A stretch of DNA of 64,000 nucleotides from Magnetospirillum sp. XM-1 (lineage in GTDB: Bacteria > Pseudomonadota > Alphaproteobacteria > Rhodospirillales > Magnetospirillaceae): positions 2,818,001 through 2,882,000 of the forward strand of contig NZ_LN997848.1 of NCBI RefSeq assembly GCF_001511835.1, written 5' to 3'. The first letter of the stretch is position 1, and every line of letters starts with the position of its first letter. Below are positions 1 to 64,000 of the stretch, piece after piece. The position numbers and the translations under genes are program-made. The notes under the pieces are model-generated. The model had not been told where the DNA came from. It ran no database searches and saw only the letters and a list, made by a program, of their open reading frames with translations.

Positions 1-1
1 T

Positions 2-1072
2 GCGGAAGTGAGGGAATTGATTCGCCCTATGCAGGGCACCCTCGACGGCGTTGTTTTGGCTCCTCGTGTGGAAGAGATCGTCGCAGTTATCACCGAGACG
101 GTGACCGAACGCACCATGTCCATTCCGCAGATCGTGGTGATCCCGAAGCGTCAAGTCACCTTCCATTTCAGAGACTTTGACCTCAACGAACTGGGGAGCA
201 TCAATCACCGGCCATTGGACGATGGCTTGGTGATCCAAACCTTGCGGACTGAAGTGAAGACCTACCTCGCGAAAACCGTGGATGATCCACGCGAAGAGCG
301 GATGGAGGACTATCTCGTCCGCCACCTGATTGACCGGAACGAGGTGGATTACGACAGCCACGCTGATTTGCTCTACAAACTTGCCGGTCAGTTAGTTCAT
401 CGGGTTCGGTCGTACCTGACCACCGACGCCGAGGTAGAGAACGTCCTGCTCCGCAATGGCCGCCAATTGGCAGATTTCATTTTTGCCCAGATGAAGCAGC
501 ACTACTCGGAAACGCCATTGGGGGAAGACGATTACGAGGTCCGCGTAACCCGTGGATTTGTTTTGCTCCAACCTCAGCTACTCAATGTCACGCCCGGCCA
601 ACAGGTGAAGGATTTCAAACAGCAGGTGATGCCGTTGTCCGACACCAAGCGTCAGGTGTTCGGCGGGTTCAAAAAATGCTGCTATCCGGTACAGAAGTTC
701 GATTCTGATCCCGAACGCCGGTTTGCAGTCCTTGTGGATTCCGATGCCTCGGTCGAAAAATGGTTGAAACCGGGGCGTGCTCAATTTCAGATCGAGTATC
801 GCTCGGGTGAATCCTATGAGCCGGACTATGTGGTGGAAACCGCGAAGCAGATGCTGATCTGTGAAATCAAGGCAAAGAACGAACTTTCTGATCCCATCGT
901 CCAAGCCAAGGCACAGGCGGCGGTGAAGTGGTGCAAGGCAGCCAGCCAGCACGCCAAGGAAAGTTGCGGGAAACCATGGTCGTATGTGCTGATCGCTGAC
1001 GATCAGGTCATCGGCAGTGCGACCGTGGAGGGGTTGGCGGCCAAATTCACCCAAGGAGCCGTCATTAGATGA
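2..1072 (+). CDS. Type III restriction-type helicase/nuclease, C-terminal part (5' end outside window)
   Basis: The frame is open to the left edge, so only the last 356 or so residues are present. Near the C-terminus there is a PD-(D/E)xK nuclease signature: a YEPDYVVE strand (about residue 280) followed by LICEIKAKN, as in the endonuclease domain of type III Res subunits and related DEAD/DEAH helicase-nucleases. The helicase motifs would lie upstream, off the window. The likely role is DNA cleavage by an ATP-dependent restriction or defence enzyme. No Mod methylase is visible beside it; it may be further left. GC content is higher than in the genes that follow, which suggests a separate origin for that segment. 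Family assignment is moderately sure, the biological role is inferred. Confidence 0.7.
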   Translation, partial: AEVRELIRPMQGTLDGVVLAPRVEEIVAVITETVTERTMSIPQIVVIPKRQVTFHFRDFDLNELGSINHRPLDDGLVIQTLRTEVKTYLAKTVDDPREERMEDYLVRHLIDRNEVDYDSHADLLYKLAGQLVHRVRSYLTTDAEVENVLLRNGRQLADFIFAQMKQHYSETPLGEDDYEVRVTRGFVLLQPQLLNVTPGQQVKDFKQQVMPLSDTKRQVFGGFKKCCYPVQKFDSDPERRFAVLVDSDASVEKWLKPGRAQFQIEYRSGESYEPDYVVETAKQMLICEIKAKNELSDPIVQAKAQAAVKWCKAASQHAKESCGKPWSYVLIADDQVIGSATVEGLAAKFTQGAVIR

Positions 1073-1483
1073 ATTCCGCCCTCGGGAAGTTCGGACGGTT
1101 GGGGGGGGGGCACTTGCTCTGACGCTTAATGTCCCATCGCATGCGGATGAGCGACACCAATAGTCTTCCTGCTTTACCCCCGACATGGACTGCACCGGGA
1201 GGGCCGTGGAGGCCATTGCCGCCGCCAAGGCTTCTTCCTCGGTGCTGGATAAGCGATTGTTCACGAGCTTTACCATATCCGCCACCGCAGCCTCGACGCT
1301 GAGTTCTGGCAAATGGTCGGCTGCATCATCCAGGATTGGAAGGAGCGAATGCTCTGGCTCGAAAGAAACGAAAATCTGCCTGAGTTCAAATAAAACAATC
1401 AGCAGGCTAGTTTCGATAGCAAGGAAAAATTCCGTTTGATCGGTAAATTGACTTCTCAGCACTATCGATGTGCAGAAGTGCAT
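1065..1483 (-). CDS. Hypothetical protein, probably frameshifted at a C tract
   Basis: A minus-strand frame starts at 1483, overlapping the end of the cyclase-like gene by 77 nt. Its first 110 or so residues look protein-like (an amphipathic helical stretch with FEPEHSLLPILDD, then an Ala/Glu-rich helix). Past the ten-base C tract at 1110-1101 the same frame runs on antisense to the nuclease gene down to 578, which is unlikely to be coding. One more C would end it at 1065. The start has only a weak GGA upstream at 11 nt. No family recognised and no clear membrane segment. It may be a real small gene, a remnant, or a fragment joined to the cyclase-like gene at a composition break near 1390. 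Confidence 0.3.
1101..1110. repeat. Homopolymeric tract of ten G
   Basis: Ten consecutive G on the plus strand, just after the nuclease gene and inside the 3' part of the convergent minus-strand frame, where it reads as a C tract. One extra C would close that frame at a TAA at 1065-1067, next to the nuclease stop. Such tracts slip readily and can also be sequencing errors. Confidence 0.8.
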
Positions 1484-2360
1484 TGCTTAGTGATTCCATA
1501 ATGGACAAAACCTTTAACGCCTCTTTATCATTCGTCGGCATTCTAGACTTATGATAATCGCATAAATTAAGAACTATATCTTTTATTGAATTAATCTGCT
1601 TTTTCGCCTCATTTATATCGTCGGCCGAAAAAGAGCAATCAACTAATTTTTTAAAAAAATCAACCGGAGAAATGATTGACGAGCAATTCAGCGTGTCTAT
1701 CCAGTCGCCTACCATTCTCTTTACGCAAGAGTCGTCGTACCGAGATATTTCATCGATCACAACTTGATCAATCTGGATATATGGCATTCCAATTTGTTCA
1801 CCATTGATGTTGATGGCGGCAGAGTGCTTTTCTCCAGTCACCGCGTCCTGATATGCAGGCCCAAAAATATAATTACCATGATGATATACCTTTCCCATCG
1901 TGATGAATCCTCGACATAGCACTCTTTCTCTAAGCAGCAATCGCCCAAATACCATCCGGCAAAAGTGCAGCATATTGACTACACCGGCCGGCGAAATTTC
2001 GCATGAAATAACAACAGAATCGGATAGCTGCGTTATTTTAAAATTTAAATCAAAAGCAATACGATTGCTTTGTGGACAAACGCCTCCGCCATCCCTGCTA
2101 AACATAGATTCATCTTTGGCCGACCCAAGTTGCGATATCAACCTCACAATTAAATCAGGATCACCTTCAGAACACGACTTATCTATAATATTTTTGAACC
2201 CAACAACATCAATAAATCCGACAATTTTGTCTTCATATTTTCTGACTGGCATGCCAATGCCTCGCTGTAAAAGGAGCGGTTTGTCAAATGACAAACTCAT
2301 CGAGATGTGCCGCCGGGCCTCAACATGGCGATGTAATTGCAATATACCATGCTGACGCAT
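1407..2360 (-). CDS. Nucleotide-cyclase-like protein (class III cyclase fold)
   Basis: 317 residues. The order of motifs follows the class III nucleotidyl cyclase fold: VGFIDVVGF (about residues 47-55, with the first metal-site Asp), LSDSVVIS (second metal-site Asp), then RGFITMGKVY followed by IFGPAYQDA, which resembles the glycine-rich strand and the FGxAxxxA helix of cyclase homology domains. The C-terminal 120 residues are helical and unrecognised. Pycsar defence cyclases and many unstudied proteins share this fold; the substrate cannot be told. No typical effector (TM or TIR protein) is adjacent; the neighbours are a nuclease and a secreted protein. The gene is much more AT-rich than its surroundings. 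The start at 2360 has an AGG five bases upstream; ATG at 2300 or 2252 are alternatives. Confidence 0.5.
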   Translation of the reverse strand: MRQHGILQLHRHVEARRHISMSLSFDKPLLLQRGIGMPVRKYEDKIVGFIDVVGFKNIIDKSCSEGDPDLIVRLISQLGSAKDESMFSRDGGGVCPQSNRIAFDLNFKITQLSDSVVISCEISPAGVVNMLHFCRMVFGRLLLRERVLCRGFITMGKVYHHGNYIFGPAYQDAVTGEKHSAAININGEQIGMPYIQIDQVVIDEISRYDDSCVKRMVGDWIDTLNCSSIISPVDFFKKLVDCSFSADDINEAKKQINSIKDIVLNLCDYHKSRMPTNDKEALKVLSIMESLSNALLHIDSAEKSIYRSNGIFPCYRN

Positions 2361-2402
2361 TGTGCCTGATTTCTACAGTTATGATAACAAAATCTCACTT
2401 AA

Positions 2403-2430
2403 TGTATAGTTGTAGTAATAATTTTCGCAA
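2403..2430 (-). promoter_or_regulatory. Candidate sigma-70 promoter of the cyclase-like gene
   Basis: Reading on the minus strand, TTGCGA (2430-2425), a 16-nt spacer and TATACA (2408-2403) lie about 40 nt before the start at 2360, in an AT-rich gap. The match to consensus is moderate. Confidence 0.4.
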
Positions 2431-2449
2431 TTAATAACGCACATGCTCT

Positions 2450-3052
2450 TCACTCCCTGCTCCGTTCGATCCAGCCAGGGTCTTCCGGGAATTTTGCCAA
2501 TAATTTTTGCATTCGCATGATCGCAAACGCAGCAACTTCATCGCAGTGCTGAATTATCGCACCATCGTGCTTGATATACCTAAGGTCACGAAATGCGACT
2601 TGTGCATAGGTTAAGATATCACGCGACTCCGACATCGCAATACCGTGCGGGATGAAGCCGACCGATGGTGCGAGCCACAAATCGTGATCGCTTAACCATT
2701 GCATGGAAATCTCGGCAAAACGGCTGATCTTGGCCTCTTGGGCTGAGCAGTATTCGCCGCGATCATGCAAGGTCATGCCGTTCTTGTCCTTGCCAAGTAC
2801 TGCTGCCCTTTCCTGATGCCAGTATCCTGGGGTGTTGATCTCGTCGTATGTGATGGGCGGCGGCGATGGCTTCGAGCCGAGGGAGTAATAATTGGGCAGG
2901 CCCGGATCGCGTGGATAGATCGGCGGGGGAGCGGCCTTAACCACACCGGCGGCCCCCTTGTCCGTCGAATAGAAGACGCCTTCCTGAGCGTTCGTGGCAA
3001 ATGTCGCAGTTAACAGCAAGCAGACTGATAGCAGCATGACTTGCGAACGCAT
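2450..3052 (-). CDS. Secreted or periplasmic hypothetical protein
   Basis: 200 residues from ATG 3052, chosen because GGAGGG stands five bases upstream; the in-frame TTG at 3064 would overlap that site. The N-terminus is a signal peptide: MRSQ, a hydrophobic core (VMLLSVCLLLTA) and a cleavage-like TNAQ at about residue 23. The mature part is Pro-rich for 60 residues (PPPIYPRDPGLPNYY) and then helical, with three Cys. No family recognised. It is a single gene with its own promoter and operator-like palindrome, lying between the cyclase-like and phosphatase genes. Confidence 0.65.
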   Translation of the reverse strand: MRSQVMLLSVCLLLTATFATNAQEGVFYSTDKGAAGVVKAAPPPIYPRDPGLPNYYSLGSKPSPPPITYDEINTPGYWHQERAAVLGKDKNGMTLHDRGEYCSAQEAKISRFAEISMQWLSDHDLWLAPSVGFIPHGIAMSESRDILTYAQVAFRDLRYIKHDGAIIQHCDEVAAFAIMRMQKLLAKFPEDPGWIERSRE

Positions 3053-3082
3053 AATGCCCTCCAATCAACCTGCCATATGTGC

Positions 3083-3118
3083 TTGTTACAATATAACAAC
3101 ATAAATACATATTATCAA
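3083..3118 (-). promoter_or_regulatory. Promoter with palindromic operator for the secreted-protein gene
   Basis: On the minus strand TTGATA (3118-3113), a 17-nt spacer and TATATT (3095-3090) form a good sigma-70 promoter. A palindrome TTGTTA-N5-TAACAA at 3083-3099 covers the -10 box, the layout expected for a repressor site. The gene starts at 3052. Confidence 0.5.
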
Positions 3119-3135
3119 TATATGCGGGGTAAAAT

Positions 3136-3327
3136 ATGCGATTAAATGACTTTACGATTTCTCCACAAGATGCCGTTTCTGTTGCTCCGAGACGATTGCC
3201 GCCGGTTAATAATGAGAACCTTATTAGATTTGAGGTGATGGCCGTCCTTGACCTGCTCCGAGGTGCTCTACATGATGCTCAGCGTCTGCTCGATCTGATT
3301 GACCGGCGATCAACCCCCTGCTTATGA
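3136..3327 (+). CDS. Small hypothetical protein
   Basis: 63 residues, starting MRLNDFTISP, with GGGGT six bases before the ATG. The sequence is basic in the middle and has a hydrophobic-charged helix at the end. The last 49 nt overlap the convergent phosphatase gene, which lowers confidence. It diverges from the secreted-protein gene with 83 nt between the starts. No family recognised. Confidence 0.35.
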   Translation: MRLNDFTISPQDAVSVAPRRLPPVNNENLIRFEVMAVLDLLRGALHDAQRLLDLIDRRSTPCL

Positions 3328-3824
3328 CCGTCAATCGCAGCAACCATCCGTCCTTCGAAGCCAAGAATCTTGTCCGCGAATCGGACAATCAGGCGATTGG
3401 GCATGGCACCTGGACGAAGACCGAGGATCAGGTCCATGGCTTGATCTGGGGACAGGTGAAGACAGGCCAGTACGAACGCTGCTGCGGTTGACCTACTGAC
3501 CCCTGCCCAACAATGAATGAGTACCTTGCTGCCGCTTGGGATGTTCCGCCCGAATTCCAGGATGGCGTGTGCGTGTTCGGCACAGGGGTATTCAGCCCGA
3601 TCCCTCGCCGACAACATCGTGCCGACCACCCCACCCATGGCGTGCAGATCGAAGAATCGCAGACTCAGAACCCTGATCGTTTCATCGAACACCAATGGAT
3701 CGTCTTGGTCATCGCCAGGGTCGAGTATCGAGATGACGTGTGACGGGCGAAGCGATTCCAACTCGTCAGCCAGTTCGTCCAGGCCGCAGATCGTTAGTTC
3801 GAAGGGCAATCCCGACTTTCCCAT
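3279..3824 (-). CDS. Dual-specificity / tyrosine phosphatase family protein
   Basis: 181 residues. The active-site loop is HCWAGVSRST at about residues 103-112, a textbook HC-x5-R-S/T signature, with Cys as nucleophile and Arg binding phosphate. An upstream FFDLHAMG loop (about residue 58) carries a candidate general-acid Asp. The length fits small bacterial DSP-like phosphatases; no signal peptide, so cytoplasmic. The start has GGGAGGGAG five bases upstream. The gene is transcribed from a strong minus-strand promoter at 3983-4011, back-to-back with the promoter of the replication genes. A perfect palindrome (3893-3911) lies in its 5' leader. Substrate unknown. Confidence 0.75.
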   Translation of the reverse strand: MGKSGLPFELTICGLDELADELESLRPSHVISILDPGDDQDDPLVFDETIRVLSLRFFDLHAMGGVVGTMLSARDRAEYPCAEHAHAILEFGRNIPSGSKVLIHCWAGVSRSTAAAFVLACLHLSPDQAMDLILGLRPGAMPNRLIVRFADKILGFEGRMVAAIDGHKQGVDRRSIRSSRR

Positions 3825-3892
3825 GACTCTCCCTCCCTATAACGGTGGGGACCATAACAGGTGCCTCAAATACGGCCAACCGACCGAGAGAG

Positions 3893-3911
3893 GTTTTCCG
3901 CTGCGGAAAAC
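3893..3911. repeat. Palindrome GTTTTCCGC-T-GCGGAAAAC, copy 1
   Basis: Nine-base arms around a single T. The same 19 bases recur at 8615-8633. This copy lies 69-87 nt upstream of the phosphatase start, inside its transcribed leader if the promoter at 3983-4011 is used. There is no T-run after it, so it looks like a protein-binding site rather than a terminator. Confidence 0.8.
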
Positions 3912-3982
3912 GTAGCCGCCAAAAGGCAAATACAGACCAAACAAAGCGACGTAGATGCGAAGAATATAAATAGATATATTAA

Positions 3983-4011
3983 ATTATACAAAATAAATAT
4001 TGAATAGTCAA
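3983..4011 (-). promoter_or_regulatory. Strong sigma-70 promoter toward the phosphatase gene
   Basis: On the minus strand TTGACT (4011-4006), exactly 17 nt, then TATAAT (3988-3983). It overlaps, in the opposite direction, the plus-strand promoter at 4000-4028, so the two may compete. A start near 3976 would give a leader of about 150 nt before the phosphatase gene. Confidence 0.65.
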
Positions 4012-4028
4012 GTATTGTATAGTATAAA
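4000..4028 (+). promoter_or_regulatory. Sigma-70 promoter of the primase leader RNA
   Basis: TTGAAT (4000-4005), a 17-nt spacer and TATAAA (4023-4028), in a very AT-rich stretch (3960-4035). Transcription would begin near 4035 and meet a terminator at 4135-4168 before the primase gene. Confidence 0.6.
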
Positions 4029-4034
4029 TAATTA

Positions 4035-4168
4035 TAACGCTGGTTCCAAAATAGGCGTGAGAGGTTTTGTTGCGTAATAGTTTGTTGGAGTAATCCGATT
4101 TAGCATTTTCGTGCCACATTACCTCTCGGCACCGCCCCCAGCGACTGGAACCCGCTGGGGGCTTTTTT
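4035..4168 (+). ncRNA. Candidate leader RNA / small RNA upstream of the primase gene
   Basis: This transcript of about 130 nt would start at the promoter 4000-4028 and end at the terminator 4135-4168, with no gene inside. A hairpin GTGCC/GGCAC (4111-4115 with 4128-4132) exposes a 12-nt loop whose TTACCTC (4119-4125) is complementary to the primase Shine-Dalgarno GAGGTAA (4171-4177). The same loop can also pair with GAGAGGT at 4059-4065. These options suggest an attenuator or an SD-sequestering RNA acting in cis or in trans. All of this is read from sequence; no family is recognised and expression is unproven. Confidence 0.5.
4135..4168 (+). terminator. Intrinsic terminator just upstream of the primase gene
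   Basis: CCCCCAGC (4135-4142) pairs with GCTGGGGG (4154-4161) across an 11-nt loop and is followed by CTTTTTT. It ends 12 nt before the primase start codon, which points to control of the replication genes by premature termination. Confidence 0.8.
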
Positions 4169-4180
4169 GTGAGGTAACGA

Positions 4181-5128
4181 ATGAAATATACTATTGGAAG
4201 AAACAAGGAGCAAAACTACCCGAGCGTCATTGAGGATGATTGGGCCGGATTTGTCTCCTCGCTCCAGGATATGTCCCAGGCGGACATCCAAGGGGCGAAC
4301 AAGGATGAGTGCAAGGATCAGGCATACGGATTGACCGCCTGCACCTTCACTGGTGATGGCCGCCGGTTGAAGGCCAATGCCACAGAAACCGAGTTCGTGT
4401 GGCTGGATTGCGAAGTAGGAAAGCCGAACGAACTTGCCAAGGCGATTGATGGTCTCCGTACCATTGGGTTGGAGGCGGTGGTCTATAGCTCTGCCGGTCA
4501 TGCCCCACCGGCAGACCGATTCCGCATCATCCTGCCGCTGGCGTCACCGATCAGCAGCCACACAGATTATCGACGGGTTTGCCTGCAATTGCAGGCCAGC
4601 CTGGGAGTGGCGATAGATCGCAGCAAACTCACCATGTACGCACTGCTGTATCAACCGGCCCGATATTCCTCGGCCACGAAGAATGTGTTCGTCCATCTTC
4701 CTGGCACCATTCTTACTGCGGAAGACTGGATATCGGTCTGCCCGCCTGCACCAGCAAAACCGGCCATGCCGACCGTTCCCCTGACTATCAGCAATATTCC
4801 AAGCGGATATGTCGAGGCTGCGGTGAAGGGGGAGATCAGCCGAATCGCATCGGCGGTTTCTGGCCAGCGTCACAACACCATCCTGTCGGCGGCCATCCGA
4901 TTGGCCGAACTGTCCAAGGCTGATGTTTTGGACTGGTCGGTGGCGGCAGCCATCATCATGGAACATGGGGTCGCATCGGTCGGCCACGGAAGCAGGCAGG
5001 AGGTTGAGGACATCGTTCGATACGCCTGGGCGACCGCTCAACCACGACAATTAAAGGAACAAATAAGCAACATATCCGCTATTCGCATGAAGGCGGGAGC
5101 AAAAAGAAAGGAACTTGCACATGTCTGA
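4181..5128 (+). CDS. Archaeo-eukaryotic-type primase, replication protein
   Basis: 315 residues. The central part matches the bifunctional primase/polymerase layout: FVWLDCE (about residue 72, metal-binding acids), SSAGHAPPADRFRIILPL (about 103-120, the conserved His and the strand typical of replication primases), and a further acid region near AIDRSKLT. The C-terminal third (GQRHNTILSAAIRLAEL...) is the helical segment often found after such primase domains. It likely makes primers to start replication of the element. SD GAGGTAA lies six bases before ATG 4181. The stop overlaps the helicase start by 8 nt, so the two are probably translationally coupled. Family confident, exact replicon type not. 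Confidence 0.7.
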   Translation: MKYTIGRNKEQNYPSVIEDDWAGFVSSLQDMSQADIQGANKDECKDQAYGLTACTFTGDGRRLKANATETEFVWLDCEVGKPNELAKAIDGLRTIGLEAVVYSSAGHAPPADRFRIILPLASPISSHTDYRRVCLQLQASLGVAIDRSKLTMYALLYQPARYSSATKNVFVHLPGTILTAEDWISVCPPAPAKPAMPTVPLTISNIPSGYVEAAVKGEISRIASAVSGQRHNTILSAAIRLAELSKADVLDWSVAAAIIMEHGVASVGHGSRQEVEDIVRYAWATAQPRQLKEQISNISAIRMKAGAKRKELAHV

Positions 5129-6650
5129 TTTCATAAAACTTTTAGGAGAATGGCTGGATTTGCAGTCTGGAACCACCATCACCGATTCCGCACGCATCGA
5201 TTCATTCATCGCGGCGGCCAAGCAGTGGGACGGAACCGAATTGGACCTCGTGGATCACATGGCGATGGTTCTAACCGCCCATACCAAACTGCGTCGGCCA
5301 ACCATTGAACAACTTTGCCAGAACATGAAGGTCAAAATCGGCCTTGGCGTAATTCCCAAAAATCACATCGAGTTTGTTCGTGCATATTGCAAAAAGCATT
5401 CTGTGAAATACACCCTTGATCGCCAGATCACCATGGGTGGTTCGGAAGCAGCCGACCGCGATGTTTTCAATGAACTATTTTTATGGACCGGAGAATTTGG
5501 CGTGTTCACCGGGCGGGACTACCTGACATCAGCATGGCAGAAATGGAAAGCTGAACAGGAACGTTTGAACGCCAAGGAGTTCAGCGAACGCATCGCATTC
5601 GATCCCGATGTACCATCGGATGGATGGAATCTGGTGGTTGATGCCCTGTGTGCTGATCTTGGTGACGCACCACTCGGTCTGACCAAGGCGGAATATCTCA
5701 AACTGGTGAAGGCGGTGTTCCTCGGCTCGGTATGGCGGGTAAAACGCAAACAACTCAACCTCCCCACCATCCAGCACATCATGCTCTATCTGCGGGGCAA
5801 GCAGGGATGCGGCAAGACCAGCTTCATGCGTTGGTTTCTTGGCCCGGTGGTGGACGGCATGATCCAGACCGACTTCGGGATGTTCGACCACGACGAAAAA
5901 CAGATCATCATGAAGAACACACCGGTTATATTTTTTGATGAAGTGGCTCGTGCCGACAAGGCCGACGCTGCCAAGGTCAAAAACATGATGACCTCCGATA
6001 CCGGCATGTTCCGCAAATTGTACGGCGAAGCCAGTAAGGGCCGAATGATCTCGACCTTCTTTGGTGCGGGTAACCTCGACCTCACCGAAGTGTTCCATGA
6101 CCCGACCGGGCTACGCCGATTTTTCCAGGTTGAATGTCGCAAAGACCTTTACACTCGTTTGGACGAATTATTCGAACAAGTCGATCCCCTCGACCTCTGG
6201 AAGTCGGTCAATGAAAACGAAGCGTGCCCGACTGAAACGAAGGAAATTATCGATCTACTGATGCGAGTTGAAACCACGAAGCGGCTGATGACACCGGTCG
6301 AAGAATGGATAAAGTGCGAGATCGATGGCGGTGGCTGGCCGGATTTTTTAGGAATCCAGGACATGTTTCTGAACTTTTCCGAGTGGAAGGAAAAGCTCTA
6401 CCCGCACGATAAAACCAACCTCAGCAGCTTCTCCACCCAACTTGGTCGCATCCTGCGGGATGGCGATTATGACCACGAAAAGCGGCTCGACCCTTCGTCT
6501 CGTCGAGCCACTTATCGGTTAGGAGTTCATCTGGAAACCAACAACCCCGACTACGTAAACCGCAAGAACGCAGTTGTCGTAGCCATCAGCAAGTCACGGG
6601 CGGATGCCCGAAGGGGTTATAACCAAGAAAACATAGCAAAAACAGCGTAG
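5121..6650 (+). CDS. VirE/D5-type replicative helicase (SF3-like ATPase)
   Basis: 509 residues from ATG 5121, which has AGGAA upstream and overlaps the primase stop; TTG 5115 is an alternative. Walker A is GKQGCGKTSF (about residue 228) and Walker B TPVIFFDEVA (about 270), followed by the sensor-like STFFGAGN and the TGLRRFFQVE arginine region typical of virulence-associated E / phage primase-helicase proteins. It would unwind DNA at the element's origin together with the preceding primase; in phage P4 both activities sit in one protein, here they are split. The repeat field that starts inside its 3' end is a likely origin. No truncation seen. Confidence 0.8.
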   Translation: MSDFIKLLGEWLDLQSGTTITDSARIDSFIAAAKQWDGTELDLVDHMAMVLTAHTKLRRPTIEQLCQNMKVKIGLGVIPKNHIEFVRAYCKKHSVKYTLDRQITMGGSEAADRDVFNELFLWTGEFGVFTGRDYLTSAWQKWKAEQERLNAKEFSERIAFDPDVPSDGWNLVVDALCADLGDAPLGLTKAEYLKLVKAVFLGSVWRVKRKQLNLPTIQHIMLYLRGKQGCGKTSFMRWFLGPVVDGMIQTDFGMFDHDEKQIIMKNTPVIFFDEVARADKADAAKVKNMMTSDTGMFRKLYGEASKGRMISTFFGAGNLDLTEVFHDPTGLRRFFQVECRKDLYTRLDELFEQVDPLDLWKSVNENEACPTETKEIIDLLMRVETTKRLMTPVEEWIKCEIDGGGWPDFLGIQDMFLNFSEWKEKLYPHDKTNLSSFSTQLGRILRDGDYDHEKRLDPSSRRATYRLGVHLETNNPDYVNRKNAVVVAISKSRADARRGYNQENIAKTA

Positions 6651-6884
6651 TAACATGTCTACCGAAGGGGTTTGAAAGTGGTCACTTCAAACCCCTTCGG
6701 CTCCAATGCATTGTATTTATTGATATATTTATAGTTTCGAAGGGGTGAAGGAGTTGATTCGTAAAAATATACTGTCTGAGAAAATATGAATTCAATAAAA
6801 GGGAAATTGCTGGGGTTAAACCCCTTCACCCCTTCGGAACCACGCCAACATATTGAAAACACACAGTTTTATTCCGAAGGGGTT
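6608..6884. repeat. Iteron-like CCGAAGGGGTT repeats, candidate replication origin
   Basis: Copies on the plus strand at 6608-6618 (inside the helicase gene), 6662-6672, 6738-6746 (CGAAGGGGT core) and 6874-6884; inverted copies at 6690-6700 and 6828-6837, with a partial one at 6818-6827. The pair 6662/6700 makes a large palindrome; 6738-6751 and 6823-6836 are a perfect 14-nt inverted repeat. AT-rich stretches (6709-6735, 6761-6800) lie between. The interval 6651-6979 holds no convincing gene. Next to primase and helicase genes this is the layout of an iteron origin; part of it may also end transcription. Confidence 0.6.
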
Positions 6885-6979
6885 GGCGATCTGAATGGAA
6901 TGGTGCCCTTTTCGATTAGAACGCAACTGCCCCATTTTGATAAATAATACTGCAACTGAAGGATTCATGGAGGTCATAT

Positions 6980-7288
6980 ATGAGGGGGTTACGTGATATT
7001 TATAGCGAATTATTTTCCCTTGGCATTGTACGAAATGGCCGACAATTTGGGGAGTGGATGAACAGGGGGGAATCTTACCTTAGCTCTTCCTTGTCGAGAA
7101 ACCGCCGCCCATCAACCGAAGCCCTGTTGGCCCTGGTGTCCAATGTCAGCGATGCCATTGATGCGACCAACGAGGAATTAGTAGTTTGCACAGAATCTTC
7201 TGAAATCATGGAATACAAAGAAGGTGTCGAAGCACTTAAAAAATTAGAATCTGAAGCATGGTCAGAAATATGGAAGCGTGTTGGGTAG
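6980..7288 (+). CDS. Small hypothetical protein (DUF6626-like)
   Basis: 102 residues with a strong SD (GGAGGT, six bases before ATG). The segment GRQFGEWMNRGESYLSSSLSRNRRPSTEALLAL looks like a degenerate helix-turn-helix: a small protein with conserved R-x-P-S-T before the last helix. It recalls the DUF6626 family of alphaproteobacterial small proteins, from memory. The C-terminal 35 residues are acidic and helical. It is the first gene after the repeat field; a role in control of replication is possible but not shown. Confidence 0.6.
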   Translation: MRGLRDIYSELFSLGIVRNGRQFGEWMNRGESYLSSSLSRNRRPSTEALLALVSNVSDAIDATNEELVVCTESSEIMEYKEGVEALKKLESEAWSEIWKRVG

Positions 7289-7378
7289 GGTATTCATATA
7301 AAATATTTGACCCCCTATATTGCAAATACCAAATTGAATCCGTAACCTATGTGCAGGTATCAACGCATGGAGGTTACT

Positions 7379-7807
7379 ATGCTTAACCTGAAGCTGTCCG
7401 ATGCATCGCGGCCCTTGATTGCCGAAACCCGCAAGAAGTCTGCCCGTGAAGTCGTGCTGGATGGCATCGGTCACCAGATCGGTCTGCTCACCGACAAAGC
7501 CTATACGGTGGAACGCACCCGGTATTCCAAGAACGCCGATGGCACTTCCTGCCGCAAGGTGGTTGCCGCTCCTCCGAAGCCCTGGTTTTGGCGGGCGACG
7601 GATGGCACCATCATGGTGCAGGTCAAGTACGGTCACGCTGTCGTCGTGGAAATCGAACCGGGGAAGCCGACCATCATCGCCGGAAAATCGGAGAAGGATG
7701 CGGTGTCGGTACTGGCCCAGGTGGTCGAAGCGGTTAAATCCGGCAAGCTCGACCCGCAGATCGAGGCTGCCAAGGCGAAGGCCAAAATGAACCGCAAGGG
7801 GGAATAG
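7379..7807 (+). CDS. Small hypothetical protein (DUF6641-like)
   Basis: 142 residues from ATG 7379, chosen for its SD GGAGGTTACT; GTG or ATG further upstream lack one. The core VAAPPKPWFWRATDG..MVQVKYGHAVVVEIEPGKPTI matches the pattern I recall for DUF6641 proteins, which occur widely near integrases and plasmid genes in alphaproteobacteria: a basic N-terminal helix, a Trp-rich beta segment and a C-terminal helical end with D-x-x-I. Function unknown. It converges on the recombinase gene. Confidence 0.6.
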   Translation: MLNLKLSDASRPLIAETRKKSAREVVLDGIGHQIGLLTDKAYTVERTRYSKNADGTSCRKVVAAPPKPWFWRATDGTIMVQVKYGHAVVVEIEPGKPTIIAGKSEKDAVSVLAQVVEAVKSGKLDPQIEAAKAKAKMNRKGE

Positions 7808-7824
7808 GGTTCGATGGCGGGATG

Positions 7825-7845
7825 GGGGTGGGTTTCATCCACCCC
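7825..7845. terminator. Hairpin between convergent genes
   Basis: GGGGTGG (7825-7831) pairs with CCACCCC (7839-7845) between the ends of the DUF6641-like and recombinase genes. There is no long T-run, so termination strength is uncertain. Confidence 0.4.
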
Positions 7846-7857
7846 ATTCCGGCCTGA

Positions 7858-8439
7858 TCAGATCAGGTTCACCAATTTGCGTTTGGCATCGGTGTCGCCC
7901 TCAATGTACCTCGCCGTCATCTGCAAACTGCTGTGACCGGCCAGTTGCTGGACATCCCTCAAAGAACCACCGGCCATGCCGACTTTTTTGGCGGCGGTGG
8001 TGACAAAGGTGCGGCGACCGCTGTGGCTGCTACACCCAAGGAAGCCCATCCGGTCATAGAGCCGACCAAACCACGCAACCACCGTGTTGGCCGACATGCC
8101 GATCCCACGCTCGGAAAAGATCACCGGGGAACTGGAGCCGCGAATGCCCATGCCATGCAGTTCGATCAGGGCTGCTCGAAGCTCCCGGTTCAGGGGGATG
8201 GTTCGTCCCGACGTTCCCTTGCTGGCCCGGTCCTCAAGATGCAGGGCATCCCCGACCTGACCATCAGCGGTCAGCACCATGACCCATTCGAGCATGGCGA
8301 TCTCCTTCGCCCGCAATCCGGCCTTGATCGACAGCAGGAACATCGCCCGATCTCTGGCGGCGTAACGCGACCCAGAAAGATGCATCAGCACGGTACCGAT
8401 CTGGGCGGTCGAGAGGGTCTTCGCTTGCTTACCGGCCAT
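7858..8439 (-). CDS. Tyrosine recombinase, catalytic domain only
   Basis: 193 residues covering just the catalytic domain of phage-integrase family enzymes. The active-site set is complete: Arg in KAGLRAKEIAMLEW (about residue 43), Lys near ASKGTSGRTIPL, HSGRRTFVT (H-x-x-R), GHSSLQMTARYIEG with the late His and the nucleophile Tyr. The N-terminal core- and arm-binding domains of full-length integrases are missing, with no sign of an upstream remnant, so this seems to be a natural short family. It may resolve or invert DNA, or excise the element. Upstream lie repeated ATGATGAGT motifs and a long palindrome. Whether it made the radC insertion cannot be told. Confidence 0.8.
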   Translation of the reverse strand: MAGKQAKTLSTAQIGTVLMHLSGSRYAARDRAMFLLSIKAGLRAKEIAMLEWVMVLTADGQVGDALHLEDRASKGTSGRTIPLNRELRAALIELHGMGIRGSSSPVIFSERGIGMSANTVVAWFGRLYDRMGFLGCSSHSGRRTFVTTAAKKVGMAGGSLRDVQQLAGHSSLQMTARYIEGDTDAKRKLVNLI

Positions 8440-8479
8440 GGCTTCAACTCACCATAAAAGTAAGAAAAACAATTATATT

Positions 8480-8582
8480 ATGATGAGTATAGCCGGAGTT
8501 TCGAATCAAAACAATCCCACCCCATTGAAAAACATGGCGTTTCTGGCAACTCATCATGAAATGAGTATTTTATGACGAGTTG
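8480..8582. promoter_or_regulatory. Repeated ATGATGAGT motifs upstream of the recombinase gene
   Basis: CAACTCATCAT (8547-8557) and ATGACGAGTTG (8572-8582) form an inverted repeat with one mismatch, around a further ATGAGTAT at 8561-8568; ATGATGAGTAT recurs at 8480-8490. The last copy covers the -10 box (TATACT on the minus strand, with TTGTTT 17 nt upstream) of a likely recombinase promoter. The cluster could bind a regulator or the recombinase itself. Confidence 0.5.
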
Positions 8583-8612
8583 CGATCCTGGAGATGGCCG
8601 GTGATCTGCTGG

Positions 8613-8635
8613 AGGTTTTCCGCTGCGGAAAACCT
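8613..8635. repeat. Palindrome GTTTTCCGC-T-GCGGAAAAC, copy 2
   Basis: Same 19-base palindrome as at 3893-3911, here with 11-base perfect arms (8613-8635). It overlaps the stop codon of the minus-strand gene that ends at 8634 and lies 175 nt upstream of the recombinase start. No T-run follows on either strand. Confidence 0.8.
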
Positions 8636-9575
8636 ATGTCCGATCCGCCTTCGCCTTGTTCCAGATGCTGTCGAACTCTTCTTCTTTTTCGAGCGATTCA
8701 AGAAGTCTCTTCCATTCACCGTGGTCGAATGGCTTGCGTAATTTACGTTCATCGGTTGGTGGCGTTGAGAAAATACCAAACTTCCTTTCTAAAATTCGAA
8801 AGACCTCCTTCAGCATGGATACATTGCCTTCTTTTATAATAGAGATGGCATGTTCATATGCCAAGCGGCGATGGCTCAAAACCCGCTCTGTGTGTGCATC
8901 GCGATTGGTTCCCGCCGATTTTTCAAGCCGCCTCACGGTCTTGATAAAGTTCACCGCGAGATAGTGGCGGTTTTGCAGCTTGAACGCCCCCTCCTCATCC
9001 TCAACCCGCTTCAGGTAATCTTCGAAGCCTGGATTATCTGGGCACACGCCGCCTTCCCAACGGACGACGCAATCGATCTTGCCTGTTACTTCATGCTCGC
9101 CCCCGGCTTTCACTTTCTGGAAAATAGGGCATCTTTCCGGTCGGTCGGCGGCGTCAGCGAGTGCCCCCATCAGTCTGAGTTTGCCTTCGCGGAGTGTCGG
9201 GCAGATCATTTCGCAAGCTTCGTCAAGATTGATGAGCTTATCAAGAACCTCATCGACGATGACAATCGGCACAACGCACTTAAATAGAATCTGCTTAATC
9301 TGCGGCGACAACATAGACCACTCTAAAATTAGTAGTCCATACGGGAATACGATTTCATCATACATGCGGCCAAATGTAATATTATTAATAAGCTCGACGA
9401 GTGTTTTGTTTCCGTCTTGATTTTCTTCAATGAACCCAGCGATGTTAATTCCCGCATTTTTTGCAACAGAGCGGCACGCGAATTCCGGCGTGAAGCCGTT
9501 GCGATGCCCCCATCGCGGCTCGTCCTCGGTCGTAGAAAGCGGGCGAATGTAGGCAACAAAATCTGGCGGGATCAT
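8634..9575 (-). CDS. Hypothetical protein with a resolvase-like N-terminal region
   Basis: 313 residues from ATG 9575 (GGAG nine bases upstream); a longer frame to 9626 has no SD. The first 110 residues follow the rhythm of the serine-recombinase catalytic domain: FVAYIRPLST, then a helix and NAGINIAGFIEE, TLVELINNI, EIVFPYGLLILEW and VVPIVIVDE. The Arg and Ser of the active site would be in YIRPLST, but spacing differs from the usual Y-x-R-x-S-T and later Arg residues are not obvious. The rest is charged and helical and has no recombinase DNA-binding end. I would call it unknown, possibly a diverged resolvase-fold protein. Confidence 0.5.
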   Translation of the reverse strand: MIPPDFVAYIRPLSTTEDEPRWGHRNGFTPEFACRSVAKNAGINIAGFIEENQDGNKTLVELINNITFGRMYDEIVFPYGLLILEWSMLSPQIKQILFKCVVPIVIVDEVLDKLINLDEACEMICPTLREGKLRLMGALADAADRPERCPIFQKVKAGGEHEVTGKIDCVVRWEGGVCPDNPGFEDYLKRVEDEEGAFKLQNRHYLAVNFIKTVRRLEKSAGTNRDAHTERVLSHRRLAYEHAISIIKEGNVSMLKEVFRILERKFGIFSTPPTDERKLRKPFDHGEWKRLLESLEKEEEFDSIWNKAKADRT

Positions 9576-9726
9576 CGCATTATCTCCGAGTCTGCATTCG
9601 CAGCGAGTGCGGCATGGACTATGCAATCACTGCAAATGCACAGTATAGTTCAAGGACAATGACAATATAGGCCGTCATAATCTCCATATTAGCGTCAATC
9701 AAAACGCTGAATGCATGGAGAAAAAA

Positions 9727-11067
9727 ATGAATCCGAAACAGAACACTGAAGTCCAGGGCGAGGTCGGCACCACCACCATCACCCTGGAACACGACGAAAC
9801 CTCGACCAATCTTCCCGTTACCCGCGAAGAAATCAACGGCGGAATCGTCAGTGACGACCGGAACCGCCCCCACCTGGAAGATGGCGACACAGCGGCGATG
9901 GAAGCCGAACTGGCTCGCACAACGGCCCTCAGGTTCAACATGGCCGATGGCTCACTCAATCAGTCCTGGGATACCACCACCGACCAGACTGGTGATCATC
10001 TGGCCACGGATACCTCGACCTCGGCGTTGGCCACAGGAATGCCGGACAATGGGGAGAACATTGACCCTATGGCTCTGCTCAAGAAGATGCTGCATGACCG
10101 CAACATCATCAAGGGCAAGCGGAAGGCCTTGAAAAAGGCAGTCCGCCAGATGGCAGCCGACTTGGCGTCGTTCATCACGGCGACCGGCGGCGACATTGCG
10201 ATCATTCGTGCGATGGTCGAAGCAGCGGGTCTGAAATGGCCGGAGAACAATGCCAAGTTCTCGACCACCCGTCCGCTGGTCCAGGCCATGATGTTTGAGG
10301 GCGAGGACCCCACGGAGGTCCAGAACCGAATCAGTGAGTGGTCCAAAGTGGTCACCATCTGCTGCAAGCTGGGCCATCTCACGGTCGAAGCGGTCACCGA
10401 CTTCCTGGACAGAAACCATGGCGTCAAAGGTGTCTGCTCGGACTTTGATGAGGAAGGCCACCGCAAGCCCAAGGACAAGGAGGTCTGCGAGAACGCGGGA
10501 AATGGCGAACGGCCAGCCTCGGGCACCACTCAACGTGCAATCGCGTGCGATGCCGTTGTTGTGGAGAAGGTCGAGGGTGACGGCGTGGCAACCGGAAAAC
10601 CCTCTCGGACGCTCTCTCTGACGGCGGAACTTGACGCCGCCAAGCGGGAGTTCGCGGAGTTGGAAGCTGTCGGCAACCGTGCGAACAGCACCTTGCAGCA
10701 GGTCGAGCAGCAGGCGGAAGCCCAAACCGAGGTGGAGCGAACCAAGAACCACACTCGGTTGCAGGCCGAAATTGCTGCGGCAACGGCGGACGCGAAGAAG
10801 GCGGCTGAATCGGCTCAACCGGCCCAGCAGAAGGTGAAACTTCTGACCAAGATGGAGCGTCTTCCGATTTGGGCGGCGGCCACCATCTCGGAAGGCACCC
10901 TGCCTGACCGGTCGGTGTTCCCCGACGCACCCATCCATCACCTCCACTTCTCCGTGCTGCTGGTCCACGACAACGGCGAGGGTTTCATCGAGGTGATCGC
11001 AAACGTAACCCCCAACCTCGCTCAGTTCATGAACGTGGCGGAGATGTTGGACGTCAAGCGTGGGTAG
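9727..11067 (+). CDS. Hypothetical protein with central coiled coil
   Basis: 446 residues from ATG 9727, chosen because GGAGA six bases upstream is the only SD; ATG 9715 overlaps it. The N-terminal 120 residues are Thr/Asp-rich and probably disordered. A basic helical segment (KKMLHDRNIIKGKRKALKKAVRQM, in part) and a mixed domain follow to about residue 240. About residues 310-375 form an Ala/Glu/Gln coiled coil. The C-terminal 80 residues look like a small beta domain (HHLHFSVLLVHDNGEGFIEVIANV). No family recognised. It seems to be the first of three co-directional genes ending with the methylase. Confidence 0.55.
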   Translation: MNPKQNTEVQGEVGTTTITLEHDETSTNLPVTREEINGGIVSDDRNRPHLEDGDTAAMEAELARTTALRFNMADGSLNQSWDTTTDQTGDHLATDTSTSALATGMPDNGENIDPMALLKKMLHDRNIIKGKRKALKKAVRQMAADLASFITATGGDIAIIRAMVEAAGLKWPENNAKFSTTRPLVQAMMFEGEDPTEVQNRISEWSKVVTICCKLGHLTVEAVTDFLDRNHGVKGVCSDFDEEGHRKPKDKEVCENAGNGERPASGTTQRAIACDAVVVEKVEGDGVATGKPSRTLSLTAELDAAKREFAELEAVGNRANSTLQQVEQQAEAQTEVERTKNHTRLQAEIAAATADAKKAAESAQPAQQKVKLLTKMERLPIWAAATISEGTLPDRSVFPDAPIHHLHFSVLLVHDNGEGFIEVIANVTPNLAQFMNVAEMLDVKRG

Positions 11068-11076
11068 GTCAGCAAT

Positions 11077-11100
11077 CGGTGGGAGCCGAAGCTCCCACCG
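11077..11100 (+). other. Stable RNA hairpin with CGAA tetraloop between genes
   Basis: CGGTGGGAGC (11077-11086) and GCTCCCACCG (11091-11100) are perfectly complementary across CGAA. It sits between the coiled-coil protein gene and the next gene and has no T-run, so it may protect or cut the mRNA rather than end it. Confidence 0.5.
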
Positions 11101-11121
11101 AACTGATTCGGGAGAAAGATC

Positions 11122-11436
11122 ATGAACAACGATTTTTGGAGCACCGTGGTGGCCGAGGCGAAATATTCTTCGGCCAGCCAAGCCCCCAACCATACCTACA
11201 TCGACGCGGTTTCAGAGATCGCCGCCGCCAAGCCGATGGCGTCGTTCATCGCCATCAGGCCGTTTGACGTAATTCGAGACAATCTTGCCGTCGCTCTTGT
11301 CCGGCCAATGGCAGGCAATCCCAGGCAGATCGAGGTGATTGACGGACTGACAATGGATGGTCCGGCGTTCCAGCGGTCGATCATCAGGTTGGCTCGGCTT
11401 CGCCGCGAGATTGGCCGCCTCGTCGGGATGAGGTGA
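11122..11436 (+). CDS. Small hypothetical protein
   Basis: 104 residues, SD GGGAGAAAG before ATG 11122. Mixed alpha/beta pattern with a basic C-terminal helix (IIRLARLRREIGRLVG). No family recognised. Its stop is only five bases before the methylase start, so the two are probably cotranscribed. Confidence 0.55.
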   Translation: MNNDFWSTVVAEAKYSSASQAPNHTYIDAVSEIAAAKPMASFIAIRPFDVIRDNLAVALVRPMAGNPRQIEVIDGLTMDGPAFQRSIIRLARLRREIGRLVGMR

Positions 11437-11440
11437 TCAG

Positions 11441-12346
11441 ATGGCTTGGCCGTGTGACGCCCAATCGATCATAGGGCCAAGTTGGCTTCCGGCCAGGGAG
11501 CCGACTTGGAACTCATTGTCACCGATCAAATACCCCGGCGGCAAATCTGGGATGGCTTCCCTAATCATGCGACTGCTGGGCTTCACCGAATCCTACTGCG
11601 AGGTGTTCGCAGGCGGGGCATCAGTCGGCCTGACCATCAGTCGCCGTTGGCCGTGGACACGTTGCCGGTTCAATGATTCCGATCCGGCAGTTGCGGGCTT
11701 CCATACCGTTCTGCGGGATTATCCCGGTGACCTGTATCGCAAGGTCAAGTCAGTGTGGCGTGATTTCTCCGGCGTCCAGGACCTCATTGAGTTTTACCAA
11801 GCCATCCGTCCGATTCTACGAACGTCGAGGCTTGATAAATTGGATCGTGCTGTTGCCTTCTATATTTGCAATCGCATCGGATATAGCGGCATCACCTGCC
11901 GCGTAGCTGGTACGACCGCCGACCTTGATTCGAGGCTGAACGAGGGCTTAATCGACACACTGCCCTATTGGTCTTCCGTTCTGAACGGCGTCGAGATCAC
12001 CAACCTCGATTATCGAGTGGTGGTCGATCAGATCACCAGCGACCACGCGGTGTTCATCGATAGTCCGTATGAACACTATGTGGGTGGTCCGAATGTGGAC
12101 CTCTATTGGTCAGAACCGTGGCAGCGTGCCGACATCCTGGAACTTGCAGATCATCTGCTCGACCTGGATCACCGCAGGGTCAGGTGGGTGACCACCTTGA
12201 TTATGTCGCCGCCGACCGAAGGCATGTTCATCGACATCCTGCGATCCGGCAGCAACTCGATCCGCATGTATAAGCTGCCAGTCCGGCATCGCTTGGTTCA
12301 CAGGGCGGCGGAAGAGTTGGTCCTGTGGAACTTTGATGCTCGATGA
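11441..12346 (+). CDS. D12-class DNA adenine methylase-like protein with variant motif IV
   Basis: 301 residues. The N-terminal part has the class-alpha (Dam/D12) order: SPIKYPGGK (about residue 29, motif X), YCEVFAGGASVG (about 52, motif I for SAM binding), FNDSDPAV (motif II), and IDSPYEHY (about 206) at the position of motif IV. The usual catalytic motif is D-P-P-Y; here the second residue is Ser. The protein would methylate adenine N6 in DNA if still active, protecting the element or marking it; the variant may instead change target or abolish activity. SD GAGGTGATC overlaps the end of the preceding gene. No restriction partner is next to it. Confidence 0.7.
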   Translation: MAWPCDAQSIIGPSWLPAREPTWNSLSPIKYPGGKSGMASLIMRLLGFTESYCEVFAGGASVGLTISRRWPWTRCRFNDSDPAVAGFHTVLRDYPGDLYRKVKSVWRDFSGVQDLIEFYQAIRPILRTSRLDKLDRAVAFYICNRIGYSGITCRVAGTTADLDSRLNEGLIDTLPYWSSVLNGVEITNLDYRVVVDQITSDHAVFIDSPYEHYVGGPNVDLYWSEPWQRADILELADHLLDLDHRRVRWVTTLIMSPPTEGMFIDILRSGSNSIRMYKLPVRHRLVHRAAEELVLWNFDAR

Positions 12347-12362
12347 TCGCCCGGCTCGGAGA

Positions 12363-13640
12363 TCAAGCCCTGACCACCGGCAGGTCATCCCAGTTAGTGG
12401 TGTAGCTCGGCGACCGGTTGCCGCACCGCATCTTCCACGGTGCATCGTCGGGAACCAGCCCGAATCCGACAGCCCCTTTGCCCAATTTGCTGTTAATCCC
12501 GTCCACCGCCGCCATCAACGCCTTTGGCCGCACCCCTGTCTCTGGTGGTGGTGAAAACAGGTCACGCGGGATGTCTTCGGGTCGAACCAAATCCAGCATG
12601 ATCACGCCTGCCTTCTTGTACTCGTAGCCGTCACGCCACACTGATCTCAGTCCCTTCAGGGCGGCACCAATGATGTGCGGCGTTGATGATGTCGGTGGCG
12701 AAAGGCGGATCACTGAGTTCAGCGAAAACTGCGGCTGGTCGGGGCGGAAACGGTCGGTATAGGCGAACACCTGCACCGCACCGGCCACCAGTCCTTGAGA
12801 ACGAATTTTCTCCGAAGCCCTGCTGGCAAAAGTCATTACCGCATCATGGACCTGCTGGAAATCGGTGACGGTTTCACCGAATGACCTGGAGCAGCAGGTG
12901 GTGTGTTTGTCCGATGGGGCCGTGTCCAGGGTGTGGACCGGCGTTCCTCTTAGTTCCATCGTGGTGCGAAGGCCGACCGCCCCCATGGTCTTCTTGATCC
13001 ATCCGTCTGACTGCAAGGTCAGATCATGGGCGGTACGGATGCCATTGACGCCACAGTGGGCTGCATACTGGCGGCCAATGCCCCAAACATCACCGACCGG
13101 GGTTTGCTTCAGTGCCTGTACGATCCATTCAGGGTGACCTGCCAGATCAAGGACGCCATTGGTTCGCGGTGATTTCTTTGCCAGCCGGTTGGCCAGTTTC
13201 GCCAGGGTCTTGGTGGTGCCAATCCCGACCGACACGGGAATGCCGGTCCAGCGTCTCACCGTGGCCCGTACCTGCTGGGACCACGCAGTTAGGTTGTCCA
13301 CGGGCATACCATCCAGGTCGAGGAAGCACTCGTCGATGGAATAGACCTCAGCACCGGGCGAAAAGGTTGCCAGCACCGACATGACCCGCTCCGATATATC
13401 CCCGTACAGGGCGTAGTTCGAGGACAGCATGATCAAGCCATGGCTATCGACCAGATGCCTGAGTTTGAATGCGGGTTCGCCCATACCGACTCCAATGGCC
13501 TTGGCTTCGGCGGAACGGGCCACGGCACAACCATCGTTGTTCGACATGACGATGACCGGCTTGCCTTCAAGGGCAGGGTTGAATGCCCGCTCGCACGAGA
13601 CGTAAAAATTGTTGCAGTCCACCAGGGCGTAGACCGCCAT
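12363..13640 (-). CDS. umuC: UmuC-like Y-family DNA polymerase (Pol V catalytic subunit)
   Basis: 425 residues, the usual UmuC length. YALVDCNNFYVSCERAFNP (residues 4-22) is the first catalytic segment and YSIDECFLDLDG (about 100-111) holds the paired acids. The helix-hairpin-helix region and the little-finger domain follow, and the C-terminus has the UmuC-type tail. With UmuD' it copies past lesions in the SOS response. It starts seven bases after umuD, in the same transcript, which has a LexA box. On a mobile element it would raise mutation rate or repair replication forks of the element. Motifs are intact. Confidence 0.9.
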   Translation of the reverse strand: MAVYALVDCNNFYVSCERAFNPALEGKPVIVMSNNDGCAVARSAEAKAIGVGMGEPAFKLRHLVDSHGLIMLSSNYALYGDISERVMSVLATFSPGAEVYSIDECFLDLDGMPVDNLTAWSQQVRATVRRWTGIPVSVGIGTTKTLAKLANRLAKKSPRTNGVLDLAGHPEWIVQALKQTPVGDVWGIGRQYAAHCGVNGIRTAHDLTLQSDGWIKKTMGAVGLRTTMELRGTPVHTLDTAPSDKHTTCCSRSFGETVTDFQQVHDAVMTFASRASEKIRSQGLVAGAVQVFAYTDRFRPDQPQFSLNSVIRLSPPTSSTPHIIGAALKGLRSVWRDGYEYKKAGVIMLDLVRPEDIPRDLFSPPPETGVRPKALMAAVDGINSKLGKGAVGFGLVPDDAPWKMRCGNRSPSYTTNWDDLPVVRA

Positions 13641-13646
13641 GACCGA

Positions 13647-14117
13647 TCACCGTTTGGCTAAGGCCGACACAGAGAAGGTGACGACCCCCCATATCTGAAC
13701 ACCTTCTTCATCGTTAACCGGGAAACTGGGATAGTCCGGGTTGGCCGATGCCAATTCCCAACCGGCCTCGGTCTTCCGCAGGGTTTTGACGGTCAAGCCG
13801 CCGTCCAGGGTGGCGACGACAATATCCCCGTCATGGGGTTGCACTGACCGATCCACCACCAGCAGGTCGCCACTGTGGATGCCTGCACCGGTCATGCTGT
13901 CGCCATCGGCTTTGCAAAAGAATGTCGCCGCCGGTCGCTTCACCATCAACTCGTGAAGATCGAGCTTGCCCTCCAGGTGGTCGTCGGCGGGGGACGGAAA
14001 CCCAGCGGCCACCAGGGCGGAATAAATGGGGGCCGTGGCATCCGATGGTGCGAAGCCACGGGACGATGGCTGACATGTGCCTGGAGGTAGCGGCGTATTT
14101 TGATTCTGCGAGAACAT
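13647..14117 (-). CDS. umuD: UmuD-like SOS protease / Pol V accessory subunit
   Basis: 156 residues from ATG 14117. The cleavage site is AAGFPSP (Ala-Gly), the catalytic Ser is in GDSMTGAG and the Lys in GLTVKTLRK, as in the S24 LexA/UmuD family. RecA-stimulated self-cleavage gives UmuD', the partner of UmuC. The start is uncertain: ATG 14117 lies inside the LexA box, an in-frame GTG at 14132 and ATG at 14153 lie upstream of it, and no start codon exists between 14117 and the core domain. If the LexA-controlled transcript begins at the box, translation could be nearly leaderless. Confidence 0.85.
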   Translation of the reverse strand: MFSQNQNTPLPPGTCQPSSRGFAPSDATAPIYSALVAAGFPSPADDHLEGKLDLHELMVKRPAATFFCKADGDSMTGAGIHSGDLLVVDRSVQPHDGDIVVATLDGGLTVKTLRKTEAGWELASANPDYPSFPVNDEEGVQIWGVVTFSVSALAKR

Positions 14118-14126
14118 GGCGAGAAC
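14112..14126 (-). promoter_or_regulatory. Alphaproteobacterial LexA box (GTTC-N7-GTTC)
   Basis: On the minus strand GTTC-TCGCCAT-GTTC, a perfect match to the LexA operator known in alphaproteobacteria. It lies between nrdR and umuD and overlaps the umuD start, so the umuDC pair should be induced by DNA damage through the host LexA. Confidence 0.8.
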
Positions 14127-14181
14127 ATACACCGGTCGTGTGTGGATGGGCAATGCCTTGTGGCGGGATCGTCAGGAGGTA

Positions 14182-14643
14182 TCAATCCCCGCTACTGCGT
14201 CCCATCTTTCCCAGAAAATCCCCGAAATCCTTGGCTTCTCGGAAGTTCCGGTAGACCGAGGCGTACCGCAAATAGGCCACCTGATCGAGTTCCATCAGCA
14301 CGTCCATCACCAGTTCACCGATGAGCTTGGACGGAACCTCGTTTTCCCCCAAGCTCTCAAGGCGGCGGTAGATGCCATTGGCAATCCGTTCGATCTGGTC
14401 ATCTTCGACAGGGCGTTTCCTCAGGGCGATCTGAAGCGACTTGACCACTTTTTCCCGGTCGAAGGTCGAGCGTGATCCGTCCTTTTTGACCACGACCAGA
14501 TCACGGATTTGAACCCGTTCGAAGGTGGTGAACCGTGATCCACACCCTGGACAAGCTCTGCGGCGACGGATGGCCGCATTGTCGTCGGTCGGGCGTGAAT
14601 CCTTCACCTGGGTATCGTCCTGGCCGCAAAATGGGCATCGCAT
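14182..14643 (-). CDS. nrdR: NrdR family repressor of ribonucleotide reductase genes
   Basis: 153 residues, full length. The zinc ribbon is CPFCG (residues 3-7) with [12 protein letters not shown] (about 32-43), followed by the ATP-cone ([30 protein letters not shown]). It senses dATP/ATP and represses ribonucleotide reductase operons. In alphaproteobacteria the core copy normally sits beside glyA or rib genes; this one is inside a mobile element, upstream of umuDC in the same direction, so it is probably a second copy. The SD GGGGGGAGG is strong. It may let the element adjust the dNTP pool; that is inference. Confidence 0.9.
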
Positions 14644-14866
14644 TGGATCGCCTCCCCCCTATCAATATCCAGGGCAATCATTCAGGAAATGGCGACCGCC
14701 AGCAAGAATGGTGGCATGGGCAGTCGTGCATATCGGCATTGGATTTGCGACGACTTGTAACAACATGGGAACCCGGTGGCACTTAGGATTGACCCCACGG
14801 ACATAGCTCAACCATACTTTTGATAGAACTTTTGATGGCGGAAATTGGAACCGGCTGATATCCGAA

Positions 14867-16753
14867 ATGTCTGAAAATTGGGCCAGCCAGCAAGTTGAAC
14901 ATAGCGGCATCAGCGGCTTGCTGATGCTCGCCAGTTCTCCAGAATGCCGCCACATCATCCAGTCGATTATCGAGCACCTTCCGTGCGGCGTGACACTGTT
15001 CGATCAGAACCTGGAGATGGTTGCCTGCAATTGCCTGTTCAGACGGCTTCTGGATTTTCCAGCCACGCTGTTTGAAGGCAGCCTGCCCTCCATGAAATCC
15101 CTGGCCATGTTCAACGCACGACGTGGTGAATACGGTCCAGGTGACCCAGAGGAACTCGCTGGGCAGGTTGTCCAGAGAGCAATGGCGATGAAGCCACACC
15201 AATTCGAGCGTGTTCGGCCTGATGGAACCATTCTGGAGATTTCAGGCCAGCCACTGCCGAGCGGCGGATTCATCACGCTGTACACGGACATCACTGAACG
15301 ACGTGAAGCCGAGGAAACCCTTCGTGACAAGGAGGGGCTGCTGCGGCTGATTTTCGACAATTCCAGTGTGGCCATTTTCACCATCGATTCCAGTGGCCGG
15401 ATTGGTGCGGCCAACCAACGGATGGCGGAAATGTTCATGATGCCATTGGAATCGCTGATTAGCATGGAATACGTCGATCTGGTCGATCCCGTAGAGCAGG
15501 AAACAGCCCGAAAGAACATGGCGGATCATCTGGTCCAGGATCGGGCCAACGTCAACTTGGAGCGGCATTATTGGCGGTCGAATGGTACCGCATTTTGGGG
15601 GCAACTGACGGCCCGTCATATGCCTGCTTATAGGGATGGTCGTGCCGGTCTGGTGTGCGTTGTTTCTGACATCACAGAACGCAAGATCGCGGAACAGCAT
15701 CTGGCCGAACGTAGCCACGAACTCGAAGTTCTAAACCAGGAACTCTCCAAAACCGTTGCGGCCCTTGCTGCATCGAATGCCGAACTTGTTGCCGCCCGAG
15801 AAGAACTGGAGCACTTGGCCCGACATGACACTCTGACCGGGGCTTGGAGCCGCATCAGAATCGAAGAATCTGCCCAACAGGAAATGCTCCGAAATTCGCG
15901 ATATGGTCACCCTGTTTCATTGATCTTTATCGATCTGGACCACTTCAAGAGGGTCAATGACGGCTATGGCCATGCTGTAGGCGATGAAGTTCTGAAGACA
16001 TTTTGTGACATCGCCCAAAAGTGCATGCGTTCCACCGATCTGCTCGGTCGTTGGGGCGGTGAGGAATTCGTGATCGTCACCCCGAACAGTGGACTAATGA
16101 TCGCAATCCTGCTTGCCGAACGAATCCGTAAGGCGGTTATGGCCTTCGATTTTCCTGGTGTTGGGCATGTTACCGCCAGCTTTGGTGTCGCCGAATACCG
16201 TGAAGATGAAACATGGGAATCTTGGCTATGCCGGTCTGATGCAGCCCTTTACGCGGCAAAGGAAGGTGGGAGGAACCGAGTCGTAACCGATGCCTGCGAG
16301 GCTGACGAAGCCGATGAGGCAGAGCTTCTCGATCTCTCGTTTCTACGTCTGGTCTGGAGGAGCACCTACGAGTCCGGCCATGCTTTGCTCGATACGCAGC
16401 ACCGAAATCTATTCGAACACGCAAATAATTTGCTGACAGCGGTCATCGGAGAGCGACCAACCGATGAGGTGGCACCTCAGATCGAAGCACTTGTTGCGGA
16501 CCTTCTGGATCATTTCCGGGATGAAGAAGCAGTTTTCCGCTCGATAGGATATTCCGGTGCTGATGAACATGCCCAAACCCACCAGGGTCTAATCGACCGT
16601 GCCGGGGAATTGGTGGCGATTTTCACATCCGGCGAACTGGCCTTGGGCGACCTGTTCAATTTTCTGGCCTATGACGTGGTGGCAAAGCACATGCTGTCCG
16701 AAGATCGAAAGTTCTTTGGGCACATCCAGGCAGTTCGCGACACGGCGGTATAA
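14867..16753 (+). CDS. Diguanylate cyclase with PAS domains and C-terminal hemerythrin domain
   Basis: 628 residues, no membrane segments. Order: PAS (about 25-145, ending LYTDITERREAEE), second PAS (about 150-275, ending VSDITERKIAEQ), a coiled coil (about 280-325), GGDEF domain (about 325-480) with an active GGEEF and an intact inhibitory RSTD five residues before it, then bacteriohemerythrin (about 500-628) with HALLDTQH, HFRDEEAVF, HAQTH and HMLSED metal ligands. It should make cyclic di-GMP under control of oxygen or redox bound at the di-iron site. It diverges from nrdR. Such a signalling gene as cargo on an element could alter motility or biofilm behaviour of the host. Start ATG 14867 has only a weak SD. 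Confidence 0.9.
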   Translation: MSENWASQQVEHSGISGLLMLASSPECRHIIQSIIEHLPCGVTLFDQNLEMVACNCLFRRLLDFPATLFEGSLPSMKSLAMFNARRGEYGPGDPEELAGQVVQRAMAMKPHQFERVRPDGTILEISGQPLPSGGFITLYTDITERREAEETLRDKEGLLRLIFDNSSVAIFTIDSSGRIGAANQRMAEMFMMPLESLISMEYVDLVDPVEQETARKNMADHLVQDRANVNLERHYWRSNGTAFWGQLTARHMPAYRDGRAGLVCVVSDITERKIAEQHLAERSHELEVLNQELSKTVAALAASNAELVAAREELEHLARHDTLTGAWSRIRIEESAQQEMLRNSRYGHPVSLIFIDLDHFKRVNDGYGHAVGDEVLKTFCDIAQKCMRSTDLLGRWGGEEFVIVTPNSGLMIAILLAERIRKAVMAFDFPGVGHVTASFGVAEYREDETWESWLCRSDAALYAAKEGGRNRVVTDACEADEADEAELLDLSFLRLVWRSTYESGHALLDTQHRNLFEHANNLLTAVIGERPTDEVAPQIEALVADLLDHFRDEEAVFRSIGYSGADEHAQTHQGLIDRAGELVAIFTSGELALGDLFNFLAYDVVAKHMLSEDRKFFGHIQAVRDTAV

Positions 16754-16778
16754 TTTCGGGCAGGCAGGTTGGGCGAAC

Positions 16779-17006
16779 ATGGCAATATTCGGACGAAAAC
16801 CTCCCCCCATCCAAGTCGGTGACTTGTTCATGAAAGCCAACGATCCGACCAGAAAGGTGTGGGAGGTGTCACGGCTTTGGACGGCCGTTGATGGGGTTCC
16901 GCATGCCCGGATGGTGAACCGGCACGAGACACTAATGGTGTCGATTCGCACCCTGGAAGACCCGGAGTACTTTGTGGCTGTGCCTGTGATTCGGAACGAG
17001 CCGTAA
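16779..17006 (+). CDS. Small hypothetical protein
   Basis: 75 residues from ATG 16779; the longer frame upstream overlaps the cyclase gene and looks non-coding. The sequence MAIFGRKPPPIQVGDLFMKA, then VWEVSRLWTAVDGVPHARMV, reads as a compact beta protein; I recall similar small unannotated proteins in Rhodospirillales. It follows the diguanylate cyclase gene by 25 nt and may be cotranscribed. Function unknown. Confidence 0.55.
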   Translation: MAIFGRKPPPIQVGDLFMKANDPTRKVWEVSRLWTAVDGVPHARMVNRHETLMVSIRTLEDPEYFVAVPVIRNEP

Positions 17007-17058
17007 AGCAGGTCGGCGGTGGAGAACTGGTGAGAACTCCACCGCCGGATCGTGCTGG

Positions 17059-17430
17059 ATGGATCAGGTTTACGGGGGTGATCTATCCAGATGTGGCCGC
17101 ATCGGGGGGATGCCACCAGAAAAGGTTATCGTATTCGGCTTATGCCATCAAGGCGGAGATGATGAACGTGTCGTCTTTGATGGCATCGAGATGATCATCC
17201 AAGGAGTCAAGGTGAGGGCTGATGACAAAAGTACCGAGGTTTCCTTGCCAACATATCGGGCACCAGATGGCTCATGGAGGGCCGCAATTATTCTGCCTGA
17301 TGAGATCAAGGATGCCATTTCGGACACGGTGATTGCTGCGGGATTGGAGGCAGGAATCCTCCGGGTGAAGAAGGAGTCCGTTGGGGATCGCTGTCGGGAT
17401 GCGACAGAAGCCAAAGCAGACCAGGAATGA
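17059..17430 (+). CDS. Small hypothetical protein, faintly SpoVG-like
   Basis: 123 residues from ATG 17059; ATG 17110 (MPPEKVIVFG) is an alternative start. The middle (IEMIIQGVKVR..STEVSLPTYRAPDGSWRAAIILPDEIKDAI) has the strand-loop-strand pattern of SpoVG-type nucleic-acid-binding proteins, with the P-x-x-R-x-x-D-G turn. The match is by eye only. The tail is charged. It lies between the small gene after the diguanylate cyclase and the HU gene. Confidence 0.45.
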   Translation: MDQVYGGDLSRCGRIGGMPPEKVIVFGLCHQGGDDERVVFDGIEMIIQGVKVRADDKSTEVSLPTYRAPDGSWRAAIILPDEIKDAISDTVIAAGLEAGILRVKKESVGDRCRDATEAKADQE

Positions 17431-17508
17431 TTGCGGGTTGTAAGCGGATTGACGGCCTGAAATGCCAATGTCATTCCTTATAACCATACCTTTTGTAGGG
17501 AGGGGCAA

Positions 17509-17787
17509 ATGAACAAGTCCGAATTGATTAATGCCGTTGCCGATGGTGCCAACATGACCAAGGCCGACGCGGGCAATGCCATTGACGCTGTTTTTGCCGC
17601 CATCACTACCGCCATGAAGTCCGGCGATGATGTGCGTTTGGTCGGCTTTGGAACTTTCTCGGTTTCTGCCCGTCCTGCACGTGAAGGCAGGAATCCGCAA
17701 ACTGGCAAGACCCTCACCATCGCGGCCAGCAAGTCTGCCAAATTCACCGCCGGAAAGAGCCTCAAGGACACCATCAATGGCCGATGA
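17509..17787 (+). CDS. HU family DNA-binding protein
   Basis: 92 residues, the standard HU size. The N-terminus [25 protein letters not shown], the [22 protein letters not shown] arm region and the FTAGKSLKD end are all typical. It binds and bends DNA without much sequence preference. SD GGGAGGGG lies six bases before ATG. The MucR-like gene starts inside its last codons, so the two are coupled. An element-borne HU may help replication, integration or silencing of the element. Confidence 0.9.
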
Positions 17788-18190
17788 CATCAAGGCTCTG
17801 ACCACCAAGATTGTAGCCGCCTACCTGGGCAGCAACACCTTGACGGCCACGGAAATTCCGAACCTAATCAAGTCCGTTTTTTCGACTTTGGCCAGTGCGG
17901 ATACCCCTGCTTCAGCACCGTCTGAACAGCAACAACCTGCCGTTTCAGTAAAGAAGTCTGTGACCCCCGGACATATCGTCTGTCTTGAATGCGGCAGTCG
18001 CCAAAAAATGCTGAAGAGACACCTCTTGACCAGCCATGGGCTGACGCCGGACGAGTACCGGGTCAACTGGAACTTGCCCACTGACTATCCCATGGTCGCC
18101 CCGGAGTATGCTGCTCGTAGATCTGAGTTTGCCAAGGCTATTGGACTGGGGCATTCACGGACAAACCGGAAGCCCAAATCAGCCACCTGA
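17777..18190 (+). CDS. MucR/Ros family zinc-finger regulator
   Basis: 137 residues from ATG 17777, which overlaps the end of the HU gene by 11 nt. [20 protein letters not shown] is the MucR N-terminal oligomerisation region; [32 protein letters not shown] is the Ros-type zinc finger with C-x2-C and H-x4-H-like ligands. MucR/Ros proteins bind AT-rich DNA and often silence horizontally acquired genes in alphaproteobacteria. Being coupled to an HU gene it may form a small nucleoid module of the element. Confidence 0.85.
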
Positions 18191-18212
18191 CGAATAAATG
18201 GAGAGGGGCACC

Positions 18213-18719
18213 ATGCCGCCACGTAAGAGTGCCAAGCCCGTAACCGCCACCAAGCCTGCCAAGGAAGTCAGGAAGGTTGGTCGGTCCACCCGTGGCCGAT
18301 TGGACGACGGCAGTGCCAATCCCATCGATGTCCATGTTGGTGCCCGCATTCGGCTTCGCCGGACCCTGCTTGGTATGAGCCAGGAAAAGCTGGGCGAATG
18401 CCTTGGGCTGACCTTCCAGCAGGTGCAAAAATACGAACGTGGAGCCAATCGGGTCGGAGCCTCCAGGCTGTTCGATCTATCCCGTGTTCTGGATGTCCGG
18501 GTTGGCTACTTTTTTGAGGAAATCTCTGATACTGCCCAGGCAGCATCGCCGGTCGAGGTGATCCGTGGCAATGTCACCAAGGCAATCGATGTCGCTGACG
18601 ACAATCCCATGACAAAGCGGGAAACCCTCGAATTGGTACGGGCCTATTTCAGCATCAATGACCCCAAGGTCCGGGATCAGGTGCTTGCAATGGCAAAGGC
18701 ATTGGGTGGTGCCAAATAG
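18213..18719 (+). CDS. XRE family helix-turn-helix regulator
   Basis: 168 residues from ATG 18213, with GGAGAGGGG seven bases upstream; ATG 18198 overlaps that SD. The N-terminal 45 residues are basic (Lys/Pro/Ala). VGARIRLRRTLLGMSQEKLGECLGLTFQQVQKYERGANRV (about 47-86) is a clear Cro/CI helix-turn-helix of the type common in alphaproteobacterial regulators. The C-terminal helices may dimerise. It is the last gene before the radC junction and could repress excision or replication genes of the element. Confidence 0.85.
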   Translation: MPPRKSAKPVTATKPAKEVRKVGRSTRGRLDDGSANPIDVHVGARIRLRRTLLGMSQEKLGECLGLTFQQVQKYERGANRVGASRLFDLSRVLDVRVGYFFEEISDTAQAASPVEVIRGNVTKAIDVADDNPMTKRETLELVRAYFSINDPKVRDQVLAMAKALGGAK

Positions 18720-18739
18720 GGACGGGGAGGGGGATTACT

Positions 18740-18759
18740 TGCGACACAAATGCGACACA
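18740..18759. repeat. Tandem TGCGACACA repeats near the right end of the element
   Basis: TGCGACACA at 18740-18748 and 18751-18759, one helical turn apart and about 60 nt inside the junction with radC. This spacing is usual for arm-type binding sites of recombinases at element ends. Confidence 0.55.
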
Positions 18760-18781
18760 CTCACCATTGCGTCTTTATAAC

Positions 18782-19378
18782 CTACTGAATTGCATGTGAA
18801 ATAGGTCGGCGGCAAGTACGGTTGTGGACCATGATGATGGCGGAGGCGTGCAGCGCCAGGGCGCGCTTGACCACCTCGCGGGGGTAGAGCGGCGTGTGGT
18901 CGACGGTGCCGGTCTGCTGCACCTCGTCGGCGATCAGGGTGTTCTTGCGGTCGAGGAACAGCAGGCGGAACTGCTCGGTGGGCAGGGTGCTCATGGCGGT
19001 GCGGCAGTAATCCAGCAGCACGTCCCAGCTTGAAATCACCGAGGCGTTGATCACCGGGGCGCGGGCCAGTCGGATGGCGGCCTCGCGCACCACCTTCAGC
19101 GTGGCGGCGGCCACGTCCTTGATGCCGTCCACGCTCTTCAGCTCTTCCACATCGGCGGTAATCACGTCGGCGAAGCTGCCGAATCGCTTGATCAGCGCCT
19201 TGGCCAGCGGCTTGGTGTCCTTTTGCGGAATGGCCGCGCCCAGCAGCAATTCCAGCAATTCATAGTCGGGCAGGGCCTCGGGCGCATCGAGGAAGCGGTT
19301 GCGCAATCGTTCCCGATGGCCCTTGTGTTCCCCGTTCGGTTGACCCGTCGAGGGAGCTGCCCCGGCGAGTTTAGTCAT
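18782..19378 (-). pseudogene. radC: radC, 3'-truncated by the mobile element
   Basis: 198 residues from ATG 19378 (GGGAGAAAG upstream). It has the RadC N-terminal helix-hairpin-helix part (GHRERLRNRF..LPDYELLELLLGAAIPQKDTKPLAK) and most of the JAB/MPN domain up to SAIIMVHN, then RTCRRPISHAIQ encoded by the element and a stop at 18782. The metal-binding H-x-H...D of the JAMM motif, normally starting at V-H-N-H-P-S-G, is lost. RadC is a conserved protein of unclear enzymatic role; its 3' end serves as attachment site for Tn554-type elements in other bacteria. The shortened protein is probably inactive as a metalloprotease. Confidence 0.9.
18820..18821. other. Right insertion junction (att site) in radC
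   Basis: Host sequence starting at 18821 (minus strand codons GTC CAC AAC for V-H-N) matches RadC up to its JAMM motif; from 18820 leftward the frame reads unrelated residues. An intact radC would continue with H-P-S-G. The exact crossover may be one or two bases off because the next host codon also begins with C. Confidence 0.75.
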
Positions 19379-19520
19379 GCTGCTTTCTCCCAACCGGCGG
19401 ATATTCTCAACGAATATCCATAAAGCGAAGGATGCACAAGCCGTCCCCGCCGGGAATTGAGTGTTGACGGCTCCCCCGTCGAACTGGTGTGTTGTCGCGC
19501 GAAACCTGAGTGTGTCGGGG

Positions 19521-20600
19521 ATGGCTTTGGTGTCCTGCGTCGCTTTCGTGGAAAAGCCTGGATTTTCGGCGCTGCTCGATCATGTGCGTTGGTTGTCGGC
19601 TCTTACCGTCTTGTGTGGTCATGCACGCAACGCGCTGTTCCTGCCCTATGGCGAAAATCTGGCTCCCGGACCGTTGGAATGGCTGTTCTATGCCCTGACC
19701 AACATGCAGAACGAGGCCGTGGTCTGTTTCTTCGTCATCAGCGGCCTGCTGATCGGCGGCAAGTTGCTGGATTATGCGGAGCAACCGGCCTTTCCCGTCC
19801 GCCGCTACGTCATTGATCGGCTCTCCAGGCTTTATCTGGTGCTGTTGCCCGCGCTGGTATTGAGCGCAATCCCGGCCGCCTTCGGATTTTGCGAAGTGCG
19901 TGGAAGCGCCGAGTGGCTTGGCGCGGCCTTGTATCTCCAGCACGTCCTTGTGCCGGTCACCGCCTGCAACACCCCGATTTGGAGTCTGGCCAACGAGTTC
20001 TGGTATTATGCCCTTGGCATGACCGCCGTGCTGTCTTGGCGAGGAAGCCGCCTGGCCCTTGGGGCGTTGGCCGTCATGGTGGCTTTGCTGCTGGCCGCCG
20101 ATCCTTGGACCAGCCAGAACGTGCTGCTCTATCTGCCCTTCTGGCTCTTGGGGATGGCAGTGTCCTGGAGGCGGTGGCCGGGGCTGGGGCCGTGGCCGAC
20201 CTTCGGACTGTTCATGGCCGCTTTGGCGGTCTCGCGCAGTCATGCCCTGGATGGGGTTTTCTGGTTGCGCGATGCCCTGATCGCTCTTGGCCTTACCGGC
20301 TTCCTGGCGGCGGCGTCATCGGCTTCGGTTGCCGTTGGGCTGGCGGGATTGGGGCGGAGGCTGGCGGGGTTTTCCTTTACCCTTTACCTGACCCATTGGC
20401 CGTTGCTGCTGCTTATTATCGGCTGGATCAGGCGCAGCGGTCATGTTTCCTACCCACTGAATCCCGAACGCTGGGAATCCTATGTCCTGTGGCTGGGGAC
20501 GGTCATGTTCTGCCTGGCGTTCGCGGCGTTGCTGGCTCGAATCACCGAGGCTCGGACCGGTAAGGTTCGGGTGTTGCTGGAGGGCCGGTTCAGAGCCTAG
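19521..20600 (+). CDS. Acyltransferase family 3 (OafA-like) membrane protein
   Basis: About 359 residues; ATG 19521 is chosen, TTG 19461 in frame is possible, neither has a strong SD. The N-terminal LLDHVRWLSALTVLCGHAR holds the conserved Arg and His of acyltransferase-3 proteins. About ten membrane segments follow, with FFVISGLLIGGKLL and RYVIDRLSRLYLVLLPAL typical of the family, and YLTHWPLLLLI near the end. It probably transfers an acetyl or other acyl group to a surface polysaccharide. Its stop overlaps the convergent PadR-like gene by 4 nt. Substrate unknown. Confidence 0.8.
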   Translation: MALVSCVAFVEKPGFSALLDHVRWLSALTVLCGHARNALFLPYGENLAPGPLEWLFYALTNMQNEAVVCFFVISGLLIGGKLLDYAEQPAFPVRRYVIDRLSRLYLVLLPALVLSAIPAAFGFCEVRGSAEWLGAALYLQHVLVPVTACNTPIWSLANEFWYYALGMTAVLSWRGSRLALGALAVMVALLLAADPWTSQNVLLYLPFWLLGMAVSWRRWPGLGPWPTFGLFMAALAVSRSHALDGVFWLRDALIALGLTGFLAAASSASVAVGLAGLGRRLAGFSFTLYLTHWPLLLLIIGWIRRSGHVSYPLNPERWESYVLWLGTVMFCLAFAALLARITEARTGKVRVLLEGRFRA

Positions 20601-21133
20601 AGACGGGCGCGGAAGTCTTCCAGCCAGGCCAGTCGGCTTTCCAGCAGGGCGATGTCGTGGTCCAGCCACGCCGCGAGCGCGCTGCCGCCCTCGCCATCGC
20701 TGCCGCGCAGGTCGGACAGGCGGGCCAACTCGCTGTCGGCGCCTTCGATCAGCAGGTCGATCTGGTGGGCGCGCTCGTCGGCCTCCAGCAGGTCGAGGAA
20801 GCGCATCTTCAGCGCCACCACCAGCTTGGAGAGGTCCGAACCGGGGCGCAGCCTTGCGGTCAGCAGGGTCTGCAGTTCGCGCTGTCCCGCCGCCGAGATG
20901 GTCAACATGGAATCGTCTTCCATGCCCTGGCCGTCGGTGGCCTCGACGAGGCCTTCATAGCGCAGCAGCTCGATGGAGATGCCCATCAGCTCGAGGCTGG
21001 GGCCCATGATCCGGCTGGTGAAATGCCGCACCGACCCGGCCAGTTCGCTGTAGCGCATGGGCCGGGACGCGATGGTTCCCAGCGCGCAAAGCCGCACAGC
21101 TTCCTTAGGGGTCAACGTATTGTCGGCGAACAT
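20597..21133 (-). CDS. PadR-like transcriptional regulator
   Basis: 178 residues from ATG 21133. The N-terminal winged helix (LTPKEAVRLCALGTIASRPMRYSELAGSVRHF, then IELLRYEGLVEATDG) resembles PadR-type domains; the C-terminal part is a long helical region (LLEADERAHQIDLLIEGADSELARL) like PadR dimerisation helices. It likely represses a nearby or distant gene in response to an unknown signal. It diverges from the ELM1-like gene with 116 nt between starts. The longer frame to 21259 overlaps that gene and is less likely. Confidence 0.65.
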   Translation of the reverse strand: MFADNTLTPKEAVRLCALGTIASRPMRYSELAGSVRHFTSRIMGPSLELMGISIELLRYEGLVEATDGQGMEDDSMLTISAAGQRELQTLLTARLRPGSDLSKLVVALKMRFLDLLEADERAHQIDLLIEGADSELARLSDLRGSDGEGGSALAAWLDHDIALLESRLAWLEDFRARL

Positions 21134-21249
21134 GGGCAGCCTATCCCGATCACGAAGGATTAGGCCAAATATAGGGGGTAACGGGTTAACAGTCCACAAA
21201 TACGACGGGAGGTCTTGCAAACGCTTTCGTATTGGCGGAGCTTGTCGCC

Positions 21250-22230
21250 ATGAGCGCAAGGATAAGCGAAGCGGGCGAAATCTGGGTGCTGGCCGACGAC
21301 CGGGCCGGCAATGTCGCCCAATGTCTGGGGGTCGCCGAGGCGCTGGGCCGGCCGTTCACCGTCAAGACCATCGCCTACGACCGTCTGGCCCGCCTGCCCA
21401 ACGCCTTGCGGGGCGCCGGGCTGACCGGAATCACGCCAGAGAGCCGGGCGGCGTTGTGCGCGCCCTGGCCGCGCCTGGTGATTGCCGCCGGGCGGCGCAC
21501 CGCCCCCGTCGCCCGCTGGATCAAGCGCCGGAGCGGGGCCCGGCTGGTGCAGATCATGGATCCCGGCTTTCCTGGCCGGGGCGATTTCGACCTGATCGTC
21601 TCGCCGGCCCACGATTGCCCCAAGCCCGGCGGCAACGTGCTGGAGGTGCTGGGCGCGCCGCACCGGGTGACGCCCGAACGTCTGGCCGCCGAGGCCGAGA
21701 AATGGCGTCCGGCCTTCGCCCATCTGCCGCGCCCCTGGGTGGCGGTGATCGTCGGCGGCGCCACCAAGAACCGTCCCTTTCCGGTGGAGATGGCCCGGAC
21801 CCTGGGCGAAAGCGTCGCCCGGCTGGCGGCGGGCCAGGGCGGTTCGCTGCTGCTGACCACCAGCCGCCGCACCGGCGCGGAGCAGGAGGCCGCCCTGGCC
21901 GCCGGACTGCCCGAGCCCCGGTGGCTGCACCTGTTCTCCCAAGGCGGCGACAATCCCTATTTCGGTTTCCTGGCCCTGGCCGATTCCGTCGTCGTCACCG
22001 GCGATTCGGTCTCCATGTGCTGCGAGGCCTGCGCCTCGGCCGCCCCGGTGTTCATCTGGGCGCCGGAGGGCTGGGCGGCGCCCAAGCACGCCCGCCTGCA
22101 CGCCCAGCTCTATCGGGCCGGGCTGGCCCGGCCGCTGGACGGCGCCGCCGGGCTGGCGGGCTGGGAGCGTCCCCGCCTCAACGCCGCCCAGGAGGTGGCC
22201 CGCATCATCGCCGAGCGCCTGCTGCCATGA
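21250..22230 (+). CDS. ELM1/GtrOC1 family protein (DUF1022)
   Basis: About 326 residues from ATG 21250; GTG or ATG a few codons upstream are possible. EIWVLADDRAGNVAQCLGVAEALG at the N-terminus and VIVGGATKNRPF, DSVSMCCEAC and the closing Rossmann-like half are typical of the family named for plant mitochondrial fission protein ELM1, found in many alphaproteobacteria and related to glycosyltransferases. The bacterial role is not settled. The stop overlaps the start of the protease gene (ATGA), so the two are coupled. Confidence 0.8.
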   Translation: MSARISEAGEIWVLADDRAGNVAQCLGVAEALGRPFTVKTIAYDRLARLPNALRGAGLTGITPESRAALCAPWPRLVIAAGRRTAPVARWIKRRSGARLVQIMDPGFPGRGDFDLIVSPAHDCPKPGGNVLEVLGAPHRVTPERLAAEAEKWRPAFAHLPRPWVAVIVGGATKNRPFPVEMARTLGESVARLAAGQGGSLLLTTSRRTGAEQEAALAAGLPEPRWLHLFSQGGDNPYFGFLALADSVVVTGDSVSMCCEACASAAPVFIWAPEGWAAPKHARLHAQLYRAGLARPLDGAAGLAGWERPRLNAAQEVARIIAERLLP

Positions 22231-23018
22231 GGTGGGCGGCCCTCCTGCTGATGCTGCTTGCCGCGCCCGCCAGCGCCGAGCCGCGCCAGTTGCACGGCAT
22301 CAAGGGCGAGGACCAGCGGCTGCGCATGGAGGCGCAGGAATTCCCGTGGAGCGCCATGGGGCGGCTCAACTTCTTCAGCGGCCATTGCAGCGCCACCCTG
22401 ATCGGGCCGAGGCTGATCGCCACCGCCGCCCATTGCCTGTGGAACCGCCGCACCCAGAAGCCCTTTCCCGCCTCGTCCTTCACCTTCGTGGCGGGCTGGG
22501 ACCGGGGCGAGTATCTGCGCGCCTCCAAGGTGACCATGGTGCATGCCGCGCCCAAGTGGGTCCTGGACGGGCAGGAGCGGGGACTGGCCAGCCGTGCCGA
22601 CGACTGGGCGCTGATGGAATTGGAGGAGCCGCTGGGCGACGAGATCGGCTGGGTCGCGCTGGGAGCCTCCCAGGTGGGCATGAAGGTCGCCGTGGCCGGA
22701 TATGGCCGCGACAAGGCCCAGGTGCCGCTGGCCCATGTGGGATGCCGCCTGACCCGTCAGGCCCTGCCCGGTGTGTTCATCCATGATTGCGACGCGGTGC
22801 AGGGGGAATCGGGCGGCCCGGTCTTCGGCTGGAGCGAGGGCGGGTTGCGTCTGGTGGCGGTCAACGTGGCGGTGATCCCCTCGCAAGGCGAGGCCGGGGT
22901 GGCGGCGGGTATCGAAGCCCTGCGGCCGCTGGCGGAGCGCCTGGGAGCGGGAAAGGCCACCCGGGCGGGCGCGGTGTCCAAGCCCGCCAGTGTGGATCTG
23001 GGTCAGTCGTTGAGGTGA
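22227..23018 (+). CDS. Secreted trypsin-like serine protease
   Basis: 263 residues from ATG 22227, overlapping the preceding stop by 4 nt. Signal peptide: [19 protein letters not shown] with cleavage after A-S-A. The triad is present: His in TAAHC (about residue 71), Asp in DDWALMEL (about 127), Ser in GESGGPV (about 194), with paired Cys around them. A periplasmic or secreted chymotrypsin-fold protease. The 3' end overlaps the convergent macro-domain gene by 16 nt. Confidence 0.85.
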
Positions 23019-23521
23019 AGGGCGTTGCGGTGGGCCTCGACGCTGTCGGGGCCGAAGCAGCAGAACACCACCTGATCCAGGGCGTCACTCGCCGACAGGA
23101 AGGCCCGGACGGTGGCCACCGCGATGCGGGCCGCGTCGTCCTTGGGATAGCCGTAGATTCCGGTGGAGATGGCCGGAAACGCCAGGCTGCGCGCCCCGGC
23201 TTCCACCGCCAGCGCCAGCGAGCGGCGGTAGCACGATTCCAGCAGGGCGGGTTCGCCCTGGCCGCCGCCCTTCCACACCGGTCCCACCGTATGGATCACC
23301 CAGCGGGCGGGCAGGCGGAACCCCGGAGTGATCTTGGCGTCGCCGGTGGCGCAGCCGCCCAAAACCCGGCAGGCCCCCAGCAATTGCGGTCCGGCCGCCC
23401 GGTGAATGGCCCCGTCCACCCCGCCGCCGCCCAGTAGGGACGAATTGGCGGCGTTGACGATGGCATCCACCTCCAGGCGGGTGATGTCGGCTTCGACGAT
23501 CCGCATTCTGGTGTCCGGCAT
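23003..23521 (-). CDS. Macro domain protein, probable O-acetyl-ADP-ribose deacetylase
   Basis: 172 residues from ATG 23521. [26 protein letters not shown] (about 17-42) is the ADP-ribose-binding loop of MacroD/YmdB proteins and [12 protein letters not shown] (about 113-124) the second loop. It should remove ADP-ribose from proteins or hydrolyse O-acetyl-ADP-ribose. The start overlaps the VOC gene stop by one base (TGATG), so translation is coupled. Confidence 0.9.
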
Positions 23522-23982
23522 CAGCGGAACTCCGGCTGCTCCAGTCCGTACTGGCACAATTCGATGATGGCGCCGTCGGGGTCGCGAATATAGCACATGC
23601 GCTTGCCGCCGCGGACGATGTCCTTGGGCACCTCGACGGGGCTTGCCTTCTGGCCGAACTGCTCCGCCAGGATGGCGAGGCACTGGTCCAGGTCGCCGAC
23701 CCGCAAGGCCACGTGGCGCAGGCCGGGGGTGGAGGGCAGGGCGGGCTGGGCCGTGGCCGAAGACTCGAATTGCAGCAGCTCGATGCGGCAGCTTCCGTCC
23801 GGGGCGGCCAGGATGACGCAGCGCGCCCGGGCACCTGCCAGGCCGGTCACCCGTTCGAACCAGTCGCCGTCCAAGGGACGGTCCATGACGGTGCGAAGGC
23901 CGAGCAGGGTGGCGTAGAAGCGGATGGACCGCTCCATGTCGGTGACCACCACGTTGACGTGGTCGTGACCCGGCAGAGCCAT
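23521..23982 (-). CDS. VOC (glyoxalase) family protein
   Basis: 153 residues from ATG 23982. Two beta-alpha-beta-beta-beta units: [24 protein letters not shown] with its IELLQFE strand, and [18 protein letters not shown] with [13 protein letters not shown]. Metal ligands would be H at residue 8, E in IELLQ, H in RHVAL and E in IELCQ. Could be a lactoylglutathione lyase, isomerase or dioxygenase relative; the substrate is not visible. It is coupled to genes on both sides by one-base overlaps. Confidence 0.8.
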
Positions 23983-25421
23983 CAGCCGCCCAGCTGCAGC
24001 ACGAATTCGGTGAGGAAGGGAGCGTTGCGCCGCCGCTCGGAATCGGTGCGGCCGAAATTGGCCACCAGCTTGCGCATCCAGGTGGCGTCCAGGCGGTCGA
24101 ATTCGAAATGGGCCTTCATGGCCAGATGCTCGCCGACGTAATCGGGCAGCTTGGCGGTCCACTTCATCAGGCCGTCGCGGAAGGCGCCCTCGCGCGCCTG
24201 GTCCATGCGGCCCGAGGGGGAGAATTCCTGGGTGTAGAGCTGGGTCAGCTCGCGCCAGCACTTGGCCATGACGTCGGCCTCGAAGCGGATCAGATCCTGA
24301 AGCAGGATCAGGTTCTCTTCATTGGGCGGCTCGTAATTGGCCCGCGTCGCATCCTCGCGCAGCAGGGGCCAGGGGTTATCCTCGGGCTTTTGCGGCGGGG
24401 GCTTCTTGCCCTTGGCCGCCTTGCCCGTGCGGAACGAGGCCCAGCGGGCGTCCCAATTGTGCAGGATGGGGTTGTTGACCTCGCTGCCCTGCATGATCTC
24501 GATCAGCTTCTCGCCGCCCACCTCGGCCCAGTTGTAGCTGTGGGCCAGGGTCTGCATGTGCCGGGTCGAACGCATCTGCGGCAGGATGAACTTGCTCAGC
24601 ACCTCGCGGTAGACCACGCCGAACTCGGGCGCCAGCAGGAACGGCAGGCGGATGCCCCTGGACGGCTGGGTGATGCGGAAGATGCTGAGGACCTTCTCGG
24701 TGTAGGCGAAGATGGTGTCGTCGAACAGCGTCGGGAAATCGGTGAAGGGCTTGTCCGGCTCGTTGCCGCCGCTGGTGGGGGCGCCGGGCAGGGGGGCCTG
24801 GAACTTGGGCATCATCTTGCCCATGCGGTCGCCGGCCGAGCCCAGCTGGGCGGCGAACAGCGGCGGCGGTTCGCGGACCGGGGCCTGGGCGCGGACGGTG
24901 CGGGTGGGGGCGGCGATGGCCCCGCGGGCCAGCAGGGCCTGGAAGCCGGCCTGGGCGCTTTCGGCTTCCGTCATCTGGGGCGGGCCCAGCATCTGCATGG
25001 CGATGTCGGCCAGGACCCGGATGTCTTCCTCCTTGCCGTCGCCGGGGGGCAGCAGGGACTGGAAGTTGCGCTCGCGCGCCTCCTTCAGCTTGGGCATGCC
25101 GTAGCGCTCGATGGACTTGGTGAGGATCACCGAGAACACCACGTTGAGCTGCTTCTCGTTGGCCCACTTGCGCGCTTCGGGGTCCTTCATGGTCATGCGG
25201 CGCAGCATGAGGATCTGGGGGATTTCCAGGTGGCGCGTGGCCGCAATGAGACTGGCGACCTTCGTTTCGAAGGTCTTTGCCCCCTCTCGCGGATCTGGAC
25301 CCGTCATGCGCCTGTCGCCGGCCTTGGCGGCCGTCCCTTCCCAAACGTCGTAAGCGAGACCGCCCCCCTGGGCAGCCTCAATCAGACCCCAACCCCATGG
25401 GGATAGCTCATGACCGGGCAC
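23982..25421 (-). CDS. Hypothetical cytoplasmic protein
   Basis: 479 residues from ATG 25421, or 441 from ATG 25307 ([16 protein letters not shown]), which may be the true start. Mostly helical; a Pro/Ala-rich linker (about 165-245) separates an N-terminal helical part from a C-terminal domain with [18 protein letters not shown] and [15 protein letters not shown]. No signal peptide, membrane segment or known motif. It is the first gene of a coupled set with VOC and macro-domain genes. I do not recognise the family. Confidence 0.65.
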
Positions 25422-25492
25422 ACGCGCAAGTCCGTTCCGTCGGTGGCGTGACTGAATGTGACGGCGGATGGGAAGGTCGTACGGACTAGACC

Positions 25493-26212
25493 TTAGGGAT
25501 TAATCCGCACCACCTCGCCGTGGCGGGCCGAGCCGGGCAGGCAAAGGTCGAGAAAAGCCCCGGACACCTCGTCCGGTTGCGCCAGCCTGGACTGATCCTC
25601 GCCGGGGAAGGCGATGGTGCGCAGGCGGGTGGCGACCACGCCGGGGTCCAGCAGATTGGCCTTCACCGCCGTGACGTTGGCGATCTCGGCGGCCCAGGTG
25701 CGGACCATGGTCTCCAGCGCCGCCTTGGAGGCGGCGTAGGCGCCCCAGAACGGTTCGGCCCCGCCGGCCTGGGCGGAGGTGGTGAAGACGGCGCGCCCCG
25801 CCGGCGCCATGCGCAGCAGCGGGTCGCAGGCGCGGATCAGCCGCCAGTTGGCGGTGACGTTGACCGCGAAGGCCTCGTCCCAGTCGTCGGGGGCGTGGTG
25901 GGCGACGGGGGTCAGGCCGCCGCCGATGGCCCCGGCATTGCCCACCAGGATGTCGAGGCGGCCGAAGCGCTGGAAGACGGCCGCCGCCACCTGCTCGATC
26001 AGGCCGGGCTTGCAAAGGTCTTCCGGCACCAGCACCAGCGGCTTGCCGCCCTTGGCCCGGATCTCGTCGTCCAGTTCCTCCAGCGCGCCTTGGGTGCGGG
26101 CGATGGCGACGATCTCGGCTCCTTCGGCGGCGAAGCGGCGGACCACGGCCGCGCCGATCCCGCGCGAGGCGCCGGTGACCAGCGCCACGCGTCCGTCGAG
26201 CAATCCGGCCAT
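25493..26212 (-). CDS. Short-chain dehydrogenase/reductase
   Basis: 239 residues from ATG 26212, which overlaps the purF stop by one base. TGASRGIGAAVVRRF is the NAD(P) loop, NAGAIGGG the NNAG-type motif and AYAASKAALE the Y-x3-K catalytic pair, with Ser in FTTSAQAGG. An oxidoreductase of the YciK-like classical SDR type; substrate unknown. The position behind purF is common in Rhodospirillales but does not show a purine role. A longer frame reading through purF in another phase is not coding. Confidence 0.85.
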   Translation of the reverse strand: MAGLLDGRVALVTGASRGIGAAVVRRFAAEGAEIVAIARTQGALEELDDEIRAKGGKPLVLVPEDLCKPGLIEQVAAAVFQRFGRLDILVGNAGAIGGGLTPVAHHAPDDWDEAFAVNVTANWRLIRACDPLLRMAPAGRAVFTTSAQAGGAEPFWGAYAASKAALETMVRTWAAEIANVTAVKANLLDPGVVATRLRTIAFPGEDQSRLAQPDEVSGAFLDLCLPGSARHGEVVRINP

Positions 26213-27672
26213 CAGTGCGTGTCCTCGGTCAGCAGGGAGAGCTGCTTGGTGTCCGACTGGGCGTTGTTGTAGTCGGTGGGATCGACGGGATAGTCGCCGG
26301 TGAAGCAGGCGTCGCAGAATTGCGGTTCGGCGCCGTTGCGGCCCGGTTCGCCCACCGCCCGGTACAGGCCGTCGATGGAGATGAAGGCCAGCGAATCCAC
26401 GCCGATCAGCTTGGCCATGCCTTCCACGTCGTAGCGCGCCGCCAGCAGCTTCTCGCGCTCGGGCGTGTCGATGCCGAAATAGCAGGAATGGGTGGTCGGC
26501 GGGCTGGAGATCCGCATGTGGACCTCGGTGGCGCCGGCCTGGCGCACCATCTCGACGATCTTGCGGCTGGTGGTGCCGCGCACGATGGAATCGTCGACCA
26601 GAATGACGCGCTTGCCCGCCAACATGGGGCGGTTGGCGTTGTGCTTCATCTTGACGCCGGTGTGGCGGATGTTGTCCGTCGGCTGGATGAAGGTGCGGCC
26701 CACATAATGGTTGCGGATGATGCCGAGCTCGAAGGGAATGCCGGCCTCGGCGGCGAAGCCGATGGCGGCGGGAACGCCTGAATCGGGCACCGGCACCACC
26801 ACGTCGGCCTTCACCAGGCTTTCGCGGGCCAGTTCGCTGCCGATGCGCTTCCTGGCCTCGTAGACGCTGGTGCCTTCCACCACCGAATCGGGGCGGGCGA
26901 AGTAGATGTACTCGAAGATGCAGAAGCGGCTCGGGCGCTTGACGAAGGGCTTGACCGAGCGGATGCCGTCGGCCGACAGCACCACGATCTCGCCCGGCTC
27001 CACGTCGCGGACGAACTCGGCACCGATGATGTCGAGCGCGCAGGATTCGGAGGCCAGAATCCACGCCTTGTCCAGACGGCCCAGGCACAGCGGGCGGATG
27101 CCCAGCGGATCGCGCACGCCGAAGACGGTGTCCTTGGTGGCGGCCACCAGGGAATAGGCGCCCTCGATCTGGCGCAGCGCGTCGATCAGCCGGTCCTCGA
27201 CGGTGGAATACAGGCTGATGGCGATCAGATGAATGATCACCTCGGTGTCGGTGGTCGACTGGAACAGGCAGCCGCGCCGCACCAGCTGGCGGCGCAGCGC
27301 CATGGCGTTGGTCAGATTGCCGTTATGGCCCAGCGCCAGGCCGCCGAACTCCATCTCGGCGAACAGCGGCTGGACGTTTCTGAGCAGGGTCTCGCCGGTG
27401 GTGGAGTAGCGCACATGCCCCACCGCATGAGAGCCCTTCAGCTTGCCGATCACCGAGGCGTTGCCGAAATTGTCCTCCACATGGCCGAGGCCGCGGTGGT
27501 TGTGGAAGTGGGCCCCGTCGAAGGAGACGATGCCCGCCGCTTCCTGGCCGCGATGCTGCAGGGCGTGCAGGCCCAGCGCCACGTGGGCGGCGGCCTCGGG
27601 ATGGCCGAAGATGCCGAACACACCGCATTCCTCGCGGAGATGGTCGTCGTCGAAGGGGTCGGTGGTCAGCAT
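26212..27672 (-). CDS. purF: Amidophosphoribosyltransferase
   Basis: 486 residues. It makes phosphoribosylamine from PRPP and glutamine, the first step of purine synthesis. After a short propeptide the mature N-terminal Cys is in EECGVFGIFG (about residue 16); GHVRYSTTG and LGHNGNLTN belong to the Ntn glutaminase; VILVDDSIVRGTTS (about 350) is the PRPP loop. The cvpA gene lies 40 nt upstream in the same direction, as in many bacteria. Confidence 0.95.
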   Translation of the reverse strand: MLTTDPFDDDHLREECGVFGIFGHPEAAAHVALGLHALQHRGQEAAGIVSFDGAHFHNHRGLGHVEDNFGNASVIGKLKGSHAVGHVRYSTTGETLLRNVQPLFAEMEFGGLALGHNGNLTNAMALRRQLVRRGCLFQSTTDTEVIIHLIAISLYSTVEDRLIDALRQIEGAYSLVAATKDTVFGVRDPLGIRPLCLGRLDKAWILASESCALDIIGAEFVRDVEPGEIVVLSADGIRSVKPFVKRPSRFCIFEYIYFARPDSVVEGTSVYEARKRIGSELARESLVKADVVVPVPDSGVPAAIGFAAEAGIPFELGIIRNHYVGRTFIQPTDNIRHTGVKMKHNANRPMLAGKRVILVDDSIVRGTTSRKIVEMVRQAGATEVHMRISSPPTTHSCYFGIDTPEREKLLAARYDVEGMAKLIGVDSLAFISIDGLYRAVGEPGRNGAEPQFCDACFTGDYPVDPTDYNNAQSDTKQLSLLTEDTH

Positions 27673-27712
27673 GGGATTACGTCCTGGCGGTTCGGTGCTG
27701 GTAAGGATGGCG

Positions 27713-28432
27713 CTACTGGTTGCTGCGGATCAACCGTTCCATCTGGGTACGGCTTTCTGTGTCGTAGCTCTGCTCGGTTTTGCTCGCGGCCTTGGCATCG
27801 GTCTTGCCCTTGCCGTCGGAGGCCGGGCGGGCCGACGGCGCGGCCGGCTGGGGGGAAACGAATTTCTGGAAGGTCTTTTCGGCTTCCATCAGCTGGCGGG
27901 CCTCGGCCGAGGCTTCGCGCGTCTTGCCTTCCGCCTTGCCCAACCCGGCGGGGGCCAGACCCTGCAGCATGTCGGCGCCGCGCATCAGCCAGGGGCGCGA
28001 GCGGCTCTGGGCCAGCCAGTCGGGCTGCTGCTCGGGGCTGTCGAACAGCCAGGCGGCCGACATGTAGGCCAGCGACACCAGAACGGCGCCGCGCGCCAGC
28101 CCGAACACGAAGCCCAGCGACGAATCCACCGAGTTGAGCGCGCTCTTCCTCACCGTGTCCGACACCCGCTTGGTCAGCAGCGAAAGCACCAGCAGGGTGA
28201 CCAGGAACAGGGCGGCGCCGGCGGCGATGTCGGCCACCAGGGCGCTGCCGATCTGGGAGCGGAAGAACGGCTGGGCATGGGGGAAGCCGTAGAGGGCGGC
28301 GAACACCGCGCCCACCCACGAGGTGATGGACAGCACCTCCTGCACGAAGCCGCGCAGGAAGGCGAACCCCGCCGAGCCGAGCAGCACCACGGCGACCACA
28401 ACGTCAACGGCGGTGATGTTGAGGTTCCCCAT
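27713..28432 (-). CDS. cvpA: CvpA family inner-membrane protein
   Basis: 239 residues. Four hydrophobic segments in the first 140 residues, starting NITAVDVVVAVVLLGSAGFAFLRG, with the RGFVQEVLSI motif of CvpA after the first. The C-terminal 90 residues are charged and Ala/Lys-rich, in the cytoplasm. CvpA proteins are linked to colicin V production, envelope stress and purine operons. It sits between radA and purF, all in one direction. Confidence 0.9.
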   Translation of the reverse strand: MGNLNITAVDVVVAVVLLGSAGFAFLRGFVQEVLSITSWVGAVFAALYGFPHAQPFFRSQIGSALVADIAAGAALFLVTLLVLSLLTKRVSDTVRKSALNSVDSSLGFVFGLARGAVLVSLAYMSAAWLFDSPEQQPDWLAQSRSRPWLMRGADMLQGLAPAGLGKAEGKTREASAEARQLMEAEKTFQKFVSPQPAAPSARPASDGKGKTDAKAASKTEQSYDTESRTQMERLIRSNQ

Positions 28433-28452
28433 TGCCTCGTCCAGTTAGGGTG

Positions 28453-29835
28453 TCAATCGTGCCGGAACAGCCCAAGCACGTCCTGCAAATGCCCGATGGA
28501 GCGGATGGTGAGCGACGGCCCCGCGCCGGCTGCTCCACCGCCCTTGTCCTTGCGCGGCCGGGCCGGCACCAGCGCCTGATCGAAGCCCAGCTTGGCGGCT
28601 TCCTTCAGGCGGGTATCGGCCTGGGCCACCGCCCGGACCTCGCCGGACAGCCCGATCTCGCCGAACACGACCATGTCGGCGGGAACGGGCACGTCGGACG
28701 CGGACGACACCAGGGCCGCAGCGACGGCAAGGTCGGCGGCCGGCTCGGCGATCCGCAATCCTCCGGCGACGTTCAAATAAACGTCATTGCCCGACAAAGC
28801 AAGCCCACAGCGGGCATCAAGCACCGCAAGCACCATGGATAGGCGGTTGGTGTCCCAGCCGACCACGGCGCGCCGGGGCGAAGACAGCGAGCTGGGCGCC
28901 ACCAGGGCCTGGATTTCCACCAGCATGGGGCGCGTGCCCTCCATGCCGGCGAAGACGCAGGACCCCGACACGTTGCCGCGCCGCTCGGCCAGGAACAGGG
29001 CGGACGGGTTGGCCACCTCGGACAGCCCGCCCTCGGTCATCTCGAACACCCCGATCTCGTCGGTGGCGCCGAAGCGGTTCTTCACGGCGCGTAAGATTCG
29101 GAACTGGTGGCCCCGGTCGCCCTCGAAATACAGGACGGTGTCGACCATGTGCTCCAGCACCCGGGGGCCGGCGATGGTGCCTTCCTTGGTGACGTGGCCC
29201 ACCAGGAACAGCACGAAGCCGCGGCGCTTGGCGAGGCGGATCAGCTCGGCGGCGCAGGCGCGCACCTGGCTGACGGTGCCGGGCGCCGATTCGATGTTGT
29301 CGGCATAGACGGTCTGGATGGAATCGATCACCACCACCTGGGGCGCGTCGGGGCCGTCGAGGGAGGCGAGGATGTCGCGCAAGGATCCGGCCGAGGCCAG
29401 CGCCACCTTGGCCTTGGCATAGCCCAAGCGCGCGGCGCGCATGCGCACCTGATCCACCGCCTCCTCGCCCGAGATGTAGGCCACCGAGACCTGGGCCGAC
29501 AGCCGCGCCGTGGCCTGGAGCAGCAAGGTGGACTTGCCGATGCCGGGATCGCCGCCCACCAGCAGGCAGGAACCCGGCACCAGTCCGCCGCCGCACACCC
29601 GGTCCAACTCGCCGATGCCGGTCAGCCAGCGCGACAGCGGTTCGGCGTTGCCCTCCAGGCCGACGAATTCGATGCGCTTGCCCTTGCCCCCCGACAGGCC
29701 CTTGGGCACCTCTTCGCGCGCCGCCTCCTCGGTGATGGAGTTCCAGGCGCCGCAGGATTCGCACTTGCCCGCCCATTTGCGGGTGACGGCGCCGCATTCC
29801 TGGCAGACGAACTGGGACGAGGGGGATTTGGCCAA
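28453..29835 (-). CDS. radA: DNA repair protein RadA
   Basis: 460 residues from TTG 29835, the start that gives the usual RadA N-terminus (AKSPSSQFVCQECG) and has GAG eight bases upstream; a longer frame to 29904 has no family match. C-x2-C...C-x2-C zinc finger (about 11-31), Walker A GGDPGIGKST (about 95-104), the RadA-specific KNRFG motif (about 255), and the C-terminal Lon-protease-like domain. It promotes branch migration in homologous recombination. It is followed by cvpA 20 nt downstream. Confidence 0.95.
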   Translation of the reverse strand: MAKSPSSQFVCQECGAVTRKWAGKCESCGAWNSITEEAAREEVPKGLSGGKGKRIEFVGLEGNAEPLSRWLTGIGELDRVCGGGLVPGSCLLVGGDPGIGKSTLLLQATARLSAQVSVAYISGEEAVDQVRMRAARLGYAKAKVALASAGSLRDILASLDGPDAPQVVVIDSIQTVYADNIESAPGTVSQVRACAAELIRLAKRRGFVLFLVGHVTKEGTIAGPRVLEHMVDTVLYFEGDRGHQFRILRAVKNRFGATDEIGVFEMTEGGLSEVANPSALFLAERRGNVSGSCVFAGMEGTRPMLVEIQALVAPSSLSSPRRAVVGWDTNRLSMVLAVLDARCGLALSGNDVYLNVAGGLRIAEPAADLAVAAALVSSASDVPVPADMVVFGEIGLSGEVRAVAQADTRLKEAAKLGFDQALVPARPRKDKGGGAAGAGPSLTIRSIGHLQDVLGLFRHD

Positions 29836-29928
29836 GATGAATACTCGATCGGGCACGGGAAATTCAGCGCGCCAAGGCACCTTAGCACGAGAACATTGAG
29901 GCAACCAAGAGCGTGTGCGCCGGAACGG

Positions 29929-30582
29929 CTATTTACGGTTGGCGCAACTGGGGAAGGGGGGCTTTTCGCCCGCCACCTTGGGGCAGAGCTTGATGGGAGA
30001 GAGGTTCTTGAAGCGGCCGGTCCATTTGGCCTCGTCGAAAGCCAGCGGAGTCTTGGAGGCGGCGCCGCGCTCGGCCCATTGCAGGGTGTAGTAATCGGCT
30101 TGGCCCTTGATCACGATCACCAGGGCCGATTCGCTGTGGGGTTTGCCGGCGACGTTGGCTGTTCCGCAGCTGACCACCAGGGCGAAGGCGTCGTGGCCGC
30201 TCAGCTTGATCTCGCCGAAGCTGGTGCCCTGGAAACTGGCGGGGCAGGCCTGCTGGAAGCCGCCGCCGATACGCAGCGCCAGGGCTTCCGGCGTGGCGTT
30301 GGGATTGGCCGCCAGTCCCTTGATGCCGGTCAGGGTGATCATCTGGGTCCAGGACTCGACGGTCTGGCCGCTGAGAACTAATTCCTGGATGTATTGCTCC
30401 GCCGTGGAGTTCTCGGCCGCCGGGACGAAATTGCCCGGAACGGAATATCCCACCAGCTGGCTGAATACCGGCGTGACCACCTGCATGGCTTCCGTGGCCG
30501 GAGCGGCCGTCGCCGCCATAACCGGCAGCAGCCCGGCCAGCGACAAGGCGGCGCACAGGCCCGAGCGTACATATCGCATCAT
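29929..30582 (-). CDS. Secreted hypothetical protein
   Basis: 217 residues from ATG 30582 (GGGGGA five bases upstream). Signal peptide MMRYVRSGLCAALSLAGLL..AATAAPA with cleavage near residue 27. The mature part has four or five Cys and a mixed alpha/beta pattern (SFGEIKLSGHDAFALVVSCG, SALVIVIKGQADYYTLQWAERG). I recall no family name. It lies between the mlaF gene and radA and is probably periplasmic. Confidence 0.7.
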   Translation of the reverse strand: MMRYVRSGLCAALSLAGLLPVMAATAAPATEAMQVVTPVFSQLVGYSVPGNFVPAAENSTAEQYIQELVLSGQTVESWTQMITLTGIKGLAANPNATPEALALRIGGGFQQACPASFQGTSFGEIKLSGHDAFALVVSCGTANVAGKPHSESALVIVIKGQADYYTLQWAERGAASKTPLAFDEAKWTGRFKNLSPIKLCPKVAGEKPPFPSCANRK

Positions 30583-30654
30583 GATTGTCCCCCTTCCCAA
30601 TACGTAGGGGAGCAATCCTAGCAAATTCACCGTATATGACAATCGTCTAAGGTG

Positions 30655-31434
30655 CTATGCCCTGAGTTCCATAGTGATCGGCCCCACGGCGCGGCCGTGG
30701 ATGAACTGGTCCACGTATTCGTTGCCGGAATGGTCGATGTCGCGCGCCGGGCCGACCCAGATCAGGCGGCCCTTGTAGAGCATGGCGATGCGGTCCGAGA
30801 TCTTGCGGGCCGAGGCCATGTCGTGGGTGATGGACAGCGCGGTGGCGCCCACTTCCTTGCAGCACTTGACGATCAGGTCGTTGATCACGTCGGCCATGAT
30901 GGGGTCGAGGCCGGTGGTGGGCTCGTCGAAGAAGATGATTTCCGGATTGGTGGCGATGGCGCGGGCCAGCGACACGCGCTTTTGCATGCCGCCCGACAGC
31001 TCGGAGGGCGACAGGTCGCCGGTGGAGGCGGCAAGGCCCACCTGGGCCAGTTTCTCGATGGCGATGTCGCGGGCCTTGGCGCGTTCCATCTTGCGGCCCT
31101 GGATCAGGCCGAAGGCGACGTTCTCCCAGACCTTCAGCGAGTCGAACAGGGCGCCGCCCTGGAACAGCATGCCGAACTTGGTCATGATGCGGTCGCGGTC
31201 CTTGGGACCCATGCCGACCACTTCCTCGCCGTCGATCTTGATGGAGCCGGTTTCGGGGCGCAACAGGCCCAGGATGCATTTCAGCATCACCGACTTGCCG
31301 GTGCCCGATCCGCCGATGACCACCACGGATTCGCCCTTGGCCACCGACAGGTCGATGCCGTCCAGCACCACCTTGGGGCCGAAGCCCTTGTGAACGTCCG
31401 TCAGTTGGATCTTCGGCACGCTGCTCATGGTCAC
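30655..31434 (-). CDS. mlaF: MlaF-type ABC transporter ATPase
   Basis: 259 residues (ATG two codons later also possible). Walker A GGSGTGKSV (about 41-49), signature LSGGMQKRV (about 145), Walker B IIFFDEPTTGLDP (about 166-178). MlaF drives, with MlaE and MlaD, phospholipid movement between inner and outer membrane to keep outer-membrane asymmetry. The start overlaps the mlaE stop by 4 nt. The MCE-domain mlaD gene is not next to it here. Confidence 0.9.
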   Translation of the reverse strand: MTMSSVPKIQLTDVHKGFGPKVVLDGIDLSVAKGESVVVIGGSGTGKSVMLKCILGLLRPETGSIKIDGEEVVGMGPKDRDRIMTKFGMLFQGGALFDSLKVWENVAFGLIQGRKMERAKARDIAIEKLAQVGLAASTGDLSPSELSGGMQKRVSLARAIATNPEIIFFDEPTTGLDPIMADVINDLIVKCCKEVGATALSITHDMASARKISDRIAMLYKGRLIWVGPARDIDHSGNEYVDQFIHGRAVGPITMELRA

Positions 31435-32216
31435 TTCCCGAAGAACATGGCGGTGATGAGGTAGTTGAACACCAGGATCATGATGGCCGCCGACACCACC
31501 GCGTTGGTGGTGGCCGCGCCGACGCCCTGGGCGCCGCCCCTGGAGTAGTAGCCGTTGTAGCAGCCCATCAGGGTGATCAGGAAGCCGAACACGGCGGCCT
31601 TGGTCAGGCCCGAGATGACGTCCAGCGGCTCGAGGAACTCCCAGGTGCGCGAGATGTAGGTGGCCGAGTTGAAGCCCAGCTTGTAGACGCCGACGATATA
31701 GCCGCCGAACACGCCGATGATGTCGGCGATCAGCACCAGGAAGGGCAGCATCAGGGTGCCGGCCAGGATGCGCGGCGCCACCAGATACTTGAAGGGATTG
31801 GTCGACAGCGTGGTCAGCGCGTCGATCTGCTCGGTGACGCGCATGGTGCCGATCTCGGCGGCCATGGAGGCGCCGATGCGGCCCGCCACCATCAGCCCGG
31901 CCAGCACCGGGGCCAGTTCGCGGGTCACCGAGAGGACCACCACGGTGGCCACGGCGCCCTCGGCGGCAAAGCGCGAGAAGCCGGAATAGGATTGCAGAGC
32001 CAGCACCATGCCGGTGAACACGGCGGTCAGGCCGACCACGGGCAGCGAGAAATAGCCGATCTCGATGAATTCGCGCAGGATCAGGCGGGGATAGAAGGGC
32101 GGGCGGACGGTGTGCGACACCGCCATGGCGGTAAAGGCCGACAGCCGGCCCACATGGGCCAGGAAGGCCAGGAACACCCGGCCGATGGTCGCCAGGAAAG
32201 CGGTCATGACGCGCAA
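31431..32216 (-). CDS. mlaE: MlaE-type ABC transporter permease
   Basis: 261 residues with five to six membrane segments. GMVLALQSY, the conserved ELAPVLAGLMVAGRIGASMAAEIGTM stretch (given in part) and EQIDAL are hallmarks of MlaE permeases. It forms the inner-membrane channel part of the lipid transporter with MlaF. The start overlaps the alr 3' end by 13 nt; alr, mlaE and mlaF probably form one transcript. Confidence 0.9.
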   Translation of the reverse strand: MRVMTAFLATIGRVFLAFLAHVGRLSAFTAMAVSHTVRPPFYPRLILREFIEIGYFSLPVVGLTAVFTGMVLALQSYSGFSRFAAEGAVATVVVLSVTRELAPVLAGLMVAGRIGASMAAEIGTMRVTEQIDALTTLSTNPFKYLVAPRILAGTLMLPFLVLIADIIGVFGGYIVGVYKLGFNSATYISRTWEFLEPLDVISGLTKAAVFGFLITLMGCYNGYYSRGGAQGVGAATTNAVVSAAIMILVFNYLITAMFFGK

Positions 32217-33322
32217 GCCCCCTCGGCGCCGGTCCAGCGGCGGTGATGGCGGCGCCCCAGGGAGGTGAGAATTTCGTAGCCGATGGTGTCGGCCTCGGCC
32301 GCCACGTGGTCGGCGCCGTGGCCGGGGCCGATCAGCTCGATCAGCCCGCCGGGATGGGCGTGCTCCACCGGGACGTCGGTGACGTCGAAAGTGGTCAAAT
32401 CCATGGAAACCCGTCCGACCACCGGCACCTTCATCCCCCCGATCATGCCATGCCCGCGGTTGGAGAGGGACCGGAACCAGCCGTCGGCATAGCCCACCGC
32501 CACAACCGCCAGCCTGCGCTTCCCCTCGACGCGGTGGGTGGCACCATAGCCAACGGTCATAGGGCTGTCAACGTCACGAACCTGAAGGATTTTCCCTTGC
32601 AGTTTAATCACTTGGCTCATGGGATTGGGGCGGCCGGGCATGGGATTCAGCCCATAGAGCGCGGCGCCCGGGCGGACCATGGCGAGGTGGAAGCCGCGGC
32701 CCAGGAAGATGCCCGACGAGGCCGCCATGGATTGGGGCAGGGCCGGCAGATGCGAGGCCAGGCGGCGCAGCGTGGTCAGCTGCCTGGCGTTCATGGGCGA
32801 ATCGCTGTCGTCGGCGCAGGCCAGATGGCTCATCACCAGGATGGGGCGCATGGCGGCCAGGATTTCCGGCTTGGCGGCCAGGCGTTCCAGCTCGGGCTCG
32901 GACAGGCCCAGGCGGTTCATGCCGGTGTCGATGTGGATCGCCACGGCCGGCGCGCCGCTGCCCTTCTTGGCGAAGCTGGCCCAGCCGGTGATCTGGGCCA
33001 GTGAATTCAGCACCGGGATCAGGTTGTGGGTGGCGAACTCGCCCTCGTCACCGCCGGTGGGGCCGCTCAGTATGTGGATCACCGCGCCCGGCACGATGCG
33101 GCGCAGCGCGATGCCCTCGTCGACGCAGGCGACGAAGAACGACCGGCATCCGGCGGCGAACAAAGCGGGGGCGATATGCTCCATCCCCAAGCCATAGCAA
33201 TCGGCCTTGACCACGGCGGACGCCTCGGCCGGCGCCACCAGGGCGGAGAGCCGCTTCCAGTTGGCGACGATGGCCGCCACGTCGATGGTCAGCAGGGCGG
33301 TGGCGCGGGAAAGGTCGGTCAT
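32204..33322 (-). CDS. alr: Alanine racemase
   Basis: 372 residues from ATG 33322; the ATG seven codons earlier is an alternative. AVVKADCYGLG (about 36-46) has the PLP-binding Lys; the C-terminal half has VGYADGWFRSLSNRG and GRVSMDLTTFDV, including the Met-Asp around the substrate site. It makes D-alanine for peptidoglycan. It follows dnaB by 111 nt in the same direction. Confidence 0.93.
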   Translation of the reverse strand: MTDLSRATALLTIDVAAIVANWKRLSALVAPAEASAVVKADCYGLGMEHIAPALFAAGCRSFFVACVDEGIALRRIVPGAVIHILSGPTGGDEGEFATHNLIPVLNSLAQITGWASFAKKGSGAPAVAIHIDTGMNRLGLSEPELERLAAKPEILAAMRPILVMSHLACADDSDSPMNARQLTTLRRLASHLPALPQSMAASSGIFLGRGFHLAMVRPGAALYGLNPMPGRPNPMSQVIKLQGKILQVRDVDSPMTVGYGATHRVEGKRRLAVVAVGYADGWFRSLSNRGHGMIGGMKVPVVGRVSMDLTTFDVTDVPVEHAHPGGLIELIGPGHGADHVAAEADTIGYEILTSLGRRHHRRWTGAEGACAS

Positions 33323-33433
33323 CGGGGGGTGGGGTCTTTCCATGGTCTGGTCAGCGACCGGTATCGGGCGCCAGAGTATGGTCCCGGCTGCACTTTGTGA
33401 AGGGCTTTGGGGCGGTTTTGCCCCGGCCGCCGA

Positions 33434-34951
33434 TCAGAAGCCCGGCTCTTCGTAATGGTCGGAGGCGGCCAGATTGCCGAATTTGGTGAACTCGCCGTGG
33501 AAGGCGAGGCGCACGGTGCCGACGGGGCCGTGACGCTGCTTGGCGATGATCACCTCGGCGGTGTTGTAGACCTCTTCGCAGCGCTGCATCCACTTGGCGT
33601 GGCGCTCGTTGAACTTTTCCTGGGATTCCTCGGGCCGCTGGCCGGGTTCGGCGCGTTCCAGGTAGTACTGTTCGCGGAACACGAACATCACCACGTCGGC
33701 GTCCTGTTCGATGGAGCCGGATTCGCGCAGGTCGGCCAGCTGGGGCCGCTTGTCCTCGCGCTGCTCGACGGCGCGCGACAGCTGGGACAGTGCGATCACC
33801 GGCACCGACAGCTCCTTGGCCAGCGCCTTCAGGCCGCGGGTGATCTCCGAGACTTCCTGCACGCGGTTCTCGGACGACGAGGACGAGCCGCGCAGCAGTT
33901 GCAGGTAGTCGATGACGATCAGGCCCAGGCCGTGCTGGCGCTGCAGCCGCCGCGCCCTTGTGCGCACCGCCGAGATGGACAGCGCCGGGGTGTCGTCGAT
34001 GAACAGCGGCAGGCGGTGCAGGTTCTGGGCGGCCACCACCAGGCGCTCGAACTCCTCGTTGGACATCTCGCCCTGGCGGATCTTGTGGCTGTTGATCTCC
34101 GCCTGCTCGGCCAGGATACGGGCCGCCAGCTGCTCCGACGACATTTCCAGCGAGAAGAAGGCGGTGATGGCGCCGTCCACGCCCTTCTTGCGCCCCAGCG
34201 CGTCCACCTCTTCCTTGTAGGCGTAGGCGGCGTTGAAGGCGATGTTGGTGGCCAGTGCGGTCTTGCCCATGGAGGGGCGCCCGGCCAGGATGATCAGGTC
34301 GGAATCATGCAGGCCGCCCAGCTTGCCGTCCATGTCGATCAGGCCGGTGGGCACGCCCGACAGCTTGCCCTGGCGCTTGTGGGCGGCCTCGGCGTTGGCG
34401 ATGGCGCCCACCAGGACGGTCTTGAAATCCTCGAATCCGCCCTCGGTCTGGCCGGTGGTGGCCAGGTCGTACAGCTTGGCCTCGGCCTTGCCGATCTGAT
34501 CCATGGCGGGGGTGTCTAGGTCGGCGGAAAAGGCGTCGTTGACCATGTCCTCGCCCATGCCGATCAGCGAGCGGCGCAGGTGCAGGTCGAAGATCAGCTT
34601 GCCGTAATCCTCGGCGTTGATCACCGAGACCACGGCGTTGGCCAGCTGGGCCAGGTAATTGGTGCCGCCGATCTCGGCCAGGCCGCCGTCGTTCTCGAAA
34701 TAGGTCTTCAGCGTCACCGGGTTGGCCATCTGGCCGCGCTCGATCAGCTTGCCGCAGGTGGCGAAGATGCGCCCATGCACCGGGTCGGCGAAGTGCTCGG
34801 GCTTGAGGAATTCCGAGACCCGCTCATAGGCGCGGTTGGACAGCAGGATGGCGCCCAGCAGGGCCTGCTCCGCCTCGTAATTGTGGGGCGGAACGCGAAA
34901 GCCGATTCCCTCGGCGGGGGCGGCGGGATGGTCGGGGGGAAAGGAGTTCAT
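33434..34951 (-). CDS. dnaB: Replicative DNA helicase
   Basis: 505 residues. The N-terminal collar domain (NYEAEQALLGAILL) and the RecA-like domain with Walker A AGRPSMGKTALA (about 227-238), GLIVIDYLQLL and the VIALSQLSR segment are intact. DnaB is the hexameric fork helicase of the chromosome. No intein is present. It follows the ribosomal genes with a terminator in between. Confidence 0.96.
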   Translation of the reverse strand: MNSFPPDHPAAPAEGIGFRVPPHNYEAEQALLGAILLSNRAYERVSEFLKPEHFADPVHGRIFATCGKLIERGQMANPVTLKTYFENDGGLAEIGGTNYLAQLANAVVSVINAEDYGKLIFDLHLRRSLIGMGEDMVNDAFSADLDTPAMDQIGKAEAKLYDLATTGQTEGGFEDFKTVLVGAIANAEAAHKRQGKLSGVPTGLIDMDGKLGGLHDSDLIILAGRPSMGKTALATNIAFNAAYAYKEEVDALGRKKGVDGAITAFFSLEMSSEQLAARILAEQAEINSHKIRQGEMSNEEFERLVVAAQNLHRLPLFIDDTPALSISAVRTRARRLQRQHGLGLIVIDYLQLLRGSSSSSENRVQEVSEITRGLKALAKELSVPVIALSQLSRAVEQREDKRPQLADLRESGSIEQDADVVMFVFREQYYLERAEPGQRPEESQEKFNERHAKWMQRCEEVYNTAEVIIAKQRHGPVGTVRLAFHGEFTKFGNLAASDHYEEPGF

Positions 34952-35023
34952 GACCCGGCCATGTTAGCAGATGCGCTCGGCCCGCGCGGGCTTATCCGCC
35001 TGTGGATAAGGTGGATAACGGGG

Positions 35024-35063
35024 AAAAGAAAACGGCGGCCGGACCGAAACGTCCGACCGCCGT
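35024..35063 (-). terminator. Intrinsic terminator of the rpsF-rplI operon
   Basis: On the minus strand ACGGCGGTCGGAC (35063-35051) pairs with GTCCGGCCGCCGT (35044-35032) across six bases and is followed by TTTCTTTTC. It comes 24 nt after the rplI stop and before dnaB. Confidence 0.85.
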
Positions 35064-35086
35064 CTTTTCGAAGGATGCCGGGGCGA

Positions 35087-35644
35087 TTAGGCCTCGGTGG
35101 CTTCCTCGGCGACCTCGGCGACGGCCTCTTCCTCGGCCGGAGCCTCGGCTTCCTCAGCCTCGGCGGCGGCGGCGGCAGCGGCGGCGCGCTCGGCCTCCTC
35201 GGCGGAGCGGGCGACGTTGATGGTCACCGTCACCGACACTTCCGGATGCAGCGAGATACGCACGCCGTAGGAGCCCAGGGTCTTGATCGGCTGGTCCAGG
35301 TTGACCATGCGGCGCTCGATGGTGAAGCCGGCGGCCTTCACCGCGTCGGCCACGTCCTTGCCAGACACCGAGCCGTAGAGCATGCCGCTCTCGCCCGCCT
35401 GACGGACCATCAGCACCGACAGGCCGGCCATCTTGTCGGCCACGGCCTGGGCCTCGTCACGACGCTTGAGGTTCAGGGCCTCGAGCTGGACGCGCTGCTT
35501 CTCGAAGAAGGCCAGATTGTCCTTGGAGGCGCGCAGCGCCTTCTTCTGGGGCAGCAGAAAATTGCGGGCGAAGCCGGGCTTGACGTTGACCACGTCGCCC
35601 ATCTGGCCCAGCTTCTCGATTCGCTCGAGCAGAATGACTTCCAT
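35087..35644 (-). CDS. rplI: Ribosomal protein bL9
   Basis: 185 residues. [32 protein letters not shown] (in part) is the L9 N-terminal signature; a long linker helix and the C-terminal rRNA-binding domain follow. The last 35 residues are an Ala/Glu tail, longer than in E. coli but usual in alphaproteobacteria. GGAGG lies in the end of the preceding DUF2232 gene, one base before the stop-start junction. Confidence 0.95.
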
Positions 35645-35645
35645 C

Positions 35646-36599
35646 TTATTCCTCCTTGCCGCCGCCGCTTGACTCGGCGCGGCGGAATCTCGTCATGAAC
35701 CTCACCAGTCCCAGGCCGGCCACGGGTATGAACGCCCAAGCCGAGGCCAGGAACAGGCCTCCGTACATCGCCGCGAGATACATCCTCGCGTTAGGCCGGC
35801 CAGCGGCCCATCCGTGAACCGTCGCAAGCCCCAGAAGGGCGAACGGTATCAGCGTCACCACCACCGCGCTGCGGGCCACATAGCCAAGGTCGCCCTCGGC
35901 CAGCCCCCCGGTTGCCGCCGCGGTCGCCAGCACCACTCCCAGCCACGTCGGAAGCTCGAGCTCCCGATAGGACGGGGTGGGCCGCCGGTTCCTGCCGAGC
36001 CGGACCAGGAACCCCTGGGCCGCCACGGCGTTCACCACCGCCATCACCAACCACGAACTGGCGACCATGGCCGGGAAGAACGGCACCCACCAGTCGGCGA
36101 CAGCCTTGCGCTGTTCGCTGGTGAGGTTGGGAGCCACCATTTCCAGGGTGCGGCCGATGGTGTCGGTCACCCAGAATTGCAGCCCGCCGCTCTCCACGCC
36201 GTCCGGTCGGTCCGGAACCAGAAACGCGCCGATCACGATCAGCGCCAACCCGATTCCGGTCAGCCAGCCCAGCACCAGGCCCGGCGGATACCATTCGACG
36301 CTGTTGTCGGCGTTGCTCCGCCACAACAGCGCCCGATGGACCACCACCAGGCTCGGCAGCAAGACCACCACGGCGAAGGGCAGGGGGGCGAACCCACCCG
36401 CCGTCAACGCCACGGCGGCCATCGCGGCCAGACCCGCCACCAAGGCCGCTCTGTTTCCTAAGAACAACCCCACCATCATCAGAGGCAGGGGAGCCAGATA
36501 GGAGAGCAGCATCCCGGCGGCAAAGCCTTTTGCCAGCGACAGGAACAGGAGTGAAGACACCAATCCTGCCGCCAGCGGAACGCCAAACGACCCGGTCAC
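35646..36599 (-). CDS. DUF2232 family membrane protein
   Basis: 317 residues with about eight hydrophobic segments. Its position between rpsR and rplI and its topology fit the DUF2232/YybS-like proteins found there in Rhodospirillales and Rhizobiales. The loop [31 protein letters not shown] (in part) before [14 protein letters not shown] is a recognisable segment. The function is unknown; a role in membrane protein or sporulation-like processes has been proposed only for distant relatives. Confidence 0.8.
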
Positions 36600-36621
36600 G
36601 GCGACCTGGCCGAACCTAAAC

Positions 36622-36894
36622 TCACTTCACCACGTAGGGCAGCAGGCCCAGGAAGCGGGCGCGCTTGATGGCCTGGGCCAGCTCACGCTGCTTCTTGGCA
36701 GACACCGCGGTGATGCGAGAGGGGACGATCTTGCCGCGCTCGGAGATGAACCGAGAGAGCAGCTTGATGTCCTTGTAATCGATCTTCGGCGCGCCCTCGC
36801 CCGAGAACGGGCAGGTCTTGCGGCGGCGGAAGAACGGACGACGGGGGGCGCCGCCAGCGGCGGGGCGGGGACGCTCGGTCTTGACCTCGGTCAT
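36622..36894 (-). CDS. rpsR: Ribosomal protein bS18
   Basis: 90 residues. [22 protein letters not shown] and [21 protein letters not shown] are the S18 core. The start shares one base with the rpsF stop (TAATG). It pairs with S6 on the 30S platform. Confidence 0.96.
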
Positions 36895-37328
36895 TATTCG
36901 CCTCCTTCCATACGGCGGGGTTCACGGTCGCGGCGCGGACGATCCTCGCGGTCGTCACGGCGGGGGCGGTCGTCGCCCTCGCCACGACGCGGACGGTCGT
37001 CGCGGGACTTGGACTGCATCATGGCCGACGGACCCTCTTCGAGTTCCTCGACGCGGATGGTCAGAGTGCGCAGCACGTCCTCATTGATCGACATCTGGCG
37101 CTCCATCTCCTTGACGGCGGCCGACGGCGCATCGATGTTCAGCAGGACGTAGTGGCCCTTGCGATTCTTCTTCACCCGGTAGGCGATGTTGCGCAGGCCC
37201 CAGTACTCCTTCTTGGAGACCGAGCCGCCGCCCTGGGTGATGATGTTGGAGAGTTCCTCGGTCAGGGTTTCCACCTGCGGGGTGGAAATATCCTGACGCG
37301 CGATGAACACGCATTCGTACAACGACAT
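36894..37328 (-). CDS. rpsF: Ribosomal protein bS6
   Basis: 144 residues. [15 protein letters not shown], the [25 protein letters not shown] strand pair (in part) and a basic Arg/Asp/Glu tail ([15 protein letters not shown]) usual for alphaproteobacterial S6. First gene of the rpsF-rpsR-DUF2232-rplI operon; AAGGGG precedes the ATG by about nine bases. Confidence 0.96.
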
Positions 37329-37480
37329 TGTAAAAACCCCTTACGGCTTTTCTCTTCCCATATCGTCCCCAATGGACGAACAGGCATAGCCGACAGCCCC
37401 TTTCGGGATGCCGGCAAGGGTTGGAAGGGGCGCACTATACACAAATCGAATCCGGATGCAAGCGCGCGAAGGGCTGCGGC

Positions 37481-39646
37481 TCAGGCCGGCTGCAGCGCCA
37501 CGCCCGACGGCGCCTGTTCGGCCTCGGCTTGCCGGGGCGGCGCCGAGGGGGCGGAGGCGGCGCGGGCCTGCGGCCCCAGGCGGGGCTCGTGGCGGCGGTC
37601 CACCTCGGGGGCGGCGGTGCGCACCACCCGGTTCAGCACCTGGCCCAGTTCGCCCACCTGGGTCGCCATGCCGGCCAGCAGCGAGGTGACGGCGCTGGCT
37701 TCCGCGCCGCTGCGCCGCGCCTCGTCGGCCACCAGGATGATGCGCTCGGTGACTTCGCGCGCCGCTTCGGCCGACTGGGTGACGTTGCGGGCGATCTCCT
37801 TGGTGGCGGCGTCCTGTTCCTCGACGGCGGCGGCCACCGAGCCGGCGATGGATTCCACCTTGCGGATCACCGCCACCGTGGCGGCGATGGCCTCGCCCAC
37901 ATGGGCGGCCATGGTCTTCAGCTCCTCGATACGGGTGGCGATCTCCTCGGTCTGGCCGCCGGTCTGGTCGGCCAGGCGCTTGACCTCGGACGCCACCACG
38001 GCGAAGCCCTTGCCCGCCTCGCCGGCCCGGGCCGATTCGATGGTGGCGTTGAGCGCCAGCAGCCGGGTCTGGCCGGCGATGGCGGCGATCATCGCCACCA
38101 CCTCGTCGATGCGGGCGACGGAGGCGAGCAGGGTGCCCACCGTCTGGTCGGCGTCGCCGGCCGCCACCACCGCCTCGCCCACCAGGGTGGACGACGATGA
38201 CACCTGGGCCGATATCTCGCGGATGGAGGAGGTCAGCTCCTCGGCGGCGCCGGCCACGGTCTGGGCGTTGGACAGGCTTTGCTCGGCGGCGGCGGCCACG
38301 CGTTGGGAGTTGTCTTCCACCCTCAGCGCCGACGCGGCCATTTCCTCGGCGGCCCCGACCGCCTGCCGGCTGCCGTCCTCGACCTTGGCGACCACCTGTC
38401 CCGTCTCGGTCTCGATGGTTTCGGCCATGGCCTGCAGCGCGGCGCGGCGTTCGGCCTCGGCCTGGTCGCGCAGGCGTTCCTGTTCGGCCTCCATGCGGGC
38501 CACGGCGATGGCGTTGTCCTTGAACACCACGACGGCGCGGGCCATGGCGCCGATCTCGTCCCGGCGTTCGCCGCCCTCCACCTCGACGCCGAGGTCGCGA
38601 TCGGCCAGGCGCAGCATAGCGCCGGTCAGGTTCGCCACCGGACGGGTGATGGAGCGGGTCAGCGTCACCACCACCAGGGCGCCGGCCACCAGGGCGAGGA
38701 CCAGGGCGGCGGTGATGGCGGAAGCGGAGCGGGCCGCTTCCGAGCGGATGGCTTTGATGCCCGAACTGAGGTCGGCGGCCAGGGAATCCTCCACCCCCTT
38801 CATCAGGTCGATGCGCCGGGTGGCGGCGGCGAACCAGCGCTCGGAGCTCAATTCGCCGGCATTGGCGTCCAGAAGCTGCTTGCGGAAGGCGGCGAATTCG
38901 GCGGAGGCCGGAGTCTCCAGCACCGTCTGCAGGGCGCGGCGCTGCGACGGCGTGGCGCGGACCGCGTAGGCCCGCACATGGGTGTCCTGTACGGCGGCCA
39001 GGGCGGCGATGCGCTGGCGCACGGCCTCGTCCATCCCCACGGCAAGGCCGCTGGCCCCGGTGGCGCGTTCGATGCCGGCGCTTTCCTTGGCGCGCATCAG
39101 TTCCAGGTAGGCGGCGATCAGGTTGCCGGTTTCCTGGTCGGTTTCGGTGGCGGTCAGCTTTTCCGCCACGCCCAGCAGGGATTCGATCAGCACCGAATAA
39201 CGGGAAACGGTCTGGGGGCCGGTGACCTCCAGGCGCTCCACCCCGGTGCGCAGCGCGGTCAGCCCGGCCAGCTCGCGCCCGGCCTTGTCGATGCTCCAGG
39301 CCAGTTCCTCGCCGATGCCGCCGCCCAATCCGGCCATGGCGGCGGACAGGGTCTTGAGGCGGGGATTGGTGCCTTCAAGCTGCTTGGTCCGTTCGGCCCC
39401 CATGCGGGCGCCCTTGGACGCGGCGAAGGCGGAGGACAGGCCGCGTTCCTTCTGCAGTTCATGGACCGCCGCGCCGATTTCCATGGTCAGTCCCGCCAGA
39501 CGCCCGGTGCGCTCGGCCTTTTCCATTTCGCGGAACTTGGCCATGTCGATGACCGTGGCGGAAATCACCGCCGCCAGGGCCGGAAGCAGGATGGCCAGCC
39601 ACACGCGTTGGCCGATCTTCAGATTGGACATCATTGCCGCGATCAT
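37481..39646 (-). CDS. Methyl-accepting chemotaxis protein with nitrate/nitrite-sensing (NIT) domain
   Basis: 721 residues from ATG 39646 (GGGGGAG upstream). A membrane helix near the N-terminus ([19 protein letters not shown]), a periplasmic NIT domain with [18 protein letters not shown] (about 60-77), a second helix near residue 325 ([21 protein letters not shown]), HAMP, and the signalling hairpin with the [20 protein letters not shown] tip. It likely senses nitrate or nitrite and signals to CheA. The C-terminal tail is Ala/Pro-rich and has no CheR pentapeptide. Confidence 0.9.
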
Positions 39647-39944
39647 GGCGTCTCCCCCCGCTGGATTGAGCCTTTCGGGCAAGCCTCCCTGCCGCCCGTC
39701 GGCCGTCGCAAGATCCGTCCGCGCACCCCCGTAATGGGCGAGAAACCCACATGATGGGGAGCGGGGCGGAGAATATCACCGCCAATAGGGGTATGGAAAT
39801 ATCCCCTTTGTTTATGGGGGGCTTGCCTTGCATCAATCCGCCGCCGAGCCCGCCCTGGCCTCGTCCTTTTCCACGGATCGCTTGACAGGCGGCGGCGTCT
39901 CGCCTTTCTTCTCGCCCACCAATTCGCCTCGAGGGAGTGTCTCC

Positions 39945-40886
39945 ATGACCCGCGCGTTCGTCTTTCCCGGCCAGGGATCCCAGGCTGTCGGCATGGGCCG
40001 CGAACTGGCCGAAGCCTTTCCGGTGGCCCGCCAGCTGTTCCAGGAAGTGGACGACGCCCTGTCGCAGAAGCTCACCACTCTGATGTTCGAGGGGCCCGAG
40101 GATCAGCTGACGCTGACCGAGAACGCCCAGCCCGCCCTGATGGCGGTGTCCATGGCCGTGGTCCGGGTGCTGGAATCCGAGGGCAAGCTCGACCTCGCCA
40201 AGGCCGCCACCTTCGTGGCCGGTCATAGCCTGGGCGAGTATTCCGCCCTGGCCGCCGCCGGCACCTTTACGGTGGCCGACACCGCGCGGCTCTTGAAGGT
40301 CCGCGGCCAGGCCATGCAGAAGGCCGTGCCGGTGGGCGTGGGCGCCATGGCCGCCCTGCTGGGCTCCGAGCTGGAGCAGGCGCGTGAGATCGCCGCCCTG
40401 GCCGCCGAAGGCGAAGTCTGCGAGGCCGCCAACGACAACGGCGGCTCGCAGGTGGTGCTGTCCGGGCACAAGGGCGCCGTGGACCGCGCCATCAAGATCG
40501 CCGCCGAGAAGGGCATCAAGCGCGCCATTCCGCTGCCCGTGTCCGCCCCCTTCCATTGCGCCCTGATGCAGCCCGCCGCCGACGCCATGGCCGAGGCCCT
40601 GGCCAAGGTCGGCATGCAGGCCCCCAAGGTCGCCCTGGTGGCCAACGTCACCGCGTCGAAGGTCACCGACCCGGCCGCCATCCGCGACCTGCTGGTCCGC
40701 CAGGTGACCGGCACGGTGCGCTGGCGCGAAAGCGTGCTGTTCATGAAGGCCGAGGGCGTGACCTCGCTGGTGGAGCTGGGCTCCGGCAAGGTGCTGGGCG
40801 GCCTGGCCAAGCGCATCGACAAGGAACTGTCCGGCTCCTCGGTGGGCACGCCCGCCGACATCGAAGCCTTCCTGAAGAGCCTTTGA
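39945..40886 (+). CDS. fabD: Malonyl-CoA:ACP transacylase
   Basis: 313 residues from ATG 39945 (GAGGGAG nine bases upstream). FVFPGQGSQAVGMG (4-17), the nucleophile elbow AGHSLGEYSAL (about 90) and the catalytic His in PVSAPFHCALM. It loads malonate on ACP for fatty-acid elongation. First of the fab cluster. A longer upstream frame to 39828 lacks family similarity. Confidence 0.96.
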   Translation: MTRAFVFPGQGSQAVGMGRELAEAFPVARQLFQEVDDALSQKLTTLMFEGPEDQLTLTENAQPALMAVSMAVVRVLESEGKLDLAKAATFVAGHSLGEYSALAAAGTFTVADTARLLKVRGQAMQKAVPVGVGAMAALLGSELEQAREIAALAAEGEVCEAANDNGGSQVVLSGHKGAVDRAIKIAAEKGIKRAIPLPVSAPFHCALMQPAADAMAEALAKVGMQAPKVALVANVTASKVTDPAAIRDLLVRQVTGTVRWRESVLFMKAEGVTSLVELGSGKVLGGLAKRIDKELSGSSVGTPADIEAFLKSL

Positions 40887-41014
40887 TCATTGTCCCTCAA
40901 TCGCCGGGCGCGCGCCTCCGCGCGCTTGGCTCCCGCGCCATAAGGCGTGCCGGGCCTTGCCCGCAACTCCGACCCAACGAAGACGTTGGGTCGTCGAAAT
41001 AGGGAGAGAGCTTG

Positions 41015-41752
41015 ATGTTCGATCTTAGCGGCAAGACCGCCCTGGTGACCGGCGCCTCGGGCGGCATCGGCGGCGCCATCGCTCGTGCCCTGCATGCCCG
41101 TGGCGCCGTCGTCGGCCTGCACGGCACAAGGCGCGAGGCGCTCGACGCCCTGGCCGCCGAACTGGGCGAGCGCGTCCACGTCCTGCCCGCCAACCTGTCG
41201 GACGCGGCGGCCGTCGAGCAGCTGGCCAAGGACGCCGAGGCGGCCATGGGCTCCATCGACATCCTGGTCAACAACGCCGGCCTGACCAAGGACGGCCTGG
41301 TGCTGCGCATGAAGGACGAGGACTGGCAGACGGTGATCGACGTCAATCTCACCGCCGCCTTCCGCCTGAGCCGCGCCGCCGTCAAGGGCCAGATGAAGCG
41401 CCGCTGGGGCCGCATCGTCAACATCACCTCCATCGTCGGCGTCACCGGCAATCCGGGGCAGGTCAACTACGCCGCCTCCAAGGCCGGCATGATCGGCATG
41501 AGCAAGGCGCTGGCCCAGGAAGTGGCCAGCCGCAACATCACCGTGAACTGCGTGGCGCCGGGCTTCATCTCCTCCGCCATGACCGACGTGCTGTCGGACG
41601 AGCAGAAGGCCAAGCTTAACGCCGGCATTCCCGCCGGACGCATGGGCACCTCGGAAGAGATCGCGGCGGCCGTGGTCTATCTGGCTTCCGCCGAGGCCGC
41701 CTACGTGACGGGCCAGACCCTGCACGTCAACGGCGGCATGGCGATGATCTAG
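41015..41752 (+). CDS. fabG: 3-oxoacyl-ACP reductase
   Basis: 245 residues from ATG 41015 (GGGAGAGAG upstream). TGASGGIGGAIARAL is the NADPH loop, NNAGLTKDGL the second motif, and Ser/Tyr/Lys lie in NITSIVGVTGNPGQVNYAASK. Reduces 3-ketoacyl-ACP. The 128-nt gap from fabD contains a hairpin (40973-40992) but no gene. Confidence 0.96.
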   Translation: MFDLSGKTALVTGASGGIGGAIARALHARGAVVGLHGTRREALDALAAELGERVHVLPANLSDAAAVEQLAKDAEAAMGSIDILVNNAGLTKDGLVLRMKDEDWQTVIDVNLTAAFRLSRAAVKGQMKRRWGRIVNITSIVGVTGNPGQVNYAASKAGMIGMSKALAQEVASRNITVNCVAPGFISSAMTDVLSDEQKAKLNAGIPAGRMGTSEEIAAAVVYLASAEAAYVTGQTLHVNGGMAMI

Positions 41753-41754
41753 GC

Positions 41755-41776
41755 ATTCCGACAAAGGTGTCGGAAT
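41755..41776 (+). terminator. Hairpin after fabG (possible attenuator)
   Basis: ATTCCGACA (41755-41763) and TGTCGGAAT (41768-41776) pair across AAGG just after the fabG stop. No T-run follows, so partial termination or RNA processing before acpP is more likely than full stop. Confidence 0.45.
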
Positions 41777-41904
41777 TAGGGCCGCCGATGCTGGCAATGG
41801 CAAAAAAAGTATGGTACAGACGGGCACTTTCCGCCTGTCGGGGCCTGAGCGCCGAGGCGCGTTAAACAGTTTTCCCATAGACGAGACTTTTCGAGGATTC
41901 GCAA

Positions 41905-42138
41905 ATGAGTGACGTGGCTGAACGGGTTAAGAAGATCGTCGTCGAGCATCTGGGCGTCGAAGAGGCCAAGGTGACCGAGAACGCCTCCTTCATCGATGAC
42001 CTGGGCGCCGACAGCCTCGACACCGTCGAGCTGGTGATGGCCTTCGAAGAAGAATTCTCCGTCGAGATCCCCGATGACGCCGCCGAGAAGATTCTCACGG
42101 TGAAGGACGCCATCGATTTCATCACGGCGAATTCCTAA
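41905..42138 (+). CDS. acpP: Acyl carrier protein
   Basis: 77 residues, acidic. The phosphopantetheine Ser is in [12 protein letters not shown] (about residue 37). Carries growing fatty-acyl chains between the Fab enzymes. Its own leader of about 150 nt follows the fabG hairpin, in line with the high and separate expression usual for ACP. Confidence 0.97.
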
Positions 42139-42219
42139 GTGATATAAGGACGCCGGGCCGCATGGCGCGGTCCGGCGTCCAGTCATCTGTCCCATACACT
42201 TTCCGAAAGCCAGGGTTCC

Positions 42220-43473
42220 ATGAGACGTGTTGTCGTCACCGGCCTCGGCCTGACCACTCCGCTCGGCAATGGTGTCAAGGTCAACTGGGAGCGTCTGATC
42301 GCCGCCCAGTCCGGCATCCGCCGCATCGATGCCTTCGATGTTTCCGATCTCGCCGCCCAGATCGCCGGTGTCATTCCGCGCGGTACCAATCCGGGCGAGC
42401 TTGATCTCGATGCCGTCGTTCCCGCCAAGGACCGGCGCCGCATGGACGATTTCATCGTCTATGGCCTGGCCGCCGCCGCCGAGGCCGTCGAGGATTCCGG
42501 CTGGAAGCCTTCCGACGCGGAATCGCTGGAACGTACCGGCGTGATGATCGGTTCGGGCATCGGCGGTCTGCCCAACATCGCCGACGGCGCCCTGACCCTG
42601 GAGAAATCCGGTCCGCGCCGCATCAGCCCCTTTTTCATCCCCGCCGCGCTGATCAACCTGGTCTCTGGCCATCTGTCGATCAAGTACGGCTTCAAGGGAC
42701 CGAACCACGCCGTGGTCACCGCCTGCGCCACCGGCGCGCACGCCATCGGCGACGCCGCCCGCATCATCCAGTTCGATGATGCCGACGTCATGGTGGCCGG
42801 CGGCGCCGAGGCCGCCATTCACCGCCTGGGCATCGCGGGTTTCGCCGCCGCCAAGGCGCTGTGCACCAGCTACAACGACCGCCCGACCGAGGCCTCGCGC
42901 CCCTGGGACCGCGACCGTGACGGCTTCGTCATGGGCGAGGGCGCCGGCGTCGTGGTGCTGGAGGAACTCGAGCACGCCAAGAAGCGCGGCGCCAAGATCT
43001 ATGGCGAGGTGATCGGCTACGGCATGTCCGGCGACGCCCATCACATCACCGCTCCCGCCGAAGACGGCAACGGCGCCGTGCGCGCCATGAAGGCCGCCAT
43101 CAAGCGGGCCGGCGTCAATGTCGAGGACATCGACTACGTCAACGCCCACGGTACCGCCACCATGGGCGACACCATCGAGCTGGGCGCGGTCAAGCAGGTG
43201 TTCGGCAGCCACGCCTACAAGCTCTCCATGTCGTCCACCAAGTCGGCCATCGGCCACCTGCTGGGCGCGGCGGGCGCGGTGGAAGCCATCTACTCGCTGC
43301 TGGCCATCCGCGATCAGGTCGCGCCGCCCACCCTCAACCTGCACAATCCGGACGAGGGCTGCGACCTCGACCTGGTGCCGTTGAAGGCCAAGGAGCGTAA
43401 GATCAAGGTGGCGCTGTCCAACTCGTTCGGGTTCGGCGGCACCAACGCCTCGCTGGTGCTGCGCGGCCTGTAA
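42220..43473 (+). CDS. fabF: 3-oxoacyl-ACP synthase II
   Basis: 417 residues. The Cys-His-His triad is present: Cys in VVTACATGAH (about 165), His in NAHGTATMGD (about 306) and His in KSAIGHLLGAAG (about 343). Elongates acyl-ACP with malonyl-ACP. A GC-rich hairpin (about 42149-42181) lies in the gap after acpP. Confidence 0.96.
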   Translation: MRRVVVTGLGLTTPLGNGVKVNWERLIAAQSGIRRIDAFDVSDLAAQIAGVIPRGTNPGELDLDAVVPAKDRRRMDDFIVYGLAAAAEAVEDSGWKPSDAESLERTGVMIGSGIGGLPNIADGALTLEKSGPRRISPFFIPAALINLVSGHLSIKYGFKGPNHAVVTACATGAHAIGDAARIIQFDDADVMVAGGAEAAIHRLGIAGFAAAKALCTSYNDRPTEASRPWDRDRDGFVMGEGAGVVVLEELEHAKKRGAKIYGEVIGYGMSGDAHHITAPAEDGNGAVRAMKAAIKRAGVNVEDIDYVNAHGTATMGDTIELGAVKQVFGSHAYKLSMSSTKSAIGHLLGAAGAVEAIYSLLAIRDQVAPPTLNLHNPDEGCDLDLVPLKAKERKIKVALSNSFGFGGTNASLVLRGL

Positions 43474-43501
43474 CCGGCGACGCAGAGCCGTTTTTCAAGG
43501 C

Positions 43502-43528
43502 AAGGCCCCCGCGCAATCGGGGGCCTTT
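43502..43528 (+). terminator. Intrinsic terminator after fabF
   Basis: AAGGCCCCC (43502-43510) pairs with GGGGGCCTT (43519-43527) around eight bases, followed by a short T stretch. It ends just before the mltG SD, so some read-through into mltG is likely. Confidence 0.65.
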
Positions 43529-43553
43529 GTCCTGTCCGGAGGAATGCGCGGAA

Positions 43554-44528
43554 ATGAAACCCTGGATGAAGATCGCCGCCGCCCTGATGGCTGTGCTCGT
43601 CCTGGCGGCCGCCTGGATCGCCTGGGAAGGCCACCGCCGCTTCACCGGGCCGGGGCCGTCGCCCAGGCCGGTTACCGTGATCATTCCCAAGGGGTCGGGC
43701 ACCGAGCTGATCGCCCAGTCGCTGGAAGGTGCCGGCGTGGTCTCGTCCCGCTATGTCTTCGCCGCCGGCGTCAAGCTGCGCCGTGCCACGCTGAAGGCCG
43801 GCGAATACGCCTTTCCCGCCCATGTGTCGCCGGAAGAGGCCATGCGCATCATCGCCGAGGGCAAGGTGGTGATCCACAAGCTGACGGTGGCCGAGGGGCT
43901 GACCGTGCGCCAGGTCCTCGATCTGGTGAAGGAGGCCGACTTCCTGTCCGGCTCCGTCACCCGCAAGCCGGCCGAAGGCCGCCTGCTGCCCGAGACCTGG
44001 CACATGGTCAGAGACGAAGCCCGCGACGACGTCGTCGCCCGCATGGAAAAGGCCATGGCCCAGACCCTGGACGTGCTGTGGGTGGCCCGCGCCCCCGGCC
44101 TGCCGCTTAAATCCAAGGACGACGCCCTGATCCTCGCCTCCATGGTCGAGCGCGAGACGGCCGTGGATTCCGAACGCGCCAAGGTCGCCGCCGTGTTCTA
44201 CAACCGCCTCGCCAAGGGTATGCGGCTGCAATCCGACCCCACGGTGATCTATGGCGTGTCCGACGGACTGGGTGAGCTCGACCATCCGCTCACCCGGGCC
44301 GAGCTCCAGACCAATCACCCCTGGAACACCTACACCATCGACGGATTGCCAAAGACCCCCATCGCCAATCCCGGCCGCGCCTCGCTGGAAGCCGTGCTCC
44401 ACCCGGCCAAGACCGACGCGCTGTACTTCGTCGCCGACGGCACCGGCGGCCACGCCTTCGCCCGGACGCTGGACGAGCACAATTCAAACGTGGCGAAGTG
44501 GCGGCAGTTGGAGAAGGCGGGGAAGTAG
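43554..44528 (+). CDS. mltG: Endolytic peptidoglycan transglycosylase MltG
   Basis: 324 residues from ATG 43554. One N-terminal membrane helix (IAAALMAVLVLAAAWIAW), a LysM-like subdomain (VIIPKGSGTELIAQSLEGAGV), then the YceG catalytic domain with Glu in SMVERETAVDSER (about 205), LQSDPTVIYG and NTYTIDGLPKTPIANPG. It cuts new glycan strands and helps set their length. Its place after fabF is usual in many proteobacteria. Confidence 0.94.
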   Translation: MKPWMKIAAALMAVLVLAAAWIAWEGHRRFTGPGPSPRPVTVIIPKGSGTELIAQSLEGAGVVSSRYVFAAGVKLRRATLKAGEYAFPAHVSPEEAMRIIAEGKVVIHKLTVAEGLTVRQVLDLVKEADFLSGSVTRKPAEGRLLPETWHMVRDEARDDVVARMEKAMAQTLDVLWVARAPGLPLKSKDDALILASMVERETAVDSERAKVAAVFYNRLAKGMRLQSDPTVIYGVSDGLGELDHPLTRAELQTNHPWNTYTIDGLPKTPIANPGRASLEAVLHPAKTDALYFVADGTGGHAFARTLDEHNSNVAKWRQLEKAGK

Positions 44529-44545
44529 GGGGCGGTCCTTAGACT

Positions 44546-44646
44546 CCCTCTCCCTCCGGGAGAGGGGTGGGGTGAGGGGCCGCACCATTCGGCTTCGCCG
44601 CTCACGCGGGCTCCGCCCGCACCCGCCAAAGGGCGCGGCCCTTTGG
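44546..44646. repeat. Intergenic GC-rich palindromic repeats after mltG
   Basis: CCCTCTCCC/GGGAGAGGG (44546-44566), GCGGGC/GCCCGC (about 44606-44621) and CCAAAGGGC/GGCCCTTTGG (about 44626-44646) form three hairpins in a row, without an ORF. They look like REP-type intergenic elements; no intrinsic T-run follows. Confidence 0.55.
44597..44611. repeat. 15-bp direct repeat, left copy, flanking the toxin cassette
   Basis: GCCGCTCACGCGGGC, identical to 45999-46013 on the right of the amidase/immunity pair. The two copies enclose about 1.4 kb. Confidence 0.65.
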
Positions 44647-44719
44647 GAACCGTTAGAAGAATAAATTCCTTTTTCCGTTGTCGGGTTTGTGGTAGGAATA
44701 GTCCACCAACACCCGAAAT

Positions 44720-44758
44720 ACGCCCGGAGCCAGGCATTGGCTCCGGGCGTTTTCTTTT
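44720..44758 (+). terminator. Strong terminator / possible attenuator before the amidase gene
   Basis: ACGCCCGGAGCC (44720-44731) pairs perfectly with GGCTCCGGGCGT (44739-44750), followed by TTTCTTTT, only 14 nt before the amidase start. The 5' arm sequence GCCCGGAGCC recurs at 44759-44768, where it contains the amidase SD (GGAG). The 3' arm can therefore pair with either, so the transcript can terminate or, if it reads through, hide its SD. Confidence 0.75.
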
Positions 44759-44772
44759 GCCCGGAGCCTGCC

Positions 44773-45471
44773 ATGTATCCTTTTCCGCTGACCGAGGCCA
44801 ATCTGAAGAAGGCCATGACCGATCCCCGCTACACCAACTCCCGCCACCCGGATTCCCAGTCATGGCGCGATATGGTGTCCCAGGGCTTCGCCACCCTCTA
44901 TCCCGACCAGACCCTGCGCGGTGACCACACCGACCAGATGGAGCGCCGCCAGGGCGCAGACGGCAATATCTACGCCTCGGACGGAACCAAGGTGGCCAGC
45001 GGGAGCATCCGTATCCGCAGCTATACCCGCACCGTCAACGGCCACGTGGTCGAGGTGGCGGCCCACGAGCGGACCGGCGGCAGCGGAGCCAAGGCACCGT
45101 TCGATGCGGACAAGTCGGCAGAGACGTTGAGAGCGCGCGCCGAGGCCAAATCAAAAGGGCGTTGTGCCAATTACGTCAAGGCGGCCCTTAGCAGTGGCGG
45201 CCTCCAGGTGGGTGTTGGCGTCCGTGATGCCAAGGATATGGGACCAGCCCTGGAGAAGGCCGGATTTGAACCGGTTGCCGAAGAGGCGTATAAACCTCGA
45301 AAAGGCGATGTCGTCGTTATCCAGCCCTATCCAGGCGGGAGCATTGAAGGCCATACGGCAATGTATGACGGCAAGACTTGGATATCGGACTACAAGCAAA
45401 GGGATATGTGGGGTGGCGATGGATACCGCACGCACAAACCGGCCCATCAGGTCTATCGTCGCAGCCCTTAG
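44773..45471 (+). CDS. Peptidoglycan amidase-like (NlpC/P60-CHAP fold) toxin, T6SS Tae-type candidate
   Basis: 232 residues from ATG 44773 (GGAG six bases upstream). No signal peptide. The C-terminal 110 residues have the Cys-His papain-like layout of amidase effectors: GRCANYVKAALSSGG (Cys about 134), then KPRKGDVVVIQPYPGG, GHTAMYDGKTWISDYKQRD (His about 193) and a closing HQVYR. The middle has a YTRTVNGHVVEVAAHERTGG beta segment. Without a signal and with an overlapping gene for a secreted protein behind it, this looks like an effector delivered to a rival's periplasm, with immunity. No T6SS gene is in view, so the delivery route is inference; a phage-type lysin is the alternative. Confidence 0.6.
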   Translation: MYPFPLTEANLKKAMTDPRYTNSRHPDSQSWRDMVSQGFATLYPDQTLRGDHTDQMERRQGADGNIYASDGTKVASGSIRIRSYTRTVNGHVVEVAAHERTGGSGAKAPFDADKSAETLRARAEAKSKGRCANYVKAALSSGGLQVGVGVRDAKDMGPALEKAGFEPVAEEAYKPRKGDVVVIQPYPGGSIEGHTAMYDGKTWISDYKQRDMWGGDGYRTHKPAHQVYRRSP

Positions 45472-45994
45472 CCTTGTCGTCGCTCTCGTCTCCCCCATTC
45501 CGACGTTTGGGGCGGATGGGGAGTCGATGGCAGGGCAACTTCACCGTGCGGCATCAGCGCCCGAGCGCGCATTGAACGTCATTTTGAAGGTTCAAGCCTC
45601 GGAACGGCCTGGAAATGTGCACCTCTTTGACTTCCTCACCGATTACAAAGGGGCTCGGCGGACTTACGAGAAAATGTTCGGTCGCTACTTCAGTTCGGCG
45701 TATCTCGATGCCGTCGCGGCCTATGAGCGTGAACTGGTCGTCCAGAATTGTGGTGGCGAATATGTCGAGGGCGATATGTGCGGGCTGGAATCGAGCCCGC
45801 TGAACTGCGCCCAGGACGACGCACCCTATGGTTACTGGTATCGTACTGAACGCAGCACGGGTAACTCAGTCATCATCGTTGCCGCCTGGGAACGCTCCGG
45901 CCCCTGGATAGCCCGATACCGGATGAGTAAAGAGGCGCGCGGTTGGGTGGTCGATGGCGTCGAGTGTCATCAGGGGTATCATTACAACTGGTAG
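45419..45994 (+). CDS. Periplasmic protein, candidate immunity to the amidase
   Basis: 191 residues from ATG 45419, overlapping the amidase gene by 53 nt, with GGGGTGG upstream. Signal peptide: basic MDTARTNRPIRS, hydrophobic IVAALSLVVALVSPIP, cleavage near TFGAD (about residue 32). The mature part is a small globular domain with four Cys (VVQNCGGEY, DMCGLES, LNCAQDD, VECHQGY) and paired strands (SVIIVAAWERSGPWIARYRM). Size, location and overlap are those of a Tai-type immunity protein; the fold recalls DUF3828 proteins by eye. Function inferred from context only. Confidence 0.55.
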   Translation: MDTARTNRPIRSIVAALSLVVALVSPIPTFGADGESMAGQLHRAASAPERALNVILKVQASERPGNVHLFDFLTDYKGARRTYEKMFGRYFSSAYLDAVAAYERELVVQNCGGEYVEGDMCGLESSPLNCAQDDAPYGYWYRTERSTGNSVIIVAAWERSGPWIARYRMSKEARGWVVDGVECHQGYHYNW

Positions 45995-45998
45995 CCTT

Positions 45999-46013
45999 GC
46001 CGCTCACGCGGGC
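45999..46013. repeat. 15-bp direct repeat, right copy, flanking the toxin cassette
   Basis: GCCGCTCACGCGGGC, as at 44597-44611. It lies four bases after the stop of the immunity candidate and just before the glgC 3' end. Confidence 0.65.
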
Positions 46014-46019
46014 CCTCTC

Positions 46020-47309
46020 CTATGCTCCCAGCAATTTCAGCTTCTCCGCCGTCACCAGGGTGATGCCCTTTTCCGTGCGGTGGAAGCGGGCGGCGTCCAG
46101 GGCGGCGTCCTCGCCCACCACCAGACCCGGCGGCACCACCACGCCCTGGTCGACGATGCAGCGTTTCAGGCGCGCATGGCGGCCGATGTCGACGTTGGGC
46201 AGGATGACGGCGTCCTCGACCACGCAATAGGAATTGACCCGGACGTTGGAGAACAGCATGGAGCGCCGCACCACGGCGCCCGAGACGATGCAGCCTCCCG
46301 CCACCAGGGAATCCACCGCCATGCCGCGCCTGTGATCGGAATCGAACACGAACTTGGCGGGCGGCGATTGCGGCTGGTCGGTCCAGATGGGCCAGCTCTC
46401 GTCATAGAGGTTCAGCGCCGGCGTCACCGTGGTGAGGTCGATATTGGCCTCCCAATAGGCGTCGATGGTGCCGACGTCGCGCCAGTAATGCTCCCGCGCC
46501 CCTTCGTGCATGACGCAGGAATCCTGGAAGTGGTGGGCGATCACCCGGTGGGTGCCGACCAGGGCGGGGATCAGGTCCTTGCCGAAATCGTGGCTGGTCC
46601 CTGCGGCTGTGGAGTCCTTCTGCAGCATGTCGAACAGCAGCTGGGCGTTGAAGATGTAGATGCCCATGCTGGCCATGGCCTTGTCGGGATGTCCGGGCAT
46701 GGGCTGCGGGTTGGCGGGCTTCTCGTCGAAGCGGATGATGCGGTCGTCGTCGTCCACCGCCATGACGCCGAAGCCCTTGGCGGCCTCCAGCGGCACCTCG
46801 ATGCAGGCGACGGTGACGTCGGCCCCGGCCGCCAGGTGGTGGGCCAGCATGCGGCCGTAATGCATCTTGTAGACATGGTCGCCGGCCAGGATCAGCACAT
46901 GCTCGGGCCTATGCGCCCGGACGATGTCCAGGTTCTGGAACACCGCGTCGGCGGTGCCCTTGTACCAGTTCTCGCCCTGGGTGCGCTGCTGGGCGGGCAG
47001 CAGCTCGATGAACTCGTTGAACTCGCCCCTGAGGAAACCCCAACCGCGCTGGATGTGCTGCAGCAGGGAATGGGCCTTGTACTGGGTCAGCACGCCGATG
47101 CGGCGGATGCCGGAATTGATGCAGTTGGAGAGCGTGAAGTCGACGATGCGGAACTTGCCGGCGAAGGGAATGGCCGGCTTGGCGTGCCAGTCGGTGAGGT
47201 CCATCAGGCGCGAGCCGCGCCCGCCCGCCAGGATCAGCGCCAGGGTCTTGCGCAGGCGGTCGTTGACCTCGATGTCGATGGCGGCGCTCCGATCGGTGGG
47301 ATCGTACAT
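46020..47309 (-). CDS. glgC: Glucose-1-phosphate adenylyltransferase
   Basis: 429 residues. [33 protein letters not shown] (in part) is the nucleotide-binding N-terminus, [13 protein letters not shown] the catalytic Asp region, and [17 protein letters not shown] and the C-terminal beta-helix follow. Makes ADP-glucose for glycogen. It diverges from glgA with a shared 174-nt control region. Confidence 0.96.
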
Positions 47310-47483
47310 TCATCACCCCTTGGACGTTTTTTCGTTGCCTTATGACGGTGCCACAATCCCCGCATGGGTACAATCGCAGGGGGCGGGACGCGGCCATGTG
47401 GGGCCACGGCCTCTCTCGACGGCGGCGGTAATCCGGGATAGGCTGAAGGTAGGAGTGCTTCAACCTCCGAGACGGGGTCCGAG

Positions 47484-48958
<1,475 letters not shown>

Positions 48959-48962
<4 letters not shown>

Positions 48963-49933
48963 CGTCCGAAGCCGTTCCGGTTCTGGTCGCCGACATCGGC
49001 GGCACCCATGCCCGCTTCGCCCTGGTGGGCGCCGATGGCGAGGCGGCCAACCCGGTGGTGCTGCGCTGCGCCGATTACGATGGTCCGGCGCCCGCCATCA
49101 AGGCCTATCTCGCCGACCAGGGGGGCGGGGCCGCACCCCGGCGCGGGGCCTTCGCCGTGGCCTCGGTGATCGACGGCGACCGCATCGAGCTGACCAATTC
49201 CCCCTGGCGCTTCTCCATCGAGGCGACCCGCCAGGCCGTGGGGCTCGAGCGGCTGGAGGTGGTCAACGACTTCACCGCCGTGGCGCTCTCGGTCCGTCAT
49301 TTGAAGCCCGAGCATCTGGTCGCCATGGGCGGCGGAGCGGCCCTGGCCGGGCGCCCCATCGCCGTGCTGGGGCCGGGCACCGGGCTCGGCGTGTCGGCCC
49401 TGGTTCCCGCCGCCTCGGGCGAGTGGACGGCCCTCGATACCGAGGGGGGCCACGTCACCATGGCCGCCGCCACCGAGCGCGAGGCCCGCATCCTCGACCG
49501 CCTGCGCACCCAGTTCGACCATGTCTCGGCCGAGCGGGTGCTGTCGGGGCAGGGGCTGGTCAACCTCTACCAGGCCATCGCCGCCCTGTCCGGGCATCAG
49601 GCGGTGTTCTCCACCCCCGACGTGATCAGCAAGCGGGGCCTGGACGGTTCGTGCCCGGTCAGCCGCGAGGCGGTGGAGACCTTCTTCGCCATGATGGGCA
49701 CCGTGGCGGGCAATCTGGCCCTGTCGCTGGGGGCCAAGGGCGGCCTGTTCATCGCCGGCGGCATCCTGCCGCGCATGGCCGACGCCTTCCGCCTGTCGTC
49801 GTTCAGGACGCGCTTCGAGGCCCATGGGCGGTTCCAGCCCTATCTGGCCCAGATCCCCGTCTGGCTGATCACCCACCCGCTGCCGGCCTTCGTGGGATTG
49901 GCGGCTTTGGTGGGCTCCGAGAATTCCGCATAG
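48959..49933 (+). CDS. glk: Glucokinase
   Basis: 324 residues. VLVADIGGTHARFAL is the N-terminal phosphate loop, VVNDFTAVA the catalytic Asp region, LGPGTGLGVSALVP the second loop, and EGGHVTMA and GLFIAGGILPRM follow. ATP-dependent phosphorylation of glucose. Coupled to glgA, so it joins glucose use to glycogen turnover. Confidence 0.94.
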
Positions 49934-49995
49934 GCCCATTCCGTCGCCGCGCTTGCATTGCGGCGCAACATGCACGATATCTGAATTATCGAGGC

Positions 49996-50553
49996 ATGTT
50001 CACGAGCCCTCCCATGTTGGTTTCCCCGTTCAAGGTCGGCGAGTTCGACGGCATGGCGCCCCGCGAGGACGCGGCGGTGCTGCGCATCTGCGATCCGACC
50101 GATGACTGGAAGGCCGAGGGACGGGGGCTGGCCGATTCCGGTTGGGGCGCGGCCCTGACGCTCGCCTTCTGGGACATGGATGCTTCGGCTCTGGGGGTGA
50201 AAGGCCGCCTGATCACCCGGCTGTGGGGCCGCAACCGCGCCGTGTTCGAGGCTTTGGCCGGCCGGCTGTTCGGCTCCGACATTCCCTGGCGGCCCTTCAT
50301 CGCCGCCGACGCCGCCGCCATTGCCGCCTTCGCCGACGGGCTGGCGGACAAGGGCATCAGGGAGGTGCTGGTGGTCTGCCGCAACGGCCGCGGCCGCTCG
50401 AGCACCGTCGGCCGCTGGCTGGCGCGTCGCCTCGGTGCCCGCTTCGCCGTCAGCGGCGACGACCGTGATTCGGGATATATCCGCGAGACCCTGGACCGGG
50501 TGGCGGGCTCGTCGCCCAACCGCATCGAGCCGACGCTCACCCAGGCGGCCTGA
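49996..50553 (+). CDS. Hypothetical protein with phosphatase-like C-x5-R loop
   Basis: 185 residues from ATG 49996. VLVVCRNGRGRSSTVGRWLARRLG (about 130-153, in part) has the Cys-x5-Arg-Ser of protein tyrosine phosphatases after a buried strand, followed by a helix as in that fold. The N-terminal half (ILRICDPTDDW, TLAFWDMDAS) has acids that could act as general acid. No close family recognised. Single gene between glk and purQ; the substrate is unknown. Confidence 0.6.
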   Translation: MFTSPPMLVSPFKVGEFDGMAPREDAAVLRICDPTDDWKAEGRGLADSGWGAALTLAFWDMDASALGVKGRLITRLWGRNRAVFEALAGRLFGSDIPWRPFIAADAAAIAAFADGLADKGIREVLVVCRNGRGRSSTVGRWLARRLGARFAVSGDDRDSGYIRETLDRVAGSSPNRIEPTLTQAA

Positions 50554-50634
50554 ACAAGCGCCATCGGGACTGGAATCCGAATCGGTTCCGGGGTACACAT
50601 CAGCCTCCGTCTCCCTTGCGTGAAGGCAACGCCC

Positions 50635-51320
50635 TTGAAAGCCGCCGTCATCGTTTTCCCCGGCTCCAACTGCGACCGTGACGTCGCCGTGGCGCTGGAA
50701 GCAAGCATGGGCTCCAAGCCCCTCATGGTGTGGCACCGCGACACCCAACTGCCCGACCTGGACCTGATCGTGGTCCCCGGCGGCTTCTCCTATGGCGATT
50801 ACCTGCGCTGCGGCGCCATGGCGGCCCATTCGCCGATCATGCGGGAGGTCAAGCGCCAGGCGGAGAAGGGCACAAGGGTGCTGGGCATCTGCAACGGCTT
50901 CCAGATCCTGACCGAAACCGGCCTGCTGCCGGGCGTGCTCATGCGCAACCGCAATCTCAAGTTCATCTGCCAGGACGTGTACCTGCGCGTCGAGAACGCC
51001 GAGACCGATTTCGCGCGCAAGCACAAGCTGGGCGACGTGGTGCGCTATCCCATCGCGCACGCCGAGGGCAACTACTTCGTCGAGCCCGAGGCCTTCCGCG
51101 CCATGGAGGGCAATGGCCAGGTGGCGTTCCGCTACTGCTCGAAGACTGGCGAGGTGTCCGATGCCACCAATCCCAACGGCGCCTTGTCCAACGTGGCCGG
51201 TATCTATAACGAGACCAAGACGGTGCTGGGCCTGATGCCCCACCCCGAGCGTCTGGCCGAGGACCTGCTGGGCGGGTCCGACGGCAAGAAGATGTTCGAT
51301 TCCCTGGTGGAGGCGCTGCG

Positions 51321-51324
<4 letters not shown>
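50635..51324 (+). CDS. purQ: Phosphoribosylformylglycinamidine synthase, glutaminase subunit
   Basis: 229 residues from TTG 50635, which gives the family N-terminus ([15 protein letters not shown]) and has AAGG nine bases upstream; GTG 50620 is possible. Class I amidotransferase: nucleophile in [10 protein letters not shown] (about 88), and the His-Glu of [12 protein letters not shown]. Supplies ammonia to PurL. The stop overlaps the purL start. purS is not next to it. Confidence 0.93.
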
Positions 51325-53525
<2,201 letters not shown>

Positions 53526-53555
53526 GGCCACGGCATCCTCGTCTCGCGCGGAACC

Positions 53556-53596
53556 AAAGCCCTCTCATCCCTTGCGGGTGAGAGGGCTTTTCCTTT
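53556..53596 (+). terminator. Intrinsic terminator after purL
   Basis: AAAGCCCTCTCA (53556-53567) pairs with TGAGAGGGCTTT (53579-53590), followed by TCCTTT. Confidence 0.8.
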
Positions 53597-53696
53597 GGCG
53601 GGAAGCCCTTCGTTCCATGGGGCCATAGCGCTGTTGCGGGCGCTGGTGCGGCCCCGTATTGTGATCGCGGAAGGGGAGCATTAGGAAAGATACGCC

Positions 53697-53954
53697 ATGC
53701 CCATGGAAGCCAATGAGATCGAAGCCCTGATTCGCGAGGGGATTCCCGATGCCAAGGTGATCATCGAGGATCTGCGCGGCGACGGCGATCACTACTCGGC
53801 CCTGGTGATTTCCGAGGCCTTCCGCGGCAAGAGCCGCGTCGCCCAGCATCAGATGGTCTTCGCCGCCATGCAGGGGAAGATGGGCGGCCAGCTGCACGCC
53901 ATGGCGCTGCAGACCGCGACCCCCGACAACGCCCCCGATTTCGCCAAGGATTAG
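53697..53954 (+). CDS. bolA: BolA family protein
   Basis: 85 residues (ATG 53697 with AGGAAAG upstream; ATG two codons later possible). IREGIPDAKVIIEDLRGDGDHYSALVIS and the FRGKSRVAQHQMVFAAM helix with the invariant His are typical. It works with a monothiol glutaredoxin in iron-sulfur handling, and grxD is the next gene. Confidence 0.93.
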   Translation: MPMEANEIEALIREGIPDAKVIIEDLRGDGDHYSALVISEAFRGKSRVAQHQMVFAAMQGKMGGQLHAMALQTATPDNAPDFAKD

Positions 53955-54038
53955 GCTGGCGCGCTTGCGCCCCGGCGCTGTGCTGCCTACATCTCAACCA
54001 CGATCCGTCACGATCCATATTCCGAGGAAATTCGACCG

Positions 54039-54368
54039 ATGAGCAATCCCGTTTTCGACCGCATCCGCCAGGACCTTTCCGAGAATGATGTGGTCCTCTA
54101 CATGAAGGGCACGCCCATGTTCCCGCAGTGCGGCTTTTCCGCCGCCGTGGTGCAGGTGCTGACCAATCTGGGCGTCAAGTTCAAGGGCATCGACATCCTG
54201 GTCGATCCTTCCTTGCGCGAAGGCATCAAGCAGTTCACCAACTGGCCGACCCTGCCGCAGCTCTACGTCAAGGGCGAGTTCGTCGGCGGCTGCGACATCG
54301 TGCGCGAGATGGCCGAATCGGGCGAGCTGAAGCAGCTGATGGCCGACAAGGGCGTCGCCAGCGCCTAG
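54039..54368 (+). CDS. grxD: Monothiol glutaredoxin (Grx4 family)
   Basis: 109 residues. The C-G-F-S active site is in MFPQCGFSAAVVQ (about residue 30), with YMKGTP before and WPTLPQLYVKGEFVGGCDI after it. It binds a [2Fe-2S] cluster shared with BolA and hands clusters on. The pairing with bolA 84 nt upstream is a common alphaproteobacterial arrangement. Confidence 0.95.
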   Translation: MSNPVFDRIRQDLSENDVVLYMKGTPMFPQCGFSAAVVQVLTNLGVKFKGIDILVDPSLREGIKQFTNWPTLPQLYVKGEFVGGCDIVREMAESGELKQLMADKGVASA

Positions 54369-54390
54369 GCGCCTTCCTATTCAGGATAAG

Positions 54391-54427
54391 CGGCCCGGAA
54401 GGCGACTTCCGGGCCGTTTTGCTTTTT
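54391..54427 (+). terminator. Intrinsic terminator after grxD
   Basis: CGGCCCGGAAG (54391-54401) pairs with CTTCCGGGCCG (54406-54416) across GCGA, then TTTTGCTTTTT. Confidence 0.9.
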
Positions 54428-54472
54428 CTCCCTCCTCCAGCCTTGGGCTGGGGGAGGGGGGGAATTAGATCC

Positions 54473-54886
54473 CTAGGCAACGTCCCTGGCGTAGGCCTCC
54501 AGCGCCGACAGGCCGCTTTCCAGGTCTTCGATCTCGAAGCATTTCTGCATGACGGATTCGGCCCCCTGGGTGATCCAGGCTTCATGCCGGCGGGGGTCCC
54601 GGGAACCGGTGGTGACGACGACCGGAACGTCCTTCAGCAGCGGATCGAGCTTCATGTAGATCAGCAGTTCCGAGGCGTCCTCGCTTCCCACCATGCCGTC
54701 CAGCAGGACCACGTCGGTGTCCGCGCCGCCGGTCTCCTCGATTCTCCGATTGAAATGCTCCACCGCCCCATCGATGGAATCGACCCAGGTCACGGCGCAG
54801 TCGAACACCTGTGCGCCCAGGGCGAATTGCTGCAACCGCGCATCGGCCACATTGTCTTCGACGATCAGCACCTTGAGGTGTCGCAC
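54473..54886 (-). CDS. Single-domain response regulator (receiver protein)
   Basis: 137 residues. Receiver fold with acids in LIVEDN (residues 7-12), phospho-acceptor Asp in VVLLDGMVG (about 63), Thr in VVVTTGSR and Lys in VMQKCFE. No output domain, so it may relay phosphate or bind a partner. No kinase gene is adjacent. It converges on grxD. Confidence 0.85.
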   Translation of the reverse strand: MRHLKVLIVEDNVADARLQQFALGAQVFDCAVTWVDSIDGAVEHFNRRIEETGGADTDVVLLDGMVGSEDASELLIYMKLDPLLKDVPVVVTTGSRDPRRHEAWITQGAESVMQKCFEIEDLESGLSALEAYARDVA

Positions 54887-54965
54887 GTTTGCCTTCGCCG
54901 AAAGTCCAATCGGGACTCAGTATAGCTGAAACTACTTCTGCGGGAAAGTCGTTCGCTTTCCGCGC

Positions 54966-54999
54966 AAAAAACAACGGCCCGGAACTGCTTCCGGGCCGT
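54966..54999 (-). terminator. Intrinsic terminator after rpsD
   Basis: On the minus strand ACGGCCCGGAA (54999-54989) pairs with TTCCGGGCCGT (54984-54974) across GCAG, then TGTTTTTTG. Confidence 0.9.
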
Positions 55000-55022
55000 G
55001 TCTTGTCGCCGGTGGGCGAACC

Positions 55023-55640
55023 TTAGCGCGAATAGAATTCGACGACGAGGTTCGGTTCCATCTGCACGGCATAGGGGACATCGCCCAGCTTGGGGATGCG
55101 GACGAACTTGCCCTTCATCTCCTTGTGGTCGACTTCCATGTAGTCGGGGACGTCGCGCTCGCCGGACTGGGCGGCCTCGAGGATCAGGGCCATGTCCTTG
55201 GACTTGGTCTTCACCGAGATGACGTCGCCTTCGTTGACGCGGTACGACGGAATGTTGACGCGCTTGCCGTTGACCAGGATGTGGCAGTGGTTGACCAGCT
55301 GGCGGGCGGCGAACGGGGTGGGGGCGAACTTGAGGCGGTAGACCACCGCGTCCAGGCGGCACTCCAGCAGGCCGATCAGGTTCTCGGAGGTGTCGCCACG
55401 GCGGCGCACGGCCTCGTCATACAGACGGCGGAACTGCTTCTCGCTGATGTTGCCGTAGTAGCCCTTGAGCTTCTGCTTGGCCATCAGCTGGGTGCCGAAA
55501 TCGGACGGCTTCTTGCGGCGCTGGCCGTGCTGGCCGGGAGGGTTCTCCTTGCCGCGGTTCAGCGGGGACTTGGAGCGGCCCCAGAGATTGGCGCCCAGGC
55601 GGCGATTAATCTTGTACTTGGCTTCAATACGCTTGCTCAT
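55023..55640 (-). CDS. rpsD: Ribosomal protein uS4
   Basis: 205 residues from ATG 55640. [21 protein letters not shown] is the alphaproteobacterial S4 N-terminus; the S4 RNA-binding domain includes [33 protein letters not shown] (in part). It nucleates 30S assembly. Monocistronic, with its own terminator. The longer frame to 55742 is not part of the family. Confidence 0.96.
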
Positions 55641-55793
55641 GGTCTTCCTTCTGGCCGAATTGATCAGCCTATTGGGTTGTCCCGATAGTCCTGGTCCGCC
55701 TGGGGAGGCGGGGAGGGGTGGGCGCGCCAAACGGCCGGCCACCCGCTTTCTCGGGAGGAGAAGGGGCGCACTATACGGATCGGCAGCGCTTTT

Positions 55794-57467
55794 TCAAGCC
55801 CGAATCTTGGCGAGGAAGCCTTCCACCGCCCGGCTGAGGCCGGCGGCGCCGGAAGATAGCTGCCGCGCCGTCTCCAGCACGTCGGACGACGACGTCCCCG
55901 CCGCCGACACCGCCGTCACGGCGTCGCCCAGGCTGCGGGTGACGTCGGTGGTGCCGCGTGCCGCCTGTTCGGCGCTCTGGGCGATTTCGCCGCCGGCTGC
56001 GGCCTGCTGCTCCACCGCCTGGGCGATGGCGACGCCGATATGGCTCATGCGCTCGATGACCACGCTGACATGGGCGATGGCGTCCGCCGCCTTGGAGGTC
56101 TCGGCCTGGATGGCGGCGATCTGCTCGGAGATCTCCTCGGTGGCCCGGGCGGTCTGGTTGGCCAGTCCCTTGACCTCGCCGGCCACCACGGCGAAGCCCT
56201 TGCCCGCCTCGCCGGCCCTTGCCGCCTCGATGGTGGCGTTAAGCGCCAGCAGGTTGGTCTGGGCGGCGATGGCGTTGATCATGCGCACCACGTCGCCGAT
56301 GCGGCCGGCGGCGTGGGACAGGCCGGACATGATGCGGTTGCTGCGCTCGGATTCCGCCACGGCTTCGCGCGAGATGGAGGTGGATTCCGCCACCTGGCGG
56401 CTGATCTCGGCGATGGAGGCGGTCAGTTCCTCGGCGGCGGCGGCCACCTGATCCACGTTGGACGAGGCGGTTCGGGCCGCCCGGCCCACCGAGGCGGCGT
56501 CGTTTCCCGCCGATTGGGTCATGCCCTGCAGCGTGCGGGCCGATTCTTCCATGCGGGCCGAGGCGGTGGTGACGAAGTCCACCATGCCGCGCACGCTGGC
56601 GTCGAACTCGTCGGCCATGCGCACCCGGGCGAGGCGGCGCTCCTCGCTGGAATTGCGCTCGGCCTCCAATTGGGCGCGGCGCAAGCTCTCCACCTCGACG
56701 GCGTGGTCCTTGAAGGTCTGGACGGCGCGGGCGATGTCGCCGATCTCGTCGCGACGGTGGGTGCCGGTCACCTCCACCCCCGTATCGCCCCCGGCCAGCC
56801 GCCCCATGATGGCGATGGCGTCCTTCACCGGCACGGTGATGGAGCGGGTCACCGCCAGGGTGAGGCCGCCCAGGGCCAGGACGCCCAGCACGATGACCCA
56901 GGCCGAGGCGGTGCTGGTGGATTGATAGGTGTCCATGGCCGAGAGGAATTCGTCCTTGGCCAGGCCGATCTCCTTGTCCATCAGGGCGCGCACGGCGGCG
57001 GTGGCCCCGTTGTAGCGGCCGGTGGTCTCCTCGGTCATGGTCTCGCGGGCGCCGAAGGCGTCACCGTCGCCGAATTGCTTGAGCGTCAGCCGGTAGGAGG
57101 CGCGGTAGGCGTCGAGCGCCGACTGGAAGGCGGCCTTCTCCTCGGCGCTGCGGCTGTCGGAGGCGTAGGACTTCCACAGCGCATCCACCTCGGCATCCAT
57201 GGCCTCGATGTCCTTGGCCATGCGCTCGAGCGTCAGGCGGCTTTCGCTCTGCATCACCGTGGCGACGGCGCCCTGGATGCGGTGGACGGAATCCAGCACG
57301 CGGGCCAGCTGGCCCATGGGCACCACCCGCTCGCCATAGACGGCCTCCAGGCCGCCGGCGACGCGCTTGCCGCCCAGCATGCCGGTGCCGCCGATCACCA
57401 ATAGTAATGATGTGGCGATAATCAAAAGTATGGATAGACGAGCGCCGAACCTGATGCGTTGCAGCAT
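55794..57467 (-). CDS. Methyl-accepting chemotaxis protein, four-helix-bundle sensor
   Basis: 557 residues (GGGGG seven bases before ATG). First membrane helix [17 protein letters not shown], a periplasmic four-helix bundle (about 35-190; [21 protein letters not shown]), second helix [23 protein letters not shown], then the cytoplasmic hairpin with [21 protein letters not shown] (in part). Ligand unknown. No C-terminal pentapeptide. No chemotaxis operon is next to it. Confidence 0.9.
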
Positions 57468-57586
57468 TAGTGCCCCCTGATTGACGAATATTTTTCGTTA
57501 TTAAGGGGACTAATAGTCAAAAGCACAGATGCTGGACAATTGCGGTGATCCACATATGGATTTTGTCTGATGTGGAAAACCGAAAT

Positions 57587-58360
57587 TTAGGATGATTCTG
57601 TTTTGCCCTTCTTGTGGCGGTAGGTCACCAGTTCATGGACGATACCATGCAGGGTCTGAATCTCCTGGCCGGTGAGGTTGGCGCGCTGGAACATGTTGCG
57701 GATGTTGCGCACCATCACCGGCCGCTTGTCGGCAATGCGCAGGAAGCCGCATTCGTCCAGTTCGCGTTCCAGGTGCTCGAAGAAGTGGACCAGCTTTTCC
57801 TTGGGCGCCGGGCCGGAATCGCGCCATCCCTTGGTCATGGCGGGCAGCGATCCGGAAACGCCCGCCTGGAACCATTCGTAGCCGATCAGCAGCACGGCCT
57901 GGGCCAGGTTGAGCGAGCAGTAATCGGGATTGAGCGGTACGGTCAGCACCGTGTCGGCCAGGGCGACGTCGTCGTTCTCCAGGCCGGTCCGCTCGGGCCC
58001 GAACATCACGCCGGTGCGCAACCCTTCCGAATCCAGATTGCGCATATGGCCGGCGGCCTCGCGCGGGGTGTCCACCGGCTTGGTCATGTAGCGGTCGCGG
58101 CCCGTGGTGGCCCAGACCCGGTTGAGGTCCGCCACCGCGTCCTTGGTGTGCTCGACGATCCTGGCGCCCAGCAGCACCTTGTCGGCGCCCGAGGCGGCGG
58201 CGATGGCGCGTTCGTCCAGGGGGTTGGCGCGGGGTGCGACGATGCGCAGGTCGGTCAGCCCGCAATTGAGCATGGCCCGCGCGGCGGTGCCGATGTTCTC
58301 GGACAGCTGCGGCCGGACGAGAATGATGGCCGGGCCGCGGGGGGGGGTGGTCGAGTCGGT
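57587..58360 (-). CDS. trmJ: tRNA 2'-O-methyltransferase TrmJ (SPOUT family)
   Basis: 257 residues from ATG 58360 (AGG five bases upstream). IILVRPQLSENIGTAARAMLNCGL (in part) and VMFGPERTGLENDDV with LNPDYCSLNLAQAVLLIGYE form the knotted SAM site. It methylates position 32 of the anticodon loop. The C-terminal helices (LVHFFEHLERELDECGFL) are as in TrmJ. Confidence 0.92.
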   Translation of the reverse strand, partial: TDSTTPPRGPAIILVRPQLSENIGTAARAMLNCGLTDLRIVAPRANPLDERAIAAASGADKVLLGARIVEHTKDAVADLNRVWATTGRDRYMTKPVDTPREAAGHMRNLDSEGLRTGVMFGPERTGLENDDVALADTVLTVPLNPDYCSLNLAQAVLLIGYEWFQAGVSGSLPAMTKGWRDSGPAPKEKLVHFFEHLERELDECGFLRIADKRPVMVRNIRNMFQRANLTGQEIQTLHGIVHELVTYRHKKGKTESS

Positions 58361-58465
58361 CATGATGCCTGCGAAACCTTTAGGTAATCCGTTCGCGGGC
58401 ATCTCCCCGCCATTGAGGCGGCGGCCAGGCGAGCGGAGGCGAGCGCTTAGGCTAAGGGGCGCATA

Positions 58466-58487
58466 CGGCGAGCCCGAAGGCTCGCCG
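58466..58487 (-). terminator. Hairpin with UUCG tetraloop after cimA
   Basis: On the minus strand CGGCGAGCC-TTCG-GGCTCGCCG, a very stable tetraloop hairpin starting four bases after the cimA stop. No T-run follows, so it may be a weak terminator or a 3'-end stabiliser. Confidence 0.6.
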
Positions 58488-58490
58488 ATA

Positions 58491-60131
58491 CTATTCGTCT
58501 TTGAAGCGGAACAGCATGAAGGTGATGGAATCCTGCAAGGCTTCCAGCGAGGCTTCCAGCACGTTGGTGTGCACGCCGACCGTGGTCCAGCGATGGCCCT
58601 TGTCGTCCTCGCTTTCGATGGTGACGCGGGTCTTGGCGGCGGTGCCCACGGTGCTTTCGGTGATGCGCACGCGATAGTCCTTGAGCTCCAGCGCGGTGAG
58701 CGCCGGATAGACCCGGGTCAGCACCTTGCGGAGCGCCACGTCGAAGGCATGGACGGGGCCGGTGCCTTCGCCCACTTCCATGTATTCCGTGCCGCCAACC
58801 TCGACCTTGACGGTGGCTTCCGACAGGGTGATCCACTCGCCCACCGCGTTGCGGCGGCGCTCGTCGATGACGCGGTAGCGTTCCAGCTGGAAGTATTCCG
58901 GCACCTCGCCCAAGGCGCGGCGCACCAGCAGCTCGAAGCTGGCGGCGGCCTGGTCGTAGGCGTAGCCCTCGTGCTCCAGGCGCTTGACCAGATCCACCAG
59001 GTCGGTGGCCTCGCGGGCGTCGAAGGTGACCTGCATCTGCTCGACCACGCGGACCAGGCTTTCGCGCTTGACCTGATCGAGGTCGACGCCGATCTCGGTC
59101 AGGCGCGCCACCAGATTGGAGCGGCCCGCCTGGTCGGACATGACGATGTGGCGCATGTTGCCCACCGCCGACGGGTCCACGTGCTCGTAGCACTTGGGGT
59201 CCTTGGCCACGGCGGAGACGTGCAGGCCGCCCTTGTGGGCGAAGGCCGACTTGCCCACATAGGGCTGGCCGCGATTGGGGGTACGGTCCAGCACCTCGTC
59301 CAGGGCGCGCGACACCGAGACCAGATTCTTCAGGTCTTCCGGCGCGATGCCGGTGTCGAAGCCCATCTTCAGCATCAGGGCCGGGATGATGGAGATCAGG
59401 TTGGCGTTGCCGCAGCGCTCGCCCAGCCCGTTCAGCGTGCCCTGGATCTGGCGCACCCCGGCCTCGACGGCGGCCAGGGAATTGGCGACGGCGGTGTCGG
59501 AATCGTTGTGGCAGTGGACGCCGAGATGACTGCCCGGGATGCCGCCGGCGATGACCTCGCCGACGATGCGGCGCATCTCGTGGGGCAGGGTGCCGCCGTT
59601 GGTGTCGCACAGCACCACCCAGCGGGCGCCGGCATCATAGGCGGCCTTGGCCGCCGACAGGGCATAGGCCGGATTGGCCTTGTAGCCGTCGAAGAAGTGC
59701 TCGGAATCGAACATCACCTCGTCGACCTTGGTCAGCGCGTGCTTCACCGAATCCGAGATCATGCGCAGGTTCTCGTCCAGCTCGATGCCGAGCGCCACGG
59801 TGACCTGGAAGTCCCAGCTCTTGCCCACCATGGTGGTGACGCGGGCCGGGGTGACCAGCAGGGCGTTCAGCCCCGGATCGTTGTCGGCCGAACGGCCGGC
59901 GCGGCGCGTCATGCCGAAGGCGGTCAGCCGCGAGCGCTTGAAGGCGGGCGGGTCGGCGAAGAAGGCGTCGTCGGTGGGGTTGGCCCCCGGCCAGCCGCCT
60001 TCCACGTAGTCGATGCCGATTCGGTCAAGCTCGCGCGCGATCCGCACCTTGTCGGCTGCGGAGAAATCCACTCCCTGGGTCTGCGCCCCATCGCGCAGCG
60101 TGGTGTCGTAGAGGTAAACGCGCTCGGCCAT
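58491..60131 (-). CDS. cimA: Citramalate synthase
   Basis: 546 residues from ATG 60131. VYLYDTTLRDGAQTQGVDFS (about 5-24) is the HMGL-type catalytic start; LGVHCHNDSDTAVANSLAAVEAG has the metal His pair; the C-terminal part is a LeuA-type regulatory dimerisation domain (about 400-540). It condenses pyruvate and acetyl-CoA to citramalate for isoleucine synthesis without threonine. The frame extends to 60203 but the extra residues are not family-like. Confidence 0.93.
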   Translation of the reverse strand: MAERVYLYDTTLRDGAQTQGVDFSAADKVRIARELDRIGIDYVEGGWPGANPTDDAFFADPPAFKRSRLTAFGMTRRAGRSADNDPGLNALLVTPARVTTMVGKSWDFQVTVALGIELDENLRMISDSVKHALTKVDEVMFDSEHFFDGYKANPAYALSAAKAAYDAGARWVVLCDTNGGTLPHEMRRIVGEVIAGGIPGSHLGVHCHNDSDTAVANSLAAVEAGVRQIQGTLNGLGERCGNANLISIIPALMLKMGFDTGIAPEDLKNLVSVSRALDEVLDRTPNRGQPYVGKSAFAHKGGLHVSAVAKDPKCYEHVDPSAVGNMRHIVMSDQAGRSNLVARLTEIGVDLDQVKRESLVRVVEQMQVTFDAREATDLVDLVKRLEHEGYAYDQAAASFELLVRRALGEVPEYFQLERYRVIDERRRNAVGEWITLSEATVKVEVGGTEYMEVGEGTGPVHAFDVALRKVLTRVYPALTALELKDYRVRITESTVGTAAKTRVTIESEDDKGHRWTTVGVHTNVLEASLEALQDSITFMLFRFKDE

Positions 60132-60313
60132 GACGATCTCGATCCGCCCGAAAAAACAGTGGGAAAGAGAGGAAACATGCCCCATCCGGGGGGTATTGGG
60201 CAAGGGCTTACCGCTTTTTTCCTGTTCCGAACTGTGATGAGTCTCACGGAGGATAAGTTGAGAATGAATTATGAATGGTCATTAACTCATGTCGAATTGT
60301 GAAGGAAATCACA

Positions 60314-60715
60314 ATGGTGTCGCCAGTGCGTACGTTGATGTCCGCGATAGCAATTAGCTTGTCAATGTCACCTATATTCGAATGCATGGGGCAAGACATT
60401 GCAAGTATACAAGGCGATTCTGCAGAAATCGGAATGGCGTCTTGGTATGGAGCCAAATATCGCGGCCGCAAGACTGCCAGCGGCGAGCGCTTCGATCCCT
60501 CTGATCTGACGGCGGCCCATCCCGTTCTGCCCATGGGCACTCTGGTGGAGGTTTCCCGCCCCGAGCGCCGGGGGGCCGTGGTGGTCCGCGTCAACGACCG
60601 GGGGCCGGGCGGCGGACGGATCGTCGATCTTTCCGAGGCCGCGGCCAGGAGATTGGGGTTGGTGAACGAGGGAACCGGCCTTGTCTCGCTGCGGGTGATC
60701 GGCTTCGCCGAGTAG
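60314..60715 (+). CDS. RlpA-like double-psi beta-barrel protein, copy 1
   Basis: 133 residues from ATG 60314 (AAGGAAA upstream). Signal-like N-terminus (VRTLMSAIAISLSMSPIFECMGQ). The barrel core GMASWYGAKYRGRKTASGERFDPSDLTAAHPVLPMGTLVEV (in part) and VRVNDRGPGGGRIVDLSEAAA carry the RlpA Asp and GER motifs of septal lytic transglycosylases. No SPOR domain, so recruitment to the septum is unclear. A paralogue follows 126 nt downstream. Confidence 0.85.
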   Translation: MVSPVRTLMSAIAISLSMSPIFECMGQDIASIQGDSAEIGMASWYGAKYRGRKTASGERFDPSDLTAAHPVLPMGTLVEVSRPERRGAVVVRVNDRGPGGGRIVDLSEAAARRLGLVNEGTGLVSLRVIGFAE

Positions 60716-60841
60716 AGTGTTAACAAATATTCAATATATATTTACAATTCATTCTTAATCTGCTACCTGTTCACCGGTCGTTAGGAAAGCCTGGGCAGAA
60801 TGCCCCGCACTTCAATGCAGGCAGGATGCAGGATTGAAACG

Positions 60842-61240
60842 ATGAAGACGCTCAAGATCGCGGCGTTGGCCGCTATTGTGGTGTCGGCCGCGTCTCTTCC
60901 AGCCTCGGCTGAGATGGCTGGATCCGCGGGTCTGGGAGGCGAAAGCTACGGCATCGCGTCCTGGTACGGCCCTGGCTTCAAGGGCAACCGCACCGCCAGT
61001 GGTGAAAAGTTCGACCCCAAGGCTCTGACCGCCGCCCATCCGACGCTGCCCTTCGGCACGCTGGTCGAGGTGTCCCGGCAGGACAAGAAGAAAAAGTCGG
61101 TGATCGTCATGGTCACCGATCGTGGCCCCTTCGTGGCCGGTCGTTCCATCGACCTGTCGCGGGCGGCGGCCCGGCGGCTTCACATGAGCCACCAGGGCGC
61201 CGTGCCGGTCAGGATGCAGGTGGTCGGGCGGACGGAATAA
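60842..61240 (+). CDS. RlpA-like double-psi beta-barrel protein, copy 2
   Basis: 132 residues from ATG 60842. Signal peptide MKTLKIAALAAIVVSAASLPASAEM with A-S-A cleavage. Core YGIASWYGPGFKGNRTASGEKFDP and VMVTDRGPFVAGRSIDLSRAAA. Closely similar in plan to the preceding gene, so a tandem duplication that has diverged; here the signal peptide is Sec type I. Also without SPOR domain. Confidence 0.87.
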   Translation: MKTLKIAALAAIVVSAASLPASAEMAGSAGLGGESYGIASWYGPGFKGNRTASGEKFDPKALTAAHPTLPFGTLVEVSRQDKKKKSVIVMVTDRGPFVAGRSIDLSRAAARRLHMSHQGAVPVRMQVVGRTE

Positions 61241-61249
61241 CGAAAGAGC

Positions 61250-61277
61250 GCCGGGGCCGCGCCGGCCCCGGCTTTTT
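61250..61277 (+). terminator. Intrinsic terminator after the second rlpA-like gene
   Basis: GCCGGGGCC (61250-61258) pairs with GGCCCCGGC (61264-61272), followed by TTTTT. Confidence 0.9.
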
Positions 61278-61286
61278 CGTTCCGGC

Positions 61287-61751
61287 TTAGCGGTGGATGG
61301 CCTTGGTCACCGTTCCGGTGGCCGGATCGACCTGGAAGTGGGCCTTGGCGCCGCCGTCGTCGCGGGCCTCGACCACGTAGCTGTCCTTCTTCCATTCCAG
61401 TTCCGACAGGTTCCAGTGGCCCTGCTCGGCGGCGGCCAGCATGGCCTTGACCGCGTTGGCGCCGACTTCCGGCGTGGTGGCGCTGTCGAGGCGGGCGGGT
61501 TCGGGCAGCAGTTCGCCGGTCCGGGCGTTCACCGAGAAGGTGGCCAACTGGCCCGACGGCGCCCGCACGGTGGCGAGATAGCGGCCGTTCTCGCGGTCGA
61601 GGGCCCGCAGGTCATGGCCGTCGGCCACCATCTGGTTGAGGATCACGGCGGGGGGCAGGGCATCGCCGGCCGGCTTGTCCTTGGCCTGGGCGACCGAGCC
61701 CAGGGCGAGGGTGGCGATGGCGGCGGCGATCAGGGAGGTCTTGGTCAACAT
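61287..61751 (-). CDS. Periplasmic PepSY domain protein
   Basis: 154 residues from ATG 61751 (CGGAGA upstream). Signal peptide MLTKTSLIAAAIATLALGSVAQA. Two PepSY-like units: LNQMVADGHDLRALDRENGRYLATV with NARTGELL, and MLAAAEQGHWNLSELEWKKDSYVVEA with DPATGTVTK. PepSY domains often inhibit peptidases or sit next to two-component systems; no such partner is adjacent. Confidence 0.85.
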   Translation of the reverse strand: MLTKTSLIAAAIATLALGSVAQAKDKPAGDALPPAVILNQMVADGHDLRALDRENGRYLATVRAPSGQLATFSVNARTGELLPEPARLDSATTPEVGANAVKAMLAAAEQGHWNLSELEWKKDSYVVEARDDGGAKAHFQVDPATGTVTKAIHR

Positions 61752-61841
61752 GGCGGTGTCTCCGATTGGTGAGGCATTCAACTGAGGACAGTGTGCCTCA
61801 ACCCACCCCAACCGGAGCTGAACCGCCGGTTCATGCGGCGT

Positions 61842-63050
61842 TCAGATAACGCCCTTGCCCTTCAGCGCGGCGATTTCCGTCTCGCTCAGGCCCAGCAAGC
61901 CGCCATAGACCCGGCCGTTGCCCTCGCCCAGGCGGGGGCCGAGGGTTTCGACCCGGCCGGGCGTGGCCGACAGCTTGGGCACCACGCCGGGCACCACCAC
62001 GCTGCCCAGGACGGAATCGGCCACATTCTGCAGGTTGCCGCGCGCCTGGAATTGCGGGTCCTCGAAGATGTCGGCGATGGTGTTCAGGGGAGCCGCCGGC
62101 ACCTCGAACTCCAGGCACAGCTCCATCACCGTTTCGCGCGGGCGGGTGGCGGTCCAGTGGCCGACCAGGGCGTCCACGTCGGTGCGTTCGGCCAGGCGGT
62201 GGCGCAGCAATCCCCATTTGGCGGCATCGGCCAGTTCGGGCCGTTCCATGGCCTCGCACAGGCGGGCGAACATGCGGTCGGTGGTGCAGGCCAGCGCCAC
62301 CCACTTGCCGTCGCCGCAGCGGAAGTGGCCGTGGGGGCAGGCGTTGACCGTGCCGGCGCCTTCACGCTCGCGCACCTTGCCGAACATGGCGTAGGCCGGG
62401 GCGATCTCGTCCAGCGCCCGGAAGACGGATTCGTAGAGGGCGAGGTCGATGACCTGGCCCTCGCCGGTGGCGTCCTTGTGACGCAGCGCCAGCAGCACGC
62501 CGATGGCGCCGTAAAGGCCGCTCATGTAATCGGCCAGCGAGGTGGAGCCCGGCGTCACCGGCACGTCGCCCGGCATGCCCGCCAGATAGGACAGGCCGCC
62601 GAAGGCATGGGCGATGCGGGCGAATCCGGGCCGGTCCTTGTAGGGACCCGTCTGGCCGTAGCCCGAGATGCGCAGCAGGATCAGGCCGGGATTGACGCGA
62701 CGCAGCTCATCCCAGCCCAGGCCCCATTTCTCCAGTGTGCCGGGGCGGAAGTTCTCGGCGATGACGTCGGTCTTGGCGACCAGCTTGAGGAACAACTCGC
62801 GGCCCTCGGGCTTGCGCAGGTCCAGGGTGACGGAATCCTTGTTGCGCGCTTCGGACAGCCACATCAGCGAATCGCCGTCGCGTTCCGTGATGGAGCCGAA
62901 GCGGCGGAAGGTGTCGCCGCCCTGGGGCTGCTCGACCTTGATCACCTCGGCGCCGAACTCGCCCAGGATGGCGGCGGCGTAGGGCGCGGCGATGAAGGTG
63001 GCGACGTCGAGGACGCGGATGCCGTCCAGGGGGCGCTTGGGCTGGGCCAT
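61842..63050 (-). CDS. CaiB/BaiF family CoA-transferase
   Basis: 402 residues from ATG 63050. [34 protein letters not shown] (in part) is the family III N-terminus; the catalytic Asp is in [12 protein letters not shown] (about 160). It moves CoA between carboxylic acids, for example in carnitine, oxalate or aromatic metabolism; the substrate cannot be told. No operon partner on either side. Confidence 0.88.
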
Positions 63051-63103
63051 GGTGTCTCGCTGGCAATGGAGCCGATTTGATACCATGGCCGATCTTGGCC
63101 GAT

Positions 63104-64000
63104 CTAGACGGTCTTGACGTTGCCCAGGAAGGTTTCCACGTGCCGGCCCAGGCTGTCGCCGGATTCCTCCAGGGCTTCGGCCACCTTGTACATGTTCGAC
63201 GCCATCTCGCCGGTCATCTGGGCGGCCGAGGAGACCTCGGCGATGTTGCTGGTGACCTCCTGGTTGCCGTTGGCGGCTTCCTGGACGTTGCGCACGATCT
63301 CCTGGGTGGCGGCGTTCTGCTCTTCCACCGCAGCGGCGATGGAGGACACCACCTCGTCCACCCGGGCGATGGCGGCGCCCACCGTCTTGATGGCGCTGAC
63401 GGCGTTCTGGGTGGAAGACTGAATGCCGCCGATCTGCTCGGCGATCTCGCTGGTGGCCTTGGCGGTCTGGGTGGCCAGGTGCTTCACTTCGTTGGCGACG
63501 ACGGCGAAGCCCTTGCCCGCCTCGCCGGCGCGCGCCGCCTCGATGGTGGCGTTCAAGGCCAGCAGGTTGGTCTGGGCCGCGATGTCGTTGATCAGGCTGA
63601 CGATCTCGCCGATCTTCTGGGCGGCGGTGGACAGGCCCTCCACGGTGGCGTCGGCGGTCTGCACCCCGTCCACGGCTTCCTGGGTGATGCGGGTGGTGTC
63701 CTGGACCCGGCGGCTGATCTCGTGGGTGGAGGCGCCCAGTTCCTCGGCCGCCGAGGCCACGGTCTGGATGTTGGCGGTGGCCTCCTCGGCGGCCGCCGCG
63801 ACGGCGGCGCTCTGGCGCGAGGTCTGCTCGGCGGCGGCGTGCAGGCTGGTGGAGGTGGAGTGGACGCTCTGCACCGCACTGTCCACCTTGGACATCACCC
63901 GGCGGATCATCACGTCGAAATCATTGGTGAGCAGCTCGCGCTTGCGGCCGCGGGCCACTTCGCGCTCCTGCTCGGCCTTGGACTGGGCTTCCAGCTGTTC
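63104..64000 (-). CDS. Methyl-accepting chemotaxis protein, C-terminal part (cut by window edge)
   Basis: The frame is open to the right edge; about 298 residues are visible. A helical lead-in ([23 protein letters not shown], in part) continues into the signalling hairpin with [23 protein letters not shown] and the [16 protein letters not shown] segment. No pentapeptide at the end. The sensor part lies outside. Third chemoreceptor in the window. Confidence 0.9.

Follow-up and report, generated by a model that had tools for sequence, protein, structure and literature searches.

The window, by which we mean the whole 64,000-nucleotide stretch of DNA analysed, holds a small element made up of a leader followed by primase-like, VapE/DUF5906, DUF6626, DUF6641 and tyrosine recombinase genes. 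The leader, about 135 nt long, lies between a promoter (−10 box at 4023-4028) and the primase ATG at 4181 and contains an intrinsic terminator. Its parts and the genes around it are as follows.

2450-3064, minus strand: secreted-like gene, 204 aa
3279-3824, minus strand: phosphatase-like gene
4000-4028, plus strand: promoter, −35 TTGAAT, 17 nt, −10 TATAAA(TA); start expected near 4035
4037-4058, plus strand: 5' hairpin H1 (ACGC/GCGT), whose loop holds kiss5
4042-4048, plus strand: kiss5, GGTTCCA, complementary to the terminator loop
4059-4065, plus strand: segment A, GAGAGGT (seqA-like), complementary to B
4085-4098, plus strand: small hairpin H2, TTGGA-GTAA-TCCGA, with a GNRA loop
4111-4132, plus strand: hairpin H3 (GTGCC/GGCAC), whose 12-nt loop presents B
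4119-4127, plus strand: segment B, TTACCTCTC (CI-like), pairs with A or C
4134-4168, plus strand: intrinsic terminator, 10-bp stem, 9-nt loop, T6
4146-4152, plus strand: kiss3, TGGAACC, in the terminator loop
4171-4177, plus strand: segment C, GAGGTAA, the primase Shine-Dalgarno sequence (seqC-like)
4181-5128, plus strand: primase-like gene, 315 aa, the putative regulated gene (PHROG matches)
5115-6650, plus strand: VapE/DUF5906 helicase-like gene (TTG start listed at 5115; in-frame ATG at 5121)
6980-7288, plus strand: DUF6626 gene
7349-7807, plus strand: DUF6641 gene
7858-8439, minus strand: short tyrosine recombinase, 193 aa

The promoter (−35 at 4000-4005, a 17-nt spacer, −10 as above) and the terminator (stem-loop at 4134-4162, T6 at 4163-4168, ending 12 nt 5' of the ATG) rest on direct reading, with positions located by script, and bear out the arrangement of promoter, leader and terminator proposed in the initial annotation. 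A simple promoter and terminator scanner missed both, as it accepts only T in the final −10 position and no loop longer than 8 nt. The gene that follows matches PHROG helicase-primase, helicase and primase N-terminal families (E 1e-10 to 1e-8) and has no Pfam or NCBIfam match; its fold model was poor (pLDDT 54.7) and was left unused, and a profile search of the PDB gave no convincing match. The name “primase” accordingly derives from the PHROG matches and from one source's name for the related protein P0007.

Pairings and energies of the window leader

Hairpin H3 has the form GTGCC-ACATTACCTCTC-GGCAC, and its loop contains two overlapping complementarities: TTACCTC (4119-4125) is complementary to GAGGTAA in the primase Shine-Dalgarno region, and ACCTCTC (4121-4127) to GAGAGGT earlier in the leader. 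Both had been pointed out in the initial annotation and were found at the positions listed. To these we add a further match: kiss5, carried by the loop of H1 at the 5' end, and kiss3, in the terminator loop, are reverse complements of each other. The order along the leader is kiss5, A, B, kiss3, C, with pairings kiss5/kiss3, A/B and B/C. This is the order of an antiparallel two-part duplex, so that the 3' half of one leader can align along the 5' half of another.

The RNA from 4035 to 4200 exceeds all 200 of its dinucleotide shuffles in stability (z = −4.0), a figure to which the terminator alone contributes part. In the terminated RNA the A-B state (−53.2 kcal/mol) lies about 10 kcal/mol below the H3 state (−43.0 kcal/mol); for the read-through RNA the gap between the A-B state (−56.2 kcal/mol) and the B-C state (−50.0 kcal/mol) is about 6 kcal/mol, again in favour of A-B. 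By default, then, A sequesters B and leaves the Shine-Dalgarno sequence open. The hairpin described earlier as displaying an anti-Shine-Dalgarno loop is present but is, by energy, a minor form rather than the main state. On the same grounds B is largely inaccessible until A is captured or removed by cleavage, so that any action in trans would need processing or a kinetic path; the H3 stem is, however, identical in the window and in both close relatives described below, which argues that B is at times displayed as a loop. The lowest-energy fold of the terminated RNA also has three pairs inside the H1 loop region. The terminator stem was kept in all four folds that we forced (A-B or H3 in the terminated RNA, A-B or B-C in the read-through RNA), and there is therefore no sign in them of an attenuator; attenuation in the strict sense, offered in the initial annotation as one possible mode of control, is not borne out.

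Conservation of the segments in related leaders

Six leaders falling into four independent groups were compared, namely the close group (the window, L125 and L126), L136, L140 and L211; the three close leaders are related and so do not count as three cases. L125 (the same place as L003 and L129) and L126 (on a contig binned as Magnetococcales) are the close relatives for which DNA was available. Magnetospirillum sulfuroxidans J10 (G044, listed as the same family) is the relative with DNA and the full primase, and the protein P0002 is closer to the window primase (90 percent). The start of the L125 gene was taken as the GTG at 6001; in the public protein P0007 (278 aa) it is placed further downstream, and the residues between the GTG and the P0007 start align with the window primase.

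Both close leaders retain the −10 box, H1, an 8-bp kiss pair, the H3 stem GTGCC/GGCAC, the terminator and C; by reading, TATAAATA also precedes both, and the −35 box is kept in neither. Conservation of the loop and Shine-Dalgarno complementarity in related elements had been set in advance as a test in the initial annotation, and the complementarity is kept. In L125, the closest relative with DNA, the two sides have changed together, from TTACCTC/GAGGTAA to TCACCTC/GAGGTGA, so that the second B-C pair goes from U-A to C-G by a change on both sides, and in the distant relatives the pairing is made with other letters. A-B is likewise kept in L125 in a different register and in different letters (GTGACGCA/TGCGTCAC), and in L126 A-B and B-C are each 9 bp long. 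One pair of the terminator stem is changed on both sides in L125, and a different pair in L126. The H1 stem reads ACGTC/GACGT in L125 and GCGTC/GACGT in L126; H2 has the loop GAAA in L126 and was not seen in the L125 leader.

The remaining leaders are far more diverged. L136 (locus L130), from another family of the order, was found with a profile of nine primases, and its protein is 26 percent identical to the window primase; L140 (locus L139), from another family of the class, was found after L130 had been added to the profile, with a weak E of 4.8e-4. L211 (G185) has a helicase 38 percent identical to that of the window. Start codons were chosen by reading (TTG in L136, ATG in L140, our own choice in L211); for L140 the depositors begin 19 codons earlier, their protein P0010 (100 percent identical) having 927 aa against the 908 chosen here. 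L136 and L140 have the full layout in their own letters. L136 has the kiss ATGAACC/GGTTCAT, an A-B pairing of 10 bp and a B-C pairing of 14 bp that includes four G-U pairs and runs across AAGGAG, and L140 has the kiss GTTCGCAA/TTGCGAAC, an A-B pairing of 13 bp with one G-U pair and a B-C pairing of 7 bp over AGGACAGA. In L211 the A-B pairing is interrupted and B-C occurs at two sites, of 9 and 7 bp, which end 15 and 49 nt before the chosen primase ATG and so do not directly cover its Shine-Dalgarno-like GGGGG. We claim no kiss for L211, where the best candidate has 5 bp and sits in a stem rather than a loop. By reading, GATAAATA precedes the leaders of L136, L140 and L211, standing farther from the first hairpin in L211.

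Across the whole set, a kiss of 7-8 bp is present in five of six leaders, L211 being the failure, and the order kiss5, A, B, kiss3, C is identical in those five; A, B and C are present in all six, as is a terminator between the leader start and the gene. A-B spans 7 to 13 bp in the five leaders other than L211. B-C spans 7 to 14 bp, covering the Shine-Dalgarno sequence in the window, L125, L126, L136 and L140 and adjoining it in L211. The energy of A-B beats or equals that of B-C in five of six leaders (L125 is the exception and L136 a tie).

We assessed the kiss against 2000 dinucleotide shuffles of each leader with the terminator held fixed, leaving unused the location of the site (no farther in than nt 23 in the window, L125, L126, L136 and L140), and assessed A-B-C jointly against 300 shuffles by the lower of the A-B and B-C energies. 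The numbers of shuffles reaching the observed values were:

Leader: kiss length (of 2000); joint A-B-C energy (of 300)
Window: 48; 10
L125: 1; 0
L126: 10; 0
L136: 127; 0
L140: 7; 0
L211: 473; 10

Taken alone, the window is thus only moderately significant on either count, and it is conservation that makes the case. The 7-mer kiss pair at a distance of 80-110 nt, a pair chosen after the fact, occurs at one place in the window and in 0 of 100 shuffles. Among 57 strong control terminators from other fetched stretches, to which a shorter version of the test was applied (105 nt upstream, 22 nt downstream, 100 shuffles), none had a kiss of at least 7 in the first 40 nt and one had a kiss of 6, and the A-B-C p value was at most 0.01 in none, at most 0.035 in one and at most 0.05 in two. 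In a separate control of seven terminators A-B-C reached p ≤ 0.03 in none, and a kiss of at least 7 occurred anywhere in one. That one, L037, has a 10-nt match between loop and upstream sequence, at a different distance and with an A-B-C p of 0.99.

A blind strict scan for terminator loops with seven letters recurring as a reverse complement upstream, covering 2,294,576 bases counting both strands, gave matches only at the window, at copies of L125 and L126 and at L139; L136 falls just outside the stem rule of that scan and was spotted by eye and by a looser scan. The looser scan gave 10 matches in 85 family loci (914,822 bases), comprising L125, L126, L136, L140 and six weak ones with terminator scores of 15 to 20 against 25 to 31 for the four leaders, while 120 stretches of viral DNA (2,097,628 bases over both strands) yielded 12. 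For this viral background, at least 120 stretches matched a loose DNA pattern, and under the strict rule none of the 120 used had a terminator at the pattern.

Modes of control consistent with the leader

Judged from these sequences, the leader is very probably a genuine RNA switch, acting in the manner of the P4 and P1 phage immunity RNAs. The reading we favour is the copy-number or lysogeny-type control by a small RNA already suggested in the initial annotation; that this takes the form of a trans-acting, self-targeting control RNA for replication of a small integrative element seems to us somewhat more probable than otherwise. While the segments, their order, their complementarity and their conservation with changed letters are observed, we infer that the RNA is made and acts in trans, and likewise which way it regulates and in what sequence the steps occur. 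Most transcripts from a constitutive promoter would stop at the intrinsic terminator, and a short RNA of about 135 nt would accumulate in proportion to the copies of the element. The 3' half of this RNA (B and the terminator loop) would be a two-part antisense to its own 5' half (the 5' hairpin loop and A), with B also serving as an antisense to C, the primase Shine-Dalgarno sequence, on the rare read-through transcript. In a cell bearing the element, B of the short RNA, freed as the H3 loop or by processing from A, would contact the nascent leader through the loop-loop pairing and capture A, after which B of the leader or of its partner would cover C; with C covered, the primase would go untranslated and the element would stay quiet. 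On entry into a cell that lacks the short RNA, A would hold B in cis, C would be free and read-through transcripts would yield primase. We prefer a released short RNA because this is the simplest reading that uses every conserved part, namely the loop-loop contact, the A-B exchange and the closing of C; the retention of the terminator in the four forced folds fits an RNA that is made and released.

The main rival, which we regard as unlikely, is a translational switch acting in cis only, in which a protein, temperature, the ribosome or a replication factor would shift the balance between A-B (Shine-Dalgarno sequence free) and B-C (blocked) and the terminator would only lower the level of expression. 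Such a switch would account for the presence in all six leaders of A-B and B-C, which exclude each other because both use B, and for the difference of about 6 kcal/mol between the two states of the window read-through RNA. It leaves unexplained, however, the match between terminator loop and 5' hairpin that recurs with varied letters in five of six leaders, and gives no reason for a strong terminator ahead of the switch; nor was any conserved block of letters that might be a ligand or protein site noticed across the four groups when the unaligned leaders were compared by eye. A second rival is a transcription attenuator, in which an alternative fold or bound RNA would prevent the terminator from forming and let polymerase into the primase operon; the position of the terminator between leader start and gene in six leaders and the ability of the nascent 5' loop to pair with the terminator loop would suit this. 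We nevertheless think an attenuator quite improbable: the four forced folds retain the terminator stem and offer no mutually exclusive antiterminator and terminator, the only competitor seen for the stem, CGCTGG in H1, is by reading lost from L125 but could still form in L126 with a single G-U pair, and the loop-loop contact is compatible with the terminator stem.

Two further readings strike us as very improbable. Control of the plasmid type by a counter-transcribed RNA from the opposite strand could draw on minus-strand promoter-like sites just upstream, at 4011 to 3983 (11/12) and 4049 to 4021 (9/12), but their transcripts would begin to the left of the leader and lead away from it, and no such minus-strand site was listed inside 4050-4180 in a scan of 3000-6000 with a simple consensus that also missed the sense promoter. 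An ordinary leader and terminator with chance complementarities would be in keeping with the modest statistics of the window by itself (48 of 2000 and 10 of 300 shuffles), and is contradicted, as far as tested, by the compensatory change in L125, by the same pairings in other letters in L136 and L140 (and, for A-B-C, in L211) and by the absence of a 5' kiss of 7 from all 57 control terminators.

Known RNA systems and the wider element family

The C4 antisense RNA of P1/P7 (RF01695; targets a1b1, RF03163) is a two-part self-antisense RNA with one target upstream in the same transcript and another downstream at a ribosome-binding site, and RNA immunity of the P4 and C4 kind is known mainly from enterobacterial phages. 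C4 is described, in the part of the source covered, as controlling Ant expression; it regulates an antirepressor operon, whereas the leader here precedes a primase and is unmatched by the Rfam models. Control of RepZ in IncIalpha and IncB plasmids involves a leader pseudoknot and a counter-transcribed Inc RNA. The likeness lies in a distant loop contact and in control of the Shine-Dalgarno sequence of a replication gene, while the counter-transcribed RNA has no counterpart indicated here by the simple consensus scan.

The closest parallel in layout is P4, whose CI RNA base-pairs with an upstream seqA and a downstream seqC, halting expression of the replication genes (PMC4825925). The likeness consists in a leader RNA of a replication operon with the same segment order (seqA-CI-seqC; PMC4825925, PMC10111431). 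As with CI, one leader segment here is complementary both to an upstream target (seqA, a1b1) and to a downstream target (seqC, a2b2). The differences are that C here is the primase Shine-Dalgarno sequence itself, that the terminator loop carries a second antisense part within a whole of about 135 nt, and that the terminator ahead of the replication operon is, by sequence, an intrinsic one (10-bp stem, T6). A P4 site is reportedly Rho-dependent, going by the title of Briani 1996, and a terminator scan of the transcribed strand of a 1.4-kb P4 piece found none.

The Rfam models C4 and isrK detect CI and seqA, as stated in the part of the source covered (PMC10111431), and the 1.4-kb P4 piece was matched by C4 at 74.9, isrK at 60.8 and c4-a1b1 at 44.1 bits; only c4-a1b1 fell short of its gathering score (46.7). 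The 64-kb window has no Rfam match at gathering score; with E up to 10, the interval 3900-4300 gave only NsiR1 and Spot_42 (E 3.5 and 4), and L125, L126, L136, L140 and L211 gave no C4, isrK or c4-a1b1 match at E up to 1. The earlier remark that no known family was recognised is therefore right for sequence, C4, isrK and c4-a1b1 all being unmatched, and too strong for mechanism, given the seqA-CI-seqC layout of P4. By analogy the leader would work like P4 CI and C4 without belonging to either by sequence, its intrinsic terminator and loop-loop part setting it apart. We found no published leader of this sort in the open-licence literature, which is a weak statement, and only tentatively suggest, at somewhat less than even confidence, that alphaproteobacterial integrative elements and prophages have a class of RNA immunity of their own, consisting of a self-antisense leader whose terminator loop is one of two recognition loops. 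If so, recognition letters differing by lineage could sort the elements that share a cell into immunity groups, and it would be unusual for the loop of a terminator to serve in recognition. The same segment order beside other primases in other bacteria, unseen by the Rfam models, points to a wider origin or spread of self-antisense leaders than RNA searches based on sequence reveal.

Few genomes carry this primase family. Counting the window's own genome and weak matches, it occurs in 3 of 99 near genomes, 7 of 317 genomes of the order and 3 of 385 of the class, with nine proteins in a large protein set. Genome contigs searched with the primase alone gave 13 pattern matches and no relatives, and a helicase profile run on 372 genomes of the class found only the window's own genome at E 1e-10. 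Viral contigs gave little or nothing with the primase, A2, L140 and L136 proteins, and one locus, L221, with the helicase profile; L211 is the same locus as this contig, which carries terminase and endolysin genes, so that one family member probably sits in a prophage. Plasmids and phages gave little or nothing by DNA. By protein, plasmids yielded at most single far matches per query, and phages none or one except with the L140 protein, for which 96 phage records had far matches, the 20 listed all falling in its second half. A distant primase match on a Rhodovastum plasmid (L135) was set aside as it has no kiss match.

Eighty DUF5906 loci were fetched from the order out of 89 listed places (three already known and six that were short, weak or passed over were left out, and some loci are cut by contig ends); only L211 was recognised among them, by reading rather than by the kiss scan, which gave weak matches only. 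A-B-C was assessed in these loci at listed terminators only, with L211 kept, L166 and L208 read and set aside, and L147 and L148 taken no further. Sister elements of the same genus share DUF6626, DUF6641 and, in several, the integrase, together with the phosphatase-like and secreted-like neighbours, and have a different replication gene (871 aa) or, in L236, none at that place. Loci L227-L247 gave no kiss match except the window's own copy, and between the phosphatase and the 871-aa gene there is no strong terminator in L239, L242 and L246 and one weak one in L245. Since sister elements with another replication gene have no kiss match, the leader seems to move together with its primase and helicase. 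Together these loci form a family of small elements whose replication genes are exchangeable, the 871-aa helicase-like protein being found in L239, L242, L245 and L246. Small integrated elements with an integrase, a primase and few other genes are also described as PICMI minimal satellites (PMC10803314, in part), and these form a likeness in that respect as far as the part of the source covered goes; that part contains no mention of RNA control, and the gene content differs, with no alpA among the scanned genes here.

Some smaller features of these loci may be recorded. A 25-nt palindromic repeat with a TTTTCCGCTGCGGAAAA core occurs at 3890-3914 and 8612-8636 (24/25 identical), and its first 22 nt, allowing up to 3 mismatches, are found nowhere else in the genome. 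The two copies flank a 4.7-kb span running from the leader through the integrase and may be att sites; in the sister loci examined, no such exact 16-nt repeat brackets the integrase, and the phosphatase gene that they share lies outside the repeats here. The 11/12 sigma-70-like promoter match on the minus strand at 3983-4011 is strong and reads left, and would, were the repeats att sites, drive the integrase only in a circular form. Just upstream of the integrase gene stands an inverted repeat (8541-8600), with similar ones in L228, L229, L236 and L237. The secreted-like and phosphatase-like genes co-occur beside DUF6626 and DUF6641, often with the same integrase type (L227, L236-L247), and the window's own genome and G009 have up to three close copies of the phosphatase. 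The Rhodovastum atsumiense plasmid RHOAph (L135; 10.7 kb) encodes a prohead protease/major capsid fusion, ParA and the distantly similar primase, and looks like a small phage-plasmid. On the reverse strand of L211, positions 3160-3230 contain a putative leader peptide of 14 codons, its stop codon overlapping the start of the primase (TAATG), and by reading B can pair near each of the two starts, that of the peptide and that of the primase.
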